Positions 1 through 64,000 of a stretch of 64,000 nucleotides of DNA are shown one piece after another (the first letter of the stretch is position 1; every line of letters begins with the position of its first letter). Origin of the DNA: Victivallis sp. Marseille-Q1083 (lineage in GTDB: Bacteria; Verrucomicrobiota; Lentisphaeria; Victivallales; Victivallaceae). The stretch spans positions 1,054,001-1,118,000 of the forward strand of contig NZ_CAHJXL010000001.1 of assembly GCF_903645315.1 (NCBI RefSeq), given 5' to 3'. Under the pieces are notes generated by a model that was not told the DNA's origin, ran no database searches, and was given only the letters and a program-made list of their open reading frames with translations. A program made the translations under genes and the position numbers.

Positions 1-224
1 TTTCCGGTTTTCCTTTTCTATTACTATAACTTTGGTTTAGCGGTTGGCAAAACTGTTTCATCGCTTAAAGTATAGAATATTTTTCAAAAGAAAACAATAG
101 CACAGCTCTTGATTTAATGATGTTATTATAGCATTAATCGACTTTTACAAAATCCAGCCGTTTCCTTCAAGTTCAAATCGCTTCCTGATTTCAGCCGTCC
201 ACAGAAAACCTTTCCAAATAAAAA

Positions 225-255
225 AATCCGCCGCAGTTTCAAGCTGCGGCGGATT
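225..255 (-). terminator. Intrinsic terminator of gdhA
   Basis: A 12-bp perfect inverted repeat (arms 225-236 and 244-255, 7-nt loop) lies just past the gdhA stop. Read on the minus strand it is followed by a run of T (A219-A226 on the plus strand), the classical rho-independent form. The remaining 1-218 is AT-rich and I see no gene in it. Confidence 0.85.
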
Positions 256-273
256 CCGGATGAATCGCCTGAT

Positions 274-2242
<1,969 letters not shown>

Positions 2243-2974
2243 ATGAAAACCAACCGGATCAAATGCTTTACATTGATCGAACTGCTCGTCGTCATCGCGA
2301 TTATCGCCATTCTTGCCAGCATGCTGCTGCCGGCGCTGGGCAAAGCCAAAGCCAAAGCGCAGGCGATCAAATGTCTGGCCAACACCAAGCAGTTCGGCCT
2401 GGGCATCGCCATGTACAACAACGAAAACGACGACGCGATGCCGTTGCTGGAACCGGATTTGACTCAATCGACCAAACAGACCGAAAGCGGCAAGCCGGGT
2501 TATTATTTCAAAGGCGGCCTGCACGATGACGGCAACAACATCACCTGGATGGACATGATCGACATCGGCGGCAAGGACGTCTTCCGCTGCCCGTCGGCGG
2601 CGCAACCGGAATGGTGCCCGTCTTACGCCTACAACAGCGACCTGGGCGGCGGAACTTATGCCGCCGGCGTCAAGGTCAGCCGGGTTCCGAATCCGTCCGA
2701 ATTCATGGCGGTCATCGACTTCGAATCGGTCTACAACAAAATGGAGCCCTACTGGTTCTACATCGTCGTCAGTCCGCAGGACGGCAATTACAAGGACTTC
2801 AATCCGCGAACCTTTCACAATGGCGACAACACCTGCAGCGTCCTGATGGTCGACGGCCATTCCGAGAGCATGAGGGAAGTCGGCTCCAGACTCTATTCCG
2901 AAGCCATTCAGTGGGGCAGTTATTCCACCCATTACAACTTGGCGGAAGCCATCATGAAATACAATAAAAGATGA
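2243..2974 (+). CDS. Pseudopilin (prepilin-type N-terminal methylation domain)
   Basis: 243 aa. It starts [20 protein letters not shown]: a short basic leader, prepilin peptidase site before F, the +5 glutamate, and a single hydrophobic helix, as in type II secretion pseudopilins (GspG/H-like). The C-terminal part is variable but has an [16 protein letters not shown] segment resembling the H-X9-DG motif of this family. ATG 2243 is preferred over the longer frame because AGGAG stands 8-9 nt upstream and the leader then has normal length. Its stop overlaps the start of the next gene (ATGA), implying translational coupling. A role in exporting or displaying the downstream protein is inference. 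Confidence 0.88.
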
Positions 2975-5607
2975 AAAAATCACTTTTCAGTATTTTAGGT
3001 TACACGTTGTTCGTTGGCGCGCTCTGCTGCGCCAACGAACAGTCGTTACAGAATTCCACCGGCACCTGGAAAACCGGGGCGGCCAACGGCATGCCGATCG
3101 CGTTGACCGTTGAGCCGGATCGCACCTTCTGCGTCGCCGTCGAAGCCGACGGCGGCTCGGAGAGCTTCCCGCACCTGACCCTGGAGCTGAAACAACCGGA
3201 GGATTGGCGCAACTTCAACCGTTTGCGCATGGAGATGAAACTGACCAGTTCCAATCCGGACATCCAGGCCAACGGCAAGGAAATCGCCTTCTGCGTCTAC
3301 GACCGGAATTTGCGTCATGAAAATCTCGCCGGCAATCCCCCGGTCCAACAGTTGTTCGCCCGCTCCAAAGTGACGGCCGGCGCCTGGCAGACCGTCGAAG
3401 TCGACCTCTCCGGCGCCGAACGCGGCGCGGTACAGGGGCTGGACATTCATTTCTATGAAATGCCCTACTCTTATCCGCATGAATTCCAATTCGAAATCAA
3501 AGATGTCGCGCTGGTCGGCGAGGATACCGGCAAAACCGTTTTCGACGGCGCCGGATTCCAGCCGGAGCTGCTGACCGGCAAAGCCGGAAAAACGGTCGGC
3601 AAGCTGACCGGCAATGACGGTTTGAGCATCGAGCTCGGCAGCAATGGCGGCATCGTTTCGCTGTCGCAAAACGGCCGGCTCATCGGTCAGGCCCAGCAGG
3701 GCCCGTCCGGCATCCTGATCCGCGACGCCGCCGCCAATACCGCGCCAGTCATGGCCGGCGGGACGATTTCCGCCGACGGCAACCGCATCGAACAAACCGC
3801 CGAACTGCCGGAATTGGCCCTGCAACTGAACGCCAGCTACTCGATGCAGGACGACCGGCTGATCGTCAGCGGCACGGTGGAATCGCTGAACGATGCCGAC
3901 CGGGCGGTTACTATTTACGTCGCATTGCCGGTCGCACCGGGCGACTACGATTTCTTCCAGAGTTTAAGCCGCAGCGTCAAACCGTTCCAGGAATATGCCG
4001 CCTTGCCGCAATACGAGAGCAAGTTGACCCGTTACCCCTTTGCCGCCCTCGCCGACCGCAGCGGCGGCAAAGCGCTGGCGGCGGCGGTCGATCTCGGCAA
4101 GCCGTGCACCTACCGCCTGGCCTTCAATCCGGCGCTGCAGTTGTTCTATATCGCTTTCGACGTGGCGCTGGTCGATATCGAGAATATCGCCGGCCGGTCG
4201 TTGAAACAGGGCAGTTTCGAAGCGGTGTTCTATACGACCGATCCGGCCTGGGGCATGCGTTCGGCCGCCGAACGGTATTACGGTTTTTACCCGGAATATT
4301 TCGCCGACCGGGTCGGCCAGGGCGGCGGCTGGGAAATTCCGTGGTACCGCAGGAAATCCGGTCAGAGCCGGCCGGAAATCATCTATGGCGGTTACCGGTT
4401 CGTCTGGGGCGCCGAAGAGCTGGAGGTCGAAGAGTGGAACTGGGACAGCGACAACGGCATCTTCAATTTCATCTATATCGAACCGGAATTTTTCCAGTTC
4501 AGCATGGGAGACTATCAGTCGCCGACCACCGGAGAAACCTTCGAGCGGATGAAAAAACTCAGTGAAAACGATGAGGCGGAATGGGAAAAATTCCTGCCGC
4601 TGCATTATTCGCAAGCATACAACTGCAATCCGCATGCCCGGAGCGTCGACCGGCAGGAATTCCTGCATTCGCTGATTCAGGCGACGTTCACCAGCGGCAT
4701 GTACGACCAGAACGGCGAGCCGGTGCTCGGCCTCGGCAACCGGGTGGCCTGGATCGGCGACAGCGGCTTCGGCGCCATGGTGCCGTGCAACATCAACCCG
4801 GCCATTCCGAACGGCCGCGGCCAGGCGGCTTTCGAAACGATGCTGCAGCCGCTGATCGACGAAATGGTCCAGGCTGGACGTTCGCTGCCGCGCGGCTTCG
4901 GTCTGGATTGTTTCATGGATGTGCCGCCGGACTACCGCCGGGACAATTTCCAGTACGCCGCCCTGCCGTTGACTTTCGACCCGGAAACCAAACAGCCGAT
5001 GGTGCAGCGCGGTTTCGGTTCGATCGAATGGCTGCGCGCCGCCAGCGCCAAATGGCGGCCGCAGGAGATGTTGTTTTTCGCCAACGCCTTCGGGCCGATG
5101 ACCTTTGCGTCACCCTATCTGGACATTTTCGGCATCGAAGGAACGATGGTTTCCGACCCGGAATTTCTGCGGACCATCGCCGGGCCGAAACGGCCGATCA
5201 CCTACCTGCCGTACGATCCGCAGCCGAAGCCGGGCATTGAATACCATCTGTTCTGGGGCATCTATCCGGGCCGCAACGTCACGGTGGATATCCTCCGGCC
5301 GATGATCCCGGTCCTCGACCGGATGTACCAGGCCGCCTGGCAGCCGGTAACCCATGCGCGGGCCGACGGCATCAAATTGGAGCGTTACGGCCAAGCCGGC
5401 GATGAAACGATCTATTTCACCGCCCACAACCCGGCGGTGACCGATACGGCCGCGGCCGTCGAGTTCGATTTTGCCGCACTGGGAATGCCGGAATCGGCGG
5501 AATTGCGCCGGATCTATCCGGACGACGCCGCGATTTCCGGCGCTTTGAAACTCAACGGGGGCGAAACAGTCGTCCTGACTTTAAGCAAGGGAGTGACAGA
5601 AAAATAA
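2971..5607 (+). CDS. Large secreted glycoside-hydrolase-like protein, function unknown
   Basis: 878 aa with an N-terminal signal peptide ([21 protein letters not shown]). I do not recognise a named family. The N-terminal 200 residues look like a beta-rich carbohydrate-binding module, the middle like a beta-sandwich, and the region after about 430 has TIM-barrel-like segments rich in W, Y and acidic residues ([27 protein letters not shown]), as in polysaccharide-degrading enzymes. It overlaps the pseudopilin by 4 bp and is followed 2 bp later by a Gfo/Idh oxidoreductase, so the three form one operon. A role in polysaccharide breakdown comes mainly from context. Confidence 0.7.
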
Positions 5608-5608
5608 C

Positions 5609-6772
5609 ATGTTACCAGAATCTATTATCGCCGGCTCCGGCCGCGGGTTATTTTTCGCCGAAATGCTGATCCGCGACCTGAAAATGCCGGTCGTCGCCAT
5701 GGTTGAAACCAATACCGAAATCCATCCGCAAGTCCGGCAACGGCTGGCCGAATACGGCAGCCCGGATACGGTGTTGTGCCGAACGCTGGCGGAAGCGCAC
5801 GAGCGCTTCCCGCGCGCAGACCGGGTCTTTATCGCCACGCCGAATACCACGCACGCCGACCTGTTCGAAGAGGCGTTGCAGGCCAATTTCCACGTTATGC
5901 TGGAAAAGCCGGTGGCGGCCCATCCCGCCGATGTCGACCGGCTTGAGCGGCTTGGACAGGCGACCGACCGGGTAATTCAACTGGGATTCGTATTGCGCTA
6001 TTCGAACTTTTACCGCCGCATCGCCGCGGCGGTGAAAGCCGGGCAGCTCGGACAAATCCTGATGATTCAGATGAACGAACGGCTGGGCGCGCTGCATGGC
6101 ACCTGTTACCGGCGCGGCTGGCGGCGGCTGATCGCCAACACCGGCGGTTTTCTCAATGAAAAATGTTCGCACGACCTCGATTTGATGTGCTGGTTCAAAT
6201 CCGGCCAGGCCCGGCCGGTCAGCGTCTATTCGGTCGGCGGCCGCCAGCTTTTCGAACGCGACAATACGCCGGAATCCTGCCCGGTGTGTGCCGACCGCGA
6301 TTGCCCCTTCCGGGCGATCGACCGCAAAATCCACGGTCAGCAATACCAGCAATATGTCGATGAAGCGGCCGAACAGCGCTGCGTCTACCGGACCGACGCC
6401 GACGTCCTGAACCACCAGCACGTCACCGTTAATTTTTCCGACGGCACCCACGGCCATCTGGGATTGATCGCCGAAAGCGGGGCGGAAGGCCGCGACATCA
6501 TGATTCACGGCACTCGCGGCTTCCTGGCCGGCGACCTCGGCAAAGGGCAGTTGACGCTGGTTGAATACGGCGCGCCGGACCGCACCGTCGATCTGTCGAT
6601 GGAGGCGAACAACATGCACGGCGGCGGCGACCTGGCCATCCTGCAGGAGTTCTTCGACTGCATCGCCGACGGCACCCATCCGGCCGCCACGCTGGCGGAC
6701 GGCATTCTGGCCACCCGGATTGCTTTCGCCGCCGACCGCAGCGTCGCAACCGGACTGCCGGTAGCTCTGTAA
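5609..6772 (+). CDS. Gfo/Idh/MocA-family oxidoreductase
   Basis: 387 aa. It has an N-terminal Rossmann fold with an IAGSGRGLFFAEML nucleotide loop, the family-typical IATPNTTHADLFEEAL and MLEKPVAAHPADVDRLE (the EKP lysine), and a C-terminal alpha/beta domain. Such enzymes use NAD(P) to oxidise or epimerise sugars. An odd feature is a four-cysteine cluster ESCPVCADRDCPF (about residues 227-239), which could bind a metal. The start lies 2 bp after the preceding stop and the gene ends the operon before a terminator. Substrate unknown. It has no signal peptide, so it should act on imported sugar. Confidence 0.88.
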   Translation: MLPESIIAGSGRGLFFAEMLIRDLKMPVVAMVETNTEIHPQVRQRLAEYGSPDTVLCRTLAEAHERFPRADRVFIATPNTTHADLFEEALQANFHVMLEKPVAAHPADVDRLERLGQATDRVIQLGFVLRYSNFYRRIAAAVKAGQLGQILMIQMNERLGALHGTCYRRGWRRLIANTGGFLNEKCSHDLDLMCWFKSGQARPVSVYSVGGRQLFERDNTPESCPVCADRDCPFRAIDRKIHGQQYQQYVDEAAEQRCVYRTDADVLNHQHVTVNFSDGTHGHLGLIAESGAEGRDIMIHGTRGFLAGDLGKGQLTLVEYGAPDRTVDLSMEANNMHGGGDLAILQEFFDCIADGTHPAATLADGILATRIAFAADRSVATGLPVAL

Positions 6773-6801
6773 GTGTTCTGTTTTTTTCTCAAAAGAAATT
6801 G

Positions 6802-6839
6802 AAAAGTTCCCAACCGGAAATTATCTTGTGGGAACTTTT
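6802..6839 (+). terminator. Intrinsic terminator after the pseudopilin-oxidoreductase operon
   Basis: An 11-bp perfect stem (AAAAGTTCCCA at 6802-6812 pairing with 6829-6839) followed by CGCTTTTTC. It ends the transcript started near 2138. Confidence 0.8.
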
Positions 6840-6901
6840 CGCTTTTTCAGCCTCGCCAGGCGAGTCAATCGATCAAAACAGGGAAAGGCGCTCTGAAAAA
6901 A

Positions 6902-9205
6902 ATGCGAAGACAGCGATCTCATTTCATGCTTCGCCGTTTGTTGTTCGGCAATCTATTATGGATCAGTACGATGTTACACGGAATCGACGATCTGCCGCCG
7001 GCAGAATTGAATCTGCACCTGGCCGCGCCGGTGAGCGCCTGGGATGAAGCCCTGCCGCTCGGCAACGGCACATTGGGCGGCCTCTGGTGGGGAGAAGGCC
7101 TGTCGTTGCGCCTGTCGCTCGACCGCGGCGACCTGTGGGATGAACGCCGGCCGCGCGGTTTCGAGGCGGCAAACTTCAATGCCGCGACGTTGCGCCGCTG
7201 GGTTGAAGCCGGCGATCATGAAAGCGTCACCCGCTGTTTCGACGCCATTTACGGTTCGCCCTGGCCGACCAAACTGCCGGCCGGCCGGCTGGAATTCAGC
7301 CTGCCGGCCGCGGCGCTCAGTGAGTTGGAACTGAATCTGGCCACGGCAAGCGCCCGCTTGAAACTGGACGACGGCGGAACGGTCGACAGTTTCTTTGCCG
7401 CCACCGCGCCGGTCGCCCTGCTCCGGTTTCCGGCCGGAGTGACGCCGCAAATTCACTGGCGGCCGCCGGCCGCCGTCGCACAACTGGAATATCCGCCGGC
7501 GGTTGAATTCCGAGAAAATTCCGCCTGTTATCTGATACAGGAGACCGCTGACAAAAACTTTTACTGCTGCTATCTCGCCGGCCGCAGCACGCCGGATGGC
7601 GAACTTTACGCCGTCACCGTCACCGCACTTCATGATTCGGCCGATGCCGCGGTGGCCGAAGCCCGGATGCAAACCGACCGCGCCCTGAAGGAAGGCTACC
7701 CGGCACTGTATGCCGCCCATTGCGACTGGTGGCAGACCTTCTGGCGGCGTTCCGCCGTCGAAATTCCGGACCGCGCCTTGCTGCGTCACTATTACCTGGT
7801 CCGTTATTTCTACGGCGCCGCCTCCCGGCGGGGAGCGCCGCCGATGCCGCTGCAGGGCGTCTGGACCGCCGACGCCGGCGGACTGCCGCCGTGGAAGGGC
7901 GATTACCACAATGACCTGAACACGCAGATGACTTATATGGCCTATCAGGCGGCCGGCCATTTCGACGAGGGGCTCGCTTATTTGGATTTTCTTTGGAAGG
8001 AGCGGGAAACATTTCAACGCTTCGCCCGCGAATTCTACGGCGTCGAAGGCCTGCTGGCGCCGGGAGTGATGTCGCTGGCCGGCCAGGCGCTCGGCGGCTG
8101 GCCGCAATATTCGCTGTCGCCGACCAATTCGGCCTGGAGCGCTCATCTGTTTTATCTGCACTGGCGCTATACGCAGGACGAGGAATTTCTGCAGTCGCGC
8201 GCCTATCCGTGGTGCGCAGCAGTCGGCCGGGCGCTGGAAGAATTGCTGAAGCCGGATGAAAACGGCAGGCTGGTGCTGCCGCTCTCCACCTCGCCGGAGT
8301 TCGACGGCGCCGCACCCTCCTCCTGGCTGACGCCGAACAGCAACTACGATTTGATGTGCCTGAAAATGCTCTATCTGGCCTTGGCCGAAATGGCCGAAGC
8401 CCGGCAATCCGAAGCCGAGGCAACCCACTGGCGCCATCTGGCCGAAGCACTGGGTCCTTATCATGTCGATGCCGACGGCGCGTTGCTGATCGCCGCGGAC
8501 TTGCCGTTGCCGTATTCCCATCGCCATCTCTCCAACCTGATCGGTCTCTACCCGTTCAATCTGCTGCAGCGCGGCAATCCGGAACAACGGCAAACCATCG
8601 ACGTTTCGCTCGAACGCTGGCAGCAACTGGGAACCTCCGGCTGGGTCGGCTACAGTTTCGGCTGGGCGGCCGCCTTGCTGGCGCGCCAGGGTGATGCCGA
8701 AGGCGCTCTGAAAAATCTGGGCATCTTCATCAAAGCATTCATTTCACGCAACGGTTTTCATCTGAACGGCGACCAGACCCGGAGCGGTTTCAGCGGCTTC
8801 ACCTATCGGCCGTTCACGCTGGAAGGCAATTTTCTGGCGATGGCGGCATTGCAGGAAATGCTGCTGCAGAGCTGGAGCCCGACGCCGGGAAAATGGAATT
8901 CGGAGATCATCCGGATCTTCCCGGCAATTCCGGCCGCCTGGCAGGAGGCCGAATTCAAAAACCTGCATGCCGAAGGCGGCTGGCTGATTTCGGCGCAGCG
9001 GCGCAACGGTGCAACGACGGCCTTCCGGATTACCGCCACCAGCGACGGAATCCTGCGGCTCGCCGACAATTTCGCGGGCGAAGTTCGCTGGAACCGCACC
9101 GGCGTCGCACAAACGGACGGTTGTTTCGTCGTCCGGCTGGCGGCCGGCGAAACGCTGGAGGGAGAAATTCTCCCGGCGGCCGTTTCCGCTGAAACGGTCC
9201 GCTGA
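6902..9205 (+). CDS. Glycoside hydrolase family 95-like protein (alpha-L-fucosidase/galactosidase type)
   Basis: 767 aa with a short hydrophobic export-type N-terminus. Family GH95 is recognised from the N-terminal beta domain (WDEALPLGNGTLGGLWWG, residues 47-64; LSLDRGDLWDERRP) and an (alpha/alpha)6 barrel with WKGDYHNDLNTQM (331-343), LSTSPE (461-466) and a C-terminal EGNF-EMLLQSW segment. The general acid corresponds to E466. Two catalytic positions differ from the Bifidobacterium fucosidase: the first Asn of the N-x-N pair is Asp (D338) and the general base Asp is Glu (E641). Start 6902 has a weak AAGG upstream; an internal ATG at 6926 lacks one. Substrate is uncertain. Confidence 0.82.
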   Translation: MRRQRSHFMLRRLLFGNLLWISTMLHGIDDLPPAELNLHLAAPVSAWDEALPLGNGTLGGLWWGEGLSLRLSLDRGDLWDERRPRGFEAANFNAATLRRWVEAGDHESVTRCFDAIYGSPWPTKLPAGRLEFSLPAAALSELELNLATASARLKLDDGGTVDSFFAATAPVALLRFPAGVTPQIHWRPPAAVAQLEYPPAVEFRENSACYLIQETADKNFYCCYLAGRSTPDGELYAVTVTALHDSADAAVAEARMQTDRALKEGYPALYAAHCDWWQTFWRRSAVEIPDRALLRHYYLVRYFYGAASRRGAPPMPLQGVWTADAGGLPPWKGDYHNDLNTQMTYMAYQAAGHFDEGLAYLDFLWKERETFQRFAREFYGVEGLLAPGVMSLAGQALGGWPQYSLSPTNSAWSAHLFYLHWRYTQDEEFLQSRAYPWCAAVGRALEELLKPDENGRLVLPLSTSPEFDGAAPSSWLTPNSNYDLMCLKMLYLALAEMAEARQSEAEATHWRHLAEALGPYHVDADGALLIAADLPLPYSHRHLSNLIGLYPFNLLQRGNPEQRQTIDVSLERWQQLGTSGWVGYSFGWAAALLARQGDAEGALKNLGIFIKAFISRNGFHLNGDQTRSGFSGFTYRPFTLEGNFLAMAALQEMLLQSWSPTPGKWNSEIIRIFPAIPAAWQEAEFKNLHAEGGWLISAQRRNGATTAFRITATSDGILRLADNFAGEVRWNRTGVAQTDGCFVVRLAAGETLEGEILPAAVSAETVR

Positions 9206-9215
9206 ACAAGCCGGC

Positions 9216-9449
9216 ATTCCGATCTTCGCCGATACCTGCGCCGCCTCCGGCGCCCATATGGGAGAAGGATTTTACGGCTTCTATCCGTATGCCACGGCGG
9301 AAAATTCAGCCGCCAGCACCAACCACGGCAGCACCGGCAATGTCGCTTTCGGCGACGGCCACGCGGCGGCGCTGACGATTGGACAATTCCGCGACCTCGA
9401 CTTCACGACGCTGGTCGTTGACGGTGTCGTCAAGACATACACCAATTAA
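9216..9449 (+). pseudogene. Truncated duplicate of a pseudopilin 3' end
   Basis: 232 bp starting 11 bp after the GH95 stop match the 3' end of the pseudopilin at 10901 (11381-11612) with about 7 mismatches, mostly synonymous. The frame ends in the same [11 protein letters not shown] and a stop, and keeps the [10 protein letters not shown] and [12 protein letters not shown] segments. The N-terminal methylation domain and two thirds of the gene are missing, so no pseudopilin can be made. It is probably the remnant of a tandem pseudopilin whose front was replaced by the GH95 gene. Confidence 0.85.
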
Positions 9450-9767
9450 TTGACCGGCGGAACTCCGAGGCAGGTTTTCCGAACTTAAAAAAACACTGCT
9501 CCGGGTTGCCGGAGCGAAATGAAATCCGCCGGCGTCCTTCCGTCGCGACGCCGGCGGCAGCACCGCCGATCGGCGACGGCCGGAGCGGCGGGCGGCTTGC
9601 CGGAAAAGCGGCGATGGGCAGGAGGAGGAGGGGGTGCTGATAAATTGCTGATAAATTAAAAAAAATTGAATTATTGTTGTCGAAGGGGTTGACTTTGGGA
9701 TTTAAATTTGCTATAATACTCTTATCGGAAATCAATTTTTAGATTACACATAAAGCAAAGTACTATC
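9450..9767. other. Intergenic region with hairpins and the GntR promoter
   Basis: There is no credible gene here. It contains a 7-bp stem-loop at 9498-9515 and a longer GCCGGCGTC/GACGCCGGC stem around 9530-9556, neither followed by a T run. An AT-rich promoter for the downstream regulator follows. Confidence 0.6.
9689..9717 (+). promoter_or_regulatory. Consensus sigma-70 promoter of the GntR-pseudopilin-DUF4838 operon
   Basis: TTGACT at 9689-9694, 17-bp spacer, TATAAT at 9712-9717 preceded by TTTGC, giving an extended -10 (TGCTATAAT). It lies about 50 bp before the regulator start. Confidence 0.85.
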
Positions 9768-10880
9768 ATGATCTTCGGCAACAACCTCGGCAAGCGGACC
9801 GAAACCGCCAAACAGGCGCTGCTGGCCTATATCTGGGACCAGCGGCTGGAGGTCGGCGACCGGCTTCCCACCCAGGTGGAATTGTGCCGTCGCTTCAATG
9901 TCGGCAGCGCCACCGTCGACCGGGCGGTACGGGCGCTGGTCAAGGAGCAGGTGCTCGAGTCGCGGCGCGGCATCGGCGTGTTCGTCAAAACCTCGCGGCC
10001 GACCGGTTATCCGGGGCGGGCAGTCGGCCTGGTCGGCCTGATCGACGATCGGCTGCACATGTTCAACTGGACGCTGGCTTACTCCGTCCAGAATTGGCTG
10101 CAGCAGGAAGGCTGCCAATGTTTTTCCTTCCCCTACAACACCCAGGCCTACGAAGGACCGGGCGTTTCGCAATTTCCCGGGCTGGAATCCAACGTCCGGC
10201 GCGGCGTGCTGCAGGGCATCATCACGCTCTCTTCGCTGCAGCCGGCAGACTGGACCGACCTGGCCGAAGCCGGCGTCCCCACCTGTTATGTCGGACCGCC
10301 GATCGCGGTGCCGCGCGGGGTCATCATCGATACGCCGGAATTTATCCGGCTGGCTCTGAAAGAATTGCGGGAGCAGGGTTCGTGCCGGCCGGCGATGCTG
10401 ATCGGCCCGACGCCGGAATCACTGCACCGTGACATTCAAATTGTTCTGACCGAAACGCTGGCGCAGCTCGGCATTCAGTCGGCGGCGGCGGACATCTGGT
10501 TCGAAGGTTACGGCATCCCCTGCGGCCGCGAAAGCGCCCGGCGCTGCCTGGCCAAACCGGCGGCGGAACGGCCGGACGGCATCGTTTTCTGCGATGACCT
10601 GATCGCCCAGGGCTTTTTCGCCGAACTGGTCAGGCTGCAGAAACCCCACCTGAAATACCTGCCGCCGGCAGTCTGCATGCGGAACAAGCAATGCGATTTC
10701 GACTTTGCCACCGATACGATGGTCGAGTATCTGGTCGACATCGATCGTTTGAGCAGCCTGGCCGTCCACATGCTGCTCGATCTCCTGAAAGGCAACACGC
10801 CCGAAAATCAGTTGATCCGCTATGTACCCGAACGCGTCAATAGTCCGACCAATTTTTCCGGAAAAAATTTGACCTCTTAA
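9768..10880 (+). CDS. GntR-type transcriptional regulator with LacI-like sensor domain
   Basis: 370 aa. Residues about 8-70 form a GntR winged helix (AYIWDQRLEVGDRLPTQVEL, FNVGSATVDRAVRALVKEQV, RRGIGVFV). From about 85 on the protein resembles the periplasmic-binding-protein-like sugar sensor of LacI/GalR regulators (RGVIIDTPEFIRLALKEL, RPDGIVFCDDLIAQGF). GntR-LacI hybrids of this kind usually respond to sugars. It is the first gene of an operon with a pseudopilin (20-bp gap) and a DUF4838 protein, so it probably controls its own module. The start has only a weak Shine-Dalgarno sequence. Confidence 0.88.
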   Translation: MIFGNNLGKRTETAKQALLAYIWDQRLEVGDRLPTQVELCRRFNVGSATVDRAVRALVKEQVLESRRGIGVFVKTSRPTGYPGRAVGLVGLIDDRLHMFNWTLAYSVQNWLQQEGCQCFSFPYNTQAYEGPGVSQFPGLESNVRRGVLQGIITLSSLQPADWTDLAEAGVPTCYVGPPIAVPRGVIIDTPEFIRLALKELREQGSCRPAMLIGPTPESLHRDIQIVLTETLAQLGIQSAAADIWFEGYGIPCGRESARRCLAKPAAERPDGIVFCDDLIAQGFFAELVRLQKPHLKYLPPAVCMRNKQCDFDFATDTMVEYLVDIDRLSSLAVHMLLDLLKGNTPENQLIRYVPERVNSPTNFSGKNLTS

Positions 10881-10900
10881 TAAAGAAAGGATGATCGAAA

Positions 10901-11614
10901 ATGAAAAAGCACTTCTCCAATTTCACACTGATTGAACTGCTCGTCGTGATCGCTATCATTGCGATTCTTGCCAGCATGTTGCTGCCGGCTCTGGGCAAAG
11001 CCAAGCAGAAGGCCGTCGGCATCACCTGCGTCAGCAATTTGAAGCAGAACCTGCTCGGCGCCCAGCTTTATGCCAACGACAACAAAGACCTGATGATGGC
11101 CTATTACTACGACGGCAAGATCGAGCTGACCTGGAGCAAGGCCCTGGATGAAAACAAGTATGTCGACCGGGCGGTGTTCTTCTGCCCGTCGGTCAAGCAG
11201 CTCGACTACAACAACGGCAACATCGACTGGACGTTTCGAACTTACGGCGTCATCAATTTGAAGGACGATTTGACCTTTTATAACGATCACAAGGAAGAGT
11301 GGGGCGATTTCGCCACCTTCGGCAACCCGAGCTGGTATTACGGCTTCTACACCTTCTCGCGGATGAAGCAGCCGACCAACATTCCGATTCTCGCCGATAC
11401 CTGCGCCGCCTCCGGCGCCCATATGGGAGAAGGATTTTACGGCTTTTATCCGTATGCCACGGCGGAAAATTCGGCCGCCAGCACCAACCACGGCAGCACC
11501 GGCAATGTCGCTTTCGGCGACGGCCACGCGGCGGCGCTGACGATCGGACAATTCCGCGACCTTGACTTCACGACGCTGGTCGTCGACGGTGTCGTCAAGA
11601 CATACACCAATTGA
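10901..11614 (+). CDS. Pseudopilin (prepilin-type N-terminal methylation domain)
   Basis: 237 aa, starting [20 protein letters not shown] with the methylation motif and one hydrophobic helix. The C-terminal globular part ends with [16 protein letters not shown], a clean H-X9-DG motif. AAAGGA lies upstream of the ATG. It sits between the GntR regulator and a DUF4838 enzyme-like gene in one operon. Its last 232 bp are duplicated at 9216-9447 behind the GH95 gene. Confidence 0.9.
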
Positions 11615-11622
11615 GCAAGGCG

Positions 11623-13884
11623 ATGAAGATGAAACTTGCCGGTACCCTTTTGACCGCCATTTTGGCCACTGCCGCGGCGCTGGCGGCCGCGCCGCTGGTC
11701 GACAACGGCCGGAGCGACTACCGGATCGTCGTTCCGGCGGATGCGATTCCGGCGGAACGGACCGCTGCCGAGGAACTGCAAACCTTTCTGGCCGAAATCG
11801 GCGGTGTCGAACTGCCGATCGTCGCCGAAACCGACGGGCCGGCCATCCACGTCGGCCAATCGCCGGACGCCGCCCGGGCGCTCGGCATTGCCGACTGGCA
11901 GGAGTTGAAGCCGGACGAAATTTGCCTCAAGACGGTCGGCCTCGACCTCTATCTGGCCGGCGACCGGCCGCGCGGCTCGCTTTATGCAGTCTATGAATTT
12001 CTGGAACAAAATCTCGGGGTCCGTTTCTGGACCGCCGAAGTGACCGAGGTTCCCAAGCAATCGACCATCGAACTGCCGCTGCTCGATTACCGCTACGCGC
12101 CGCCGTTCGAAGTTCGGGCGGCCGGTTACGATCTGGCCCGTTCCGATCCGAAATTCGCCGCCCGGCTCCGCAACAACGGCCACGGCGTCGCCAATCCGCC
12201 GGAATGGGGCGGCGACGTGCAGTTGCTCGGCGGCGTTCATACGTTCAGCGACAATTCGCCGCTGATTTCGGTCCAGGAGTATTATGACGCGCACCCGGAA
12301 TGGTTTTCGGAGCGCAACGGCAAGCGGTTGAACCGGCACGTCCAGCTCTGCCTGAGCAACCCGGAACTGCGCCGGGAATTGACCCGCAAAGTACTGGCCT
12401 GGATCCGGTCCAACCCGAACTGCCAATACGTCTCCGTCTCTCAGAACGACAACCAGAATTACTGCCAGTGCGCAACCTGCACCGCTTTCGTCGAGGAGCA
12501 CGGCAACCAGGCCGATCTGCTGATCGACGCGGTCAACGAGGTGGCGGCGGAAGTCGCTCCGGAATTTCCGCACGTTCTCATTGAAACGCTCGGTTACAAT
12601 TATACCCGCACTCCGCCGGTAACCGTCCGGCCGCTGGACAACGTCATCGTCCGCTACTGCACCATCGAAGCGCAGAGCTTCCACTGCCTGACCGACCCGG
12701 CAAACCGGCAACTGGAAGAGGATCTGACCGGCTGGCGGCAGGTCGCCAGGCAATTGATGATCTGGAATTACGTGACCGATTTTCACAAATATTACCAGCC
12801 GCACCCCAACTGGCTGACGGTGGCGCCGGATCTGCAGTTGTTCCGCGACTGCGGCGCCATCAACGTCTACGAACAGGGTTCCTGGAATGGCGGCGGCGCC
12901 GCCGCCGACCTCGGCGACCTGCGCGCCTGGCAGATCAGCAAACTGCTGTGGAATCCCGACCTCGACCCGGAGGCGCTGGTCGAAGAGTTCGTCGCCGGTT
13001 ATTACGGTCCGGCGGCAGGGTACGTCCATGTTTACCTCGACTCGATGATCGAATCGGTCAACCGCCATCCGGAAAATATTGAAGGCTGTTACGCCCGCTC
13101 AACCAGCAGTTGGCTCGACGCGGATCTGCTGCTGCAAGCCTACTTCGCCATGGACGAAGCGCAACGGAAATTCCGGGACGATCCGGTTTACGGTCCACGG
13201 GTGGCCACCGCCGCCATCCCGGTCAATTGCACGTTGCTGGAACGGCCGGAACTGTTCGACAATGCCGCGCTGCGCGGCGTCGATTACCAGCAATTGCTGC
13301 AAACTACCGTGGCGGCCGTCAAGGCGGCCGGCGTCGACCGGTTGACCGAAGGCGGCCTCAGCCCGGAAGAGTGGCAAAAGAAGCTGGAGTGGCAGCACAA
13401 GCTGCGGACCGGCAACCTGGAAAATGATGGCAGCGCGCCGGCGGTGGCGGCCGGAAAAGCGTGCCATGCCTGGAGCGTCGAACGGGTCGCCGAACTGCAT
13501 TCGCTGGGCAATGAGCTGTTCTGGGAAACCGATCCGGCCGCCAGCGTCGGGCGGGCGGTCCGGATGCCGAACACCCACAATGAATGGCATCTTCAGAGTT
13601 TCGACTTCCCGCACGGCACCTTCGACCTCTACATGGAAGTGCGCTGCGACAGCGCCAAACCGTCCGGCAACGCGATCCGGATCGGCACTTACGACTGGAA
13701 CAGCCGGATCGAAGTGCCGAAGGATTTCCCGGCCGGAGACATCGCCGGCAAGGAGTACCGGACCGTCAAAGTCGGCCGGGTCGATTTGAAGGACAACATG
13801 TGTATTTTCATCGCGCCGATCATCAATCCGGCCGTTGAAAATATCTGGATCGACCGGCTCATCCTGGTGCCGGTCCAGCCCTAG
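11623..13884 (+). CDS. Secreted DUF4838-family protein (alpha-glucuronidase-like fold)
   Basis: 753 aa with signal peptide (MKMKLAGTLLTAILATAAALA). The N-terminal domain (DYRIVVPADAIPAERTAAEELQ, then HVGQSPDAARAL and RGSLYAVYEFLE) matches the GH67-N-like module that precedes DUF4838. The DUF4838 core has the characteristic CxCxxC (CQCATC, near residue 285) after a VSVSQNDNQ strand. The C-terminal 150 residues look like a carbohydrate-binding beta-sandwich. ATG 11623 has AAGG upstream; an alternative TTG at 11611 would overlap the pseudopilin stop. It is the last gene of the GntR operon, before a terminator. DUF4838 proteins are linked to uronic acid-containing glycans by fold only; activity is unproven. 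Confidence 0.85.
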   Translation: MKMKLAGTLLTAILATAAALAAAPLVDNGRSDYRIVVPADAIPAERTAAEELQTFLAEIGGVELPIVAETDGPAIHVGQSPDAARALGIADWQELKPDEICLKTVGLDLYLAGDRPRGSLYAVYEFLEQNLGVRFWTAEVTEVPKQSTIELPLLDYRYAPPFEVRAAGYDLARSDPKFAARLRNNGHGVANPPEWGGDVQLLGGVHTFSDNSPLISVQEYYDAHPEWFSERNGKRLNRHVQLCLSNPELRRELTRKVLAWIRSNPNCQYVSVSQNDNQNYCQCATCTAFVEEHGNQADLLIDAVNEVAAEVAPEFPHVLIETLGYNYTRTPPVTVRPLDNVIVRYCTIEAQSFHCLTDPANRQLEEDLTGWRQVARQLMIWNYVTDFHKYYQPHPNWLTVAPDLQLFRDCGAINVYEQGSWNGGGAAADLGDLRAWQISKLLWNPDLDPEALVEEFVAGYYGPAAGYVHVYLDSMIESVNRHPENIEGCYARSTSSWLDADLLLQAYFAMDEAQRKFRDDPVYGPRVATAAIPVNCTLLERPELFDNAALRGVDYQQLLQTTVAAVKAAGVDRLTEGGLSPEEWQKKLEWQHKLRTGNLENDGSAPAVAAGKACHAWSVERVAELHSLGNELFWETDPAASVGRAVRMPNTHNEWHLQSFDFPHGTFDLYMEVRCDSAKPSGNAIRIGTYDWNSRIEVPKDFPAGDIAGKEYRTVKVGRVDLKDNMCIFIAPIINPAVENIWIDRLILVPVQP

Positions 13885-13901
13885 AACCGCATTTTCGCGT
13901 C

Positions 13902-13950
13902 ACCGGAAAGACGGGCAATAATCAACCCTCGAATTACCCGTCTTTCCGGT
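13902..13950 (+). terminator. Terminator hairpin of the GntR-pseudopilin-DUF4838 operon
   Basis: A 14-bp perfect stem (13902-13915 with 13937-13950) and a 21-nt loop directly after the DUF4838 stop, followed by CTTTG rather than a long T run. It is probably a terminator or 3' stability element. Confidence 0.65.
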
Positions 13951-14052
13951 CTTTGCTGTATCGCTCTGGCGGCGATTTGATTTCCCGTCAACCCATTCGG
14001 CGGACTTCCATGCGTTTTATCGCTTTTTATCGCAAGCGGACCGGAAAAGTAG

Positions 14053-14081
14053 TTGTTTTTCGTACCATTTTTCACTATATT
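14053..14081 (+). promoter_or_regulatory. Sigma-70 promoter of the GH32-like gene
   Basis: TTGTTT at 14053-14058, 17-bp spacer, TATATT at 14076-14081, about 39 bp before the ATG. Confidence 0.7.
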
Positions 14082-14119
14082 TATCTTCAAACCGATTTCA
14101 AAACCGGAAAGGAAAGAAG

Positions 14120-16237
14120 ATGATCGAACTAGTGATGCTGCTCTATTGTTTCTCCTCCGTTCTGCCGCCGACCGCAAGCCTGACAAGCGACCGGCCGCAA
14201 GCCTGCCTCGCCGCCGCGCCGACCGAAGCGGGGTTCTCCATCCAGTTGACCGCCGCCCTCTCCGACGCGCCCGCTTCGGCAGTGCTGCTGGAAATTCCGG
14301 ACGCCGTCGTCCTGCGGCTGCGGCAGGCCGGCACCGATCCGGCCGAGAATGCCGAAGACCGGCGGCAGAATTACGTCAACTATCAACTGCCGGACGGCAG
14401 TTGTCCGGTACTGGAAGCCGTCCTGACGCTTCACTCCGAGGCGCATCCGGATTGGCGCGAAATGCGCATCGGTTTTCCGCTGGCCCGGCTGGAACGGCTG
14501 GACGGCGTACGCCAAATTACGCTGCAATTCACCGGCGCGCGCTGGCAGATATTTGCCGACGGCAAATTGATGGACGAAGATTTTCCGGTCGGCTTCCCAC
14601 GGTGGCAGCAGTCCGCCGAATGGCGCATCGATCCGGCGCTGGTCTCCGGCGCCGAACTCCGGCAGCCGTCCGTCCGGGCCGAATCGCGGCCGGCGGCGGG
14701 CGCCCCGCGAAAAGGCATTCAGTATTTCACGCCGGAGGGCCACAACACCTGGGTCGGCGATGTCGTCACCTTTTTCCATGCCGGCCGTTATCACATCTTC
14801 TACCTGCTCGACCGGCGGCATCACTCCAGCAAATTCGGCCAGGGCGGCCACTATTTCGCCCACCTGTCCAGCACCGACTTGCGCCACTGGACCGAACACG
14901 AACCGGCCATCGACCTGACCGAACAGTGGGAAACCTGCGGCACCGGCACCGTATTTTTTCACCACAATCAGTATTACTTTTCCTACGGGCTGCACACCAC
15001 CAGGATGGTTCCCTATGAAAAAACCGCCCTGCCGGCACAGTGGGATTATCTGGAAAAGCACGGCGAAACCGGCATTTTCCATCCCGGCGAATACGACGGA
15101 TACCCGGCCGGCTCCACCTATGCGGTCAGCGACGACGGCATCCACTTCGAAAAGACCGGCATCCTGATGCATCCATGTGAAAATCCAAGCATCTATACGC
15201 TGCCGGACGATTCACTGCTGCTGTTCGCCGGTTACGGCGCCAGCGGCTCCTGGCGGGCCGCCCGGCAGCCTGGTCACTGGGTTTGTGAAAATCCGGATTT
15301 TCCTCCGTACGGCAAACAATCCGTCATGCGCAACTCGACCGAATGCCAATGCTATTTCCAGTGGAACCAATACCATTACCTGCTCGGCGGCTTCAGCGGT
15401 TTCTGGATCAGTCCGACCGGCGAAGCGGGCAGTTACATCGATTCGGCGGCGGCCGGGTCCGATCCTTACGACGGGCTGGGCGTTCCAATGGTCGCGGAAT
15501 TCACCGGCAACCGGCGGATCATGGCCGGCTGGCTCGGCGGACTCGGCTGGGGCGGTTATCTGGTGCTGCGGGAACTGGTTCAATACCCGGATGGCCGGCT
15601 CGGCCTCAAATGGCCGCCGGAGGTGGTGCCGCCGACCGCCGAACCGATGTCGCTGGCCACCCGTCTCTCCCCGGCCGAATTACACGGCGACGGCCGGGCT
15701 TTCGGTGAACTTCCGGCCCAATCCTTCCGGCTGGACCTGGACATCGACCCCGGCAAAACCGCCGCCGGCCGGTTCGCCATCCGGCTGACCGGCGCGGCAG
15801 GCCAGCCGGGTTGTGAATTGCAACTGCGCCTCGGGGAACGCTACGCCCAGTACGGCAGCGCCGACGGCAACCGGTTCGCCGCGGCGATTCCGAGCGCCCG
15901 GGAACTGATCGCGGCGGAGTGTCCGGAACTCGAAGCCGCCACCCATTTGAAAAATCCCAATCTGCACCAGCGCGGCGGCAATTTCGCCATCGAACAAGTC
16001 GACGGCATGGACCGGCCGTTCCATTTGAGCCTGCTGGTCTATCATGATCCCAAAATGAACGGTTCGATCGTCGACGCGGAAATCGCCGGTCAAAGAACGC
16101 TGATCAGTTGCCGGCCCGGCCTGACGGTTTCGCAACTCGTCCTGGCAGCCGACGCGCCGGACCTGGAGGTCCGCAATCTGCAACTGGCGCCGCTGCAGCC
16201 GGACTCCGACTCGATAAGCACGGCCGGGCGGAGGTAG
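14120..16237 (+). CDS. Secreted GH32/GH43-like five-bladed beta-propeller protein
   Basis: 705 aa with hydrophobic N-terminus, a leading domain of about 200 residues, and a beta-propeller resembling clan GH-J (GH32). HNTWVGDVVTFFHAGRYHIF (about 209-228) aligns with the WMNDPNG nucleophile block and keeps its Asp; STDLRHW and the WETCGTGTVF strand follow; STECQC may hold the acid/base Glu. The usual RDP motif appears as ENP, so it is not a standard invertase/levanase. The C-terminal 180 residues look like the GH32 beta-sandwich. It has a strong AAAGGAAAG ribosome site and its own promoter, and is monocistronic. Substrate unknown. Confidence 0.7.
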   Translation: MIELVMLLYCFSSVLPPTASLTSDRPQACLAAAPTEAGFSIQLTAALSDAPASAVLLEIPDAVVLRLRQAGTDPAENAEDRRQNYVNYQLPDGSCPVLEAVLTLHSEAHPDWREMRIGFPLARLERLDGVRQITLQFTGARWQIFADGKLMDEDFPVGFPRWQQSAEWRIDPALVSGAELRQPSVRAESRPAAGAPRKGIQYFTPEGHNTWVGDVVTFFHAGRYHIFYLLDRRHHSSKFGQGGHYFAHLSSTDLRHWTEHEPAIDLTEQWETCGTGTVFFHHNQYYFSYGLHTTRMVPYEKTALPAQWDYLEKHGETGIFHPGEYDGYPAGSTYAVSDDGIHFEKTGILMHPCENPSIYTLPDDSLLLFAGYGASGSWRAARQPGHWVCENPDFPPYGKQSVMRNSTECQCYFQWNQYHYLLGGFSGFWISPTGEAGSYIDSAAAGSDPYDGLGVPMVAEFTGNRRIMAGWLGGLGWGGYLVLRELVQYPDGRLGLKWPPEVVPPTAEPMSLATRLSPAELHGDGRAFGELPAQSFRLDLDIDPGKTAAGRFAIRLTGAAGQPGCELQLRLGERYAQYGSADGNRFAAAIPSARELIAAECPELEAATHLKNPNLHQRGGNFAIEQVDGMDRPFHLSLLVYHDPKMNGSIVDAEIAGQRTLISCRPGLTVSQLVLAADAPDLEVRNLQLAPLQPDSDSISTAGRR

Positions 16238-16313
16238 ATCGGTTGATCGCCGGCGTCAACCGCGTCCGGCTCTGCGACGCCGGCCCGGCTGCGCCACTCC
16301 GTCATTTTCCCGG

Positions 16314-17678
16314 TCAGTGCGCCAACAGGCGCAGAATCGCACTTTTCCACTCGGTAAACGGCGGATAACGCAACGGCCAGTCGAACCAGGCCCCTTTGAC
16401 CATCACCGACTTGATATGGCTGAAGGTATCGAAGCTCGCCTTGCCGTGATAGGCGCCCATGCCGCTGTCGCCGACGCCGCCGAACGGCAACTTCGGATTG
16501 ACCAGCTGCATGACCGTATCGTTGACCACCAGCGATCCGGACGAGGTCGCCGATGCGACAAACCGGCGGGTGGCGCGGCGGCGCGAAAACAAGTACAGCG
16601 TCAACGGCTTCGGACGGGCATTGATCGACGCCACGGCCTCTTTCAATGATTCGTAACTCAACACCGGCAGGATCGGGCCGAAAATCTCCTGGGCCATCAG
16701 CGGATTGTCCCAGTCGATATCGTCGATAATCGTCGGCGCGATGTACAAGCTGTCCGGCTCTTTTTCGCCGCCGCAGATCAACCGTCCTTCGCCGAGCAGC
16801 CGGCACAGCCGGTCATAATGGCTGTTATTGACGATCCGGCTGAAATCCGGACTGTCCTGCGGATTGTCGCCGAAAAATTCCCGGACATACCGCCGCAGCA
16901 ACCGGGTGAGCTCGTCCTTGACCGAACTGTGAACCAGCAGGTAATCCGGCGCAACGCAAGTCTGCCCGGCGTTGAGGAACTTGCCCCAGACGATGCGCCG
17001 GGCCGCCAATTTCAAGTCGGCATCCGGTTCGACCAGGCACGGGCTTTTGCCGCCCAGCTCCAGGGTGACCGGGGTCAAATTGCGCGACGCCTTTTCCAGC
17101 ACCAGGCGGCCGGCCGTCATGCCGCCGGTAAAGAAAATATAATCGTAGTTTTCGGCCAGCACCTCGTCCCACGGCGCCACCGTCACCGTCACATGGCCGG
17201 GCTCGAAACACTCGCCGAGCAGCCGTTCCAGTTCATGCGCAGTCACCGGCGCCTGATCGGACAATTTGACGATCGCCGTATTGCCGGCGGCCAGCGCGCC
17301 GATCAGCGGCTCCAGCGCCAGCAGAAACGGATAATTCCAGGTCGCGCCGATCAGGACCGTGCCGTAAGGCTCCGGCAGCAGGCGCCCTTTGCCCGGCCAG
17401 TTGAACGACGAAAGTCCGACCCGCTTCGGACGGGCCCAACGCGTCAAATGCCGCAACGTATATTTCAGGCAGTTCAGAATCGGCAGGTATTCCGACAGCG
17501 TCGCTTCGAAATCATTTTTGTGCAGATCGGAAGCCAACGCATGCAGAATCCGTGCCCGGTTCTGCCGGATCGTCTGCTGCAGCGCCTTCAGCGTCCGGCG
17601 CCGATAGACGAGGTCGCGGCTGCGGCCGGAAGCAAAAAATTCCCGCTGGGCGGCAACAATTGTACTGATTTTTTCCAT
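16314..17678 (-). CDS. Aldehyde dehydrogenase (ALDH3-like)
   Basis: 454 aa, the short length typical of class 3 / fatty-aldehyde dehydrogenases. It shows the cofactor segment GATWNYPFLLALEPLIGALA, the general-base TLELGGKSPCLV, the nucleophile NAGQTCVAPDYLLV and the C-terminal PFGGVGDSGMGAYHGK block. It should oxidise aldehydes to acids with NAD(P). The gene begins on the base after the alanine racemase stop, so the two are co-transcribed. The functional reason for that pairing is not obvious. Confidence 0.94.
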   Translation of the reverse strand: MEKISTIVAAQREFFASGRSRDLVYRRRTLKALQQTIRQNRARILHALASDLHKNDFEATLSEYLPILNCLKYTLRHLTRWARPKRVGLSSFNWPGKGRLLPEPYGTVLIGATWNYPFLLALEPLIGALAAGNTAIVKLSDQAPVTAHELERLLGECFEPGHVTVTVAPWDEVLAENYDYIFFTGGMTAGRLVLEKASRNLTPVTLELGGKSPCLVEPDADLKLAARRIVWGKFLNAGQTCVAPDYLLVHSSVKDELTRLLRRYVREFFGDNPQDSPDFSRIVNNSHYDRLCRLLGEGRLICGGEKEPDSLYIAPTIIDDIDWDNPLMAQEIFGPILPVLSYESLKEAVASINARPKPLTLYLFSRRRATRRFVASATSSGSLVVNDTVMQLVNPKLPFGGVGDSGMGAYHGKASFDTFSHIKSVMVKGAWFDWPLRYPPFTEWKSAILRLLAH

Positions 17679-18812
17679 CTATTTTTCCACATAAATTCTG
17701 GCGCAGCGCGTTCCGAACGAACACAACAAATCGTAGACATGCGTTCCCTTGAGCCGCGCCCACTCTTCCAACGTAATCTGCCGGTCGCCGTCCCGGCCGA
17801 TGCAAGTAACTTCATCCCCCCACTCCGCTTCCGGCACCGCACTCAAATCCACCGTCGTATAATCCATCGACAACCGGCCGAGAATCGGGCAGAGCCTGCC
17901 GCGCACCAGCACGGCGCCGGTATTCGACAGCGCCAGCGGCAGCCCGTCGGCATACCCGGCAGCGATGGTTCCGACCCGGGTTTCCCGCGGCAAAACGCAA
18001 GTCCGGCCGTAACCGACCGAATATCCTTCCGGCAGCACCCGGACCGCCGCCAGCCGGGTCTTCAGGGCGACCACCGGCTGCAGGCGCATCGACCGCCGGA
18101 CATCGTTGTCATAATATCCGTACAGATTGAAACCGGCCCGGACGCAGTTGAACGGCGGCTGCCGGGTTTCCGCGAAATTGTTCAAGGCATCGCTGGCCGC
18201 CATATGGATCTCCTCGAAACCGATGCCATCCAGCGCCAACTCTTCCAGCAGCCGTTTCATCTTCTCCACCTGGCCGACCGTAAACGGGTCCTGCCCGTCG
18301 AACGCCGATGAACAATGCGAATAGATTCCGGTCAACTGCAGATTGGGCAACCGGCTGATCGCGACAATTTCCCGGCGCGCCCGCCCGGCCAGCATTCCCA
18401 GCCGGCCCATGCCGCTGTCGATCGTCAACTGGCCGTAGACGACCCGGCGCTGCCGGACCGCCTCGGCGCTCAACAGCTCGGCCATCGCCAGATCGTTGAC
18501 CGGACAGATCAAGCCGGCGTTCACCGCCGGCATCACTTCCGCCGGCAGCAGGTTGCCGAGAATCCGGATCGGCAGTCCCAGTCCGACCAGTTGCAGCGCC
18601 TCATTTAGCTCCGCCACTCCGAACCCGTCGGCGCCGGCCTGTTTCAGCGCCCGGGCGATCGGCAGCACGCCAAGCCCATAGGCGTTGGCCTTCAGAATCG
18701 CGATGACCTTGCACGGCGCCACGTATTGTTTGACGGTGCGGAAATTCTCCCGCAACGCCTTCATATCGATCTCCAGCCGCACCCGGCTCTCATGATCCAC
18801 GTCGAAAAACAT
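17679..18812 (-). CDS. alr: Alanine racemase
   Basis: 377 aa PLP fold-type III enzyme that interconverts L- and D-alanine for peptidoglycan. The PLP lysine is K41 in [20 protein letters not shown] and [12 protein letters not shown] mark the barrel; the second catalytic Tyr lies in [17 protein letters not shown] is in the C-terminal domain. GGAGG stands shortly before the ATG. It is the upstream gene of a two-gene unit with the aldehyde dehydrogenase. Confidence 0.94.
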
Positions 18813-19189
18813 CTCCGCCTCCGGCGGTCCGCTTCGCCAAACCGGACCGCTTTTTGTATTTTCTTTTCCTTATAAATTACAATCTCCGGCCGATAAATGC
18901 AAGTCCCGCCCCGCAGGCCGCCGCTATAGATTTGTCAATCCGCCCCGCGCAGATCCCCGCTTTCCGGCCGGCGGCTGGCCGCCATCCATTCCCATCGGTA
19001 ATTTTCCTCAATGCCAATATCATACCCTGTCTGCACCTCCCGGCGGGCGTCCGGGGGCATCCAATGTTAAAAATATCCGTTTTTATGATACTTTTATCCA
19101 TTGTTTATTTCGCTTTTTTCCACTATAATATTATTATGGTAAACATCGGAATGAACGAAACACAACCCATCCAGGAAGGAAGGATCGAA
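18813..19189. other. Intergenic region between alr and a pseudopilin operon
   Basis: Divergent gap with no credible ORF. The only clear signals are the plus-strand promoter at 19101-19129 and a purine-rich ribosome site (AGGAAGGAAGG) before 19190. Confidence 0.6.
19101..19129 (+). promoter_or_regulatory. Sigma-70 promoter of the pseudopilin-DUF6259 operon
   Basis: TTGTTT at 19101-19106, 17-bp spacer, perfect TATAAT at 19124-19129, about 60 bp before the start codon. Confidence 0.8.
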
Positions 19190-19858
19190 ATGAAAAAATT
19201 CACGCTCATCGAATTGCTCGTTGTCATCGCCATCATCGCCATTCTGGCCAGCATGCTGCTGCCGGCGCTTTCCAAAGCCAAAGCGGCGGCCCAGAACATC
19301 ACCTGCGTCAACCACCTCAAGCAGCTCGGCCTGGCCTGCATCATGTATGCCAACGACAACAACGATTACCTGCCGGACAACGGCCAGGACAGTTCCGGCA
19401 ACTGGTGTTCCTATGATTTCAGGCAACCCAATGCCACGGCATCGCTGCGCGATTACATCGGCCGGCAAAAGCTGGATACCGACGGCCAGGTCGGCAACAA
19501 TCCGGCCATCTTCTATTGTCCGGTGATGCTGGGCAACACCTGGAACACCGGCATCGACAGCACCGACGACAATGTGTTCGGTTATTACTACTTCGGCTGG
19601 AAAGAAAATTATCCGCCTTACAGTCAGAGCTCGGTCCGGACGACGGAAACCGAAACCTTCTGGTACAAATCCAACTGGTTTGCCAGCGAAGGCCCGCGCG
19701 ATGTCATTTTCATCGACCTGTTTTTCGTCCAGGGGGATGTCCATGCCGAAGTTCAGCAGGTTCACCAGCCGGGCCGCAACGGCACCACCGTCGCCGGCTC
19801 GAACATCCTGCGCCTCGACGGTTCGGTCCACAAGCAGGCGCCGTACGAAGGGAAATAA
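19190..19858 (+). CDS. Pseudopilin (prepilin-type N-terminal methylation domain)
   Basis: 222 aa, [20 protein letters not shown] with the shortest leader of the set (three residues before F). A single helix is followed by the shared [16 protein letters not shown] stretch and a variable globular part. The C-terminus has [14 protein letters not shown], a degenerate form of the family's C-terminal DG motif. ATG 19190 is chosen over a long upstream extension because of the strong AGGAAGG site and the leader. It is co-directional with, and 39 bp before, a DUF6259-type protein. Confidence 0.88.
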
Positions 19859-19897
19859 AGAACGCGACTCAATTCCTTATCAACGGAGCAAAATATC

Positions 19898-22123
19898 TTG
19901 AAAAATAATTTACTCTGCCTTCTGCTGATCATGGTGACAATCACTCCATTGCGGGCGAAAACTACCACCCCCATCGTCCTCGCCAACCGGGATCTGCAAC
20001 TGACCTTTGCCGATGCTTCGAAAGGCTTCGGCTGCCTGGAATTGCGCAATTGCCGCGATGGTGCGGTCTTCGGGCCCGGCGACGACGCCGATGCCCCGTT
20101 GCTCTGGCAAATCAAACTCTCTTCCGGCGGACGGCTCGAAGGGCAGACGGTTTCCCGTTATACCGAAGGCGGCATTCTGGTCTCCGAAACGCTCAATTCC
20201 GACCAGGGGCTTCTGACGGTGTCCAATCTCGACGACTGCCGGCGCAGTTGCACCCGGCAGACGATCGACGGCATCCGGCAATTGACTTTCCACTGGAACG
20301 ACATCGCCCTCCCCGGCGGCGCCGGCACGCTGCAGGTCAGTTGCACATTTCGCCTGCCGGCGGAGCACGGCATGGCGACCGGCACGCTGACCGCGGAACT
20401 GCAGTCGGATACCTACGCCTTTGAAAGCTCGGTTTTTCCGATTTTATCCGGTCTGGCCGCGCCCGGCGATTACGATCTGCTGGCGCCCCGGCTGACCTTC
20501 GGCGCCCAGTTGTTCCGGGCCAACCGGCAGGCCTTTTCGCTCACCTATCCATCGATTATGGCCCAGGTCGAATATCTCGCCTTGTTCCGGCCGGAACAAG
20601 GTGGCTTGTATTTCGGTCTCCATGATCCGGCCGGTTCCACCAAGACCATCTCGGTCGGCAGCGATGCCGGCATCGCCGTCGAAGCGATGGCATCCGACGC
20701 CGGACGGCCCGGCCATTCCAGGCTGATCGACTACCAATTCGCCGTCGCGCCGGCCGACGACGCCTGGGAAGCCGGCCGCCGTTACCGGCAGTGGGCCGTC
20801 ACCCAACCGATGCTCTCCAAAGGCAAACTGAACCAGCGAACCGATCTGCCGGCCAATTACCGGGACATCGACCTGTGGCTGAACGTCTCCGGCTCCCCGG
20901 CGGAGCTGAAAGCCATTTACGACCGCGCCAAAACGGAGGTCGACGGCATTCTGGCGATCCACTGGTACAATTGGAACGAACACAAATTCGACACCAATTA
21001 TCCGTTCTTCCTGCCGGCCCAACCGGGATTCGAAGCGGTAACGCGGGAAATTACCGCCAACGGCGATTTCGTCGTCCCCTATCTCAACGGCCACCTCTGG
21101 GACAGCACACTGCCGAGCTATGCCACCGACGGCACCGCCGCCGCGGTCAAGAACCGTTCCGGTCAAATTCATCTGGAGGACTACCACTCCGGCGTAGCGC
21201 TGGCGCCGATGTGCCCGGCTTCCGCCATTTACCAGCGGGCGTTGCAGCAGCAGTGCCGCCAGTTGATTGCGATGGGCGTCAACGGCATTTATCTCGACCA
21301 GATCGGCCAGTTGATGCCCGGCCAATGTTTCGATGCCACCCACGGCCATCCGCTCGGCGGAGGCAATTTCTGGGTGGAAGGTTATCGCGAATTGCTGACG
21401 CCGCTGCTGGAAGAGGCGCCGGGCAGCATATTTTTCGCCACCGAAAATGCGGCGGAACCTTACGGCGATGTCATCACCAGTTGCCTGGTCTGGACCGAAA
21501 TCACCGGCGAAGATTTCCCGGCGCTGTCCCAGGCGTATTCGGGTTATATCAATTATTTCGGCGCCCTCTCCTTCGCCGATGACGATCTGCCCAGCTTCGC
21601 GGCCGCCCAGAAACGCGGCGTGCTGTGGGGACTGGTCCCCGGCTGGCTCAGTTGGCTGCACGGCCGGAAACCGGAGGACCGAACGCCGGAATCGGCGGCG
21701 ATGCTGGCTTACCTCAACCGGGTAATCGCCTGGCGTCGGACGCTGGCCGATCACGTCAAATACGGTCAATTGCTCGACGGCGTCCACTTCAGCGACCCGG
21801 TGCCGGAAATCGTCGTCAAATGGAACCGCATGGGCGGCGAAACCCATTCCGAAGCGTTGTTGTCCGGGACCGTATGGCTCGCCGACGACGGCAGCCTGGC
21901 GGTGCCGCTGGCCAACATCGGCGCCGAAGCGCGCGTGGCGAAATTCCGCTTCCGGCCGGAACGTTACGGCTTGACCGCCGGTCCATACCGGCTTTACAGC
22001 GTCGCGCCGGACGGGCGGCGCACCCTGCTGACGTCCGACGCCTCAACTCCGCTGGAAGCCGCATTGCCGGTGCCGGCCTACGACTTCGCGGCAGTCATCG
22101 CCGAACCGGTTGAAGCGCGGTAG
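19898..22123 (+). CDS. Secreted DUF6259-type protein, putative glycoside hydrolase
   Basis: 741 aa, TTG start with CGGAG upstream, and a signal peptide (LKNNLLCLLLIMVTITPLRA). The N-terminal half is a beta-sandwich with EQGGLYFGLHDPAG, typical of DUF6259. The second half looks like a TIM barrel: ILAIHWYNWNEHKFDTNYP, GVNGIYLDQIGQLMPGQC, FFATENAAEPYGD. Candidate catalytic acids are the Asp in YLDQ and the Glu in TENA, by analogy with barrel glycosidases. It forms an operon with the pseudopilin in front and ends at a strong terminator. Family assignment is from memory of these motifs; activity is unknown. Confidence 0.72.
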   Translation: MKNNLLCLLLIMVTITPLRAKTTTPIVLANRDLQLTFADASKGFGCLELRNCRDGAVFGPGDDADAPLLWQIKLSSGGRLEGQTVSRYTEGGILVSETLNSDQGLLTVSNLDDCRRSCTRQTIDGIRQLTFHWNDIALPGGAGTLQVSCTFRLPAEHGMATGTLTAELQSDTYAFESSVFPILSGLAAPGDYDLLAPRLTFGAQLFRANRQAFSLTYPSIMAQVEYLALFRPEQGGLYFGLHDPAGSTKTISVGSDAGIAVEAMASDAGRPGHSRLIDYQFAVAPADDAWEAGRRYRQWAVTQPMLSKGKLNQRTDLPANYRDIDLWLNVSGSPAELKAIYDRAKTEVDGILAIHWYNWNEHKFDTNYPFFLPAQPGFEAVTREITANGDFVVPYLNGHLWDSTLPSYATDGTAAAVKNRSGQIHLEDYHSGVALAPMCPASAIYQRALQQQCRQLIAMGVNGIYLDQIGQLMPGQCFDATHGHPLGGGNFWVEGYRELLTPLLEEAPGSIFFATENAAEPYGDVITSCLVWTEITGEDFPALSQAYSGYINYFGALSFADDDLPSFAAAQKRGVLWGLVPGWLSWLHGRKPEDRTPESAAMLAYLNRVIAWRRTLADHVKYGQLLDGVHFSDPVPEIVVKWNRMGGETHSEALLSGTVWLADDGSLAVPLANIGAEARVAKFRFRPERYGLTAGPYRLYSVAPDGRRTLLTSDASTPLEAALPVPAYDFAAVIAEPVEAR

Positions 22124-22140
22124 CCCGGCTCCGCCCGATG

Positions 22141-22172
22141 GCCCGGCTGGTTTCAGCCGGGCTGTTTTTTTG
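22141..22172 (+). terminator. Intrinsic terminator after the DUF6259 gene
   Basis: GCCCGGCTG/CAGCCGGGC stem (22141-22149 with 22154-22162) followed by TGTTTTTTT. Confidence 0.88.
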
Positions 22173-22265
22173 TCGTGACGATTTTCCGCGCCGCAGAATT
22201 GCAAAAACGCCGGGCCGCATTATGGTATGGCAAGACAAACAACGATTGCGAGGAGCCGGCTGGTC

Positions 22266-22634
22266 ATGAAATTGAAAATCACTTCGAATATCTGCAAACT
22301 GATGGACATCGGCAACCGGGGCTGCCTGTTCGGCGGACGGATGCTCTGCTGGCTGGACGAGGCCGCCGCCATCTACGCGATGGAGATCACCCAGTGCCGG
22401 GACCTGGTCACCTACCGGCTGGCCGAAACGGTGTTCAAACACCCGGTCCAGCACAATGACGTGCTGGAATTTTTCGGCGACAATCCGCGGCCGGGCCGCT
22501 GCAGTTTGACTTTCGACCTTTACGTCATGGTCAACGAACGCGAATGTCTGCGTACCGAGTGCACGTTCGTCGCAGTCGACGAAAGCGGCCGTAAAAAAAC
22601 GATCGACTGGCGGAAATCGCGCCTGTCGCAGTGA
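22266..22634 (+). CDS. Acyl-CoA thioesterase (hotdog fold)
   Basis: 122 aa from ATG 22266, which has GAGGAG about 11 nt upstream; a longer form from 22227 is possible. The sequence NRGCLFGGRMLCWLDEAAAIYA matches the hotdog helix of YciA/BACH-like acyl-CoA thioesterases, where the Asp is catalytic. VFKHPVQHNDVLEFFG is the following conserved strand. It should hydrolyse acyl-CoA thioesters in the cytoplasm. It stands alone between two terminators. Confidence 0.85.
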   Translation: MKLKITSNICKLMDIGNRGCLFGGRMLCWLDEAAAIYAMEITQCRDLVTYRLAETVFKHPVQHNDVLEFFGDNPRPGRCSLTFDLYVMVNERECLRTECTFVAVDESGRKKTIDWRKSRLSQ

Positions 22635-22665
22635 CCGCTCTCCCGTTGCCGGAGCAAAAAAAAGA

Positions 22666-22686
22666 CCGGATGTAAAAAACATCCGG
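22666..22686. terminator. Bidirectional terminator between thioesterase and rpmB
   Basis: CCGGATGT/ACATCCGG stem (22666-22673 with 22679-22686). CTTTTTG follows on the plus strand and an A-rich run precedes it, giving Ts on the minus strand, so it can serve both convergent genes. Confidence 0.82.
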
Positions 22687-22707
22687 CTTTTTGCAGCGGC
22701 AACCGAC

Positions 22708-22935
22708 TCAGGCTTTGGAATAATTTCCGTTGCGGATACAGGCGGTACACATTTTGACCGTCTTCACCGTGCCGTTGTCGTTGATCCGAACATTCTGGAT
22801 ATTCGGTTCGAAAGTACGCTTGCCGTTTTTGACGACGTGCAAACCGATACCGCCGGCCTTTTTGGCCAAACCTTTGTGGATAATGCGGCCGCCTTCGGCT
22901 TTGCCTTTTCCACACATCTGACAAACATTGCTCAT
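22708..22935 (-). CDS. rpmB: Ribosomal protein bL28
   Basis: 75 aa 50S subunit protein. It has the CQMCGKG N-terminus and a second CTACIRNG pair, so it is the zinc-binding (C+) form. The central RTFEPNIQNVRIN matches the bL28 consensus. GAGGGA precedes the ATG. It lies downstream of tRNA-Lys on the same strand and may be co-transcribed with it. Confidence 0.95.
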   Translation of the reverse strand: MSNVCQMCGKGKAEGGRIIHKGLAKKAGGIGLHVVKNGKRTFEPNIQNVRINDNGTVKTVKMCTACIRNGNYSKA

Positions 22936-23023
22936 TTCAGTCCCTCACAATCCGGACGGCTTATCACATGAGTTGTTTCACGCCGGTCCCAACTATTTAT
23001 TTGACTTGTTCTTTCAAAAAAAA

Positions 23024-23099
23024 TGGTGGGTTGACGGGGACTCGAACCCCGGACCACCGCCTTAAAAGGGCGATGCTCTACCGACTGAGCTATCAACCC
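23024..23099 (-). tRNA. tRNA-Lys (anticodon UUU)
   Basis: A 76-nt cloverleaf on the minus strand: acceptor GGGUUGA/UCAACCC, D-arm AGCUCAGUCGGUAGAGC, anticodon stem CGCC/GGCG with loop CUUUUAA (anticodon UUU), T-arm with GGUUCGAGUCC, discriminator A and an encoded CCA end (23026-23024). Confidence 0.97.
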
Positions 23100-23123
23100 A
23101 CCAGAATCAACTGATGATTTCTT

Positions 23124-23151
23124 AAAATACTCTGTACGTGAAATTTTTCAA
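23124..23151 (-). promoter_or_regulatory. Promoter of tRNA-Lys
   Basis: On the minus strand TTGAAA (23151-23146), 16-bp spacer, TATTTT (23129-23124), about 25 bp before the mature tRNA 5' end. Confidence 0.6.
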
Positions 23152-23355
23152 GTTTGCCACTTCAAAAATTCCGCATTTTTTCACTGCGCCGGATAACCGT
23201 TTTCTCCGGCCGAACCGGAAAACAATGGCGCTTACTATAGCAGGCCTTCCCGGCTTCGCCAGCCGGCAACCACTTTTTTTCGGAAAAAAACTTGCATTCC
23301 GGCCAAACGGTTCTATGTTCTCCGCAACAGCCAATTCCAAATGCGGTTCAGGACT

Positions 23356-24060
23356 ATGTCAACGCCATTCCCAGCCGGCCCGCCGGTTCATATCGTCGAA
23401 AATCACCATGAGGTCCTGCCATTCTGGTCAGCGCTCCGCCGCCGGCTGGGCCTTGCGCCGGTTGTCCTGACGCTCGACTTCCACACCGATACGCTGCCGG
23501 CTTTTGATCACTGCCGGCAACACGGCCGTCCCCATCCGCCGGTCGGCGCCGCGCTGACCGAGGTGTTGCCGCTGTTGCGCCATGACGAACACCTCGATTA
23601 CGCGCTGCAGGCCGGTTTCATCCGGCAGGCGTTCGTCTGCTCTCACGTCAACTTCTCGCGGGATGTCAATCCGGCCATCCAGATCCTTCACGACCCGGCG
23701 ACGCCGTCCTATCCGCAATCCGCCGACGCCGACGCCGGCTACCGCCGTTACGCCGACCGGGTGCTGGAAACGGATTACCTGTCCCGGCGGCTGCGCCGGG
23801 CGGAAGCATTCCAATTCCGGCCCGGCGCGACGCCGTTTATCCTGGACATCGACCTGGACTATTTCCAGACCGCCGCCGGCATGAAGCCGCAGACGCCGCA
23901 ACTGTTTCACCATTTGATCCGCCAGGCCGCCGCCGTCACCATCTCCCGGGAAACGATCTGGGTGGAACTGCTGCGGCTCGCCGGCGAAACCATCGACGCC
24001 GACAACTTGCTGGCGCAACTGCGGCAGCACATCGACCAAGCCGGTTCCGGCGAGGCCTGA
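23356..24060 (+). CDS. UPF0489-family protein
   Basis: 234 aa. It carries the UPF0489 signature VVLTLDFHTDTLPAF near the N-terminus and FILDIDLDYFQT near residue 160. The conserved Asp/His residues suggest a metal-dependent fold like arginase or histone-deacetylase relatives, but no activity is established for this family. HIVENHHEVLPFW at the N-terminus also fits. Start 23356 is favoured by AGGA just upstream, though spacing is short; 23341 is the alternative. No clear operon partners. Confidence 0.72.
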   Translation: MSTPFPAGPPVHIVENHHEVLPFWSALRRRLGLAPVVLTLDFHTDTLPAFDHCRQHGRPHPPVGAALTEVLPLLRHDEHLDYALQAGFIRQAFVCSHVNFSRDVNPAIQILHDPATPSYPQSADADAGYRRYADRVLETDYLSRRLRRAEAFQFRPGATPFILDIDLDYFQTAAGMKPQTPQLFHHLIRQAAAVTISRETIWVELLRLAGETIDADNLLAQLRQHIDQAGSGEA

Positions 24061-24125
24061 AAGCCGGCCGGTCCCATGATCCATCCCTTTCTCCGATGCA
24101 CTTGGACCGGCCTGTTTCCAGACGG

Positions 24126-24749
24126 TCAAAATTCCCGCGGCGGCAAACCGCGAAAGATGCGCCGCGGCCGGCCGCGTTCCAACCGCAGATGTTCCCGGCG
24201 CAATGCCGACTTCCCGGCGGCCTCCTCCACTGCTTCCAGCGCCTGCAGCCGTTCCGCCAGGCGGGCGAGCGCCAGCTGCCGGTTGCGCAGTTGCGAGCGC
24301 TCTTCCCTGGCGACGGCGACGATTCCGGTCGGCAAATGGGTTACCCGCACGGCGGAATCGGTCCGGTTGACATGCTGTCCGCCCGGCCCGGAAGCCCGGA
24401 ACGTATCAATCTTCACCGCCGCAAGATCGAATTCGACGGCGGAATCGCCCTCACGGCAGGAAACTTTGACAAACCAGTTTTTGCGGGAATGTTCCGGCCG
24501 GAGCGTGCTTTTCCAGATCCACTGGACGGTTCCTTCCCAGGCGCGCCGAAACGCATCGAGGTTGGCGCCTTCCAATTGAAAAGCCACCGACGGCAACGCC
24601 GCCGCCGATCCGAATTCTTCGGTCAAACTCAGGCAGGTCAATCCGCAACGCAACGCATCCCGGCCAATCAATTCCGCCAGCAGAACGACAAATTTCCGAC
24701 ATTCCGCCGGCCCCTGACCGGCACTGATCTGCAAAATCATCCGTTTCAT
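24126..24749 (-). CDS. prfH: Peptide chain release factor H
   Basis: 207 aa release-factor homologue lacking the codon-recognition domain. It has the GGQ loop in [20 protein letters not shown] (about residues 125-144) that triggers peptidyl-tRNA hydrolysis, and the family-typical N-terminus [14 protein letters not shown]. Starts at 24749 or 24740 both have purine-rich sites. It follows the rtcB-like gene by 11 bp. The RtcB2-PrfH pair is known to rescue ribosomes whose 16S decoding centre was cut: PrfH releases the peptide so the ligase can reseal the rRNA. That role here is inferred from homology and synteny. Confidence 0.92.
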
Positions 24750-24760
24750 CCTCCATCTCC

Positions 24761-25867
24761 TCACGGTTTGCAATTCAGCACCGGACGCAGGGCGGCGACA
24801 ACGTCGATCAGGCCGAATGCCGTCAAATCTTCGATCACCCGGTCGATGTTCTTATACGCTTCCGGCGCCTCTTCGTAAAGCAGCTCCCGGTCCGGACAGA
24901 CCACCCGGGAACCGATTCCGGTCTTCAGCAGCGCCTGGTGTTCATATCTGGCCTTGAGCCGGGCCCGGGCGTGCTGGCGCGTCCATTTGCGGCCGGCGCC
25001 GTGCGCCAGTGAAAACAGATGGGTCTCCGGCGCCGCCTTCGGCATGACCAGGAAGCTGTGCGCGCCCCGCGAACCGGCAATCAGGACCGGTTCTCCGGGA
25101 CGCACTTCGGCCGCGCCCTTGCGGTGAAGCCACCGGTCCGGCCCGCATTCGGTGATGCTGTTGTGCGTATTGTCCAGAATCTCGCGCCCTCCGCAGCCCA
25201 GCAAAGCCAGAAAGACAGCCGCCAGCAACCGCCGGTTGAACGAGGCCCACAGCCGCAGCCGGTCATGTGCTTCGAGATAAGCCCGGCCGGCCGGCGAAGC
25301 GGCTTCCACGCCGCCGTCGCCATGGACGGCGGCAAATTCCGTCCATAACGTCTCACCGTAACCGCGCGACCCGGCGTGAACCAGCAGCAGCAAGCCGTTG
25401 TCCGGCAGATTCAGTGCTTTCCATCGTACGGCATCGCGGATGTCGTCGACAGCCAACAATTCCACAAAATGGTTGCCATGGCCGATCGTCCCCAGCAGAT
25501 GGCGCGGGTCGGGAACGGAAGACTCCCGGTTTCGCAACAATTCGCCGGCAGTCTGGCGCAATTTCGCCTCCGGCTCGTCGGTCAACGAGCGGATCAGGCG
25601 GTCGATCTTCAGCTTACGCGGTGGTAAATCCAGCGCCCAAAGGGTCATGCCGCAACCGATGTCGCCGCCGATCAGTGCCGGCACAATCCGTTTCTCGAAC
25701 AGAAAGGCGGCGCCGACCGGCACGCCGCGTCCGGGATGAAGATCGGGAAACGCCGCGCCGGCAAGAAGGTTCGGGAAACGCATGATTCGCCTGAACTGTT
25801 CCACGGCATCGCCTTCGAGCCAGATTTTGTCGGAACAGAACAGACGGAAAGGTTCGGAAATATCCAA
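24761..25867 (-). CDS. rtcB: RtcB-family RNA ligase, PrfH-coupled (RtcB2 type)
   Basis: 368 aa 3'-phosphate RNA ligase, shorter than tRNA-splicing RtcB (about 400-480) as expected for the release-factor-H-coupled subfamily. Metal and catalytic residues are visible in [23 protein letters not shown] (the metal-binding D-x-G-C-G motif), [12 protein letters not shown] and GSRGYGE. The guanylylated His lies in [10 protein letters not shown]. It probably uses a TTG start (25867) with AGGAG upstream. It is first gene of the pair with prfH. Confidence 0.92.
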
Positions 25868-26344
25868 AATAACTCTCTCCTGAAAGAAGGTTCAAATACC
25901 ACGATCCGTCCGAAGAGAATAAGAAGCAATGCGGCATCACTGCCGTCTGGAAGGCCGCTTATTTCTTCAGCGGATAAAAGTGAAAACCCGGTTGGATTGA
26001 AGAACAGACATCGCACACCTCCCGTATTGATATTGCAGACTGAGTTTCAATTCTCTTTTATACTATTGACCCGCAAATATTTTTTGCAATCCTCGTGTTT
26101 TATAAAATCGCCAAAATTTCCGCCGCGCGGCCGCAGCTCACCGGTGACAGGAAGTTGCCATCATCAGCATCGCGCCGGACGCATCGCTGCCGGCCACCAG
26201 TTTCCGGACCGACCGCAAACAGCTTGTTGAAGACTGTGTTTCCACCCGGCCGTTTGAAGAGGGAACCGAATTGCAGGAGTTCCGCTGCCGCGCAAGCGGT
26301 AATAACCGCCGTCCGGGAACAGGATGACGCGATCAGTGCGCTAA
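25868..26344. other. Intergenic region upstream of rtcB, flanking the insertion sequence
   Basis: 477 bp without a recognised gene. A possible minus-strand promoter for rtcB is TTGCAA (26089-26084), 18-bp spacer, TAGTAT (26065-26060). The part next to the IS (26140-26344) is GC-rich with short open frames on both strands, perhaps a decayed gene, but I cannot identify it. Confidence 0.45.
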
Positions 26345-26502
26345 CCTGAATGTTGCATGAAACTTTCGAATCGTCGAGAAATGTTCAGAAGATTCGGAAG
26401 TTTTTATTTTCAGAGTCGGATATTGTCGTTTTTTTGCAAATTGAGCATATTCCCCCTTTCCCCCGTTGTTGTTCGGCGAGCCGGGGACAGCTCTCCAAGG
26501 TT

Positions 26503-27825
26503 TTATTCCCAAGCGATGATTTTCGCAGCGATCAAGCGGAGGAGTTCCTGATTTGGACAAGCACTTGAAAGAGCAACATAAATTTTTCTGGTATTCCGCC
26601 GAATAATGGCACCGATTTTCACCAGGTATAAGCGAATGCTGCCGCAGGTAGCCTCGGCAAATTGAGTTCCTGTCAACAACAATGCCCGAAACCGTTCCAT
26701 GAGAATATAAGCCAAACTTGAAAGCAGAAGCCGGAATTGATTTGCCGCAAAGTCATGGCAGCTCGTCCGATCAGCGAAAAGATCCAGCTGCTGTTCCTTG
26801 ATCCTGTTTTCCATCTCACCTCGGGCGCAATAGACTTTTTCATAAAGATATTGTCCATCATCATCAAGATTGGTGACGATAAAACGATTATTCGGTCCGG
26901 GGGAGTTGAATTCCGCTTTGGCAATCACCCGGCGCGGGTATTTCCAAGTTCCTGCCGCATATTCGAACTGAGTAAACAGTTTTGCTTTTTCATGTGTTTC
27001 GTTGTAAAGTGCTTCCGCTTTCACTTGAAGATCTTTTGATAATTCCAGCAAACGTGGATTTTTCGCCAATCCGACAATATATTTGACCTCATTCTTATCA
27101 CACCAGTTCAGCATTTTCTGCCGGCAAAAGCCACTGTCTCCCCGGAAAATAATCTTAACCTTCGGCCATTTCTGCCGAAAGCGCTTTACCAGTAGCGAGA
27201 GAATCGCCCAAGCATGCTTGGCCGCATCAATTTTTGATGGACGCAAATAAGCCACAAGCAATTGATCCCCGCAGAAAACATACAACGGCAAAAAGCAATA
27301 GTGGTCATAATAGCCATGAAAAAAGCGATTTTCCTGCATCCCGTAAGTGAGGTCATCGGTAGCATCGAAATCAAGAATCAATTCTCGAGGCGGCGTGGAG
27401 AAACTTTCGATAAAGAATTCGACAAACAATCGGCTCAAATCTACGCAAGCACGACGATCGATTCCATTTTCGAATCGACATAAAGTGCTTGGAGTGGCGA
27501 GTTGACGATCACGACCGGCAACAGTTTGAATCAGCGGATCAGTTCGCAATTCATGATGGTCATTGAGATCTTCATGGCCGGCAACCAAACCAAAAACTCG
27601 TTGACGAAGCATGCTCAGATAGGAATGTTCAACTTTTCCGGGCTGTCGAATATCAAAAGAATCCAGCAGTTTACCGGCGCGCCGGGTCAAACCGAGTTTG
27701 CGGTCGAATTCTTTCACGAAAAGCAACCCGCCGTCACTGCTGATATCTCCACCGGCGAAATTGAATTCAATTTTTCTGCTTTTCGGACCTTGAAAGACCG
27801 GAATCGAAACATTACATTTTGTCAT
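26503..27825 (-). CDS. IS1380-family transposase
   Basis: 440 aa DDE transposase with the family features: N-terminal FAGGDISSDGGLLFVKEFDR, RTDPLIQTVAG and STLCRFEN, catalytic Asp in LILDFDATDD, second Asp in IIFRGDSGFCRQKM (about residue 230), and the MENRIKEQQLDLFADRTSC glutamate block. The frame is complete. Base composition is clearly lower in GC than the neighbouring genes, consistent with acquisition by transfer. Confidence 0.95.
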   Translation of the reverse strand: MTKCNVSIPVFQGPKSRKIEFNFAGGDISSDGGLLFVKEFDRKLGLTRRAGKLLDSFDIRQPGKVEHSYLSMLRQRVFGLVAGHEDLNDHHELRTDPLIQTVAGRDRQLATPSTLCRFENGIDRRACVDLSRLFVEFFIESFSTPPRELILDFDATDDLTYGMQENRFFHGYYDHYCFLPLYVFCGDQLLVAYLRPSKIDAAKHAWAILSLLVKRFRQKWPKVKIIFRGDSGFCRQKMLNWCDKNEVKYIVGLAKNPRLLELSKDLQVKAEALYNETHEKAKLFTQFEYAAGTWKYPRRVIAKAEFNSPGPNNRFIVTNLDDDGQYLYEKVYCARGEMENRIKEQQLDLFADRTSCHDFAANQFRLLLSSLAYILMERFRALLLTGTQFAEATCGSIRLYLVKIGAIIRRNTRKIYVALSSACPNQELLRLIAAKIIAWE

Positions 27826-27840
27826 TGGCAGACCTCGGCG

Positions 27841-27871
27841 TTATATTGTGATGTAAGATATTACAATATAA
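27841..27871 (-). promoter_or_regulatory. Palindrome at the transposase promoter
   Basis: A 9-bp perfect inverted repeat (TTATATTGT at 27841-27849 with 27863-27871), very AT-rich, 16 bp before the transposase start. It overlaps plausible -10 sequences and could be an operator or a hairpin limiting transposase expression. Confidence 0.45.
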
Positions 27872-28088
27872 TACGTTAGTCGAGAATCTGCCTCTTTGTT
27901 TTTGAAAATTTACGCAATATTCAGGCTAACCGGCTCGCGCCAAAGTCCGCGCCTGAAAATCGAACGGATAGTTCAGCAGCCGAATGTTTCCGGGCATATT
28001 TCCGAATCCCGGCCAGCCAAGTAGTATTGCCACCTTCAGAATCGCGCACCGGGCAACGGAGAAAAATTCACCGGCAAGCGTCCCGGCT

Positions 28089-29357
28089 TCAATCCGTTTT
28101 GCGGGTATCGTTGAGCAGCGCCGGCGACGGCAGCACCAATCCGGAAGTATCGCTGCATTGCTGGAAGACGCGCAAATCGAACACCGGCAGAATGGCCAGC
28201 AGATGATCGAAAATATCCGCCTGCACCTTTTCATGCTCCACCCAGCGCACATCGCTGGTGAAACAGTAAATTTCCAGCGGTAACCCGGTCGCGCCGGGCT
28301 GCAGTTGCCGGACCAGCAGCATCATATCCTGATTGATGTTGGCATTGCTGCGCAAGTAATGCTCCACATAGGCGCGAAACGTTCCGAGGTTGGTCACCCG
28401 GCGCTCATTGATCGGTTTGGCCCCCTGTTTCTCCAAATCGGCATTCCATTCCGCCAACTCCCGCCGCTTGCGTTCCAGATAATCGTCAAGCAGCACGAAC
28501 TCCTCCAGGCGTTTGATCTCGGCGTCATCCAGGAAACGGACGCTGCGCTGGTCCAGATAGAGCGACCGCTTGATCCGCCGGCCGCCCGACTCGAACATGC
28601 CGCGCCAGTTTTTGAAGGCATCGGTGATCAGCTTGCGGATCGGCAGCGTCGTGATGGTTTTGTCCCAATTCTGCACCTTGACCGTATGCAAGGCGATTTC
28701 AATGACGTACCCGTCGGCATCCTGGCTCGGCATCTCAATCCAGTCGCCGATCCGGACCATGTCGTTGGACCCGATCTGCATACTGGCCACCACCGACAGA
28801 AGGGTATCCTGAAACACCAGCATCAACACCGCGGCCATCGCCCCCAGCCCGGAGAGCAGAATCAACGGATTACGGTTGATCAAAGTCGCGACGACCAGAA
28901 TCAGCGCCACCGCGAAAATAAAGATCTTCAAGAGCTGCAGATAGCCTTTGATCGGTTTGTTGGAGGCGTCCGGCCGGCGGCGGTAAACGATATCGATCCA
29001 ATCGAGGAGCTTCGCCGCCGCCAGAGCCGAAGTGAGGATGATAAAGGCGCTGCAGACATTGCGGATCACCGCCGCCAGCACTTCGTGAATATCAGGAATG
29101 GTCACCACGCCGACGGCCAGCACCACCGCCGGTACGATATTGGCCAGCCGCGAGACAATCGCCAACTGCACTGCGTTGTCCTCGCTGTTGGCCGAAGGGC
29201 GCGAATGCAGCAGTTTGTGCAGACCGCGCAGCAGAATACATTTGGTAAGCCAGTTCACCGCGATCGCCACCAGAATCAAAAAAATCGCCGCCAGCGTGCT
29301 GTAAGCCCAGGGATAGGGCGACAGAACATTCTGCAAATCCTCCAACCATGTCTGCAT
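28089..29357 (-). CDS. MscS-family mechanosensitive channel (YbdG-like)
   Basis: 422 aa from ATG 29357, preferred over 29387 because AAAGGA precedes it. There are about five hydrophobic segments, then the MscS core: pore helix ALILVVATLINRNPLILLSG and the beta domain GDWIEMPSQDADGYVIEIAL with KVQNWDKTITTLPIRKLI. The insertion and the C-terminal LPLEIYCFTSDVRWVEHEK resemble the larger E. coli YbdG/MscM type. It should release solutes across the inner membrane on hypo-osmotic shock. Confidence 0.92.
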   Translation of the reverse strand: MQTWLEDLQNVLSPYPWAYSTLAAIFLILVAIAVNWLTKCILLRGLHKLLHSRPSANSEDNAVQLAIVSRLANIVPAVVLAVGVVTIPDIHEVLAAVIRNVCSAFIILTSALAAAKLLDWIDIVYRRRPDASNKPIKGYLQLLKIFIFAVALILVVATLINRNPLILLSGLGAMAAVLMLVFQDTLLSVVASMQIGSNDMVRIGDWIEMPSQDADGYVIEIALHTVKVQNWDKTITTLPIRKLITDAFKNWRGMFESGGRRIKRSLYLDQRSVRFLDDAEIKRLEEFVLLDDYLERKRRELAEWNADLEKQGAKPINERRVTNLGTFRAYVEHYLRSNANINQDMMLLVRQLQPGATGLPLEIYCFTSDVRWVEHEKVQADIFDHLLAILPVFDLRVFQQCSDTSGLVLPSPALLNDTRKTD

Positions 29358-29463
29358 CAATGCTATCCTTTCCGAAAACGATCGCATGCGACCGTCTCTC
29401 CGCTATTTTTTCAAGTTATCCGCCGGGTTACCGACGTCGGCACAATATCGCAATAAGATAACC

Positions 29464-29551
29464 GAAAAAAAGCCGGATGCAAGCCCATTATCCGGCCGGG
29501 CTTCCGCTTCGCGGCAAAAAAAATACGCCCGACCTCTCCAAGCCGGGCGTA
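29464..29551 (-). terminator. Two tandem intrinsic terminators
   Basis: On the minus strand, stem TACGCCCG/CGGGCGTA (29551-29544 with 29531-29524) followed by eight T, then stem GCCGGAT/ATCCGGC (29496-29490 with 29478-29472) followed by seven T. They separate the cdaA-cdaR transcript from mscS, and lie downstream of the promoter at 29579-29607. Confidence 0.8.
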
Positions 29552-29578
29552 CTCTCCTCTGCATCCTCTTCATTTCAT

Positions 29579-29607
29579 AGTATAGCAAATTTTTTAAGAA
29601 AAGTCAA
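29579..29607 (-). promoter_or_regulatory. Sigma-70 promoter upstream of the tandem terminators
   Basis: TTGACT (29607-29602), 17-bp spacer ending GC, TATACT (29584-29579). Transcription would start near 29572 and reach the first terminator after about 55 nt. It may serve mscS with an attenuated leader or make a short RNA. Confidence 0.65.
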
Positions 29608-29675
29608 CAGGCAATAAACAAAACATGTTTATTTTCTTTATAAAAATAGTATTTTCTAAATCCAATCCGGAAAGA

Positions 29676-30665
29676 TCAGGGTTCCCGTGTCAACTTCACC
29701 TGTACTTTCGGCGGATAAATGCTGACGATGCTGCAATCCGGCGCATTGTTCAAATAGCAGGCGACATCCAGCGTATACGTCCCCGGGTCGGAGAGATTGT
29801 TGAGGTCGATATAAGGCCGGATCACCTCCGGCTTCAAACTGCCGATCAGTCCTTTCGGGCCGTTCAGCGTCACTTCCACCGACGGCGCCGTCAGCAACTC
29901 CACCTTCATCTTCGCTTCACTGCCGGATGGATAGAGCACCCGCAGCGGAATCGACTTGAACACCCGGTTGGTGAAGAGCTTGACGATTTCCACCTCGGCC
30001 GAAATCTTCGTCGGCGAAACATTGACCCCCTCCGGCACCACCGCTTCGGTGGAATATTCAAAACTGTCGATAATCCGCCGGTCCAGCGGGATCGGCTGGG
30101 TCGACACGCTGTCAATGTTGTCGACCAGCGATTTCGGCCCGCGGATCCAAACTTCTCCCGGCATGAATTTCACCTGCCCGACCGAGTAATCTTTTTCCAG
30201 ATAGTCCTGGGAATCGAAACGGGCCACCACCGGCACCTTGCGCGATTCCAGCGGCTCCAGGTTGACGACGATATCCTTCGGATCGATGCCGACCACGCTG
30301 GTGCCGAACGGCGCCTTGACGTTGTCCGGCGTCAGGCGGATGACATAGGGAACGCCGGTGTAGTTCGAAGCCAACACCTGCGCCTTGACCTTCAAGGCCG
30401 ACACATTGACTTCCGCCAACGCTTTTTTGCTGCCCTTGACCGTCACCGTGACCCGCTGCGGCGCCTTGTCCAAGTTGATCAGGCCGGCCGGAATATCCAG
30501 CGTCACCGGCACATTGGAAATCTTTTCCTCCGTGCCGATGCGGGTGGCAATGGTGAAATAAAGCAGCAGCGCAAAGGAAAAGGCGATCACTTTGCGAATG
30601 AAATCCCGCCGAATGATCTCCGGCACATAGCGCCAGGGTCCGCGGTTGTTGTCACTGTTGTACAT
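29676..30665 (-). CDS. cdaR: YbbR-domain protein, regulator of diadenylate cyclase
   Basis: 329 aa. One N-terminal transmembrane helix (VIAFSFALLLYFTIATRIG, about residues 29-47) is followed by extracytoplasmic YbbR-like repeats (VPVTLDIPAGL, VPVVARFDSQD and others). In Firmicutes CdaR anchors beside CdaA and modulates c-di-AMP synthesis. It overlaps the 3' end of cdaA by 14 bp, so the two are translationally coupled. The symbol is assigned by synteny and domain. Confidence 0.87.
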   Translation of the reverse strand: MYNSDNNRGPWRYVPEIIRRDFIRKVIAFSFALLLYFTIATRIGTEEKISNVPVTLDIPAGLINLDKAPQRVTVTVKGSKKALAEVNVSALKVKAQVLASNYTGVPYVIRLTPDNVKAPFGTSVVGIDPKDIVVNLEPLESRKVPVVARFDSQDYLEKDYSVGQVKFMPGEVWIRGPKSLVDNIDSVSTQPIPLDRRIIDSFEYSTEAVVPEGVNVSPTKISAEVEIVKLFTNRVFKSIPLRVLYPSGSEAKMKVELLTAPSVEVTLNGPKGLIGSLKPEVIRPYIDLNNLSDPGTYTLDVACYLNNAPDCSIVSIYPPKVQVKLTREP

Positions 30666-31521
30666 CGTCCGAATTCTCCGTACCGGCGGCGGGCGCCTCC
30701 AGCTTTTCCTCGTCTTCCATCGAATTGAGCAGATCGGCGAAACTCTCCTTGTTCTGCAGGATCAGCAAATCGTTCAACCGCTTCTGCAAATTGTCCGCGG
30801 TGATGTCCCGGTGGATGACGCCGCGGCAGGCGATACTGATGTTGCCGGTCTCCTCGGAAACGACGACGACGACCGCGTCGGTCTCCTCGGTAATGCCGAT
30901 CGCCGCCCGGTGCCGGGTTCCCATCGTCCGGGAAATATTATCGTCCCGCGACAACGGCAGAATCGCCCGGGCCGCCACGATCCGGTCATTCCGGATGATC
31001 ACCGCGCCGTCGTGCAGCGGCGAGTTCGGATAAAAGATCGATTCGATGATCAGGGCGTTCAGTTTGATGTCCAGCTTGACCGCATCCTCGACAATGGACC
31101 GCATGCCGATCTTCCGTTCGATGACGATAATCGCCCCGGTCCGCCGCCGCGACATATTCAACACCGCGGCAACCAGCTCGGTGATCGTCTCCTTCTTGCG
31201 GCTGCGTTTCAAAAAAGCATAACTGCCGACCTGGGCGAAAGCCCGCCGCAGTTCCGGCTGGAAAATGACGATCAGCGCCACCGCCAGCAGCGACCAGACT
31301 CCGTTGAGCAGATAGTTGATCACCTCGAATTTCGCCCAGTCGGAAAGAATCGTCAGCAGCAGCAGCACGACGACAATGCCGGCCAGCACATTCGAACCGC
31401 GCGTGCCGCGCAGATAATGCAACGTCACATAGATGATGTAAAAAATAATGAATACTTCCAGCGCCGGCCCCAGATAGGCCCAGCCCTGATTGAAGTAATT
31501 GCCGATTTCCTCGTATGACAT
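30652..31521 (-). CDS. cdaA: Diadenylate cyclase CdaA (c-di-AMP synthase)
   Basis: 289 aa. There are three N-terminal membrane helices (residues about 15-95), then a DisA_N/DAC domain with both catalytic motifs: DGA (171-173, in PLHDGAVII) and RHR (203-205, in GTRHRAAIG). It condenses two ATP into c-di-AMP, a second messenger for potassium and cell-wall homeostasis. It lies between folP (48-bp gap) and cdaR; this folP-cdaA-ybbR order is seen in other bacteria. Confidence 0.94.
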   Translation of the reverse strand: MSYEEIGNYFNQGWAYLGPALEVFIIFYIIYVTLHYLRGTRGSNVLAGIVVVLLLLTILSDWAKFEVINYLLNGVWSLLAVALIVIFQPELRRAFAQVGSYAFLKRSRKKETITELVAAVLNMSRRRTGAIIVIERKIGMRSIVEDAVKLDIKLNALIIESIFYPNSPLHDGAVIIRNDRIVAARAILPLSRDDNISRTMGTRHRAAIGITEETDAVVVVVSEETGNISIACRGVIHRDITADNLQKRLNDLLILQNKESFADLLNSMEDEEKLEAPAAGTENSDDVQQ

Positions 31522-31569
31522 CGCAGTCGCCTTTTATTTCATCCGCATTCCGGAGAATTTTCCCGCCGG

Positions 31570-32412
31570 TCAGCCGGCCGCATAGGCCGTCATCGCCTCG
31601 CGATGCAGTTTCACGGCATGAACCCGCAGAATGTCGCAGTTGCGCTCCATCAGTTTCAGTGAAATGCCCACCGTTCCGATATCCCGCTGCCGCGGATCGC
31701 TCTGCCGCAGCAATTCGCCGATGAAACGTTTTCGCGAATGTCCGACCAGCAGCGGGTACCCCAGACTTCCGAACTCCTCCAAACGCCGCAGCAGCGTCAA
31801 ATTCTGCTCCAGCGTTTTACCGAAACCAATCCCGACATCGAGAATGATCCGCCCCGCCGGCACTCCGGCTTCACGGGCCTGACCGGCCGCCGCCAGCAGA
31901 AACGACTTGACCGTTTCGACGACATCGCCGTACTGCAAAAATTGCGGCTGCTGCATGACATCCGGCGTCGCCGGCGAATGCATCAGCACCAATCCGGCCC
32001 CGGACGCCGCCGCCAAACCGGCAATTTCCGGCGCATACGCCAGGCCGCTGACATCGTTGATGATATCGCAACCGGCTTCCAATGCCGCCGCCGCCACCGC
32101 CGCCTTGCGGGTATCCACGCTGATGATGCAGCCGGGACGCGCCCGGCGCAACGCTTCGACCACCGGCACCACCCGGCGGCACTCCTCGTCGTCGGGGACG
32201 GCGGCCGAACCGGGCCGGGTCGATTCCCCGCCGATATCGATCAAATCCGCCCCGTCATCCAACAACGCCAGCGCATGGTCCAGGCCGCGTTTCGGACCGT
32301 CAAAACAACCGCCGTCGCTGAAAGAGTCCGGCGTCACGTTGACGATTCCCATCAAAAGCGGCCGATTGCCGCTTTTGACCAGCGAACCGTGAGGAAGCCT
32401 CAACTCAATCAT
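31570..32412 (-). CDS. folP: Dihydropteroate synthase
   Basis: 280 aa TIM-barrel enzyme of folate synthesis joining p-aminobenzoate to dihydropterin pyrophosphate; target of sulfonamides. Diagnostic motifs are LLMGIVNVTPDSFSDGG (about 20-36), ADLIDIGGESTRPGS (about 55-69), CDIINDVSG and the C-terminal VGHSRKRFIG. Its start overlaps the gyrA stop (4 bp), so it is expressed with gyrA. Confidence 0.96.
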   Translation of the reverse strand: MIELRLPHGSLVKSGNRPLLMGIVNVTPDSFSDGGCFDGPKRGLDHALALLDDGADLIDIGGESTRPGSAAVPDDEECRRVVPVVEALRRARPGCIISVDTRKAAVAAAALEAGCDIINDVSGLAYAPEIAGLAAASGAGLVLMHSPATPDVMQQPQFLQYGDVVETVKSFLLAAAGQAREAGVPAGRIILDVGIGFGKTLEQNLTLLRRLEEFGSLGYPLLVGHSRKRFIGELLRQSDPRQRDIGTVGISLKLMERNCDILRVHAVKLHREAMTAYAAG

Positions 32413-35042
32413 TCATTTTCATCCGCCGTCGGCGGTTCCGGCGGCAGCTCCGTTTCCGCCGCCGGCGGCTCCTGTCCGGCGGCCGCCGCATTGTTCCTAT
32501 TCAATTCCGCCTCAACCTCGACCAGCTTGGCGACTCCGGTAATCCGGTCGCCGTCGTTGAGATTCATGATCCGTACGCCCTTGGCCGCCCGGCCGGTCAG
32601 CCGGATTTCATGCACCGGAATCCGCACCAGTTGACCGCGTTCGGTGGTCAGCAGCAGTTCATCGCTGTCGCCGATCTGCAGAGCGGTAACCACCTGCTCG
32701 TTCTGCCGCAGCTTGATGCTGACCACGCCTTTGGCGCCGCGGTTCGTCTTGCGGTAAGTGCTGACGAAGCTGCGCTTGCCCATGCCGCCGTCGGACACCA
32801 CCAGCAACTGCGGACCGCTGCCGAAGGCGATTTCTTCCTCATTGTCTTCCCCCGCCTGCTCGACGGCATCCTCTTCGCCGTCAGCTTCGGCTTCCAATTC
32901 ATCGATGTGCTCATGGATCACTTCCATGCTGACCAGGTAATCGTCCGCCAGCTTGAACCGCATTCCGGTCACGCCGCGGGCGGTGCGGCCCATCGGACGG
33001 ATCTGCTCGTCGCACTGCTCGAACCGGCATGCCATCCCCTGCGCGCTGGAGAGGAGCACTTCGTTGCCGTTCTCCGACACATCGGCGGCGATCAGATCGT
33101 CGTCCTCTTCGATGACCAGAGCCCGGATGCCGGTGCGCCGCAGATTGCGGAACGCATCCAGCGGCGTCTTCTTGATATAACCGCTCCGGGTGGCCATGAC
33201 GATGAATTTATTCGGATTGTCGAAATCCTCGCGTTTGACCGTCAACATCGTCTTGATCTTCTCGCCGGGCTCCACTTTGATCATGTTGACGATCGCCTTG
33301 CCCTTGGAAATCCGCGAGCCCTCCGGAATTTCATAAACATTGAGCCAGTACATGAAACCTTTGTCGGTGAAGAAGAAGATCAAATCGTGGCTGTCGGCGT
33401 TGAACAGATGCTCGACATAATCCTCTTCCTTGGTCTCCATGCCGATGATGCCTTTGCCGCCGCGGTGCTGCGTCTTATAAGTGTCCGCCGGCACCCGTTT
33501 GATGTAACCGGTATTCGAAACGGTGATCACGCAACTGTGGCGCGGAATCAGGTCGGCGATGTTCAAATCGCTGTCGTCGCCGACGATTTCGGTCCGGCGC
33601 GGCGTGGCATACTTGTCGCGCACCTGGATCAATTCCTCGCGGATTACGCCCAACCGCATCTCCCGGCTGGCCAGCAGCGCTTTGTAATAATCGATGCGCT
33701 TGCAGATTTCATCGTATTCATTCTGGACATCTTCCATCGCCAGGGCGGTCAGTTGATGCAACCGCATCTCCAGAATCGCATTGACCTGGATGGTGCTGAA
33801 ACCGAACCGTTCGCACAACCGGTCGGCCGCTTCCTGTTTGGTGCGCGATTCGCGGATCAGCCGCACCACTTCATCGATGTTGGCGATGGCGATCAGCAAG
33901 CCCTGTAAAATATGCGCCCGCGCCTCCGCCTTCTTCAAGTCGAACCGGGTCCGGCGGGTGATCACCTCCAGCCGGTGGTCGAGATAGGCCTGCAGCACCT
34001 GCGGCAGGTTCATCACCCGCGGACGGTTGTGGTCGACGACCAGCATCGTGCAGCCGAAAGCCGTCTCCATCTGGGTATGCGCGTACAATTGGTTGAGCAC
34101 CACCGTCGCCATCGCGCCGCGTTTGATTTCGACGACGATGCGGATGCCGGTCCGCTTGCTCGATTCGTCACGCAGCCCGGAAATGCCGACGATCTTCTTC
34201 TCGTTGACCAGCTCGGCGATGCGTTTGACCATCATCTCCTTGTTGACCGCATACGGAATTTCGGTGACGATGATCTGTTCGCGGTTGTCTTTCTCGATGA
34301 TTTCGGCCCGGGCCCGCATTTTGATGCTGCCGCGGCCGGTCAGATAGAATTGCCGGATCGAATAACGGCCGCGGATGATCGCGCCGGTCGGCAGATCCGG
34401 ACCGGGCAGATGCTCCATCAAATCATCGACCGTCGCCTTGGGGTCATCCAGCAGCGCGATGGTCGCATTGATCACTTCGGCCAGATTGTGCGGCGGAATG
34501 CTGGTAGCCATCCCGACGCCGATACCGGTCGTGCCGTTGACCAGCAGTTGCGGAAAACGCGCCGGCAGAACCACCGGCTCCTCCGCCGATTCGTCGAAGG
34601 TCGGCATCATATCGACGGTGTCCTTGTCGATATCGGCCAGCATCTCCTCGGACAACCGTTCCATCCGGCATTCGGTATAACGGTAAGCGGCGGCCGAGTC
34701 GCCATCGATACTGCCGAAGTTCCCCTGTCCGTCGATCAACGGCTCGCGCATCGAAAAGTCCTGCGCCAAACGCACCATCGCATCGTAAATGGACGAGTCG
34801 CCGTGCGGATGGTATTTACCGATCACTTCACCGACCACCTTGGCGCTCTTGGTATAAGCGTGGGATTTGGTCAGGTTCAACTGCTTCATCGCATAGAGGA
34901 TCCGGCGGTTCACCGGTTTCAGTCCGTCGCGGACATCCGGGATCGCCCGGCCGACATTGACACTCAGCGAATACTGCAGGTAAGCAGTGTGCATGATGTC
35001 TTCGATGCTGATCGGAAAATCTTTGTGTTCGAGTTCGCTCAT
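32409..35042 (-). CDS. gyrA: DNA gyrase subunit A
   Basis: 877 aa. The quinolone-resistance region reads [20 protein letters not shown] with the usual Ser at 83; the DNA-cleaving tyrosine is Y122 in AAAYRYTE. The C-terminal beta-pinwheel has the GyrA box variant QHRGGKG (consensus QRRGGKG) and further blades ([18 protein letters not shown]), which supports gyrase over topoisomerase IV. An acidic insertion with about 15 Glu/Asp lies in the last blades. It is first gene of the gyrA-folP-cdaA-cdaR group; gyrB is not in the window. Confidence 0.95.
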
Positions 35043-35114
35043 CGTCTTTCCATTCGTCGAAAATTAGGCCGGCCAACCACCGCCGGTAGTGATTCCTATA
35101 CTATTATATTCAGT

Positions 35115-35143
35115 AATATACCTCCTTCCGGCCGTTTTAACAA
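35115..35143 (-). promoter_or_regulatory. Promoter of the gyrA operon
   Basis: TTGTTA (35143-35138), 17-bp spacer, TATATT (35120-35115) on the minus strand, about 70 bp before gyrA. Confidence 0.65.
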
Positions 35144-35340
35144 GTTTCCGGTATCATTTTTACTTAAAATACCGTTTCCTGTTCAGCCGCTCTTTCCAGC
35201 CTGACGCCACGATTTCGTTCGTATTCCGCCGGCTGGCGATTGCCGCCGCTGCTAAAATTTTTATTTTTACGGCATCGGGCCTTGGGATTCGGACATCGGC
35301 AGATTATATTACCGATGAAATCAAGCAAACCGCAAACCGG

Positions 35341-36750
35341 ATGGGTAGCCATAAAGCCATGAGTGAAGATGTCATGTCGGCCGATTCCGCCGCCTGCTTT
35401 GCCGCGGCGGCGGACAGTCTCGACTTCCTGTTCGCCGAAGCCGGACCGGCCGGACCGGTCCGCATCGCCGACGGCAGGCGGCGCGGCTTTCTCGAGCAGC
35501 TGCAGCGGCTGTTGCGGCAGGCCGGCAGCGGACAGCTTCCCGATCCGGCCCGCCATCCCGACACCGTCATATTGCTCAACACGCTGCTGCAGAATTGCAA
35601 CAGGCTGTCGCTGGCCGGCCTGTTCGAACAATTGCTGTTCGAACGGCTGCTGGCGCAGGGGTTCCGGCTGCCGGAGAGCGACGATGCCGCCGACTGGGCA
35701 ATCTTCCGGCTGTTCTTCACCCATGCCAACCGGGTGCTCGCCGCGCTGGAACGCTTGAAAACCAACGTCGAGACGCTGGAGGCGCGCCGGCCGGCGGCGG
35801 AACCGAGTCCTTTCTGGCCGAACTGGCCGGCGGCGCTGAGCGAAGCCAATCCGTTCCCCGACCTCGGCACCCCCTCGGCGATCCGGGCGATGGCCATTCG
35901 TTGCGACCGCTTCGCCAATGCGCGGGCGTACCGTTATGAACGCGGTGAATTCGGCGTCGCCGAATTACAGGCGACCCGGTCGGCGGATAAATTTTTCGGC
36001 TACCGTTCCGTCCAGCAGATTTTCCAGCAATTTTTCGAAGCGTTTTCCATCGGCGCCCCCATCCTGCCGCTGTTGATTTCCAGCCTGCCGGGCCTCGGCA
36101 AAACCCAGATGACCATCGCCCACACGTTGAAGCACCCCAATCTGACGCTGATTTTGCCGGAAGTCGCCGCGCTGGATCAGGGGCTGGAGGAGCTGCTGCG
36201 CAATCTGGAGCGCCATCCGAACCACCGGTTCGTCGTATTTTTCGATGACATCGACCCGGCCGGCGTCAACTGGTATTTTTTCCGCACCCATATCGGCGGC
36301 AGTTTCACGCTGGCGCGCAACATCGCCATCGTCATCGCTTCCAACTATGAATTTCCGGTCAGCATCCTCAGCCGCGGCCGGGTCGTTTCCTTCCCGACCT
36401 TCGACGAAATTCAATGTCAGGAGATGATCGCCGATTTTCTGGCCGCCCGCGGCATGCGGCGCATCAACAACAACCTGGTGGCGGTCATCGCCGCCGACTA
36501 CACCGAGGAGTTCGGCCAGAAGAAGTTCAGCGAACTGAGTCCGCGGACGCTGATGCACTATCTGGAAGTGTACGAGCGCGATATGACGAAGCGGCGGCGA
36601 ATGCTGGAACTGTCGCAGCAGGAGTTGATCCAGCGTCCCGACGCGCAGCTTTTTTACGAGTTCAATATCAAGCTGCTGCGGACGCTTTACGGCGATGCTT
36701 ACATCGAAAATCTGCTGAAAGAGAAATTGCGCAAACTGGAAGAGGGTTAA
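35341..36750 (+). CDS. AAA-type ATPase, function unknown
   Basis: 469 aa from 35341; the start is uncertain (35359 and 35371 are alternatives, none with a good ribosome site), and the frame continues upstream without conserved-looking sequence. The C-terminal half has an ATPase core: P-loop SLPGLGKTQMT, Walker B FVVFFDDIDP, sensor-like IVIASNYEFP and an RGRVVSFP arginine. It resembles bacterial AAA proteins fused to a long helical N-terminus. The next gene is an ABC permease 35 bp away, so a link to transport is possible but unproven. Confidence 0.7.
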   Translation: MGSHKAMSEDVMSADSAACFAAAADSLDFLFAEAGPAGPVRIADGRRRGFLEQLQRLLRQAGSGQLPDPARHPDTVILLNTLLQNCNRLSLAGLFEQLLFERLLAQGFRLPESDDAADWAIFRLFFTHANRVLAALERLKTNVETLEARRPAAEPSPFWPNWPAALSEANPFPDLGTPSAIRAMAIRCDRFANARAYRYERGEFGVAELQATRSADKFFGYRSVQQIFQQFFEAFSIGAPILPLLISSLPGLGKTQMTIAHTLKHPNLTLILPEVAALDQGLEELLRNLERHPNHRFVVFFDDIDPAGVNWYFFRTHIGGSFTLARNIAIVIASNYEFPVSILSRGRVVSFPTFDEIQCQEMIADFLAARGMRRINNNLVAVIAADYTEEFGQKKFSELSPRTLMHYLEVYERDMTKRRRMLELSQQELIQRPDAQLFYEFNIKLLRTLYGDAYIENLLKEKLRKLEEG

Positions 36751-36785
36751 CGGCACGCTCCGGCGTGCGTTTTCGGAGAAAAATC

Positions 36786-37805
36786 ATGTGGTTATATCTG
36801 GCGAAAAGACTTCTGCTGGCCATCGGCACGCTGCTGGTGATTCTGGTGATCAGTTATGTCATGCTGCGGCTGGCGCCCGGCGATCCGACCAAAAGCAATT
36901 TGTTCGGCAGCGACGCCGGCGCCGGCACCGCCTCGGCGGAACGCAATGAATTCGTCCGCAACGATGCCCTGCGCAAGCAATTGCATCTCGACGAACCGAT
37001 CTATATCGGATTTTATTACTGGTTCAAAGCGGTGCTGCTCCACGGCGATTTCGGCACTTCAGCCACCGTCGATCCCGGCCGGCCGGTCACCGATCTGATC
37101 CTGTCGCGGCTGCCGGTGACGCTGAAACTGAACTTCTTCGCCGTACTGATCACCTATCTCCTGGCCATTCCGCTCGGAATTTACGGTGCGGTCTACGCCG
37201 GAAGCTGGTTCGACCGCCTGACGACGATGGGGCTGTTTTTTCTCTATTCGCTGCCGGTCATCTGGGTCGGGCTGATGCTGCAGGCGGGGCTGTGCGAGGG
37301 CGGCTGGTGGCCGCTCTTTCCGCTGAAAGGCCTTTCGGTCGCGCAGCCGGACCGCCTGAATTCCTGGGAATTGTTGTGGGAAACGGCCAAATGTTACGTA
37401 TTGCCGGTCAGTTGCCTGGCCTACGCCGGCTTCGCCGGGCTGTCCCGCTACGCCCGCAACGGCATGCTGGAAGTCATCCATCAGGATTACATCCGCACCG
37501 CCCGGGCCAAAGGATTGCCGGAATCGGTTGTCATCTTCAAACACGCCTTCCGCAACGCAGTCATCACACTGATCACCCTGTTCAGCGGTCTGCTGCCGGG
37601 GTTGGTGGCCGGCAGCATCATCATTGAGCATATTTTCAGCATTCCCGGCATGGGTTCCCTGTCGCTGCTGTCGCTGTCGAGCCGCGATTATCCGCTGCAG
37701 ATGGCCTTGTTCGCCTTCGCCGGCGTCCTGACGCTCGGCGGCATTCTGCTGTCGGACCTTCTCTACGTCGCCGCCGACCCGCGGATTTCGTTCAACAAAC
37801 GGTAG
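36786..37805 (+). CDS. Peptide/oligosaccharide ABC transporter permease (DppB/OppB type)
   Basis: 339 aa inner-membrane permease with six hydrophobic segments. It opens MWLYLAKRLLLAIGTLLVIL, the standard DppB/OppB N-terminus, with LRLAPGDPT after the first helix. The EAA coupling loop DYIRTARAKGLPESVVIFKH (about 235-254) contacts the ATPase, and the C-terminus DLLYVAADPRISFNKR is family-typical. ATG 36786 has GGAG upstream. The usual partner permease (C), ATPases and binding protein are absent downstream. Its last about 54 bp recur near 39895-39947. Confidence 0.92.
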   Translation: MWLYLAKRLLLAIGTLLVILVISYVMLRLAPGDPTKSNLFGSDAGAGTASAERNEFVRNDALRKQLHLDEPIYIGFYYWFKAVLLHGDFGTSATVDPGRPVTDLILSRLPVTLKLNFFAVLITYLLAIPLGIYGAVYAGSWFDRLTTMGLFFLYSLPVIWVGLMLQAGLCEGGWWPLFPLKGLSVAQPDRLNSWELLWETAKCYVLPVSCLAYAGFAGLSRYARNGMLEVIHQDYIRTARAKGLPESVVIFKHAFRNAVITLITLFSGLLPGLVAGSIIIEHIFSIPGMGSLSLLSLSSRDYPLQMALFAFAGVLTLGGILLSDLLYVAADPRISFNKR

Positions 37806-37815
37806 CGTTCACGGC
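37762..37815. repeat. Repeat copy 1: 3' end of the ABC permease gene
   Basis: The core 37778-37815 matches 39910-39947 in direct orientation at 37 of 38 bases. Upstream of the core the match continues to 37762 with small indels. This copy is the functional permease C-terminus. Confidence 0.85.
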
Positions 37816-37835
37816 GCCGTTTTCGAGACGGCGCC
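37813..37835. terminator. Terminator-like hairpin between permease and metallophosphoesterase
   Basis: GGCGCCGT (37813-37820) pairs with ACGGCGCC (37828-37835), 7-nt loop. It lies between two convergent genes; no long T run. Confidence 0.55.
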
Positions 37836-37851
37836 GCATACCGTCCAATAT

Positions 37852-39609
37852 TCAATCGGCATCTTTACCCGGAACGGCCAGTTGCAATGACGTTTCATGC
37901 TCCGTCACACTGCCGTCGGGACGAATCGAAAAATGATCGAATACCTTGCCGTCGCGTTCCATGCTGCGGATTTCAATCCGGTCATCATTGAATTCCAGCA
38001 GGACGGCGCTGAAATCAGGGCCAGCGCCGCCGCCGGGACCATCGTTGACCAGAACCACATAGGGCAGCGTCTCCGGATACGGCAGGACGGCGCCGCGGTC
38101 AAAAACCCGTTGCGAATTGCCGTTTCCGGTACTGCGGGAATAGCGATGGGTATGGCCGCAAAGCCAGAGATGAATCCTGTGTGCCGGGGCATCGCCGGTC
38201 AGAATGCCGTCGGCGATGGTTTCAATGGATTTGGCCATATAGGACTCGCCGTAGCCCGGGGAGTGAGCGAGAACAACGCGGAAGGTCGCCTCCTGAAAGA
38301 GCTCGCTTCCAACCACTTTTTCCAGCCAGGCCCGCTGTTCGGCCATCAACGGCGCATCGTAGGTGCGGGCATACCAGCGCATGGTCGCCCAGCGCGGCTT
38401 GTCCTCGCCGGAGTCAAGGACGATAAAACAAGTGTTGCCGTGACGGAATGCATAATAACTTCGATGATCCGGGCCGCCGAAATAGCCGAAATAATCGCCG
38501 CTGCGATCGCCCCGGTATTCATGATTGCCGCGCAGCGCCACCAGCGGCTGGCTCATTTCGCGGTCCGCGGTCAGCACGTCGACAAAAGAATCAAGGAACA
38601 GCGGTTCGGAAACATCAAAGATATTATCCACATCACCGCCATGAACAAAGAGATCGGCAGTGGCGGCGCCGCAGTTTTTAAGGAAATCCTCAAGCAACGC
38701 GACGCGGCGGTCCGGCGGCATCTGGGTATCACTGGTGAAAAAAACTTTGAAATTCTTTTTCGCCGGCGAAAAGGTACGGAAAGTATGGACCGGACCGGGA
38801 CATTCCCGGCCGGTAAACGGCTGGGGCACCAGCACCGGGCGGTATTCATAAACGGTATCATCCTTCAAACCGTTCAGCGGAATCGTATGTTCGGCGCGGT
38901 CGTCCCGGGCCTGGCCGCCGAGAAGTTCATAGGCCCGCTGCCACTCCTGCGTTCCTTTTTCACGATAATCGACAAAGGCGACAATCGGGTTCGCGGTAGG
39001 GAAATTCACCGTCACCGTCCCGATTCCGGCATGGGTGATCCACGGCTGATGGGTAACTTCAGGCTGGAAACGCTCCTGCAGCTCAGGCGTCGGCTCAAAG
39101 GAATCAAGCGCGACGCACCAGCCGCCCCCCTGCCAGCCGGACAGCAGATAGATGGCGATATGATTGACGCCCTTGTGCACCCGGACCGGGAAAATATGGT
39201 TGTCGGCGGCAAATTCCCTGGTGCGGTTGCCATCCCAGAGGGTTGAATAAACCATCTGTTCATTGACATAGCATTCAAAGGTCCAGTTTGCTCCCACGCC
39301 CAGATAGACTTCGCCGTCCTCTTCGGCCGTCAGGGTCGCGGTCAGGATAGCCGGATTCTGGGTCTGGAGCTTGAATTCGCCGCCGTTGGCGACAATCTCC
39401 ACCAGACCATTGTCATCAGCCGAAACCGTGCGAGGAGCGACGGCCATCGCATGGGCGGGATCTTTGGCCAATGCGGCGGCATCCTCGCGTGAAATCTCGC
39501 CGTTGACATAAAGTTTGAACCCGGGAGCGAGTTTCCCGACCGTTGCGGCGGCACTGCACAGAGAACAGAACAGGCAGAAGACGGCTGCAAACCCCAAAAA
39601 CCGTTTCAT
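37852..39609 (-). CDS. Secreted calcineurin-like metallophosphoesterase (purple acid phosphatase type)
   Basis: 585 aa with signal peptide (MKRFLGFAAVFCLFCSLCSA). A beta-rich N-terminal part and a fibronectin-like domain (about 185-280) precede the phosphoesterase domain. Metal ligands are visible: D294 (SDTQM), D326 (HGGDVDN), N362-H363 (RGNHEY), H449 (LAHSPG) and GHTH 485-488. It should cleave phosphate esters outside the cytoplasm. The gene has its own promoter and sits as an isolated segment between two copies of the permease tail repeat, suggesting later insertion. Confidence 0.9.
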   Translation of the reverse strand: MKRFLGFAAVFCLFCSLCSAAATVGKLAPGFKLYVNGEISREDAAALAKDPAHAMAVAPRTVSADDNGLVEIVANGGEFKLQTQNPAILTATLTAEEDGEVYLGVGANWTFECYVNEQMVYSTLWDGNRTREFAADNHIFPVRVHKGVNHIAIYLLSGWQGGGWCVALDSFEPTPELQERFQPEVTHQPWITHAGIGTVTVNFPTANPIVAFVDYREKGTQEWQRAYELLGGQARDDRAEHTIPLNGLKDDTVYEYRPVLVPQPFTGRECPGPVHTFRTFSPAKKNFKVFFTSDTQMPPDRRVALLEDFLKNCGAATADLFVHGGDVDNIFDVSEPLFLDSFVDVLTADREMSQPLVALRGNHEYRGDRSGDYFGYFGGPDHRSYYAFRHGNTCFIVLDSGEDKPRWATMRWYARTYDAPLMAEQRAWLEKVVGSELFQEATFRVVLAHSPGYGESYMAKSIETIADGILTGDAPAHRIHLWLCGHTHRYSRSTGNGNSQRVFDRGAVLPYPETLPYVVLVNDGPGGGAGPDFSAVLLEFNDDRIEIRSMERDGKVFDHFSIRPDGSVTEHETSLQLAVPGKDAD

Positions 39610-39680
39610 ATCATCTTTCCTTTCCTGGTGTATGGTATCTCATCAGAAAAATCGGGAACCACCCGAATACGATGAACTCC

Positions 39681-39709
39681 AATATAGCATTGGTCGATAA
39701 AATTGTCAA
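39681..39709 (-). promoter_or_regulatory. Sigma-70 promoter of the metallophosphoesterase gene
   Basis: TTGACA (39709-39704), 17-bp spacer ending TGC, TATATT (39686-39681). In the leader a TGGTGTATGGTAT string (39626-39638) resembles the motif repeated upstream of the 63.5 kb pseudopilin. Confidence 0.75.
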
Positions 39710-39721
39710 TCCCTCCCGGCG

Positions 39722-39893
39722 TTATTCAACATTCGATCCCGACACTTGTGCCTCTGATTCGATGATCAATTCTCCCAGTAAATTGACGCCACCGTGTTTT
39801 TCGGTATCGGCCAGAAAGGAAACATCGCCGTTGGCCAGACGGATGGCGTAATCGCTGCGCTGGCGCAAAGCGGGCGCGGCATCCGGCCGGCTC
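39722..39893 (-). pseudogene. 3'-terminal remnant of an unidentified gene
   Basis: The minus strand is open with ordinary codon usage for this genome, reading DAAPALRQRSDYAIRLANGD, then GELIIESEAQVSGSNVE and a TAA at 39724-39722. It is in the same frame as GH2 after that gene's TGA, but has no start of its own and is preceded by the repeat. It looks like the tail of whatever gene once lay upstream of the metallophosphoesterase. Family unknown. Confidence 0.4.
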
Positions 39894-39894
39894 T

Positions 39895-39947
39895 TCTCTG
39901 CGCCGCCGCCCCGCGGATTTCGTTCAACAAACGGCAGCGTTCACGGC
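39895..39947. repeat. Repeat copy 2: decayed permease 3' end
   Basis: Direct repeat of 37762-37815. The core 39910-39947 has one mismatch in 38, while the upstream part carries 1-bp indels that break the reading frame, so this copy is not under coding selection as permease. The GH2 stop codon (39943-39941) lies inside it. Confidence 0.85.
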
Positions 39948-42730
39948 AAAACCGCCGGCAACGGACCAGGCGCCCCAAGCGGCACCGCACGGCCGGCAAT
40001 TCCGGCGTCGTCAAGCCCCGGCGAAACCGCCGTCAACGTGAAACGCCCGACCTCTCCGGTGGACTGGAGGATGACCAGCGCTTTGCCGTTGAAAGCCCGA
40101 CGCCGCCAGATTCCGCCGTCGGCCTGATAACGTTCCCAACTGGCGGCATTGCCATTATCCACGCCGACGATTTTCGCGGCTCCGGCGACCGAAAAAACGA
40201 CCGGATTATCGGCCGTCGGCACCGGATTCCCCCCGGCATCGAGAATTTCAACGGTAACATAAGCCAGATCACGGCCATCGCTGTCGATTTCGGCCCGATC
40301 AATCGTCAAACCGATCCGTCGGGCTTCGCCGGCCGTCGCCACGGCATCGCGGGCAATTTCCTGACCGGCCGCATCGAAAGCCACGGCGGTCAAACGGCCC
40401 GGCCGATACGGCAGCAGCCACTCCAAATACAATTTATCGGGCTCTTCGCCGTTCACCTGATAGACGACATTTTCCCCCCTTTCGTTCCGGTACGGCATAA
40501 TTTCTGCGAAATGCTTCCTGCCCAGCGATTCCCCCAAGCCTGCGGCGGCATTGCCGGCCGGTTGGAAAAATAATTCCACTGCGGCGGCGTTGGAATAAAC
40601 GCGCACCGGTATTTTTCCGTCCACCAGCAGTTTGGCCCGCAGTTTTTCATCCTCCCAGTTCCAATGCGGCAGAATATGCACCATCGGATTCTTTCCGGCA
40701 CTGGTCCATTGACTCTGGTACAAGTAATAATCATCCTTGGGAAAACCCGCCGTGTCGACAATGCCGAAATAAGAATTCTTCGGCAGCGATTCGAACGACT
40801 GATTCCATGGCGTCGGTTCTCCGAGATAGTCGAAACCGGTCCAGACGAACTGGCCGGCGACGAATTTGCGATCCCGATCGTAAATCCAGGATTCGCCGGC
40901 AGTCCGCCCCCATTCGACGGCCGAATTGTCGTAAGATGAAAGCTGGTAAGGATCAATGCCGGAGGCGTTATCGCTCTTTTGCGGATCCGAGTAAAATCCC
41001 CTGCTCTTGACAGCCGACGAGGTTTCCGAACCGTACAGGCACATTGCCGGATAAGCGGCGTGAAGCGCATCGTAACGATTCTCCGAGTAATTCAACCCGA
41101 CGACATCGAGCTGCTGAAGAGTTTCCAGAAGAGCGCCGCCCAGATTGTCGGTCCGGTCGGCCCCGTCGCCGCGCAATTTATCCTCCGCCAGCGTAACCGG
41201 CCGCGTGGGGTCCGCCGCCCGGGCGACAGCAACAAGCAATCGCGCCGTTTCGGTTCCCCCGGCCGTAGCCGTACTGATGTCGTTGTTGATTTCATTGCCG
41301 ATCGACCACATGATGATCGAGGGGAAATTTTTTCCCCGCGCCACCATCGCCGCCAAGTCGTATTCGGCCCAGGTTTCCCCGGCGCGGGCAGCCGGCACAC
41401 GGGCGCGACAATCGGGAACCGGCCGGCTGAAAAAACGACCGTAATCGTAGGCTTTTTTCCCCCGTTCCACCCCCCAGCAGTCAAATCCCTCTTCGACCAT
41501 CAGCAGACCGAGCCGGTCGCACGCCTCGTGCAGTTCCTCCGAAGCCGGATTGTGCGTGGAACGAATCGCGTTGACGCCCATCTGCTTCATAATCTGCAAT
41601 TGGCGTTCGACCGCCCGGTAATTGGACACCGCCCCCAGCGCCCCCTGGTCGTGATGCAGACAAACGCCATGCAATTTCAGCCACTTCCCGTTCAGCGAAA
41701 AGCCGTCATCCGGGTCGAATTTGAACCACCGGAAACCGAAACGGCTGTCACAGGCATCCACAACTCGATCGCCATCGAACAATTCAGAACGCAGGATGTA
41801 TAAAGCCGGCCGGTCGGCCGCCACGCTCCAGAGTTCGGGACGTGGCGCCGCTAACGCCTGCCGGACTTCCATCGCGGCACCGGCCTCGACCGCGAACGGT
41901 CCGGAACTGACCGGCGCAACGAACACCGAGCCATCGCACTCTTTCAGAATGGTCGTGCGCAAAGTGACACTCCGGTCCGACGCCTGCCGGTTTTCAATCC
42001 GGGTTCCGACTTCGACGGAGACAGGCATCCCGCGCCGGTATTCCTCCTCCAGGTCCGGCGTTACACCCGTACCGCCGTAGCGCGCCACCTGACCCGGCTC
42101 GACCGCCGCAAGCGTGACGCCACGGTAAATGCCGCTGCCGGAATACCACCGGCTGCTGCAACGGTCGCTGTCACCGGGTTCGGTCCGGTTGACCGCCCGC
42201 ACGGCGACCACATTTTCCGTGGCGCCGTCGCAATTCACTTCATCGGTAATATCGTAGCAGAACGGAATATAACCGCCGGGCCGCGTCCCGACCAGCCGGC
42301 CGTTGACATAGACGGCACTGTCCATATAACCCCCGCCGAAATCGAGTAGAATCCGTTTGTCCCGCAGCGCTTCCGGCAAGATGAAACGCTTCCGGTACCA
42401 GCCGACGCCGCCCTTCAAATGGCCGATCTCACCGGTGACGTCATGGGAAAAATCCAATTCGATGCTCCAGTCATGCGGCAATACGACCTCCCGCCAGCCG
42501 GAATCATCATAATCAACCTTCGCCGGCCTCTCTTCCCGCACCGCATCTTCGAAACAAGGATCGGCGGCAAGCTGAAATTTCCAATGGTCGTTAAACGGCA
42601 CTTGCAGCCGCCCCGCTTCCGGCCAACCGGCGACGACCGAAGCAACGACGCCCGGTTCCCCCGCCCTTCCGCCGGAAAACGCGCCAAGCACGGCTCCCAG
42701 CATCACCAATCTTTTAAGGCGCTTCATCAT
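39941..42730 (-). CDS. Secreted glycoside hydrolase family 2 (beta-galactosidase-like)
   Basis: 929 aa with signal peptide. Domain order is as in GH2: sugar-binding jelly roll (LPHDWSIE, WYRKRFILPE, residues 60-210), Ig-like domain, TIM barrel (KLHGVCLHHDQGALG, AIRSTHNPASEEL) and C-terminal Ig-like domains (about 790-900). The acid/base is E480 in MWSIGNEIN and the nucleophile E569 in CLYGSETSS. Likely substrate is a beta-linked galactoside or related sugar. The promoter is at 42798-42826. The extreme C-terminus (PLGAPGPLPAVLP) runs into the permease-tail repeat and may not be the ancestral end. Confidence 0.93.
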   Translation of the reverse strand: MMKRLKRLVMLGAVLGAFSGGRAGEPGVVASVVAGWPEAGRLQVPFNDHWKFQLAADPCFEDAVREERPAKVDYDDSGWREVVLPHDWSIELDFSHDVTGEIGHLKGGVGWYRKRFILPEALRDKRILLDFGGGYMDSAVYVNGRLVGTRPGGYIPFCYDITDEVNCDGATENVVAVRAVNRTEPGDSDRCSSRWYSGSGIYRGVTLAAVEPGQVARYGGTGVTPDLEEEYRRGMPVSVEVGTRIENRQASDRSVTLRTTILKECDGSVFVAPVSSGPFAVEAGAAMEVRQALAAPRPELWSVAADRPALYILRSELFDGDRVVDACDSRFGFRWFKFDPDDGFSLNGKWLKLHGVCLHHDQGALGAVSNYRAVERQLQIMKQMGVNAIRSTHNPASEELHEACDRLGLLMVEEGFDCWGVERGKKAYDYGRFFSRPVPDCRARVPAARAGETWAEYDLAAMVARGKNFPSIIMWSIGNEINNDISTATAGGTETARLLVAVARAADPTRPVTLAEDKLRGDGADRTDNLGGALLETLQQLDVVGLNYSENRYDALHAAYPAMCLYGSETSSAVKSRGFYSDPQKSDNASGIDPYQLSSYDNSAVEWGRTAGESWIYDRDRKFVAGQFVWTGFDYLGEPTPWNQSFESLPKNSYFGIVDTAGFPKDDYYLYQSQWTSAGKNPMVHILPHWNWEDEKLRAKLLVDGKIPVRVYSNAAAVELFFQPAGNAAAGLGESLGRKHFAEIMPYRNERGENVVYQVNGEEPDKLYLEWLLPYRPGRLTAVAFDAAGQEIARDAVATAGEARRIGLTIDRAEIDSDGRDLAYVTVEILDAGGNPVPTADNPVVFSVAGAAKIVGVDNGNAASWERYQADGGIWRRRAFNGKALVILQSTGEVGRFTLTAVSPGLDDAGIAGRAVPLGAPGPLPAVLP

Positions 42731-42797
42731 ATCGACCTTCCATTGCTTGAAAATCCGTCACAGGACGCGGCACACACGGTCGGACCCCAAGGAAATT

Positions 42798-42826
42798 AAT
42801 TTAGCGTATGATTCAACGTCCTGCAA
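42798..42826 (-). promoter_or_regulatory. Promoter of the GH2 gene
   Basis: TTGCAG (42826-42821), 17-bp spacer ending GC, TAAATT (42803-42798), about 65 bp before the start. Confidence 0.6.
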
Positions 42827-42888
42827 CTCTCGAAAGGCAGATATTTTCCGGAGCGGTCCCGGCATACAACCGGCGCGTCAAGGGAAAT

Positions 42889-42911
42889 GACGGTTCGCTG
42901 CTCGAACCGTC
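42889..42911 (-). terminator. Hairpin downstream of the DUF4838 gene
   Basis: Nine-bp perfect stem GACGGTTCG/CGAACCGTC (42889-42897 with 42903-42911), 5-nt loop, 43 bp after the stop at 42954. A short ATTT follows, so it is a likely terminator of the DUF4838 operon. Confidence 0.6.
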
Positions 42912-42953
42912 TCGCTTTCCAGGCGATTCCCGGCGGCTGGCCGGCCGAAAGGA

Positions 42954-45293
42954 TCACTCGGCGGCATGCTTCAGGATCACCCGGTCGATGAAAACGTTGT
43001 CGACCCCGTCGGAAATCGTCGGCGCCATATAGAGCCGGACGCCCGTCCCCATCGGCAAGGTCGCCAGTTTGATCCAGTGGTAATTGCCGGAAATATCCTT
43101 CAATTTGAACTGCTGCTGATGGTCCTTGTCGTTGCTGCCGTCATAAACTCCGATCAGCATGGCATCGCTTTCCGGATCGTTCCCCTCGCCGCGAATGCTC
43201 GCCCAGACCTCCCAGCGATTTTCGACCGCCGGGAACCAGTTCGCCAGCATTCCCGGCAAATCCAGCAGAAACGCCCAGGAAATATGATTGTTCGGCATCC
43301 GCACCGCGACGCCGTACGGCGACAGTGAATCCGCTTCACGGATATTCTTGACGCCCGGCTGCAACAAGGTCAAATCATCGGCCGAAAACTCGTACCAGGC
43401 CGCGTCATCCAAGCCGCGGCAGAATTCCGGCACTTCGCCGGACCGCTTCAGCCGCGCCGGACCGCCCAGCAGTTTCGGCATCAGTTCATAAAACGCCGCA
43501 ATCCGGGTAATTTCATTGAAGTCGACCACGTTATTCCGCTGCAACGTCGCTTTGACTTCTTCCCACAATTTCCACAACCGCTCCCGTTCTTCCGGCGTCA
43601 AAGCCGGATTCCAGGCCGAGGATTCCGGCCGGTAAAGCAGCGCAATGTCATAAGGCAGCCGGGCCCGGCGCAGCCGTTCGCGGCAAACCGGTCGCTGTTC
43701 CTCCGGCAGCGCCTCCAGCGCCGCCGCTGCTTCGTCGAACCGCCGGAGCGCCTGCTGCAGCGTTTCCATCGACAGCCAGTCGTTGGCATCGGCCCGGTAG
43801 CAGCCGAGCGGTTTGCCGCTCCGTTCGAATTCCGCCGCCATCAGGTCGATGACCTCCAGCAGCTTGTCGCCGGCTTCCGGCGAATAGTAGCCATGCAGGA
43901 ACTCTTTTTCGAGTTCGCGCTGATCGAGATAGGGATTCCACAGCAGATGGGCGACCACCCAGGCGCGCATCTGGATGAATTCGCCGCAATTCGAGGTGCC
44001 GATATCGCCCTGGGCGAAAACGAATTCAACGTTATTGTCGGCAAAGAGCCGGAGATTGGCGCCGAGCGTCCGGATGTTCGGATGCGGAATCAGATAATTG
44101 CTGAAATTGGAGTTGTAATCCCAGATTCCCAGCCGGTCGGCCAGCTTCCGCCAGTTGAGCAGATCGTCGCGGAACGCCGCATTGGCTTCCGAGGCGTAAG
44201 GCCGGGAAAAATCACACAGATAAGGACAGAGCCGGATCAGCACATTCCGGTGAACGTCCGCATTCACCGGCGGCTTCTGGGAGTAGACGTACGCCAGTGT
44301 TTCGATGACCACGTCGGGAAATTCCGATTCGATCGCCGCGGCGACGGCGTTGACCGCCTGAAGGATCGGGCCGGCCGGCGAACCGGTCTCCTCCTCGACG
44401 GCGGCACAGCGTTCGCAGCGGCAGCGCACCCAGCCGTCCATCTGGCTGATGGATAGAATTTTAACGCCGGGATGTTCGCGCAGGTAATCCCGGGTCTGCC
44501 GGATCAACTCCTGCTGCATCGCCGGTTCGCTCCAACAGGGCTGCTCGGCGGTGCGCTTGCCGGCTTCATCCAACGCATACCACTCCGGATGGGCCTCAAA
44601 ATAGCGATCCGGCGGCAGCAGCGCCAGAATGGTATGAACGAACCCCGGATTCAGCGCCACATGGCCGCCCCACTCCTCCGGAATTTCCTGAAAATGACCG
44701 TTACTCTTCAATTTCACGGCAAACGGCACGAAATCCGGGTGGTAGTTGACCTGATAATAGTGCGCTTCCCGGCTGAAAAACTGCGGCGCGTAGCAGAACG
44801 ACAGCTCATCCGGCACCGCCAATTCCCGCCGTTCCGGCACCAGCTCCTCGGTCGGGCTCCACCAGCGGACGCCCCAGTAATCCTCCAGCAGCGTGTAAAC
44901 CGCGTACAGCGTGCCGCGCGGCCGGGCGCCGCTGACGACCAGCGTATCGCCGAACGTTTTGAGAATAACCGCGTCGTCCTTGTCCAGATATCCGGCTATT
45001 TCCGGCCGGCCCTCCAACCGCCGCAACGCCTCCGGCGAACGGCCGACCAGGATATTGCGCCCATCCGGCTGCGCTTCGCCGACGACCGGCAAAGTCACGC
45101 CGGACAGCAGTTCGATATATTTCTGCAACTCCCGCGCCGCCGTCTTCTCCGCCAGAATCGCCGTTTCATCGACGACAATCCGGTAATCGCTGCGACCGTC
45201 AACCGTCAAATCCAGTCCGCTCGCACTCATCGCCACCGCCAATCCCACCACCGGCAGCAGCCGGCGCATCCAGTTCGTTCGTACCGTTCCCAT
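42954..45293 (-). CDS. Secreted DUF4838-family protein (alpha-glucuronidase-like fold)
   Basis: 779 aa from ATG 45293; an upstream extension to 45386 and a downstream ATG at 45269 are alternatives, the latter giving a compact signal peptide MRRLLPVVGLAVAMSASG. It is a full-length paralogue of the protein at 11623: N-terminal GH67-N-like domain (DYRIVVDETAILAEKTAARE, VSGARPRGTLYAVYTLLEDY), DUF4838 core with CRCERC, and a C-terminal beta-sandwich (RMPNNHISWAFLLDL). It is the last gene of the AraC-linked operon, 126 bp after its pseudopilin. Substrate unknown. Confidence 0.85.
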   Translation of the reverse strand: MGTVRTNWMRRLLPVVGLAVAMSASGLDLTVDGRSDYRIVVDETAILAEKTAARELQKYIELLSGVTLPVVGEAQPDGRNILVGRSPEALRRLEGRPEIAGYLDKDDAVILKTFGDTLVVSGARPRGTLYAVYTLLEDYWGVRWWSPTEELVPERRELAVPDELSFCYAPQFFSREAHYYQVNYHPDFVPFAVKLKSNGHFQEIPEEWGGHVALNPGFVHTILALLPPDRYFEAHPEWYALDEAGKRTAEQPCWSEPAMQQELIRQTRDYLREHPGVKILSISQMDGWVRCRCERCAAVEEETGSPAGPILQAVNAVAAAIESEFPDVVIETLAYVYSQKPPVNADVHRNVLIRLCPYLCDFSRPYASEANAAFRDDLLNWRKLADRLGIWDYNSNFSNYLIPHPNIRTLGANLRLFADNNVEFVFAQGDIGTSNCGEFIQMRAWVVAHLLWNPYLDQRELEKEFLHGYYSPEAGDKLLEVIDLMAAEFERSGKPLGCYRADANDWLSMETLQQALRRFDEAAAALEALPEEQRPVCRERLRRARLPYDIALLYRPESSAWNPALTPEERERLWKLWEEVKATLQRNNVVDFNEITRIAAFYELMPKLLGGPARLKRSGEVPEFCRGLDDAAWYEFSADDLTLLQPGVKNIREADSLSPYGVAVRMPNNHISWAFLLDLPGMLANWFPAVENRWEVWASIRGEGNDPESDAMLIGVYDGSNDKDHQQQFKLKDISGNYHWIKLATLPMGTGVRLYMAPTISDGVDNVFIDRVILKHAAE

Positions 45294-45419
45294 ACCGTCA
45301 ATCGAATTCCTTTCCAACCGGCCCCGCTGCAGGACGGCCCGGCTATTCCAAGATTCAGAAAGCGCCGGCATTGCCGGCGTTTCCATATATCTATATCAAT
45401 GAATCAAAGGTTACAGTTT

Positions 45420-46184
45420 TTACAGCCAGCTCGGCCACAACAGCGTGCCGTCACCGGTGTTGTACGGAGCCCAATATTTGGTGACCGAATCAAGTTGCAC
45501 AGCCGGAATTGATTCAACATGCCCGTCAAGGATTGCCGCATTGACTTTATTGTTGTGACGAGCATTCGGTTGATAGAAGCTCAATTCACGCAACGGATAA
45601 CACCCTCTATCGAAACTCAGGAAATAAGAAGGCGCCCACGTCCCGGTCGCATTCTGAACAATTTCAGTCGGCGTTGCATCAGCAGACCAAACCAAATTGG
45701 TAGTGTTGCCGAAGCGGTCGAAATCCGATAATTTATGCGGGGTATAATAAACATTTGTCCAAGAAGTAACGCCGAAGCTGTTCATATTAAGGCCATAACT
45801 ATAGTTGGCCATGTTCTTCAACAGGTCATCCTGGCTCACAATACCCTTTTCCGAAGAAGGGCATTCATACAATTCAGCGGCGAATCCGTAATTGTCAATC
45901 AGTTCCCAACCCCAGACCCGGGTACCTTCCCCACCCCAGGGATTAATTCCCGTAAATTCGGCCGGCATGCACCAGTCGTCATTGTCATTCTGATAGAACG
46001 CGTGCCCCAGCCCGAGCTGTTTCAGATTGCTGACGCATTTGATCGCCTGCGCCGCCGCTTTGGCCTTGCCCAGGGCCGGCAGCAACATGCTGGCCAGAAT
46101 GGCGATGATCGCGATCACGACGAGCAGTTCGATCAAGGTGAAATTCCTTGACGACCAACGACATTTCTCGATGTTTCTTTTCAT
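45420..46184 (-). CDS. Pseudopilin (prepilin-type N-terminal methylation domain)
   Basis: 254 aa. The leader is longer than usual ([14 protein letters not shown]), then [20 protein letters not shown]. The C-terminal part ends [17 protein letters not shown] and [18 protein letters not shown], nearly the same as the pseudopilin at 50952, its closest relative in the window. It lies between two DUF4838 genes and 34 bp after the upstream one. Both paralogues sit behind the same AraC-type promoter. Confidence 0.9.
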
Positions 46185-46218
46185 TTTATCCTCCGGTTGT
46201 TAGAGATTTCCCATTGTA

Positions 46219-47166
46219 TTAAAACTGATTCAACGATTCGCAATAGTCCAGCAGTTCACGATCGCCGTAGGTATCGAAATACTCACCGTCCATATAGACC
46301 GCAAACGTGGTGAAACTGTCGATGCCGAGCTGGCGGTAGGCGCGCAAATCGCGGCGGATGATCTCCGGCGTCGTCTCCGGCTTCTTCGCCGGCTTGCGCC
46401 AGTTGCTGAACAGTGAACTGTCCAGCCAGTATTCCAGGATGTGGGTGGTGGCCGGATCAAACACCTCCAGCAAATCCAGCAGCGCCTGCCAATGGCGGCG
46501 GTTCACGCAACAATCCGCATCGTCGATGGCGTGACGGTAACAGCGGTTGAACGGCGCATATTCGAGAAACACGTTGCCGGCCGGCTGGACCCGCCGCGGC
46601 CGCTCCATCGTCGAACAATAGGCCAGGAACGCCACCTGCGCTTCCGGATCGAACTGGCGCAGTTGCCCGGCCATCGCGTTGACGCTGAGCAGGTACTGTT
46701 CGGCGTCGGACAGCGCGGCGCATTCATCGCAATGGCACCAACTGCTGACGGCGGAGTCCTCGCCCCAGAAGAAATGCCGGTGGGTCGACGGCGCCAGCTT
46801 TTCTCCCAGCGACCGGGCGCAGTTGCCGACCACGCCGAGCGCTTCCGCCCGGGCGGAACACCAGTTGCCGTTCGCCGACCGCTCCTTCGCCCGGAACGGC
46901 TGGATGAAATACTCCGGATGGCTCGTGAAAAGATTGCGCGGCATCAATTCCTGCGACACGTGCAACTCATATTCATAATCGATGCCGGCAGCCCGGAGCC
47001 GCTCCCGGAATTCCGGCTCGATCGTTTTGCCGAGCACGCCCAGCACATCATGGGCGGCGCCGCCGCCGGAATGAATGCCCAGCGTATTCAATCCCAGCGA
47101 CTTCATTTTGGCCACCCAGTCCACCCCGATCAGATCGGACGGGGTAATTACCACACCTTTTCGCAT
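46219..47166 (-). CDS. Short cytoplasmic DUF4838-like protein
   Basis: 315 aa, no signal peptide. It corresponds to the DUF4838 core alone: SHPEYFIQPF, a WGEDSAVSSWCHCDECAALS block with the CxCxxC cluster (about residues 140-155), LAYCSTMERPRRV and ILEYWLDSSLFSNW. It lacks the N-terminal GH67-N-like and C-terminal binding domains of its two paralogues, and lacks an export signal, so it may act on an imported oligosaccharide. It is first gene of the operon divergent from the AraC regulator. Confidence 0.75.
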   Translation of the reverse strand: MRKGVVITPSDLIGVDWVAKMKSLGLNTLGIHSGGGAAHDVLGVLGKTIEPEFRERLRAAGIDYEYELHVSQELMPRNLFTSHPEYFIQPFRAKERSANGNWCSARAEALGVVGNCARSLGEKLAPSTHRHFFWGEDSAVSSWCHCDECAALSDAEQYLLSVNAMAGQLRQFDPEAQVAFLAYCSTMERPRRVQPAGNVFLEYAPFNRCYRHAIDDADCCVNRRHWQALLDLLEVFDPATTHILEYWLDSSLFSNWRKPAKKPETTPEIIRRDLRAYRQLGIDSFTTFAVYMDGEYFDTYGDRELLDYCESLNQF

Positions 47167-47227
47167 GCAAACCTCTGAATGATTGTTATTTCGTATTTGC
47201 TTTTCGAGTCATGAACCATTATTTATT

Positions 47228-47287
47228 ATTATACCAGAAATCGCGGTTCAAAACCATATAGAGAATGAGCAAAAGATGAGTATTCTG
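47228..47287 (-). promoter_or_regulatory. AraC-type promoter and operator (copy 1)
   Basis: Read on the minus strand: a 19-bp box CAGAATACTCATCTTTTGC (47287-47269), ATGGTTTT (47257-47250), GATTTCT and TATAAT (47233-47228), 60 bp in all, with no -35 consensus. Placement about 40-70 bp before the transcription start fits activation by an AraC protein. The box overlaps the first codons of the AraC gene itself, so autoregulation is possible. The same layout recurs at 51814-51873. Confidence 0.8.
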
Positions 47288-48112
47288 CGCAAATTTGAAT
47301 TATTTAACGAAGAATGTGTCGTCGCGTTGGAAAATGAAGGCGATTCCCGACTCTATATGCCGCTTTGCGGGATAACCCGCTGTTTTCCCGATTACCACAT
47401 TCGCCGGACCAACTCCTGCGAATGCATCATCGAAGCCATCGTCAGTGGTTCCGGCCTGTTTCAAATCGGCAAAATGGAGTACCATCCCAAAGCCGGTGAT
47501 GTATATATCGCTCACCTCGGCAGCGACCATTACTACCGCACCGACCCGCGGAATCCCTGGGTGAAAATCTGGTTCAACCTGCGCGGCAGCCTGGTCGAGG
47601 AGCTGCTCCGCAGCTACCATCTGGACAAAGTCAATTACCTGCCCGGCTGCCGGCTCGAAAAGCTGTTCGAGGAGTCGCTGGAAACCATGCGCCGGAACCT
47701 CGACCAGCCTCACGAAACCGCCACACTGGTCGCCCATCGCCTGATCTATCACCTGGCCCGCTGCGCCGCCACCACCGACGCCCCCCGGCAGCCGGAAGCC
47801 GAAGAGATGAAGCTTTACCTCGATCAACGGCTGAGCGGCAGTTTATCGCTGCAGGAACTCGCCAGGCTGATCGGCCGCTCGCAATCCCAATGCCGGCGGA
47901 TTTTCAGCCAGGCCTACGGCGTCTCGCCCTACCACTATTTTCTGGACCGCAAACTCGAACTGGCCAAACTGATGATTGAACGCGACAACAAATCCCTGAA
48001 GGAGATCGCCGCCGAACTGGGTTTCGCCGATCCCTATTATTTCTCCAATTTGTTCAAGAGCCGCTACCACATTTCGCCGTCCTCACTGCGCAAACGGCAC
48101 GGCAATTCCTGA
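47276..48112 (+). CDS. AraC-family transcriptional regulator
   Basis: 278 aa. An N-terminal cupin sensor (FQIGKMEYHPKAGDVYIAHL, WVKIWFNLRG) is followed by a C-terminal AraC double helix-turn-helix: SLSLQELARLIGRSQSQCRR, then LKEIAAELGFADPYYFSNLF, about residues 180-275. Such regulators usually sense a sugar and activate adjacent catabolic operons. It is divergent from the DUF4838-pseudopilin operon and next to the GH3 operon, both carrying a shared operator. A longer start at 47183 is possible, but the operator and weak AGAG site favour 47276. Confidence 0.9.
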   Translation: MSILRKFELFNEECVVALENEGDSRLYMPLCGITRCFPDYHIRRTNSCECIIEAIVSGSGLFQIGKMEYHPKAGDVYIAHLGSDHYYRTDPRNPWVKIWFNLRGSLVEELLRSYHLDKVNYLPGCRLEKLFEESLETMRRNLDQPHETATLVAHRLIYHLARCAATTDAPRQPEAEEMKLYLDQRLSGSLSLQELARLIGRSQSQCRRIFSQAYGVSPYHYFLDRKLELAKLMIERDNKSLKEIAAELGFADPYYFSNLFKSRYHISPSSLRKRHGNS

Positions 48113-48170
48113 GATGCACGCCGTCTTGCGCCGAAGCGCGCCGTGAGCGCCCGGCCAAATCGCGGCGGGT

Positions 48171-50909
48171 TTATTCTTTGCCGGTTTTCAGGATCAATGT
48201 CAAAATCCGTTTGGCGCTGCGCTCCAGCTCCGGCCTCGCCAGCCTCCCTTCGGCGAGCGCCGCACGGAGACAGTCCGGCACGCCGGCCGGCATCTTGATA
48301 TCGTTTCCGGCCTTGATTTCCCGGTCATGCCGGGAATTGTTGCCCCAGTCCGTCATCACGACTCCGGTAAAATCCCACTCACCGCGTAAAATACCGGTCA
48401 GCAGCTCATCATTTTCCGCCGTTTCCACTCCGTTGAGCAAATTATAAGACGACATGATGCACCACGGTTCCGCCTCTTTGACGGCAATCTCGAACCCCCG
48501 CAGATAAATTTCCCGAGCCGCCCGTCCGGACAGCCGGCTGTCGGCCCGCAGCCGGTTTTTCTCCCGGTTGTTGGCGGCCAAATGCTTCAAGGTCACACCG
48601 ATGCCGTGACGCTGGACACCGCGCACCATCGCCGCGGCGATTTTACCGGTCAGCAAAGGATCTTCGGAGTAGTATTCGAAATTCCGGCCGCACAGCGGAA
48701 AACGGTGAATGTTCATCCCCGGCGCCAGCCACAGATCGACGCCGTTGTATTTCGCCTCTTTCGCCACCGCCGCCCCGACCGCTTCAACCAACGCGACATC
48801 CCATGAACTGGCCAGCAGCGTCGAATTCGGCCACTGGGTCGTCGTCAGGCCGCGACCCAGCCGGACACCGGCCGGCCCGTCGAATGTTTCCAGCGCCGGC
48901 ACCCCGAAGGCTTCCAGGCCGCCGATCGTGCCGGTGCCGCCCCAGACATTCGGCTCATGGCCGCCCACCAGCCAGATCAAATCCTCATCGGACAACTGCG
49001 CGACAAATTCATCCAGCAATTCCGGCTTCTGCCGCAATTCTGCGAACATGACCGGCCGGCCGCCGCGCTCCTGCGCCTGACGCCTGACGCCGCTTGCCGC
49101 GACCGGCCATCCGGCGCAGGCTAATAATTTCTCCCGGTAAGCCGTCGGCGCGATAAGAAAATAGTCAAGGTTGGGACAATATCCTTTCGTCGTCAGCTGC
49201 AATTCGACCCGGCCGGCCGGCAGTTCAATTTCCACCGGTTCGAGATCGATGAACTCATGCCACTGCCCCGGCGTCGCCGGGCTGGCCACCGTGACATTCT
49301 GAAGCCGGCCATTGACGGCAATTTCCAGCGCATCGGCAATCGGTTCGGCGTTACCGTTGGCGCCGCGCAACCGCAACAGGTAACGGCCGCCCTCTGCCAC
49401 CTCAAGCCGATAAATCATCTTCCGGCCGGCATCGGGCCAGCCGGCCACGCAGCAGCCGCTTTCACCGGACGGCCGGTAGAAATATTCCAGCCAACTGCCG
49501 CCAGTCAATGCCGCATAGTCCTCCGCCTCCACCCGGGTACAATCATCCGGCCGGACCGGCAGGCAGGGCGGCGGCGGCGGCGGTTGAACCGGCAATTGTT
49601 CCATCGTGCCGTCAGCCAACAGCCGTTCGGGCAATTCCTTCGGCGCCAGATAGCCGGTCAATTGTTCCGTCACCGCCAGCGACTCCCGGCGATGACAATA
49701 GATTTGCCGCGCCGCCGCATCCCATGACGAACTGCCCAGATAAATCCGGTAATCGCCAGCTTCGAGCAGCCGGCAATGGCGATGACCGCTGTGTCCCTGG
49801 TCGTCATAGGCGGCCATTTGAGCGACCGGAAACCGAAGCGGGATCTTTTCCGCTTCACCGGGAGCCAATAATTTTGTTTTGGCAAACGCAGCCAATTCCA
49901 GCGCCGGGCGTCCCAGCCTTCCCGACGGCGCCGCGAAATAAAGCTGCACAACTTCCCGCCCCGGCAAGCCGCCGCAATTGCGAACCGTCACTTCGACGGC
50001 GATTGCACCGTCCTCTTCTGCGGCCGACCAATCGTCCAAGACAAATTCAGTATAGCTCAAACCATGACCGAACGGGTAGCGAATCAAGCGGCGGGCCGGG
50101 TCGAAAGTGGCAAAATAGCGGTACCCGACGAAAATATCTTCCGTATAATCGACATGGTCGTCAGACGCGGCAAACCCGTCGGCGCCCGGATAAGCCGCCA
50201 GCGAAACCGCCCAGCTATCGGTCAGTTTGCCGGACGGATTGACCAGGCCAAGCAAGACGTCCATCACCGCCGGACCGCCTTCCATGCCCGGCAAACCGGC
50301 GAACAGCACGGCATCGATCCGGTATTCGTCGATCCAGTTCGTGTCGACAATGCCGCCGACATTCAGCACCGCAATCACCTTCCGGAAGCCGGCTTTGGCC
50401 AGCCGCTCCAACAGCCGGCGCTCCGCCGGCGCCAACTGATAATCGCCTTCCCCCGGCGACCGGTCGTCGCCCTCATGCGAATTGCGGCTGAGGACGAACA
50501 GCGCGACATCGGACCGCTGCCGGACTTCGGCAAGCTGCCCGTCGGTCAGCTCCACGGCGGGATTGGCCAGATACCACTGCGCCAAAGCAGTATCCAACTG
50601 CAAACGGCCCTCCGCCCGGGCGGCAAAAGCCGCCTGCAGCAGATTGGTCGCATAAGCGACCGTGACATCACCGGAACCGAGCCCGCCGCGGACGAAATCG
50701 ACCTGCCCGCTCCCGAAAATGGCGACGCGGTCGCCTTCCTGCAACGGCAAAGCCCGGTTCTCGTTTTTCAGCAGCACCATCCCTTCGGCAGCGGCCCGGC
50801 GGGAAAATTGCTCATTTCCCGGATAGGGTTCCGCCGCCAATTCAAAGCTCGCGCGGCAAAAGGTCAAAATTACCATTGCTCCACAAATTCTTCTCATCCA
50901 CTGTTTCAT
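48171..50909 (-). CDS. Secreted GH3 beta-glycosidase with permuted domains and internal CBM
   Basis: 912 aa with signal peptide. Domain order is reversed from common GH3: first the alpha/beta-sandwich (GMVLLKNENRALPL, residues 43-56, to about 250) and the fibronectin-like domain (YPFGHGLSYTEF, about 285-400), then a CBM6-like module (CTRVEAEDYAALTGGSWLEY, about 460-590), and last the TIM barrel (GPAGVRLGRGL, GVTLKHLAANN, nucleophile Asp in VVMTDWGNN near 855). All catalytic blocks are present. It is 42 bp after the pseudopilin and in its operon. It should remove terminal beta-linked sugars. Confidence 0.9.
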   Translation of the reverse strand: MKQWMRRICGAMVILTFCRASFELAAEPYPGNEQFSRRAAAEGMVLLKNENRALPLQEGDRVAIFGSGQVDFVRGGLGSGDVTVAYATNLLQAAFAARAEGRLQLDTALAQWYLANPAVELTDGQLAEVRQRSDVALFVLSRNSHEGDDRSPGEGDYQLAPAERRLLERLAKAGFRKVIAVLNVGGIVDTNWIDEYRIDAVLFAGLPGMEGGPAVMDVLLGLVNPSGKLTDSWAVSLAAYPGADGFAASDDHVDYTEDIFVGYRYFATFDPARRLIRYPFGHGLSYTEFVLDDWSAAEEDGAIAVEVTVRNCGGLPGREVVQLYFAAPSGRLGRPALELAAFAKTKLLAPGEAEKIPLRFPVAQMAAYDDQGHSGHRHCRLLEAGDYRIYLGSSSWDAAARQIYCHRRESLAVTEQLTGYLAPKELPERLLADGTMEQLPVQPPPPPPCLPVRPDDCTRVEAEDYAALTGGSWLEYFYRPSGESGCCVAGWPDAGRKMIYRLEVAEGGRYLLRLRGANGNAEPIADALEIAVNGRLQNVTVASPATPGQWHEFIDLEPVEIELPAGRVELQLTTKGYCPNLDYFLIAPTAYREKLLACAGWPVAASGVRRQAQERGGRPVMFAELRQKPELLDEFVAQLSDEDLIWLVGGHEPNVWGGTGTIGGLEAFGVPALETFDGPAGVRLGRGLTTTQWPNSTLLASSWDVALVEAVGAAVAKEAKYNGVDLWLAPGMNIHRFPLCGRNFEYYSEDPLLTGKIAAAMVRGVQRHGIGVTLKHLAANNREKNRLRADSRLSGRAAREIYLRGFEIAVKEAEPWCIMSSYNLLNGVETAENDELLTGILRGEWDFTGVVMTDWGNNSRHDREIKAGNDIKMPAGVPDCLRAALAEGRLARPELERSAKRILTLILKTGKE

Positions 50910-50951
50910 ATCTTGCCTTTTACCGTTTTTTTCAGTGCCTGCCGGAAAATT

Positions 50952-51710
50952 TTACAGCCAATTTGGCCACAACAGCTTGCCATCGTAATTATACGGCGCC
51001 CAATATTCACTGACCCAATCGACCTGTTTGTAATGGATCGATTCGACATGGCCGTCGAGAATGACCGCATTGCATTTCTGCGCGCCGCCGTGACGGGCGA
51101 CAATCTGGTAAAATTTGTTGCCGGAATACGGATAGACTCCGTGGTCGAGCTGCATGAAATAAGAGGGCGCCCAACTGCCGGACACCTTCTCCTGCACCGA
51201 TGTCGGCAACGTATCCCCCGCCCACATCAGCTTCGAAACCGCTCCGGGAAAAGCGTCGAAATCGTTCAGCTTGTGCGGCAGGAACCAGCCATCATACCAG
51301 GTGTTGAGGCCGAAACTGTTGCGGTTGACGCCATAACTGTATTCGCCGTCGATCAGCAGTTGATCCGCATCGGCGGCATTCGATTCGGCACTCGGACAAT
51401 TAAACGAGTTGAAGCCGAAACCGTAATTGCCGATCAATTCCTCGCCCCAGACCCGGCAATTGTTGCCTTTGGCGCACTCTCCGGCGATCTCCGCCGGCAA
51501 CACCCAGTTGTCGTGGTCATTCTGGTAAAAGGCGTTCCCCAAGCCAAACTGTTTCAGATTGTTGACACATTTGATCGACTGGGCGGCAGCCTTGGCCCGC
51601 CCCAACGCCGGCAGCAGCATACTGGCCAGGATGGCGATGATCGCGATCACCACGAGCAGTTCAATCAAGGTAAAATTTTTCCCTGAACGGTGACAGACTG
51701 GTAACATCAT
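50952..51710 (-). CDS. Pseudopilin (prepilin-type N-terminal methylation domain)
   Basis: 252 aa, [20 protein letters not shown] with the methylation motif. The C-terminus ([30 protein letters not shown]) and internal [13 protein letters not shown] make it the closest paralogue of the pseudopilin at 45420. It is the first gene of the operon with GH3 and is preceded by the second copy of the AraC-type promoter. Confidence 0.9.
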
Positions 51711-51813
51711 TTTTCATTGTTTCCTTTTGCATCTTCTTCGAAAGCGCTGCAGCACTTCCAGTTTTCCCGGGATTCGAACCGTATTGTGCGTATCCGCAAA
51801 ACTTCTTATGATA

Positions 51814-51873
51814 ATTATATAGAAATCATGAGGCAAAAACCATGTGATTTACGCGCAAAAGATGAGTATTCTG
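51814..51873 (-). promoter_or_regulatory. AraC-type promoter and operator (copy 2)
   Basis: Minus strand: CAGAATACTCATCTTTTGC (51873-51855), ATGGTTTT (51843-51836), GATTTCT and TATAAT (51819-51814), again exactly 60 bp. The 19-bp box is identical to copy 1 while the bases between elements have diverged, as expected for conserved protein contacts. Confidence 0.8.
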
Positions 51874-51949
51874 TGCAAACTGCGGAAAAATCAGGCAGAC
51901 ACCGGCAGTTGATGCAACCGGGGAAAAAACTCTTTTTATCCATTTCCGC

Positions 51950-51978
51950 TTGTTTTCAGCCGAATTCGGCGATAATTT
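51950..51978 (+). promoter_or_regulatory. Promoter of the sialidase-like gene
   Basis: TTGTTT (51950-51955), 17-bp spacer, TAATTT (51973-51978), about 65 bp before the ATG. Confidence 0.5.
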
Positions 51979-52044
51979 TATAACCGGGAAATCATCGGCA
52001 GGCGTCAAAATGACACATCACCCAACCATATAAAGGGAAGCGGC

Positions 52045-53352
52045 ATGACGGAAAAAATAACGGAACCCGGCAAAACGGCAACTCCAGCGGTCGATCTGCA
52101 GCGGGAATTGCAGAGAACCCAACCCGATTACGTGGTATATGTCCCCAAAAGCAGCGACGGCTCCACTTTCGACACCGGCAATGAACATTTTCTGGTTTTC
52201 GACGGGCCGGACAACTCCCTGATGGCGGTCTGGACCCAAAGCTCCTTCGAGGGTGCCGGAGATCACCGGATCATGTTCAGCCGCAGCGCCGACCGCGGCC
52301 GCACCTGGAGTGCGCCTCTGCGGATCGCCGGAGCCGGCAATCCGGGCGAAGCGAAACGGCAGGCGAGCTGGGGCTTTCCGCTGGTGTCCCGAAGCGGCCG
52401 GATTTACATTCTGTACAACCAGCATACCGGCGTCACCGATTACCATCCCCAGCTCACCGGCGTCATGGCCGGAGTTTACAGCGACGACAACGGCGCCAGC
52501 TGGAGCGCGCCGGAAACGGTGGAAATGCCGAGATCGCCAAGCTATGACCATCCGGACGAAAAGATTCCTCCCAACTGGGTTATCTGGCAAAAACCGGAAC
52601 GCGGAACGGACGGGCGTTACCTGGTCGGCGTCACCCGTTATGCCAGTCCGGCCGTCTCCCGCCAAACGCTCCTGGCGCAGCCGAACTGGTATTCCGCCGA
52701 AACCGTCGTCGAATTTTTCCGTTTCGACAACATCGACGACAATCCGCCCACCGGCCGGATCGTCATCAGCGGTTTCAACCGGGACAGGGAAGCGCTCAAA
52801 ATTCCTTACTGGAGCAGGCCGGAACTCAGCGTCTGCCAGGAGGCCTCCATCGTGCCGCTGCCGGACGGGCGATTGTTTTGCGTCATGCGCAGCATGACCG
52901 GTTATATCTGGTATGCGGTCTCAAACGACGGCTGCCGCTGGTGTCCGCCGCGCCCGCTGCGCCGAAGCGACCACGGCGACGTCATCCAGGCGCCGCTGTG
53001 CTGTACGCCGCTTTACCGCCTCCACGACGGCCGTTATTTTCTGGTTCACCAGAACAACAATGCCGCCATCGGTTCCGGCGGACCGCTCAATCCGCTTCAC
53101 AGCCGCCGGCCGGCCTGTATCGCCCTGGGGGAATTCCGGCCGCAGGCCGACCAGCCGATCTGGTTCAGCGCGTCGAAAGTCTGGATGGACAACGACGGCG
53201 TCGGCATCGGACCGCTGGGCAGAGTGGAATGCGGCGTCTATTCCAGCATGACCTATCTGGACGGCTGCGACGTTTTCTGGCATCCGGATCGAAAGTTCTT
53301 CCTGGTCGGCAAAAAAGTCACCGAAGAGGCGCTGGCCGGATTGTCCGTTTAA
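52045..53352 (+). CDS. Sialidase-like (BNR/Asp-box) protein
   Basis: 435 aa six-bladed propeller type. Asp-box repeats are SRSADRGRTWSAP (about 80-92) and YSDDNGASWSAPE (about 150-162), with a weaker third SNDGCRW. There is no signal peptide, so it is cytoplasmic unless exported otherwise. Similar proteins are annotated as exo-alpha-sialidases, but many such propellers act on other sugars. The arginine triad cannot be assigned with confidence. AAAGGGAAG precedes the ATG. It is divergent from the GH3 operon and shares its regulatory gap. Confidence 0.75.
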   Translation: MTEKITEPGKTATPAVDLQRELQRTQPDYVVYVPKSSDGSTFDTGNEHFLVFDGPDNSLMAVWTQSSFEGAGDHRIMFSRSADRGRTWSAPLRIAGAGNPGEAKRQASWGFPLVSRSGRIYILYNQHTGVTDYHPQLTGVMAGVYSDDNGASWSAPETVEMPRSPSYDHPDEKIPPNWVIWQKPERGTDGRYLVGVTRYASPAVSRQTLLAQPNWYSAETVVEFFRFDNIDDNPPTGRIVISGFNRDREALKIPYWSRPELSVCQEASIVPLPDGRLFCVMRSMTGYIWYAVSNDGCRWCPPRPLRRSDHGDVIQAPLCCTPLYRLHDGRYFLVHQNNNAAIGSGGPLNPLHSRRPACIALGEFRPQADQPIWFSASKVWMDNDGVGIGPLGRVECGVYSSMTYLDGCDVFWHPDRKFFLVGKKVTEEALAGLSV

Positions 53353-53481
53353 AGTCCCCGAACGACGGTTTTATCGAAAACACCGAGACGGCGCCGGCAG
53401 GAAAAACCTTTTCCCAAACGGTCAAAAGTTTTTCCCTGCCGGCCTCTTACCTGCCAGGCGGCAGGAGTGCGCCATGCCCTT

Positions 53482-55737
53482 TCAATTGCAGCGGCTGTAG
53501 CCGCAAGCCAGGCATTTCATGCAGTCTTCCTGGTAGATGACCGCCCGTTCGTTGCAATGCGGACAGATCATCTTCAATTTATCCTGCCCTTCCGGCAATG
53601 CGGCCGGGGCGGCTTTTTTCTTCGATTTTTTTTCTTCGGCCAAGCCGATGCTGTTCAAATGCTGCTCGATGACCAGGCCGATTTCGGCGGCGAGCGACGG
53701 CACGTACTTGCCGTTTTTGAAATAACCGCCGTTCGGATCGTAAACGCTCTTCAATTCCTCGACCAGGAAGAACGGTTTCGGTTCATGCCGGAACACTGCC
53801 GAAATCAACCGGGAAATGGCGACGATCCAACTGAAATGCTGCAGATTGCGGGTGTTGATGAACAATTCGTACGGCCGCAGGCAACCGTTTTCGAACTGGT
53901 CGTTGATCGTGATGTAAAAGGCGTCCGGCGACATCGGCGTCTTGATTTTGTATGTCGTCCCCGGCAATTCGTCGGGCCGTTTGCCGGCCAGTCCGGGATC
54001 GGCGGCGGCGTCCTTCTTCCGGTTGTCCTCCGGACGAATCAGCACGCCGGTCAAATGTTCCGACGGCCGGAAGGTCGTACAGCCCTTCAGCCCCTTCTCA
54101 TAAGCCAGGAGATAGATGTCGGCAAATTTGTCGAACGGATAATCGGCCGGAATGTTGATCGTCTTGGAAATCGAACTGTCGGCATATTTCTGCAGCGCCG
54201 CCTGGATTTCGACATGCTCTTCCGGCGAAATCCGGTCGGCCGAGACGAAATAGTCCGGCAAATCCGCCAGTTCGATCGTCTTGCCGCCCCGGCATTCGCA
54301 ATATTTCCGGTAGGCGTAATCCAGCACCTCGACTTCGGAGACATCGGTTTCCGCGCCGTTGCGGATGCGGCGGGTGTATTTGAAGGCGAATACCGGCTCC
54401 AAACCGCTGGAGACATTGCCGGCCAGCAGACTGATCGTGCCGGTCGGCGCAATCGAGGTCAGATGCGAATTGCGGATGCCGTATTTGCCGATGGCGTCGC
54501 GAATATCCTGCGGCAGCGTCTTGACGAAATTGCCGGCCAGGTATTTACCGGCATCGAACAGCTCGAAAGCGCCCTTTTCCTTCGCCAATTCGACGCTGGC
54601 CCGGTAAGCGGCCCGGGTGATCGCGCTCATGATCTTCTCGACCATCGCCGTCGATTCCGGCGTGCCGTATTTGATGCCGAGGAAAATCAGCGCATCGGCC
54701 AGGCCGGTGACGCCGATGCCCATCCGGCGTTTCTTCTTCGCTTCCTGGCGCTGGGCTTCCAGCGGATAGTTGCTCAACTCGATGACGTTGTCCAGCAGCC
54801 GCACCGCCACCGGCACCACTTCGGCCAGCCGTTCGAAGTCGAACGCCGCCTCCGGCTGGAACGGATTCCGGACGAATCTGGTCAAATTCACCGACCCGAG
54901 CAGACAGGCGCCGTAAGGCGGCAGCGGCTGCTCGCCGCACGGATTGGTCGCGCAGATATTCTCGCAGTAATACAGATTGTTGAAGTGATTGATCCGGTCG
55001 ATCAGGATAAAACCCGGTTCGGCGTAATCGTAGGTGGAGCGCATGATCCGGTCCCAGAGCTCCCGCGCCCGGATCGTCTTGTACGCCACGCCGTCGAACA
55101 CCAGATCCCAGTCGGCATTGGCCTTAACCGCCGCGATGAACTTGTCGGTCACCGCCACCGACAGATTGAACATCTGCAACTGGCTGTTTTCCCGTTTCGC
55201 CTTGATGAACGCTTCGATATCCGGATGATCGCAGCGCAGAATCCCCATCTGGGCGCCGCGCCGCTGGCCGGCGCTCATGATCGTCCGGCAGGTCGAATCC
55301 AGCACCTGCATGAAGCTGATCGGGCCGGAAGCCTCCGCCTCGCACCCCTTGATCTGGCTGCCGCGCGGCCGGATCGTCGAAAAATCGAAACCGACGCCGC
55401 CGCCCTGCTTCTGGGTCAGCGCCGACTCCTTGACCGTTTCGAAAATGCCTTCGATCGAATCGTCGATCCGGTTCATCACATAGCAGTTGAACATCGTCAC
55501 TTCCTCGCGGGCGGTGCCGGCGTTGGCGACGATCCGGCCGCCGGGAATGAACTCCAGCGTCGTCAGAATTCCGGCAAACTCCTTCCGCCAGCGTTCGGAC
55601 TCCGGTTCATTGGCGGCGGCGGCCCGGGCGACCCGCTGCATCGTCTCTTCCAGGCTGCCGTCGGGCGGGATGGTGTCCGATCCCTGATAACGGTATTTGC
55701 GCTGCCAGATATCTTCGGAAATATTGTAGGTTGCCAT
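53482..55737 (-). CDS. nrdJ: Adenosylcobalamin-dependent ribonucleotide reductase (class II)
   Basis: 751 aa from ATG 55737 (GAGAGGA upstream; 55755 is a weaker start). It reduces ribonucleotides to deoxyribonucleotides with coenzyme B12, independent of oxygen. Active-site residues: C85 (MFNCYVM), N191 (FNLSVAV), C267 and E269 in NPCGE. The C-terminus has a TSCPD-type domain and a CPHCN/CMKCLACGY zinc-like tail. No cobalamin riboswitch is evident upstream. Monocistronic. Confidence 0.95.
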   Translation of the reverse strand: MATYNISEDIWQRKYRYQGSDTIPPDGSLEETMQRVARAAAANEPESERWRKEFAGILTTLEFIPGGRIVANAGTAREEVTMFNCYVMNRIDDSIEGIFETVKESALTQKQGGGVGFDFSTIRPRGSQIKGCEAEASGPISFMQVLDSTCRTIMSAGQRRGAQMGILRCDHPDIEAFIKAKRENSQLQMFNLSVAVTDKFIAAVKANADWDLVFDGVAYKTIRARELWDRIMRSTYDYAEPGFILIDRINHFNNLYYCENICATNPCGEQPLPPYGACLLGSVNLTRFVRNPFQPEAAFDFERLAEVVPVAVRLLDNVIELSNYPLEAQRQEAKKKRRMGIGVTGLADALIFLGIKYGTPESTAMVEKIMSAITRAAYRASVELAKEKGAFELFDAGKYLAGNFVKTLPQDIRDAIGKYGIRNSHLTSIAPTGTISLLAGNVSSGLEPVFAFKYTRRIRNGAETDVSEVEVLDYAYRKYCECRGGKTIELADLPDYFVSADRISPEEHVEIQAALQKYADSSISKTINIPADYPFDKFADIYLLAYEKGLKGCTTFRPSEHLTGVLIRPEDNRKKDAAADPGLAGKRPDELPGTTYKIKTPMSPDAFYITINDQFENGCLRPYELFINTRNLQHFSWIVAISRLISAVFRHEPKPFFLVEELKSVYDPNGGYFKNGKYVPSLAAEIGLVIEQHLNSIGLAEEKKSKKKAAPAALPEGQDKLKMICPHCNERAVIYQEDCMKCLACGYSRCN

Positions 55738-55994
55738 TCTCAATCCTCTCGTCATTGAAGTTTTACTGCCCTAAAGTAACTGCCGTCCGTCTTTTTGCAA
55801 CCCTTGAAACGAGATATTATCGAGAAATATAACCACTACCGGTTGTATTCGTGAATTTCAAACCATAGCATATCATGTATATTGCAAAGACTTTCAGCAC
55901 CCGCCGCCGGCGCGGGGCCGGGATTCGGATTTTTTTTGAAAAATGCCGGTTGCCATGCTATTATTTCCGGCAACCGCAGAGGAGAACCATTACT

Positions 55995-57086
55995 ATGAAT
56001 CTTTCACCGTTTTCACCGGGCAGCATCCGGCAGCTGTCGCTCCGCAACCGTTTCGTCCGGTCGGCCACCCATGAAGGCATGGCCGACGACGACGGCAATT
56101 ATACGCCGGAATTGACCGCATTACTGAAGACGCTGGCCGACCATGAAGTCGGCCTGATCATCTCCGGCCACGCCTTCGTCGAACCGAACGGCCGGGCCGG
56201 CAAACGGCAGGCAGGAGCCGACCGCGACGACTGCATCGGGCCCTGGCAAACGGCAGTAAAGGCCGTCCATGACGCCGGAGCCGGCATTTTTCTCCAGCTC
56301 GCCCATGCCGGCGGTTACGCCGCCGTCCCGGCGCCGGCCGGGCCGTCATCGTTCAGTCCGGCGCCGAATCAATCGCCGTGCCGGACGCTGGATGAAACGG
56401 CAATCGCCGCCGTCGTCACCGCGTTCCGGACCGCGGCCGGCCGGGCCCGGGCGGCCGGCTTCGACGGCGTGCAGATTCATGCCGCCCACGGCTATCTGAT
56501 CAGCCAGTTTCTGTCGCCTTATTACAATCGACGTTCCGACGCCTATGGCGGAACATTGCAGAACCGCTCCCGGCTGCTGCGGGAAATCTATGAAGCGGTA
56601 CGGCGCGAGGTCGGCGGCGATTATCCGGTGGCAATCAAGATCAATTCCGAAGATTTCGTCGACGGCGGTTTCACCGCCGACGACTGTCTGCAAGTGTGCG
56701 TCGAACTGGCCCGGAGCGGCCTGGACGCCGTCGAACTTTCCGGCGGCATTCCGCCGGCCGGCAAACAACGTTCACCGGTCCGAACCGACAACCCGGCCGA
56801 AGCCGCCCGGCCGGTGTATTACGAAGCCGTCGCCAAACGGCTCAAAACGCTGGTGGACATTCCGGTGCTGCTGGTCGGCGGCATCCGCTACTATGAAGTC
56901 GCCGCCCGGCTGCTGGCGGAAAATTGCAGCGACTTTCTCTCCCTGAGCCGCCCTTTGATCCGGGAGCCCGATTTAATCCGCCGCTGGCAAACCGGCGACC
57001 GGCGGCGCGCGGAGTGCATCACCTGCAACGGCTGCTTCCGGCCGATCCTGACCGGCCGGGGGTGTTACTGCCCGCTCAAGCCATAG
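55995..57086 (+). CDS. NADH:flavin oxidoreductase (old yellow enzyme family)
   Basis: 363 aa FMN TIM-barrel. FVRSATHEGMADDDG, the active-site HAAHGYLISQFLSPYYNRR (about 175-193) and INSEDFVDGGF mark the family. The C-terminal CITCNGCFRPILTGRGCYC is a four-to-five cysteine cluster, as in versions that bind an extra metal or iron-sulfur centre, though the second enoate-reductase domain is absent. ATG 55995 has GGAG about 10 nt upstream. Substrate not predictable. Confidence 0.9.
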   Translation: MNLSPFSPGSIRQLSLRNRFVRSATHEGMADDDGNYTPELTALLKTLADHEVGLIISGHAFVEPNGRAGKRQAGADRDDCIGPWQTAVKAVHDAGAGIFLQLAHAGGYAAVPAPAGPSSFSPAPNQSPCRTLDETAIAAVVTAFRTAAGRARAAGFDGVQIHAAHGYLISQFLSPYYNRRSDAYGGTLQNRSRLLREIYEAVRREVGGDYPVAIKINSEDFVDGGFTADDCLQVCVELARSGLDAVELSGGIPPAGKQRSPVRTDNPAEAARPVYYEAVAKRLKTLVDIPVLLVGGIRYYEVAARLLAENCSDFLSLSRPLIREPDLIRRWQTGDRRRAECITCNGCFRPILTGRGCYCPLKP

Positions 57087-57100
57087 AAGCCGCGGCAGGG

Positions 57101-58525
57101 TCAGCCGGCGGCGACGGCATTGCGGTGCTGCTGCATGCCCTGCCAGCGCAGCCGCATCTGCGTCATCGCGTCGGCGTCCGAAATCGTCCCGTCCAGCACA
57201 TCCCGGAAAATATCCACGCTGTTGTAGATCAGATCATGCTCCGGCTGCAGTTCGAACGCGCGCATCCGGGCCAGGATGCCGTCCTCCCAGCGCTCCGGCG
57301 GCAACGCTTCCGAAAGCAGTTGAAGCTCCCCGACCGCCTCGCGGGAATAAGGCACCGCGCACAATTCCCGGACAATCCGCCGCTGAACCTCCGGCGTCAA
57401 CAGATAGCGCAGAAAAATATTGGCGGCGCCGGTCTCCTTCGTATTGGCCGTCACCGTCAGAAAACTGCCGCCGCTGTAGAGCAGGCCGCCGGGCTGCGGC
57501 AGTATCGGACTCATGCCGACCGGAAAACCGGGGTTCGGGAAAAGATGCAGCGCCAGGTTGGCCCAAGAGATGTACAACACCTGCCGCCGGTTCAGAAAAT
57601 AGCGCAGCCGCTCCGCCGGCGAAGAAAAAATGGTCGGCCGGATCAGCCGCTCCTGGGCCGACGCGCTCAGATTTTTCAAAAAATCCGCCACGCCGGCGAA
57701 GAAATCCGGCTGACGGATGCCCATCGCCATCAGCAGCTCGCCCGGCGTGTGAACGATGTATTCGCAATCGAGCCGGCGCCGCAGCTCCCGGAACTGGGCG
57801 AACAGATCCGGCCCGCCGAGCGCAGCGGTCAAATCCTCCGGCAACCCGGCCCGCCGCAGCATATCGCGATTGTAGAATCCGGCGTAAAAATTGAAATAGA
57901 CCGGAAACAGATAACTGGACGCCTCCGGCGGCGCGCCCTTCAGGAAACTGACCTGGTAACGCCGCTCATCCGCCAGCAGATGCTGCAGATCCCCGTACAA
58001 CGGCTGACACAATCTGTAAGGATGCGTCGACATATTGTCCTGCAAAATGTCGATCGACTCGCGGTGAATGAACGCCTCCAATTCCGCCCCGTGAATGCCG
58101 CGCTCCAGCAGCAGGAATTCCGCCTCGATGCCGTGATTCTGCCGGTTGAATTCCTCGATCGTGCGCCGCCAGAAGCCCTGCTGATTCGGATGATATTCGA
58201 AGAACAGCAGCCGCAGTTTCATCTTGGCGGGAAAGCTGTCCAGGAAATAGTTCAGGATACTGTCCCCGGTTTCGGCCGGCGCCGGCACTCCGCCGGCTTC
58301 GGCGATGAAACTGCCGAGATACCCCCGGCGGACGATCAGCTTCTCTCTGGCCAACTGCGCAAACACCTTGCGGACCGTCAACCGGGAAATGCCCAAATCC
58401 ATCCCGAGTTCCCGCTCGCTGGGCAACCGGGTTCCCGCCGGATTGACGGCGACGAAATTCCGCAACTGCAATTCCAGTTGGCGGTACAGGGGGGCGGCCG
58501 AGTCCCGGTCGATGTAAAAGTTCAT
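57101..58525 (-). CDS. GntR regulator fused to a solute-binding-protein-like sensor
   Basis: 474 aa from ATG 58525, which has TGAGGAG upstream. Residues about 1-75 are a GntR winged helix (PLYRQLELQLRNFVAVNPAG, RLPSERELGMDLGISRLTVR, RRGYLGSFIAE). From about 100 the protein resembles an extracellular sugar-binding protein (SBP_bac_1): GFWRRTIEEFNRQNHGIEAE, LFPVYFNFYAGFYNRDMLRR, LPQPGGLLYSGGSFLTV. There is no signal peptide, so the binding domain is used inside the cell as ligand sensor. It ends the group with the GH123-like and Gfo/Idh genes, which it probably controls. Confidence 0.85.
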   Translation of the reverse strand: MNFYIDRDSAAPLYRQLELQLRNFVAVNPAGTRLPSERELGMDLGISRLTVRKVFAQLAREKLIVRRGYLGSFIAEAGGVPAPAETGDSILNYFLDSFPAKMKLRLLFFEYHPNQQGFWRRTIEEFNRQNHGIEAEFLLLERGIHGAELEAFIHRESIDILQDNMSTHPYRLCQPLYGDLQHLLADERRYQVSFLKGAPPEASSYLFPVYFNFYAGFYNRDMLRRAGLPEDLTAALGGPDLFAQFRELRRRLDCEYIVHTPGELLMAMGIRQPDFFAGVADFLKNLSASAQERLIRPTIFSSPAERLRYFLNRRQVLYISWANLALHLFPNPGFPVGMSPILPQPGGLLYSGGSFLTVTANTKETGAANIFLRYLLTPEVQRRIVRELCAVPYSREAVGELQLLSEALPPERWEDGILARMRAFELQPEHDLIYNSVDIFRDVLDGTISDADAMTQMRLRWQGMQQHRNAVAAG

Positions 58526-58540
58526 ACGGCTCCTCAGATA

Positions 58541-58561
58541 ATATACTTTATGAAAGAATAT
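58541..58561. promoter_or_regulatory. Palindrome upstream of the GntR-sensor gene
   Basis: ATATACTTTATGAAAGAATAT, a 21-bp imperfect palindrome with eight of ten base pairs matched, 16 bp before the start codon. It is a likely autoregulatory operator of the GntR protein. Confidence 0.55.
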
Positions 58562-58637
58562 ATCCTTCACCGCAGTTTTTTGCAACCGCCGGCCCCGAAA
58601 AAAGCGCGACGGGGCGGCCGCCGATATCCCGGCGGCA

Positions 58638-59786
58638 TCAGCGTCCCAGCCCCCGCCAGATCGGCTCCAGGTCGACAATGCGCTTTTCACGGCAGGCCTG
58701 ATCGAGCGCCAGGGCGATGATCGAACTGTCCACGCCGCTGGCGCCGGAACAGGCTGGCGGCCGCTGCTCGACGATGGCCCGGTACCAGTCGTCGACGGTG
58801 GCCTGATCGCCGCCGTTGTGGCCCTCGCCGGCAAAATTCATCTGCCGGAAGCCCTCCTCATCCAACCGCTTGACCAGCAGCTTGGAAGTATAGGCCTCGA
58901 CAACCATCGTCCCTTCGGTGCCGGAAATGTACATCCGGCGCTCCGGCAACGCGTTGGACATGGTGGTCTGGAACTGCACCCGCACGCCGTTGCGGTATTC
59001 GAGGATGGAGACCAGATTGTCCATCAAATCCTTCCTGATTTCAAACGGCGATTTGATTTCAATGCCCTGCTCCACTTCCCACTCGTTGACGAAAACATCC
59101 ACCCCGTTGGACCGATGGTATTTTCCCATCAGGGACTTATATTTGTCGGTAAAGAAATTCAAGCCGCCGAACGCCGCAACTCTGGCCGGCAAATCGCCGA
59201 TGAACCAGTTCAGCAAATCCAGGTCGTGGCAGCATTTTTCCAGGACATGCGGCCCGCCGATGTCGGCGAACCGCCGCCAGGAGCGTACCATATACGATCC
59301 ATGGGCAGGCGCGATATTTTCGCTGCCGCTGATGCTGATGATATCGCCGATTTCTCCGGCCGCCAGCAGTTCTTTGGCCCGCCGGTAGAGCGGCGCATAA
59401 CGCAGCACGAAGCCGATGCCGAACCGCCGGCCGCTGCGGCGGTAGGCCTCGTCGATGGCCAGGCAATCCGGAATGTTGATCGCCAGCGGTTTCTCGGAGA
59501 AGACATCCTTGCCGCAGTCGAACGCCGCGACAATCTCCTCCTTGTGGAACGCGTTCGGCGACGCCACCAGCACCCAGTCGACGCCGGGCGTCTCAATGGC
59601 TTCCTGATAATTCCGGCAAATCCGGGGATGCTGCGGCGGCCAGTCGGCCAAAGTCCGCCGCAGGGTATCGGAGCACGGTTCGAACACCGATTTAACCTTG
59701 ATATCCGGGCCGCAGGCCAGCAGATGAGAGGTCAAAAGTTTACCGCGGCCACCCGCTCCAAGCACCGCGATTCCAGTTTCCGGCAT
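58638..59786 (-). CDS. Gfo/Idh/MocA-family oxidoreductase
   Basis: 382 aa from ATG 59786, preceded by GGAGG; an upstream extension to 59879 lacks support. NAD(P) loop AVLGAGGRGKLLTSHLL, VASPNAFHKEEIVAAF, SEKPLAINIPDCLAIDEAY (EKP lysine) and EKCCHDLDLLNWFIGD (the family's C/H-D-L-D helix) are clear. It differs from the other Gfo/Idh protein at 5609 in lacking the cysteine cluster. It follows the GH123-like gene and probably processes the released sugar. Confidence 0.92.
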   Translation of the reverse strand: MPETGIAVLGAGGRGKLLTSHLLACGPDIKVKSVFEPCSDTLRRTLADWPPQHPRICRNYQEAIETPGVDWVLVASPNAFHKEEIVAAFDCGKDVFSEKPLAINIPDCLAIDEAYRRSGRRFGIGFVLRYAPLYRRAKELLAAGEIGDIISISGSENIAPAHGSYMVRSWRRFADIGGPHVLEKCCHDLDLLNWFIGDLPARVAAFGGLNFFTDKYKSLMGKYHRSNGVDVFVNEWEVEQGIEIKSPFEIRKDLMDNLVSILEYRNGVRVQFQTTMSNALPERRMYISGTEGTMVVEAYTSKLLVKRLDEEGFRQMNFAGEGHNGGDQATVDDWYRAIVEQRPPACSGASGVDSSIIALALDQACREKRIVDLEPIWRGLGR

Positions 59787-59820
59787 GATTTTCCTCCATT
59801 TTTTGGATAATAAGCAATCA

Positions 59821-59840
59821 GAGCTCCGGTTCCGGAGCTC
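59821..59840. terminator. Short perfect hairpin between GH123-like and oxidoreductase genes
   Basis: GAGCTCCGG TT CCGGAGCTC, 9-bp stem, T-rich on the plus-strand side only. On the transcribed minus strand it may act as a processing or partial-termination signal between two genes of the operon. Confidence 0.45.
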
Positions 59841-59875
59841 TTTTCGATTTTTCAGCAGGATCGCTCCCCAACCGG

Positions 59876-62734
59876 TCACGGCCGGTCGGCGGCTTCCGCC
59901 GCCAGCGCGTCGAGCAACCGTTCGCGGCGCTGGCGATACGACAGTGCTTCATCGGCCAGGCGTTCGGCCAGTTCCGGCTGATATTGCGCCAGTTGTTTGA
60001 GCATAATGAAATCCTCCCAGCCTTCCCGCATCGCCTCGGATTCAAAGGTCGGCACCGGGCCGGAAGCGCCGGGATAGACCACCTGATAGTCGAACTCGCC
60101 GCCGTCGAAATCGTTCCAGGGGTCGCAGCGGCTGGCATTCCAGGCGTAATAGCCATAGCCGTCGAGGCCGGCCAGAAAAGCGCGGCGCGGCATGTCGCGG
60201 CCCGGACACGGATGCACGTAATAGGCGTTGATTCTGCGCGGCGCATCCCACAACGGATGCCGGCCCGGATTGCGGAAATACAATCCCTGGATCGGCTGCG
60301 AATAGTCAACATAGCGGTTGTACCACGCCCCGTAGAACGGCAGCACCTCATCATCGTCCGGGAAGCCGAGCGGATTGTAACACAACGGATTGCACCAGAT
60401 TTGAATTTCCGGATCATGCGCTTTGATCATCCGGGCGAATTCCCCCATCACCAGCGTCGCTTCCTTGAGGCCCGGTTCATCCCAGAATTCGATGGCGAAC
60501 CGCTCCGGCGTCACCCCGGCGGCGGCCAGCCGCGCTTTCAACTGGCCGACGAAATCGAGCACTTCGCTGCGCATTTCATCGGTGACATCTTCCGGATGGA
60601 TGCCGTTGCCGTACAGCCGGTGCAGATATTTCTGCGGCAAGCTGGAGACGATAAAGAAATTGCGAACGTCCCTGGCCGCTTCGCGGCCGAGCGGATTGTC
60701 GACCGGATCGAGCCATTGGACATTCAGGCCGCCCGCCCGGCGGTAAGCAAGCTCGTTGGCGTAATATTCCTCGGGATAGAACGGGAACGCCGGGTTGCTG
60801 AAATTGGCCCAGTTGTTGACGAACTGTTTCTCCGGCGCTTCCAGCGTGACGTCGACGACTTCGACGGGCAGTTCCGCCGCCGCTTCACCGCAGCGCAGCA
60901 TTGCGCGGTAACGGCCGGGTGACGCGCCGAAGCTGTTGACCTTGACGACAACCGCCTCACCGCCGCCGGGGGCGAACACCAGTTCGGGGAAATGGGCGAT
61001 ATTGCGGCCGTTGAGCAGAAATTTCCGCATGAAGCCTTCCGCCAGAATGTTGTCGGCGGAAAACAGCGCCTGCGGCCGGGTGCCGCGCCGGGTCATTATA
61101 TTGCCGACGGCCAGAAGTTCACCGCGAACGGTATCGACTTCGTTGCCGGCGGCATCGAAGAAGGCGCTCAGCGCGACCGTTTCCCGGCGGCCGGCGGCGG
61201 CATCGGAGTTGACGAGCAATACGCCGCAATTCTCCTGTTCGTTGCGCGCCATTCGCATTTCCGGCAGCCGGTCGGCCGCTTCAATCGCCGCCAGCCGGGC
61301 ATCGGCGCCGGAAAAGTCGGCCGGCAACGGGGCGGCCAGCAGTCGGCCGGCCCGGTCGCCGAGCCGTTTCTGCCATTCGGCAAATTCTTCAGCGCTGTAA
61401 TTGGAATCCGCCAAGCCGGTCAGGACCTGCAATGCGGCGGCGGCCGGCACCGACCGGTCGGCTTCAAGCCGGGCGAACAACGCCGGCGTGTGCGGTGAAT
61501 TGTTGGCGATGGCCGGAAAAGTCGTCCGGGCAACGTCGACGCTGCCGCCGTCGGCGGTGCGGATGATCCGTTCCCGGAACAATGCGAAATAAAATTCAGT
61601 CAGGTCGACCTTGCCGGCGGCGCAGAGGCCCTGGACCGGCAGCAGCAGTTCGACGTAGAAACGGTCGCCGAGTTTCCGCACCGCATGGCGGACCGAAAAC
61701 GGCCGGCCGTCGACGGTCGGATCGATGATGCGGCAATAGTCGTCACGGAATTTGCCGTCGGAATTGAGCGCAAAATGATAATAGCGTTCCCGGTTACCGA
61801 CCGCCAGGAAGCATTCGACGGCGTTGTCGCCCCAGGCATGTTCACCGCCGGGGTGGTAGATCATGGCGCGCTCCAGCTCCGGTTCTTCACACTCGAGCAG
61901 CACGTACAAACCATCCGGCGTCCGGGCCAGGTAGCCGCGGGTCAGCGGATCGGCCTGTTCGATTCTGCCGAGCCCGGTGAAAGCCAGCGGCACCATCCGC
62001 TCCAGCAATTCCGGTTCGGGCGGCACGCCATCAATATCCGGCGTCCGGTCGAGCTTGACGAACGGCACGCCGGCGGCGGCCTGCTGCAACTCCGGCGGAA
62101 CCCCGTCGACCGCCGGCTCGACCGGCTCGGCGTCGCCCCAGACATACACCTCATTGACCCCGAAATCACGCCCGGCATTGACGACGGCCAGATAGCGGCC
62201 CTGAACCGCCGCAAACGGGATACGCAGCACATGCTGATCGCGGTTGAAATCGCCGATCGCATAGGGGTGTTCGGTCGGAATTTCCCGGTAGCGGCTGCCA
62301 TCGTCGCTGACCAGCAGTTTCACCTTCACTTTCGGCAATTCGACCGGACAGATGCAGACACCGGTCACCGTATCGACCGTCGCGCAGAGATCGACCTCGG
62401 TAAAGGTACATTGCTGTTTGAAGTCGAAAACGATCCGCATCCCGGGCGTTTCGGCGGCGGCCGGAATCCGGATGTATTCGTATTCATACATATAACCGTC
62501 ATTCAGCAGCCGTTCCGGTTTGGCCGCCGGCGACAACTTCGGTTGCACTCCTTCGAAACGGTATTCCAGACCGGTCGTCACGGCGTTTTCATTCAGAAAC
62601 GTCGGATTGTTCGACAGCAACTTGCCCGGCAGCTCAGCCGGACTGCCGTCAATGAACCGGTAGCCGCCGGCGCCGGCCGAAAAGGCACCGCACAGCAACA
62701 AGGCCGTCGGGAAGATAGTACGGAAAAAGCGCAT
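59876..62734 (-). CDS. Secreted GH123/DUF4091-like glycoside hydrolase
   Basis: 952 aa with signal peptide (MRFFRTIFPTALLLCGAFSA). The N-terminal discoidin-like region (about 60-200) and a CBM9-like module (about 225-415: DGLYVLLECEEPELERAM, HAWGDNAVECFL) precede a TIM barrel. The barrel contains FAIEFWDEPGLKEATLV and GLDGYGYYAWNASRCDPWND, typical of the DUF4091/GH123 group (beta-N-acetylgalactosaminidase relatives). The D-E pair in FWDEPG is the probable catalytic site, as in substrate-assisted GH123. It is 84 bp behind its pseudopilin. Confidence 0.83.
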   Translation of the reverse strand: MRFFRTIFPTALLLCGAFSAGAGGYRFIDGSPAELPGKLLSNNPTFLNENAVTTGLEYRFEGVQPKLSPAAKPERLLNDGYMYEYEYIRIPAAAETPGMRIVFDFKQQCTFTEVDLCATVDTVTGVCICPVELPKVKVKLLVSDDGSRYREIPTEHPYAIGDFNRDQHVLRIPFAAVQGRYLAVVNAGRDFGVNEVYVWGDAEPVEPAVDGVPPELQQAAAGVPFVKLDRTPDIDGVPPEPELLERMVPLAFTGLGRIEQADPLTRGYLARTPDGLYVLLECEEPELERAMIYHPGGEHAWGDNAVECFLAVGNRERYYHFALNSDGKFRDDYCRIIDPTVDGRPFSVRHAVRKLGDRFYVELLLPVQGLCAAGKVDLTEFYFALFRERIIRTADGGSVDVARTTFPAIANNSPHTPALFARLEADRSVPAAAALQVLTGLADSNYSAEEFAEWQKRLGDRAGRLLAAPLPADFSGADARLAAIEAADRLPEMRMARNEQENCGVLLVNSDAAAGRRETVALSAFFDAAGNEVDTVRGELLAVGNIMTRRGTRPQALFSADNILAEGFMRKFLLNGRNIAHFPELVFAPGGGEAVVVKVNSFGASPGRYRAMLRCGEAAAELPVEVVDVTLEAPEKQFVNNWANFSNPAFPFYPEEYYANELAYRRAGGLNVQWLDPVDNPLGREAARDVRNFFIVSSLPQKYLHRLYGNGIHPEDVTDEMRSEVLDFVGQLKARLAAAGVTPERFAIEFWDEPGLKEATLVMGEFARMIKAHDPEIQIWCNPLCYNPLGFPDDDEVLPFYGAWYNRYVDYSQPIQGLYFRNPGRHPLWDAPRRINAYYVHPCPGRDMPRRAFLAGLDGYGYYAWNASRCDPWNDFDGGEFDYQVVYPGASGPVPTFESEAMREGWEDFIMLKQLAQYQPELAERLADEALSYRQRRERLLDALAAEAADRP

Positions 62735-62818
62735 AGCGATAATTCTCCAGATTAGGAAGTGTAAGACACCACACTGTCCGGCCCGGAAGCGGGACCGGAC
62801 AAAAGCTCGGTCTTTATA

Positions 62819-63544
62819 TCAGTACAGGTATTTGCCGCCGGAATAATAGGGCCGGAAATACTTGTACAGATTGTCTTTCGTGACCATCTCAATCGGCCGC
62901 CAGGCGCGGGCGCTGCCGTCCATATTGGAAACATTGAAACGGTCCTCGTGACGGACGCCGATCAGGTTCCAGCCGTTGCCGGCATAACCGGGACCGGAAA
63001 AACCATAGCTGGTCAAATCGACGCCGACGATCGCGCAATCAATGTTGGTCCAGCCGGCGCCGGGCGCATCACCGGGTACGGAATCGGCGAAGAAAATCGG
63101 CGTTGAACCGTATTCGGCCCCCAGCGACAACATCGAAGTAAGCTTGACCGGGGGGCGGGGGCCGTCGCAGGAAATGCCCCAGGTGCGAACATTGTGCCCA
63201 ATGCTGACATTCGGACTACGCAAATCAGGCTCCCATTCGTGACCGCTGGCAGATGGACAGAGGAACACCTCGCCGGCAATGCCGTACTCCCGATTCAGGT
63301 AAGTGGGCCAGTAACGCGAAATCTTCAAAGCATCGACATACGGGTAGGCCTCCATCGCATAATCGTCATAGTCGAGCGCATACAACTGCTGGACGGTGCC
63401 GAGCTGCTTCATATTGCCGATGCATTTGATCGACAGTGCCTTGGATTTCGCTTTGCCCAACGCCGGCAGCAGCATGCTGGCGAGTATCGCAATAATGGCA
63501 ATCACGACGAGGAGTTCAATCAGTGTGAAAGCTGTTTTTTTCAT
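62819..63544 (-). CDS. Pseudopilin (prepilin-type N-terminal methylation domain)
   Basis: 241 aa, [23 protein letters not shown] 63544 is chosen over 63571 because CAGGAG stands 5-6 nt upstream and gives a standard leader. The C-terminus has [17 protein letters not shown], a degenerate H-X9-DG. Two promoters precede it, at 63644-63672 and 63748-63776. It is the first gene of the operon with the GH123-like enzyme. Confidence 0.9.
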
Positions 63545-63643
63545 TTTCTTCTCCTGTTTTTTCGGTTTCAACGATTGTACTGTCGGGAACTTTTTTAAAA
63601 TATACCATACATACCAATAGCATTTCCATATGGCGTTATTTGA

Positions 63644-63672
63644 ATATTAGCAAAAAAATGTCGCTTTGTCAA
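63644..63672 (-). promoter_or_regulatory. Proximal sigma-70 promoter of the pseudopilin-GH123 operon
   Basis: TTGACA (63672-63667), 17-bp spacer ending GC, TAATAT (63649-63644). It lies inside a 31-bp segment (63648-63678) duplicated at 63752-63782. Confidence 0.8.
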
Positions 63673-63747
63673 TCCCCCTAATCGATTTCTAATTGATTTC
63701 TTCGATAAAATATCCAGATATACCATATACGAGATGCCATCAGGAAA

Positions 63748-63776
63748 AGTATAGCAAAAAAATATCGCTTTGTCAA
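63748..63776 (-). promoter_or_regulatory. Distal duplicated sigma-70 promoter of the same operon
   Basis: TTGACA (63776-63771), 17-bp spacer ending GC, TATACT (63753-63748). The spacer and -35 are identical to the proximal promoter except one base, 104 bp upstream. Confidence 0.75.
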
Positions 63777-63959
63777 TCCCCCAACCGCCATATAATCGAT
63801 TTATTTGCGGAAAAAATCTTTTCCGGCCGCATCAATATATACCATAGATACCAATTTTGCATTTTTTTGCTTCCGCGCCTTGAAAAATGCCCGATATCAT
63901 TTATTCTGATATGATATGCGCTCCATCCAAATCAAAAGAAAAACCAGGAGACCGATGAG

Positions 63960-64000
63960 ATGAACTTTCCATTTCTCTGTCTGATCATGCCGGCGGCCAT
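63960..64000 (+). CDS. Start of a gene cut by the window end
   Basis: ATG 63960 is preceded by AGGAG at about 10 nt and begins MNFPFLCLIMPAA, which could be a signal peptide. Only 13 codons are visible. Divergent from the pseudopilin operon; the repeated motif at 63838-63855 lies in its upstream region. Confidence 0.4.
   Translation, partial: MNFPFLCLIMPAA

Follow-up and report, generated by a model that had tools for sequence, protein, structure and literature searches.

We identified a promoter element that is shared by two operons of the window (the whole 64-kb stretch of DNA that was analysed) and by two further promoters of the same genome, and with good confidence we consider it to be the operator of the AraC-type regulator encoded at 47276-48112, which is predicted to activate all four promoters. 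An earlier note on this DNA had proposed a small regulon under the linked AraC from two copies of the element; the genome holds four (c1-c4), and such a regulon remains the best reading in view of the -10 spacing, which is fixed at four of four strong genomic sites, and of the conservation of the element next to the araC orthologs of four further genomes. In the open-access literature, we found neither a described operator for a regulator of this bacterial group (probably the Lentisphaeria) nor a paper on this regulon.

Both copies in the window lie on the minus strand. The 19-bp box CAGAATACTCATCTTTTGC, proposed to be identical at the two places, is indeed so (47287-47269 and 51873-51855) and was found nowhere else in the 64-kb window at up to three mismatches; its expectation in shuffled sequences was 0.01, and two occurrences were seen in none of 100 shuffles. 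The shared block is longer than this box, forming a 23-bp core TTTGC[GA]CAGAATACTCATCTTTT (consensus TTTGCrCAGAATACTCATCTTTT) at 47293-47271 in c1 (TTTGCGCAGAATACTCATCTTTT) and at 51879-51857 in c2 (TTTGCACAGAATACTCATCTTTT), with 22 of 23 positions identical. A -10 element TATAAT follows 37 bp after the core in each case (47228-47233 for c1 and 51814-51819 for c2), and box through TATAAT spans exactly 60 bp in both copies, in agreement with the length given earlier. When the two promoters were aligned without gaps, they agreed over TTTGCnCAGAATACTCATCTTTTGC, ATGGTTTT and TATAAT and were dissimilar elsewhere, and the flanking DNA was at the background level of identity. With regard to ATGGTTTT, which had been reported at the same offset in both copies, this part holds for c1 and c2, but the motif is not general: only its AT is invariant over the eight copies compared below, and it is read as the end of a putative second half-site. 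The copies aligned from other genomes lack GATTTCT, which had been suggested as one more shared element and resembles AT-rich spacer.

As had been noticed, the beginning of the araC gene overlaps c1: the ATG at 47276 lies inside the copy, and the strand opposite to the c1 core forms codons 1-6 of the gene. The 278-residue product (plus strand) is the proposed binding protein. It combines an N-terminal AraC-type cupin (AraC_binding, residues 30-160, E 5e-14) with a C-terminal double helix-turn-helix (HTH_18, whole model, E 1.5e-19), and by these predicted domains it is an AraC/XylS-family transcription factor with the features of the sugar-sensing branch. The genes downstream of c1 and c2, all on the minus strand, were assigned to operons from strand and spacing. 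Operon 1 comprises a short DUF4838 protein (46219-47166, 315 aa, Pfam E 3.4e-15), a pseudopilin-like protein with a prepilin N-terminus (45420-46184, 254 aa) and a DUF4838 protein of 810 aa (42954-45386, E 1.3e-88); a GH2-type beta-galactosidase-like gene (39941-42730; NCBIfam GalB, E 2e-199, below the cut-off at 664 of 900 bits) possibly forms its end. Operon 2 starts with another pseudopilin-like gene (50952-51710, 252 aa), and both pseudopilin-like proteins matched N_methyl just below and TIGR02532 above the cut-off. Its second gene (48171-50909, 912 aa) encodes a GH3 enzyme which, according to the domain search, has a swapped domain order, the C-terminal GH3 domain (residues 44-286) preceding the N-terminal one (669-905). 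To the right of operon 2 there is a divergent BNR-repeat, sialidase-like gene; its control by the same element had been raised as a possibility, but nothing in the sequence ties c2 to it.

Searching the whole genome at up to three mismatches gave four sites, all located on the same 3.9-Mb contig. The two outside the window are c3 (C1:274918-274983), whose -10 element TATACT lies 37 bp after the core, and c4 (C1:3543338-3543404), with TATAAT at 38 bp. Far from lying at random positions relative to -10 elements, the four boxes thus keep spacings of 37, 37, 37 and 38 bp. Downstream of c3 is a gene for a 262-residue CBM9 protein. The genes downstream of c4 encode a pseudopilin-like protein and a DUF4838 protein, followed by a protein of 948 residues whose sole match, to GH123, is sub-threshold. 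Three sequence-only profiles were used to examine the membership of these copies. Profile R1 was built from seven sequences including all four genomic copies, and its recovery of c1-c4 (next match at E 0.125) is circular, since the copies had trained it. Profile R2, made of c1 and three orthologous araC promoters with c2-c4 left out, ranked c1, c3, c4 and c2 first (E 4e-14, 5e-8, 3e-6 and 1e-4, respectively; next 0.09). Because profile R3 contains only four foreign promoters, c3, c1 and c4, which it ranked first (E 4e-6, 8e-5 and 9e-4), were recovered without any letter from their own genome. An unrelated-looking promoter at C1:1821275 came fourth (E 0.009), and c2 was fifth with the core alone matched (E 0.72); the case for c2 as a putative member is that it is nearly identical to c1.

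A loose pattern of the box plus TATAMT had 11 matches in the genome vs one in the control, and of the seven matches beyond c1-c4, six were rejected as they lacked the upstream half of the core. The site at C1:1700169-1700218, where TTTGCACAAAG stands before TCATCTTTG, has a core three bases short and was missed by the profiles; this near miss, whose TATAAT lies immediately in front of a frame for a secreted phosphatase-like protein, may be a site that has decayed or a variant of it. The best match of an early degenerate pattern (C1:523726) had no -10 element in place and was discarded. As a separate observation, ATAGGAATGCTCAACTTTT occurs in more than 20 identical copies across the genome (for example, at C1:256244-256262) and is perhaps part of an insertion element.

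Copies of the window AraC with at least 50% identity were present in 4 of 61 genomes, namely its own and those designated G023 (57%), G081 (53%) and G033 (53%), and a protein search added a fifth ortholog (54%) in Lentisphaerae bacterium ADurb.Bin242 (G100). G081 belongs to another family of the order. Outside Clostridia, the five closest named relatives bear the labels Lentisphaeria, Victivallales, Lentisphaerae, Victivallaceae or Verrucomicrobia, and the DNA of the window is therefore probably from this group. R1 sites with E below 1e-6 were confined to 4 of 99 genomes, the same four that carry such an AraC copy, although this co-occurrence is not independent, as R1 had been built with all four of these promoters and site and gene overlap. 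The ADurb.Bin242 site was outside R1 and is the best match in that genome (E 2.9e-8). In all four relatives the core overlaps the araC start codon and the gene facing araC encodes a short DUF4838 protein (Pfam E 1e-15 in G023, 2e-12 in G081, 3e-20 in G033 and 1e-15 in ADurb.Bin242, with 3e-15 in the own genome), and in three of them the -10 element is kept at 37 bp. The AraC proteins of the own genome, G023, G081 and G033 align gaplessly from residue 1 (MSI.R), and therefore the operator overlaps coding sequence at c1; in G023 and G081 the frame has no possible start before the araC ATG, and the frame is open further upstream in the own genome, G033 and ADurb.Bin242. As the sites of the orthologs extend into coding DNA, constraint on the protein could account for some of their conservation. 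No match to the window AraC follows the letters of c2, c3 or c4, so that at these copies conservation of the DNA is separated from that of the protein; around c4, a stretch of 20 kb had no such match at E 1e-3. A single strong site was seen in each of the four relatives, and a dispersed multi-operon regulon is shown in this genome only; extra candidates in G081, G023 and G100 (E 0.001, 0.002 and 0.9, respectively) were by other genes or had an incomplete element and were not counted.

It should be noted that the genome contains at least 41 AraC-like matches, and a second AraC or a global factor, rather than the linked regulator, might bind the same sites. A different, distant AraC gene (24% identity to the window AraC) is located about 1 kb from c3. 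Set against this, the site and this AraC subfamily are found together at one place in five genomes, and the closest paralog of the regulator lies next to a site of equal geometry that is spelled with other letters. This paralog (41% identity; G000:C1:2414391-2415227) diverges from a pseudopilin-like gene and has a short DUF4838 gene two genes on. Its promoter, TTTGCAATCATCGTCCATTT TTTGCATGATTCGGCCATTT, is a 20-bp repeat in which 15 of 20 positions recur; TTTGC-N10-CAT is present in both units, and TATAAT follows at the distance seen in the window copies. The inner letters of its half-sites differ, which suggests a separate specificity. Binding by some other regulator is thus unlikely, and the linked AraC is the preferred candidate.

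To define the anatomy of the element, we compared eight copies, that is, c1-c4 and the orthologous araC promoters of G023, G081, G033 and ADurb.Bin242. Fifteen of the 23 core columns are invariant, and the -10 element lies 37 bp after the core in six copies and 38 bp in one; the G023 ortholog has no good -10 element at 37 bp. The first half-site is TTTGC-N10-CAT. Within the 37-bp spacer just two columns are invariant (two such columns have a frequency of 0.0011 in shuffled spacers), and they form an AT pair that sits 20 bp from the AT of CTCAT (21 bp in c4). A matrix of the first half-site, applied to the sequence after the core, reached its best summed score at 20 bp, and none of 2000 shuffles attained this value when the eight copies were pooled. 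Single copies scored above zero in only three of eight cases (c2 9.4, c3 11.2 and c4 1.4), and the second half-site of c1 alone scores -5.4; c1, c2, c3, c4 and G033 peak at 19-20 bp (c1 and G033 with negative scores), and the peaks of G023, G081 and ADurb.Bin242 are elsewhere. A second half-site in direct repeat, 20 bp from the first, is therefore likely on the pooled score, the candidates in the window being 47256-47273 for c1 and TTTGCGCGTAAATCACAT at 51842-51859 for c2 (both minus strand). It would end 22 bp before the -10 element, at the -35 slot. A consensus promoter scan revealed no consensus -35 paired with the -10 of the element at any of c1-c4, as the earlier note had maintained for the window copies; the scan gave no sigma-70 promoter with a -35 at c1, nor any promoter at c3 or c4, and c2 has one weak, shuffle-level match on a different -10.

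Class II is the term for AraC-type promoters activated from a site at the -35 slot, and the arrangement found here agrees with it in these respects: the site adjoins the -35 slot, the -10 element lies at 37-38 bp in seven of the eight copies, and there is no -35 consensus. We propose that a ligand-bound AraC dimer would occupy the first half-site and its putative direct repeat (TTTGC-N10-CAT with a period of 20 bp), which together cover about -72 to -34 relative to the transcription start (assumed to be 7 bp after the -10 element), and would contact RNA polymerase at the empty -35 slot. The predicted targets would be DUF4838-pseudopilin-DUF4838, perhaps with GH2, for c1; pseudopilin-GH3 for c2; the CBM9 protein for c3; and pseudopilin-DUF4838-948-residue protein for c4. 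Binding by the window AraC and activation of these promoters are both inferred from the layout of the DNA, and the inducer would presumably be glycan-derived. Negative autoregulation of araC may also be expected, since c1 covers its start codon. The same position makes c1 well placed to block araC transcription, and it may be asked whether AraC binds as a repressor throughout, or represses araC only, with the operons activated by a different factor. However, activation is what would be expected of a site that ends at the -35 slot when the promoters have no consensus -35, and we regard either alternative as quite improbable.

The degree of identity among c1-c4 differs between zones of the promoter: over the six pairs it amounts to 19-22 of 23 positions in the core and 5-6 of 6 in the -10 element, compared with 16-23 of 37 in the spacer and 12-24 of 60 in the flanks. 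We regard it as very improbable that the box is a remnant of shared ancestry and not a working site, left when pseudopilin operons were duplicated along with the promoter and the initial araC codons. In favour of such a history, the genes behind c1, c2 and c4 encode related pseudopilins (57-69% protein identity), and each copy would spell MSI if read from its own ATG. Against it, identity is 83-96% in the core, with the spacing retained, vs 67-73% in the pseudopilin DNA and background values in the flanks, and the gene behind c3 encodes a CBM9 protein. Copying may have been the route by which the site spread; selection would be needed to keep it. Returning to activation by the linked AraC, we lean, by a modest degree, towards the idea that one stretch of DNA serves both as operator and as codons 1-6 of the regulator, that it has been kept across two families of the order with N-terminus and site locked to each other, and that its spread to three promoters in this genome has produced a dispersed glycan regulon.

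The proposed arrangement can be compared with known systems. At E. coli araBAD, AraC likewise uses adjacent half-sites beside the promoter (I1-I2), and activation from them has been described (PMC3711423, PMC4486848). Residues 39-275 of the window AraC match most of the NCBIfam model of E. coli AraC (PRK10572, E 3.5e-20), but the score of 72 bits lies below the cut-off of 208, and it is accordingly not classed as the arabinose-AraC equivalog. The E. coli half-sites have a 21-bp period and a poor -35 at the promoter, whereas the likely period here is 20 bp, and one operator lies in the araC start codon, unlike E. coli AraC at araBAD. RhaS, XylR and similar proteins are AraC-type regulators divergent from a sugar-use operon with the operator in between. 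The window regulator is likewise divergent from its proposed target with the operator in between, but here the operator recurs at three other promoters of the contig, one of them close by (c2) and two distant (c3 and c4), and the predicted targets include pseudopilin-like and DUF4838 genes. The layout of the regulon is usual for the AraC family; what stands apart is that c1 forms the first codons of the regulator. Many genomes of this group have at least 20 AraC-like matches each, and pseudopilin-like and DUF4838 genes were found next to several of the AraC genes that we inspected. The half-site rule and the four-promoter regulon make operon membership testable, and the regulon would tie pseudopilin and DUF4838 genes to GH3 and CBM9, perhaps also GH2, under one presumed signal.

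We also examined the pattern across the order. The grammar TTTGC-N10-CAT-N42-TATAAT was written after inspection of the paralog, and its genome count, three exact matches (c1, c2 and the paralog), is therefore descriptive; at up to two mismatches, there were 55 matches in this genome vs 34 for the reversed pattern. In 137 genomes of the order, 21 exact matches were found in 17 genomes vs three for the reversed pattern. Six of the 21 fall in a single conserved protein-coding stretch, and only the three of the own genome and one of G033, as opposed to the other 11, are tied to an observed araC promoter; the grammar failed as an order-wide marker. The box by itself, at up to three mismatches, gave 155 matches, spread over 65 of 100 genomes including the own, and the reversed pattern gave 37. 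None of the 30 foreign loci examined was near an AraC gene (three were near a pseudopilin gene), and the foreign matches were treated as unrelated; the fourfold excess over the control stands as a point against the main reading.

Among the weaker profile matches in relatives, 9 of 26 loci examined were near an AraC or pseudopilin gene. The best of all these matches, in G058, G088, G053 and G069, look like related operators of other such genes, and the rest look like noise. Two loci (G088:C31 and G069:C55) have GCGGAwAATCCTCATGTTTT before TATAAT beside another AraC-like gene, which suggests sister regulators with variant sites. At a third locus (G053:C35), an AraC-like gene and a pseudopilin-like gene diverge, and TATAAT is preceded by a site of the ACACATCTTTT type; this layout equals that at the araC described here, and the AraC subfamily is different. 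Finally, upstream of distant homologs at three loci (L051, L059 and L060), frames of 5-6 codons (MSNLD, MCNID and MCNLDK) were noticed by eye near the likely AraC start, and translational coupling is possible there.
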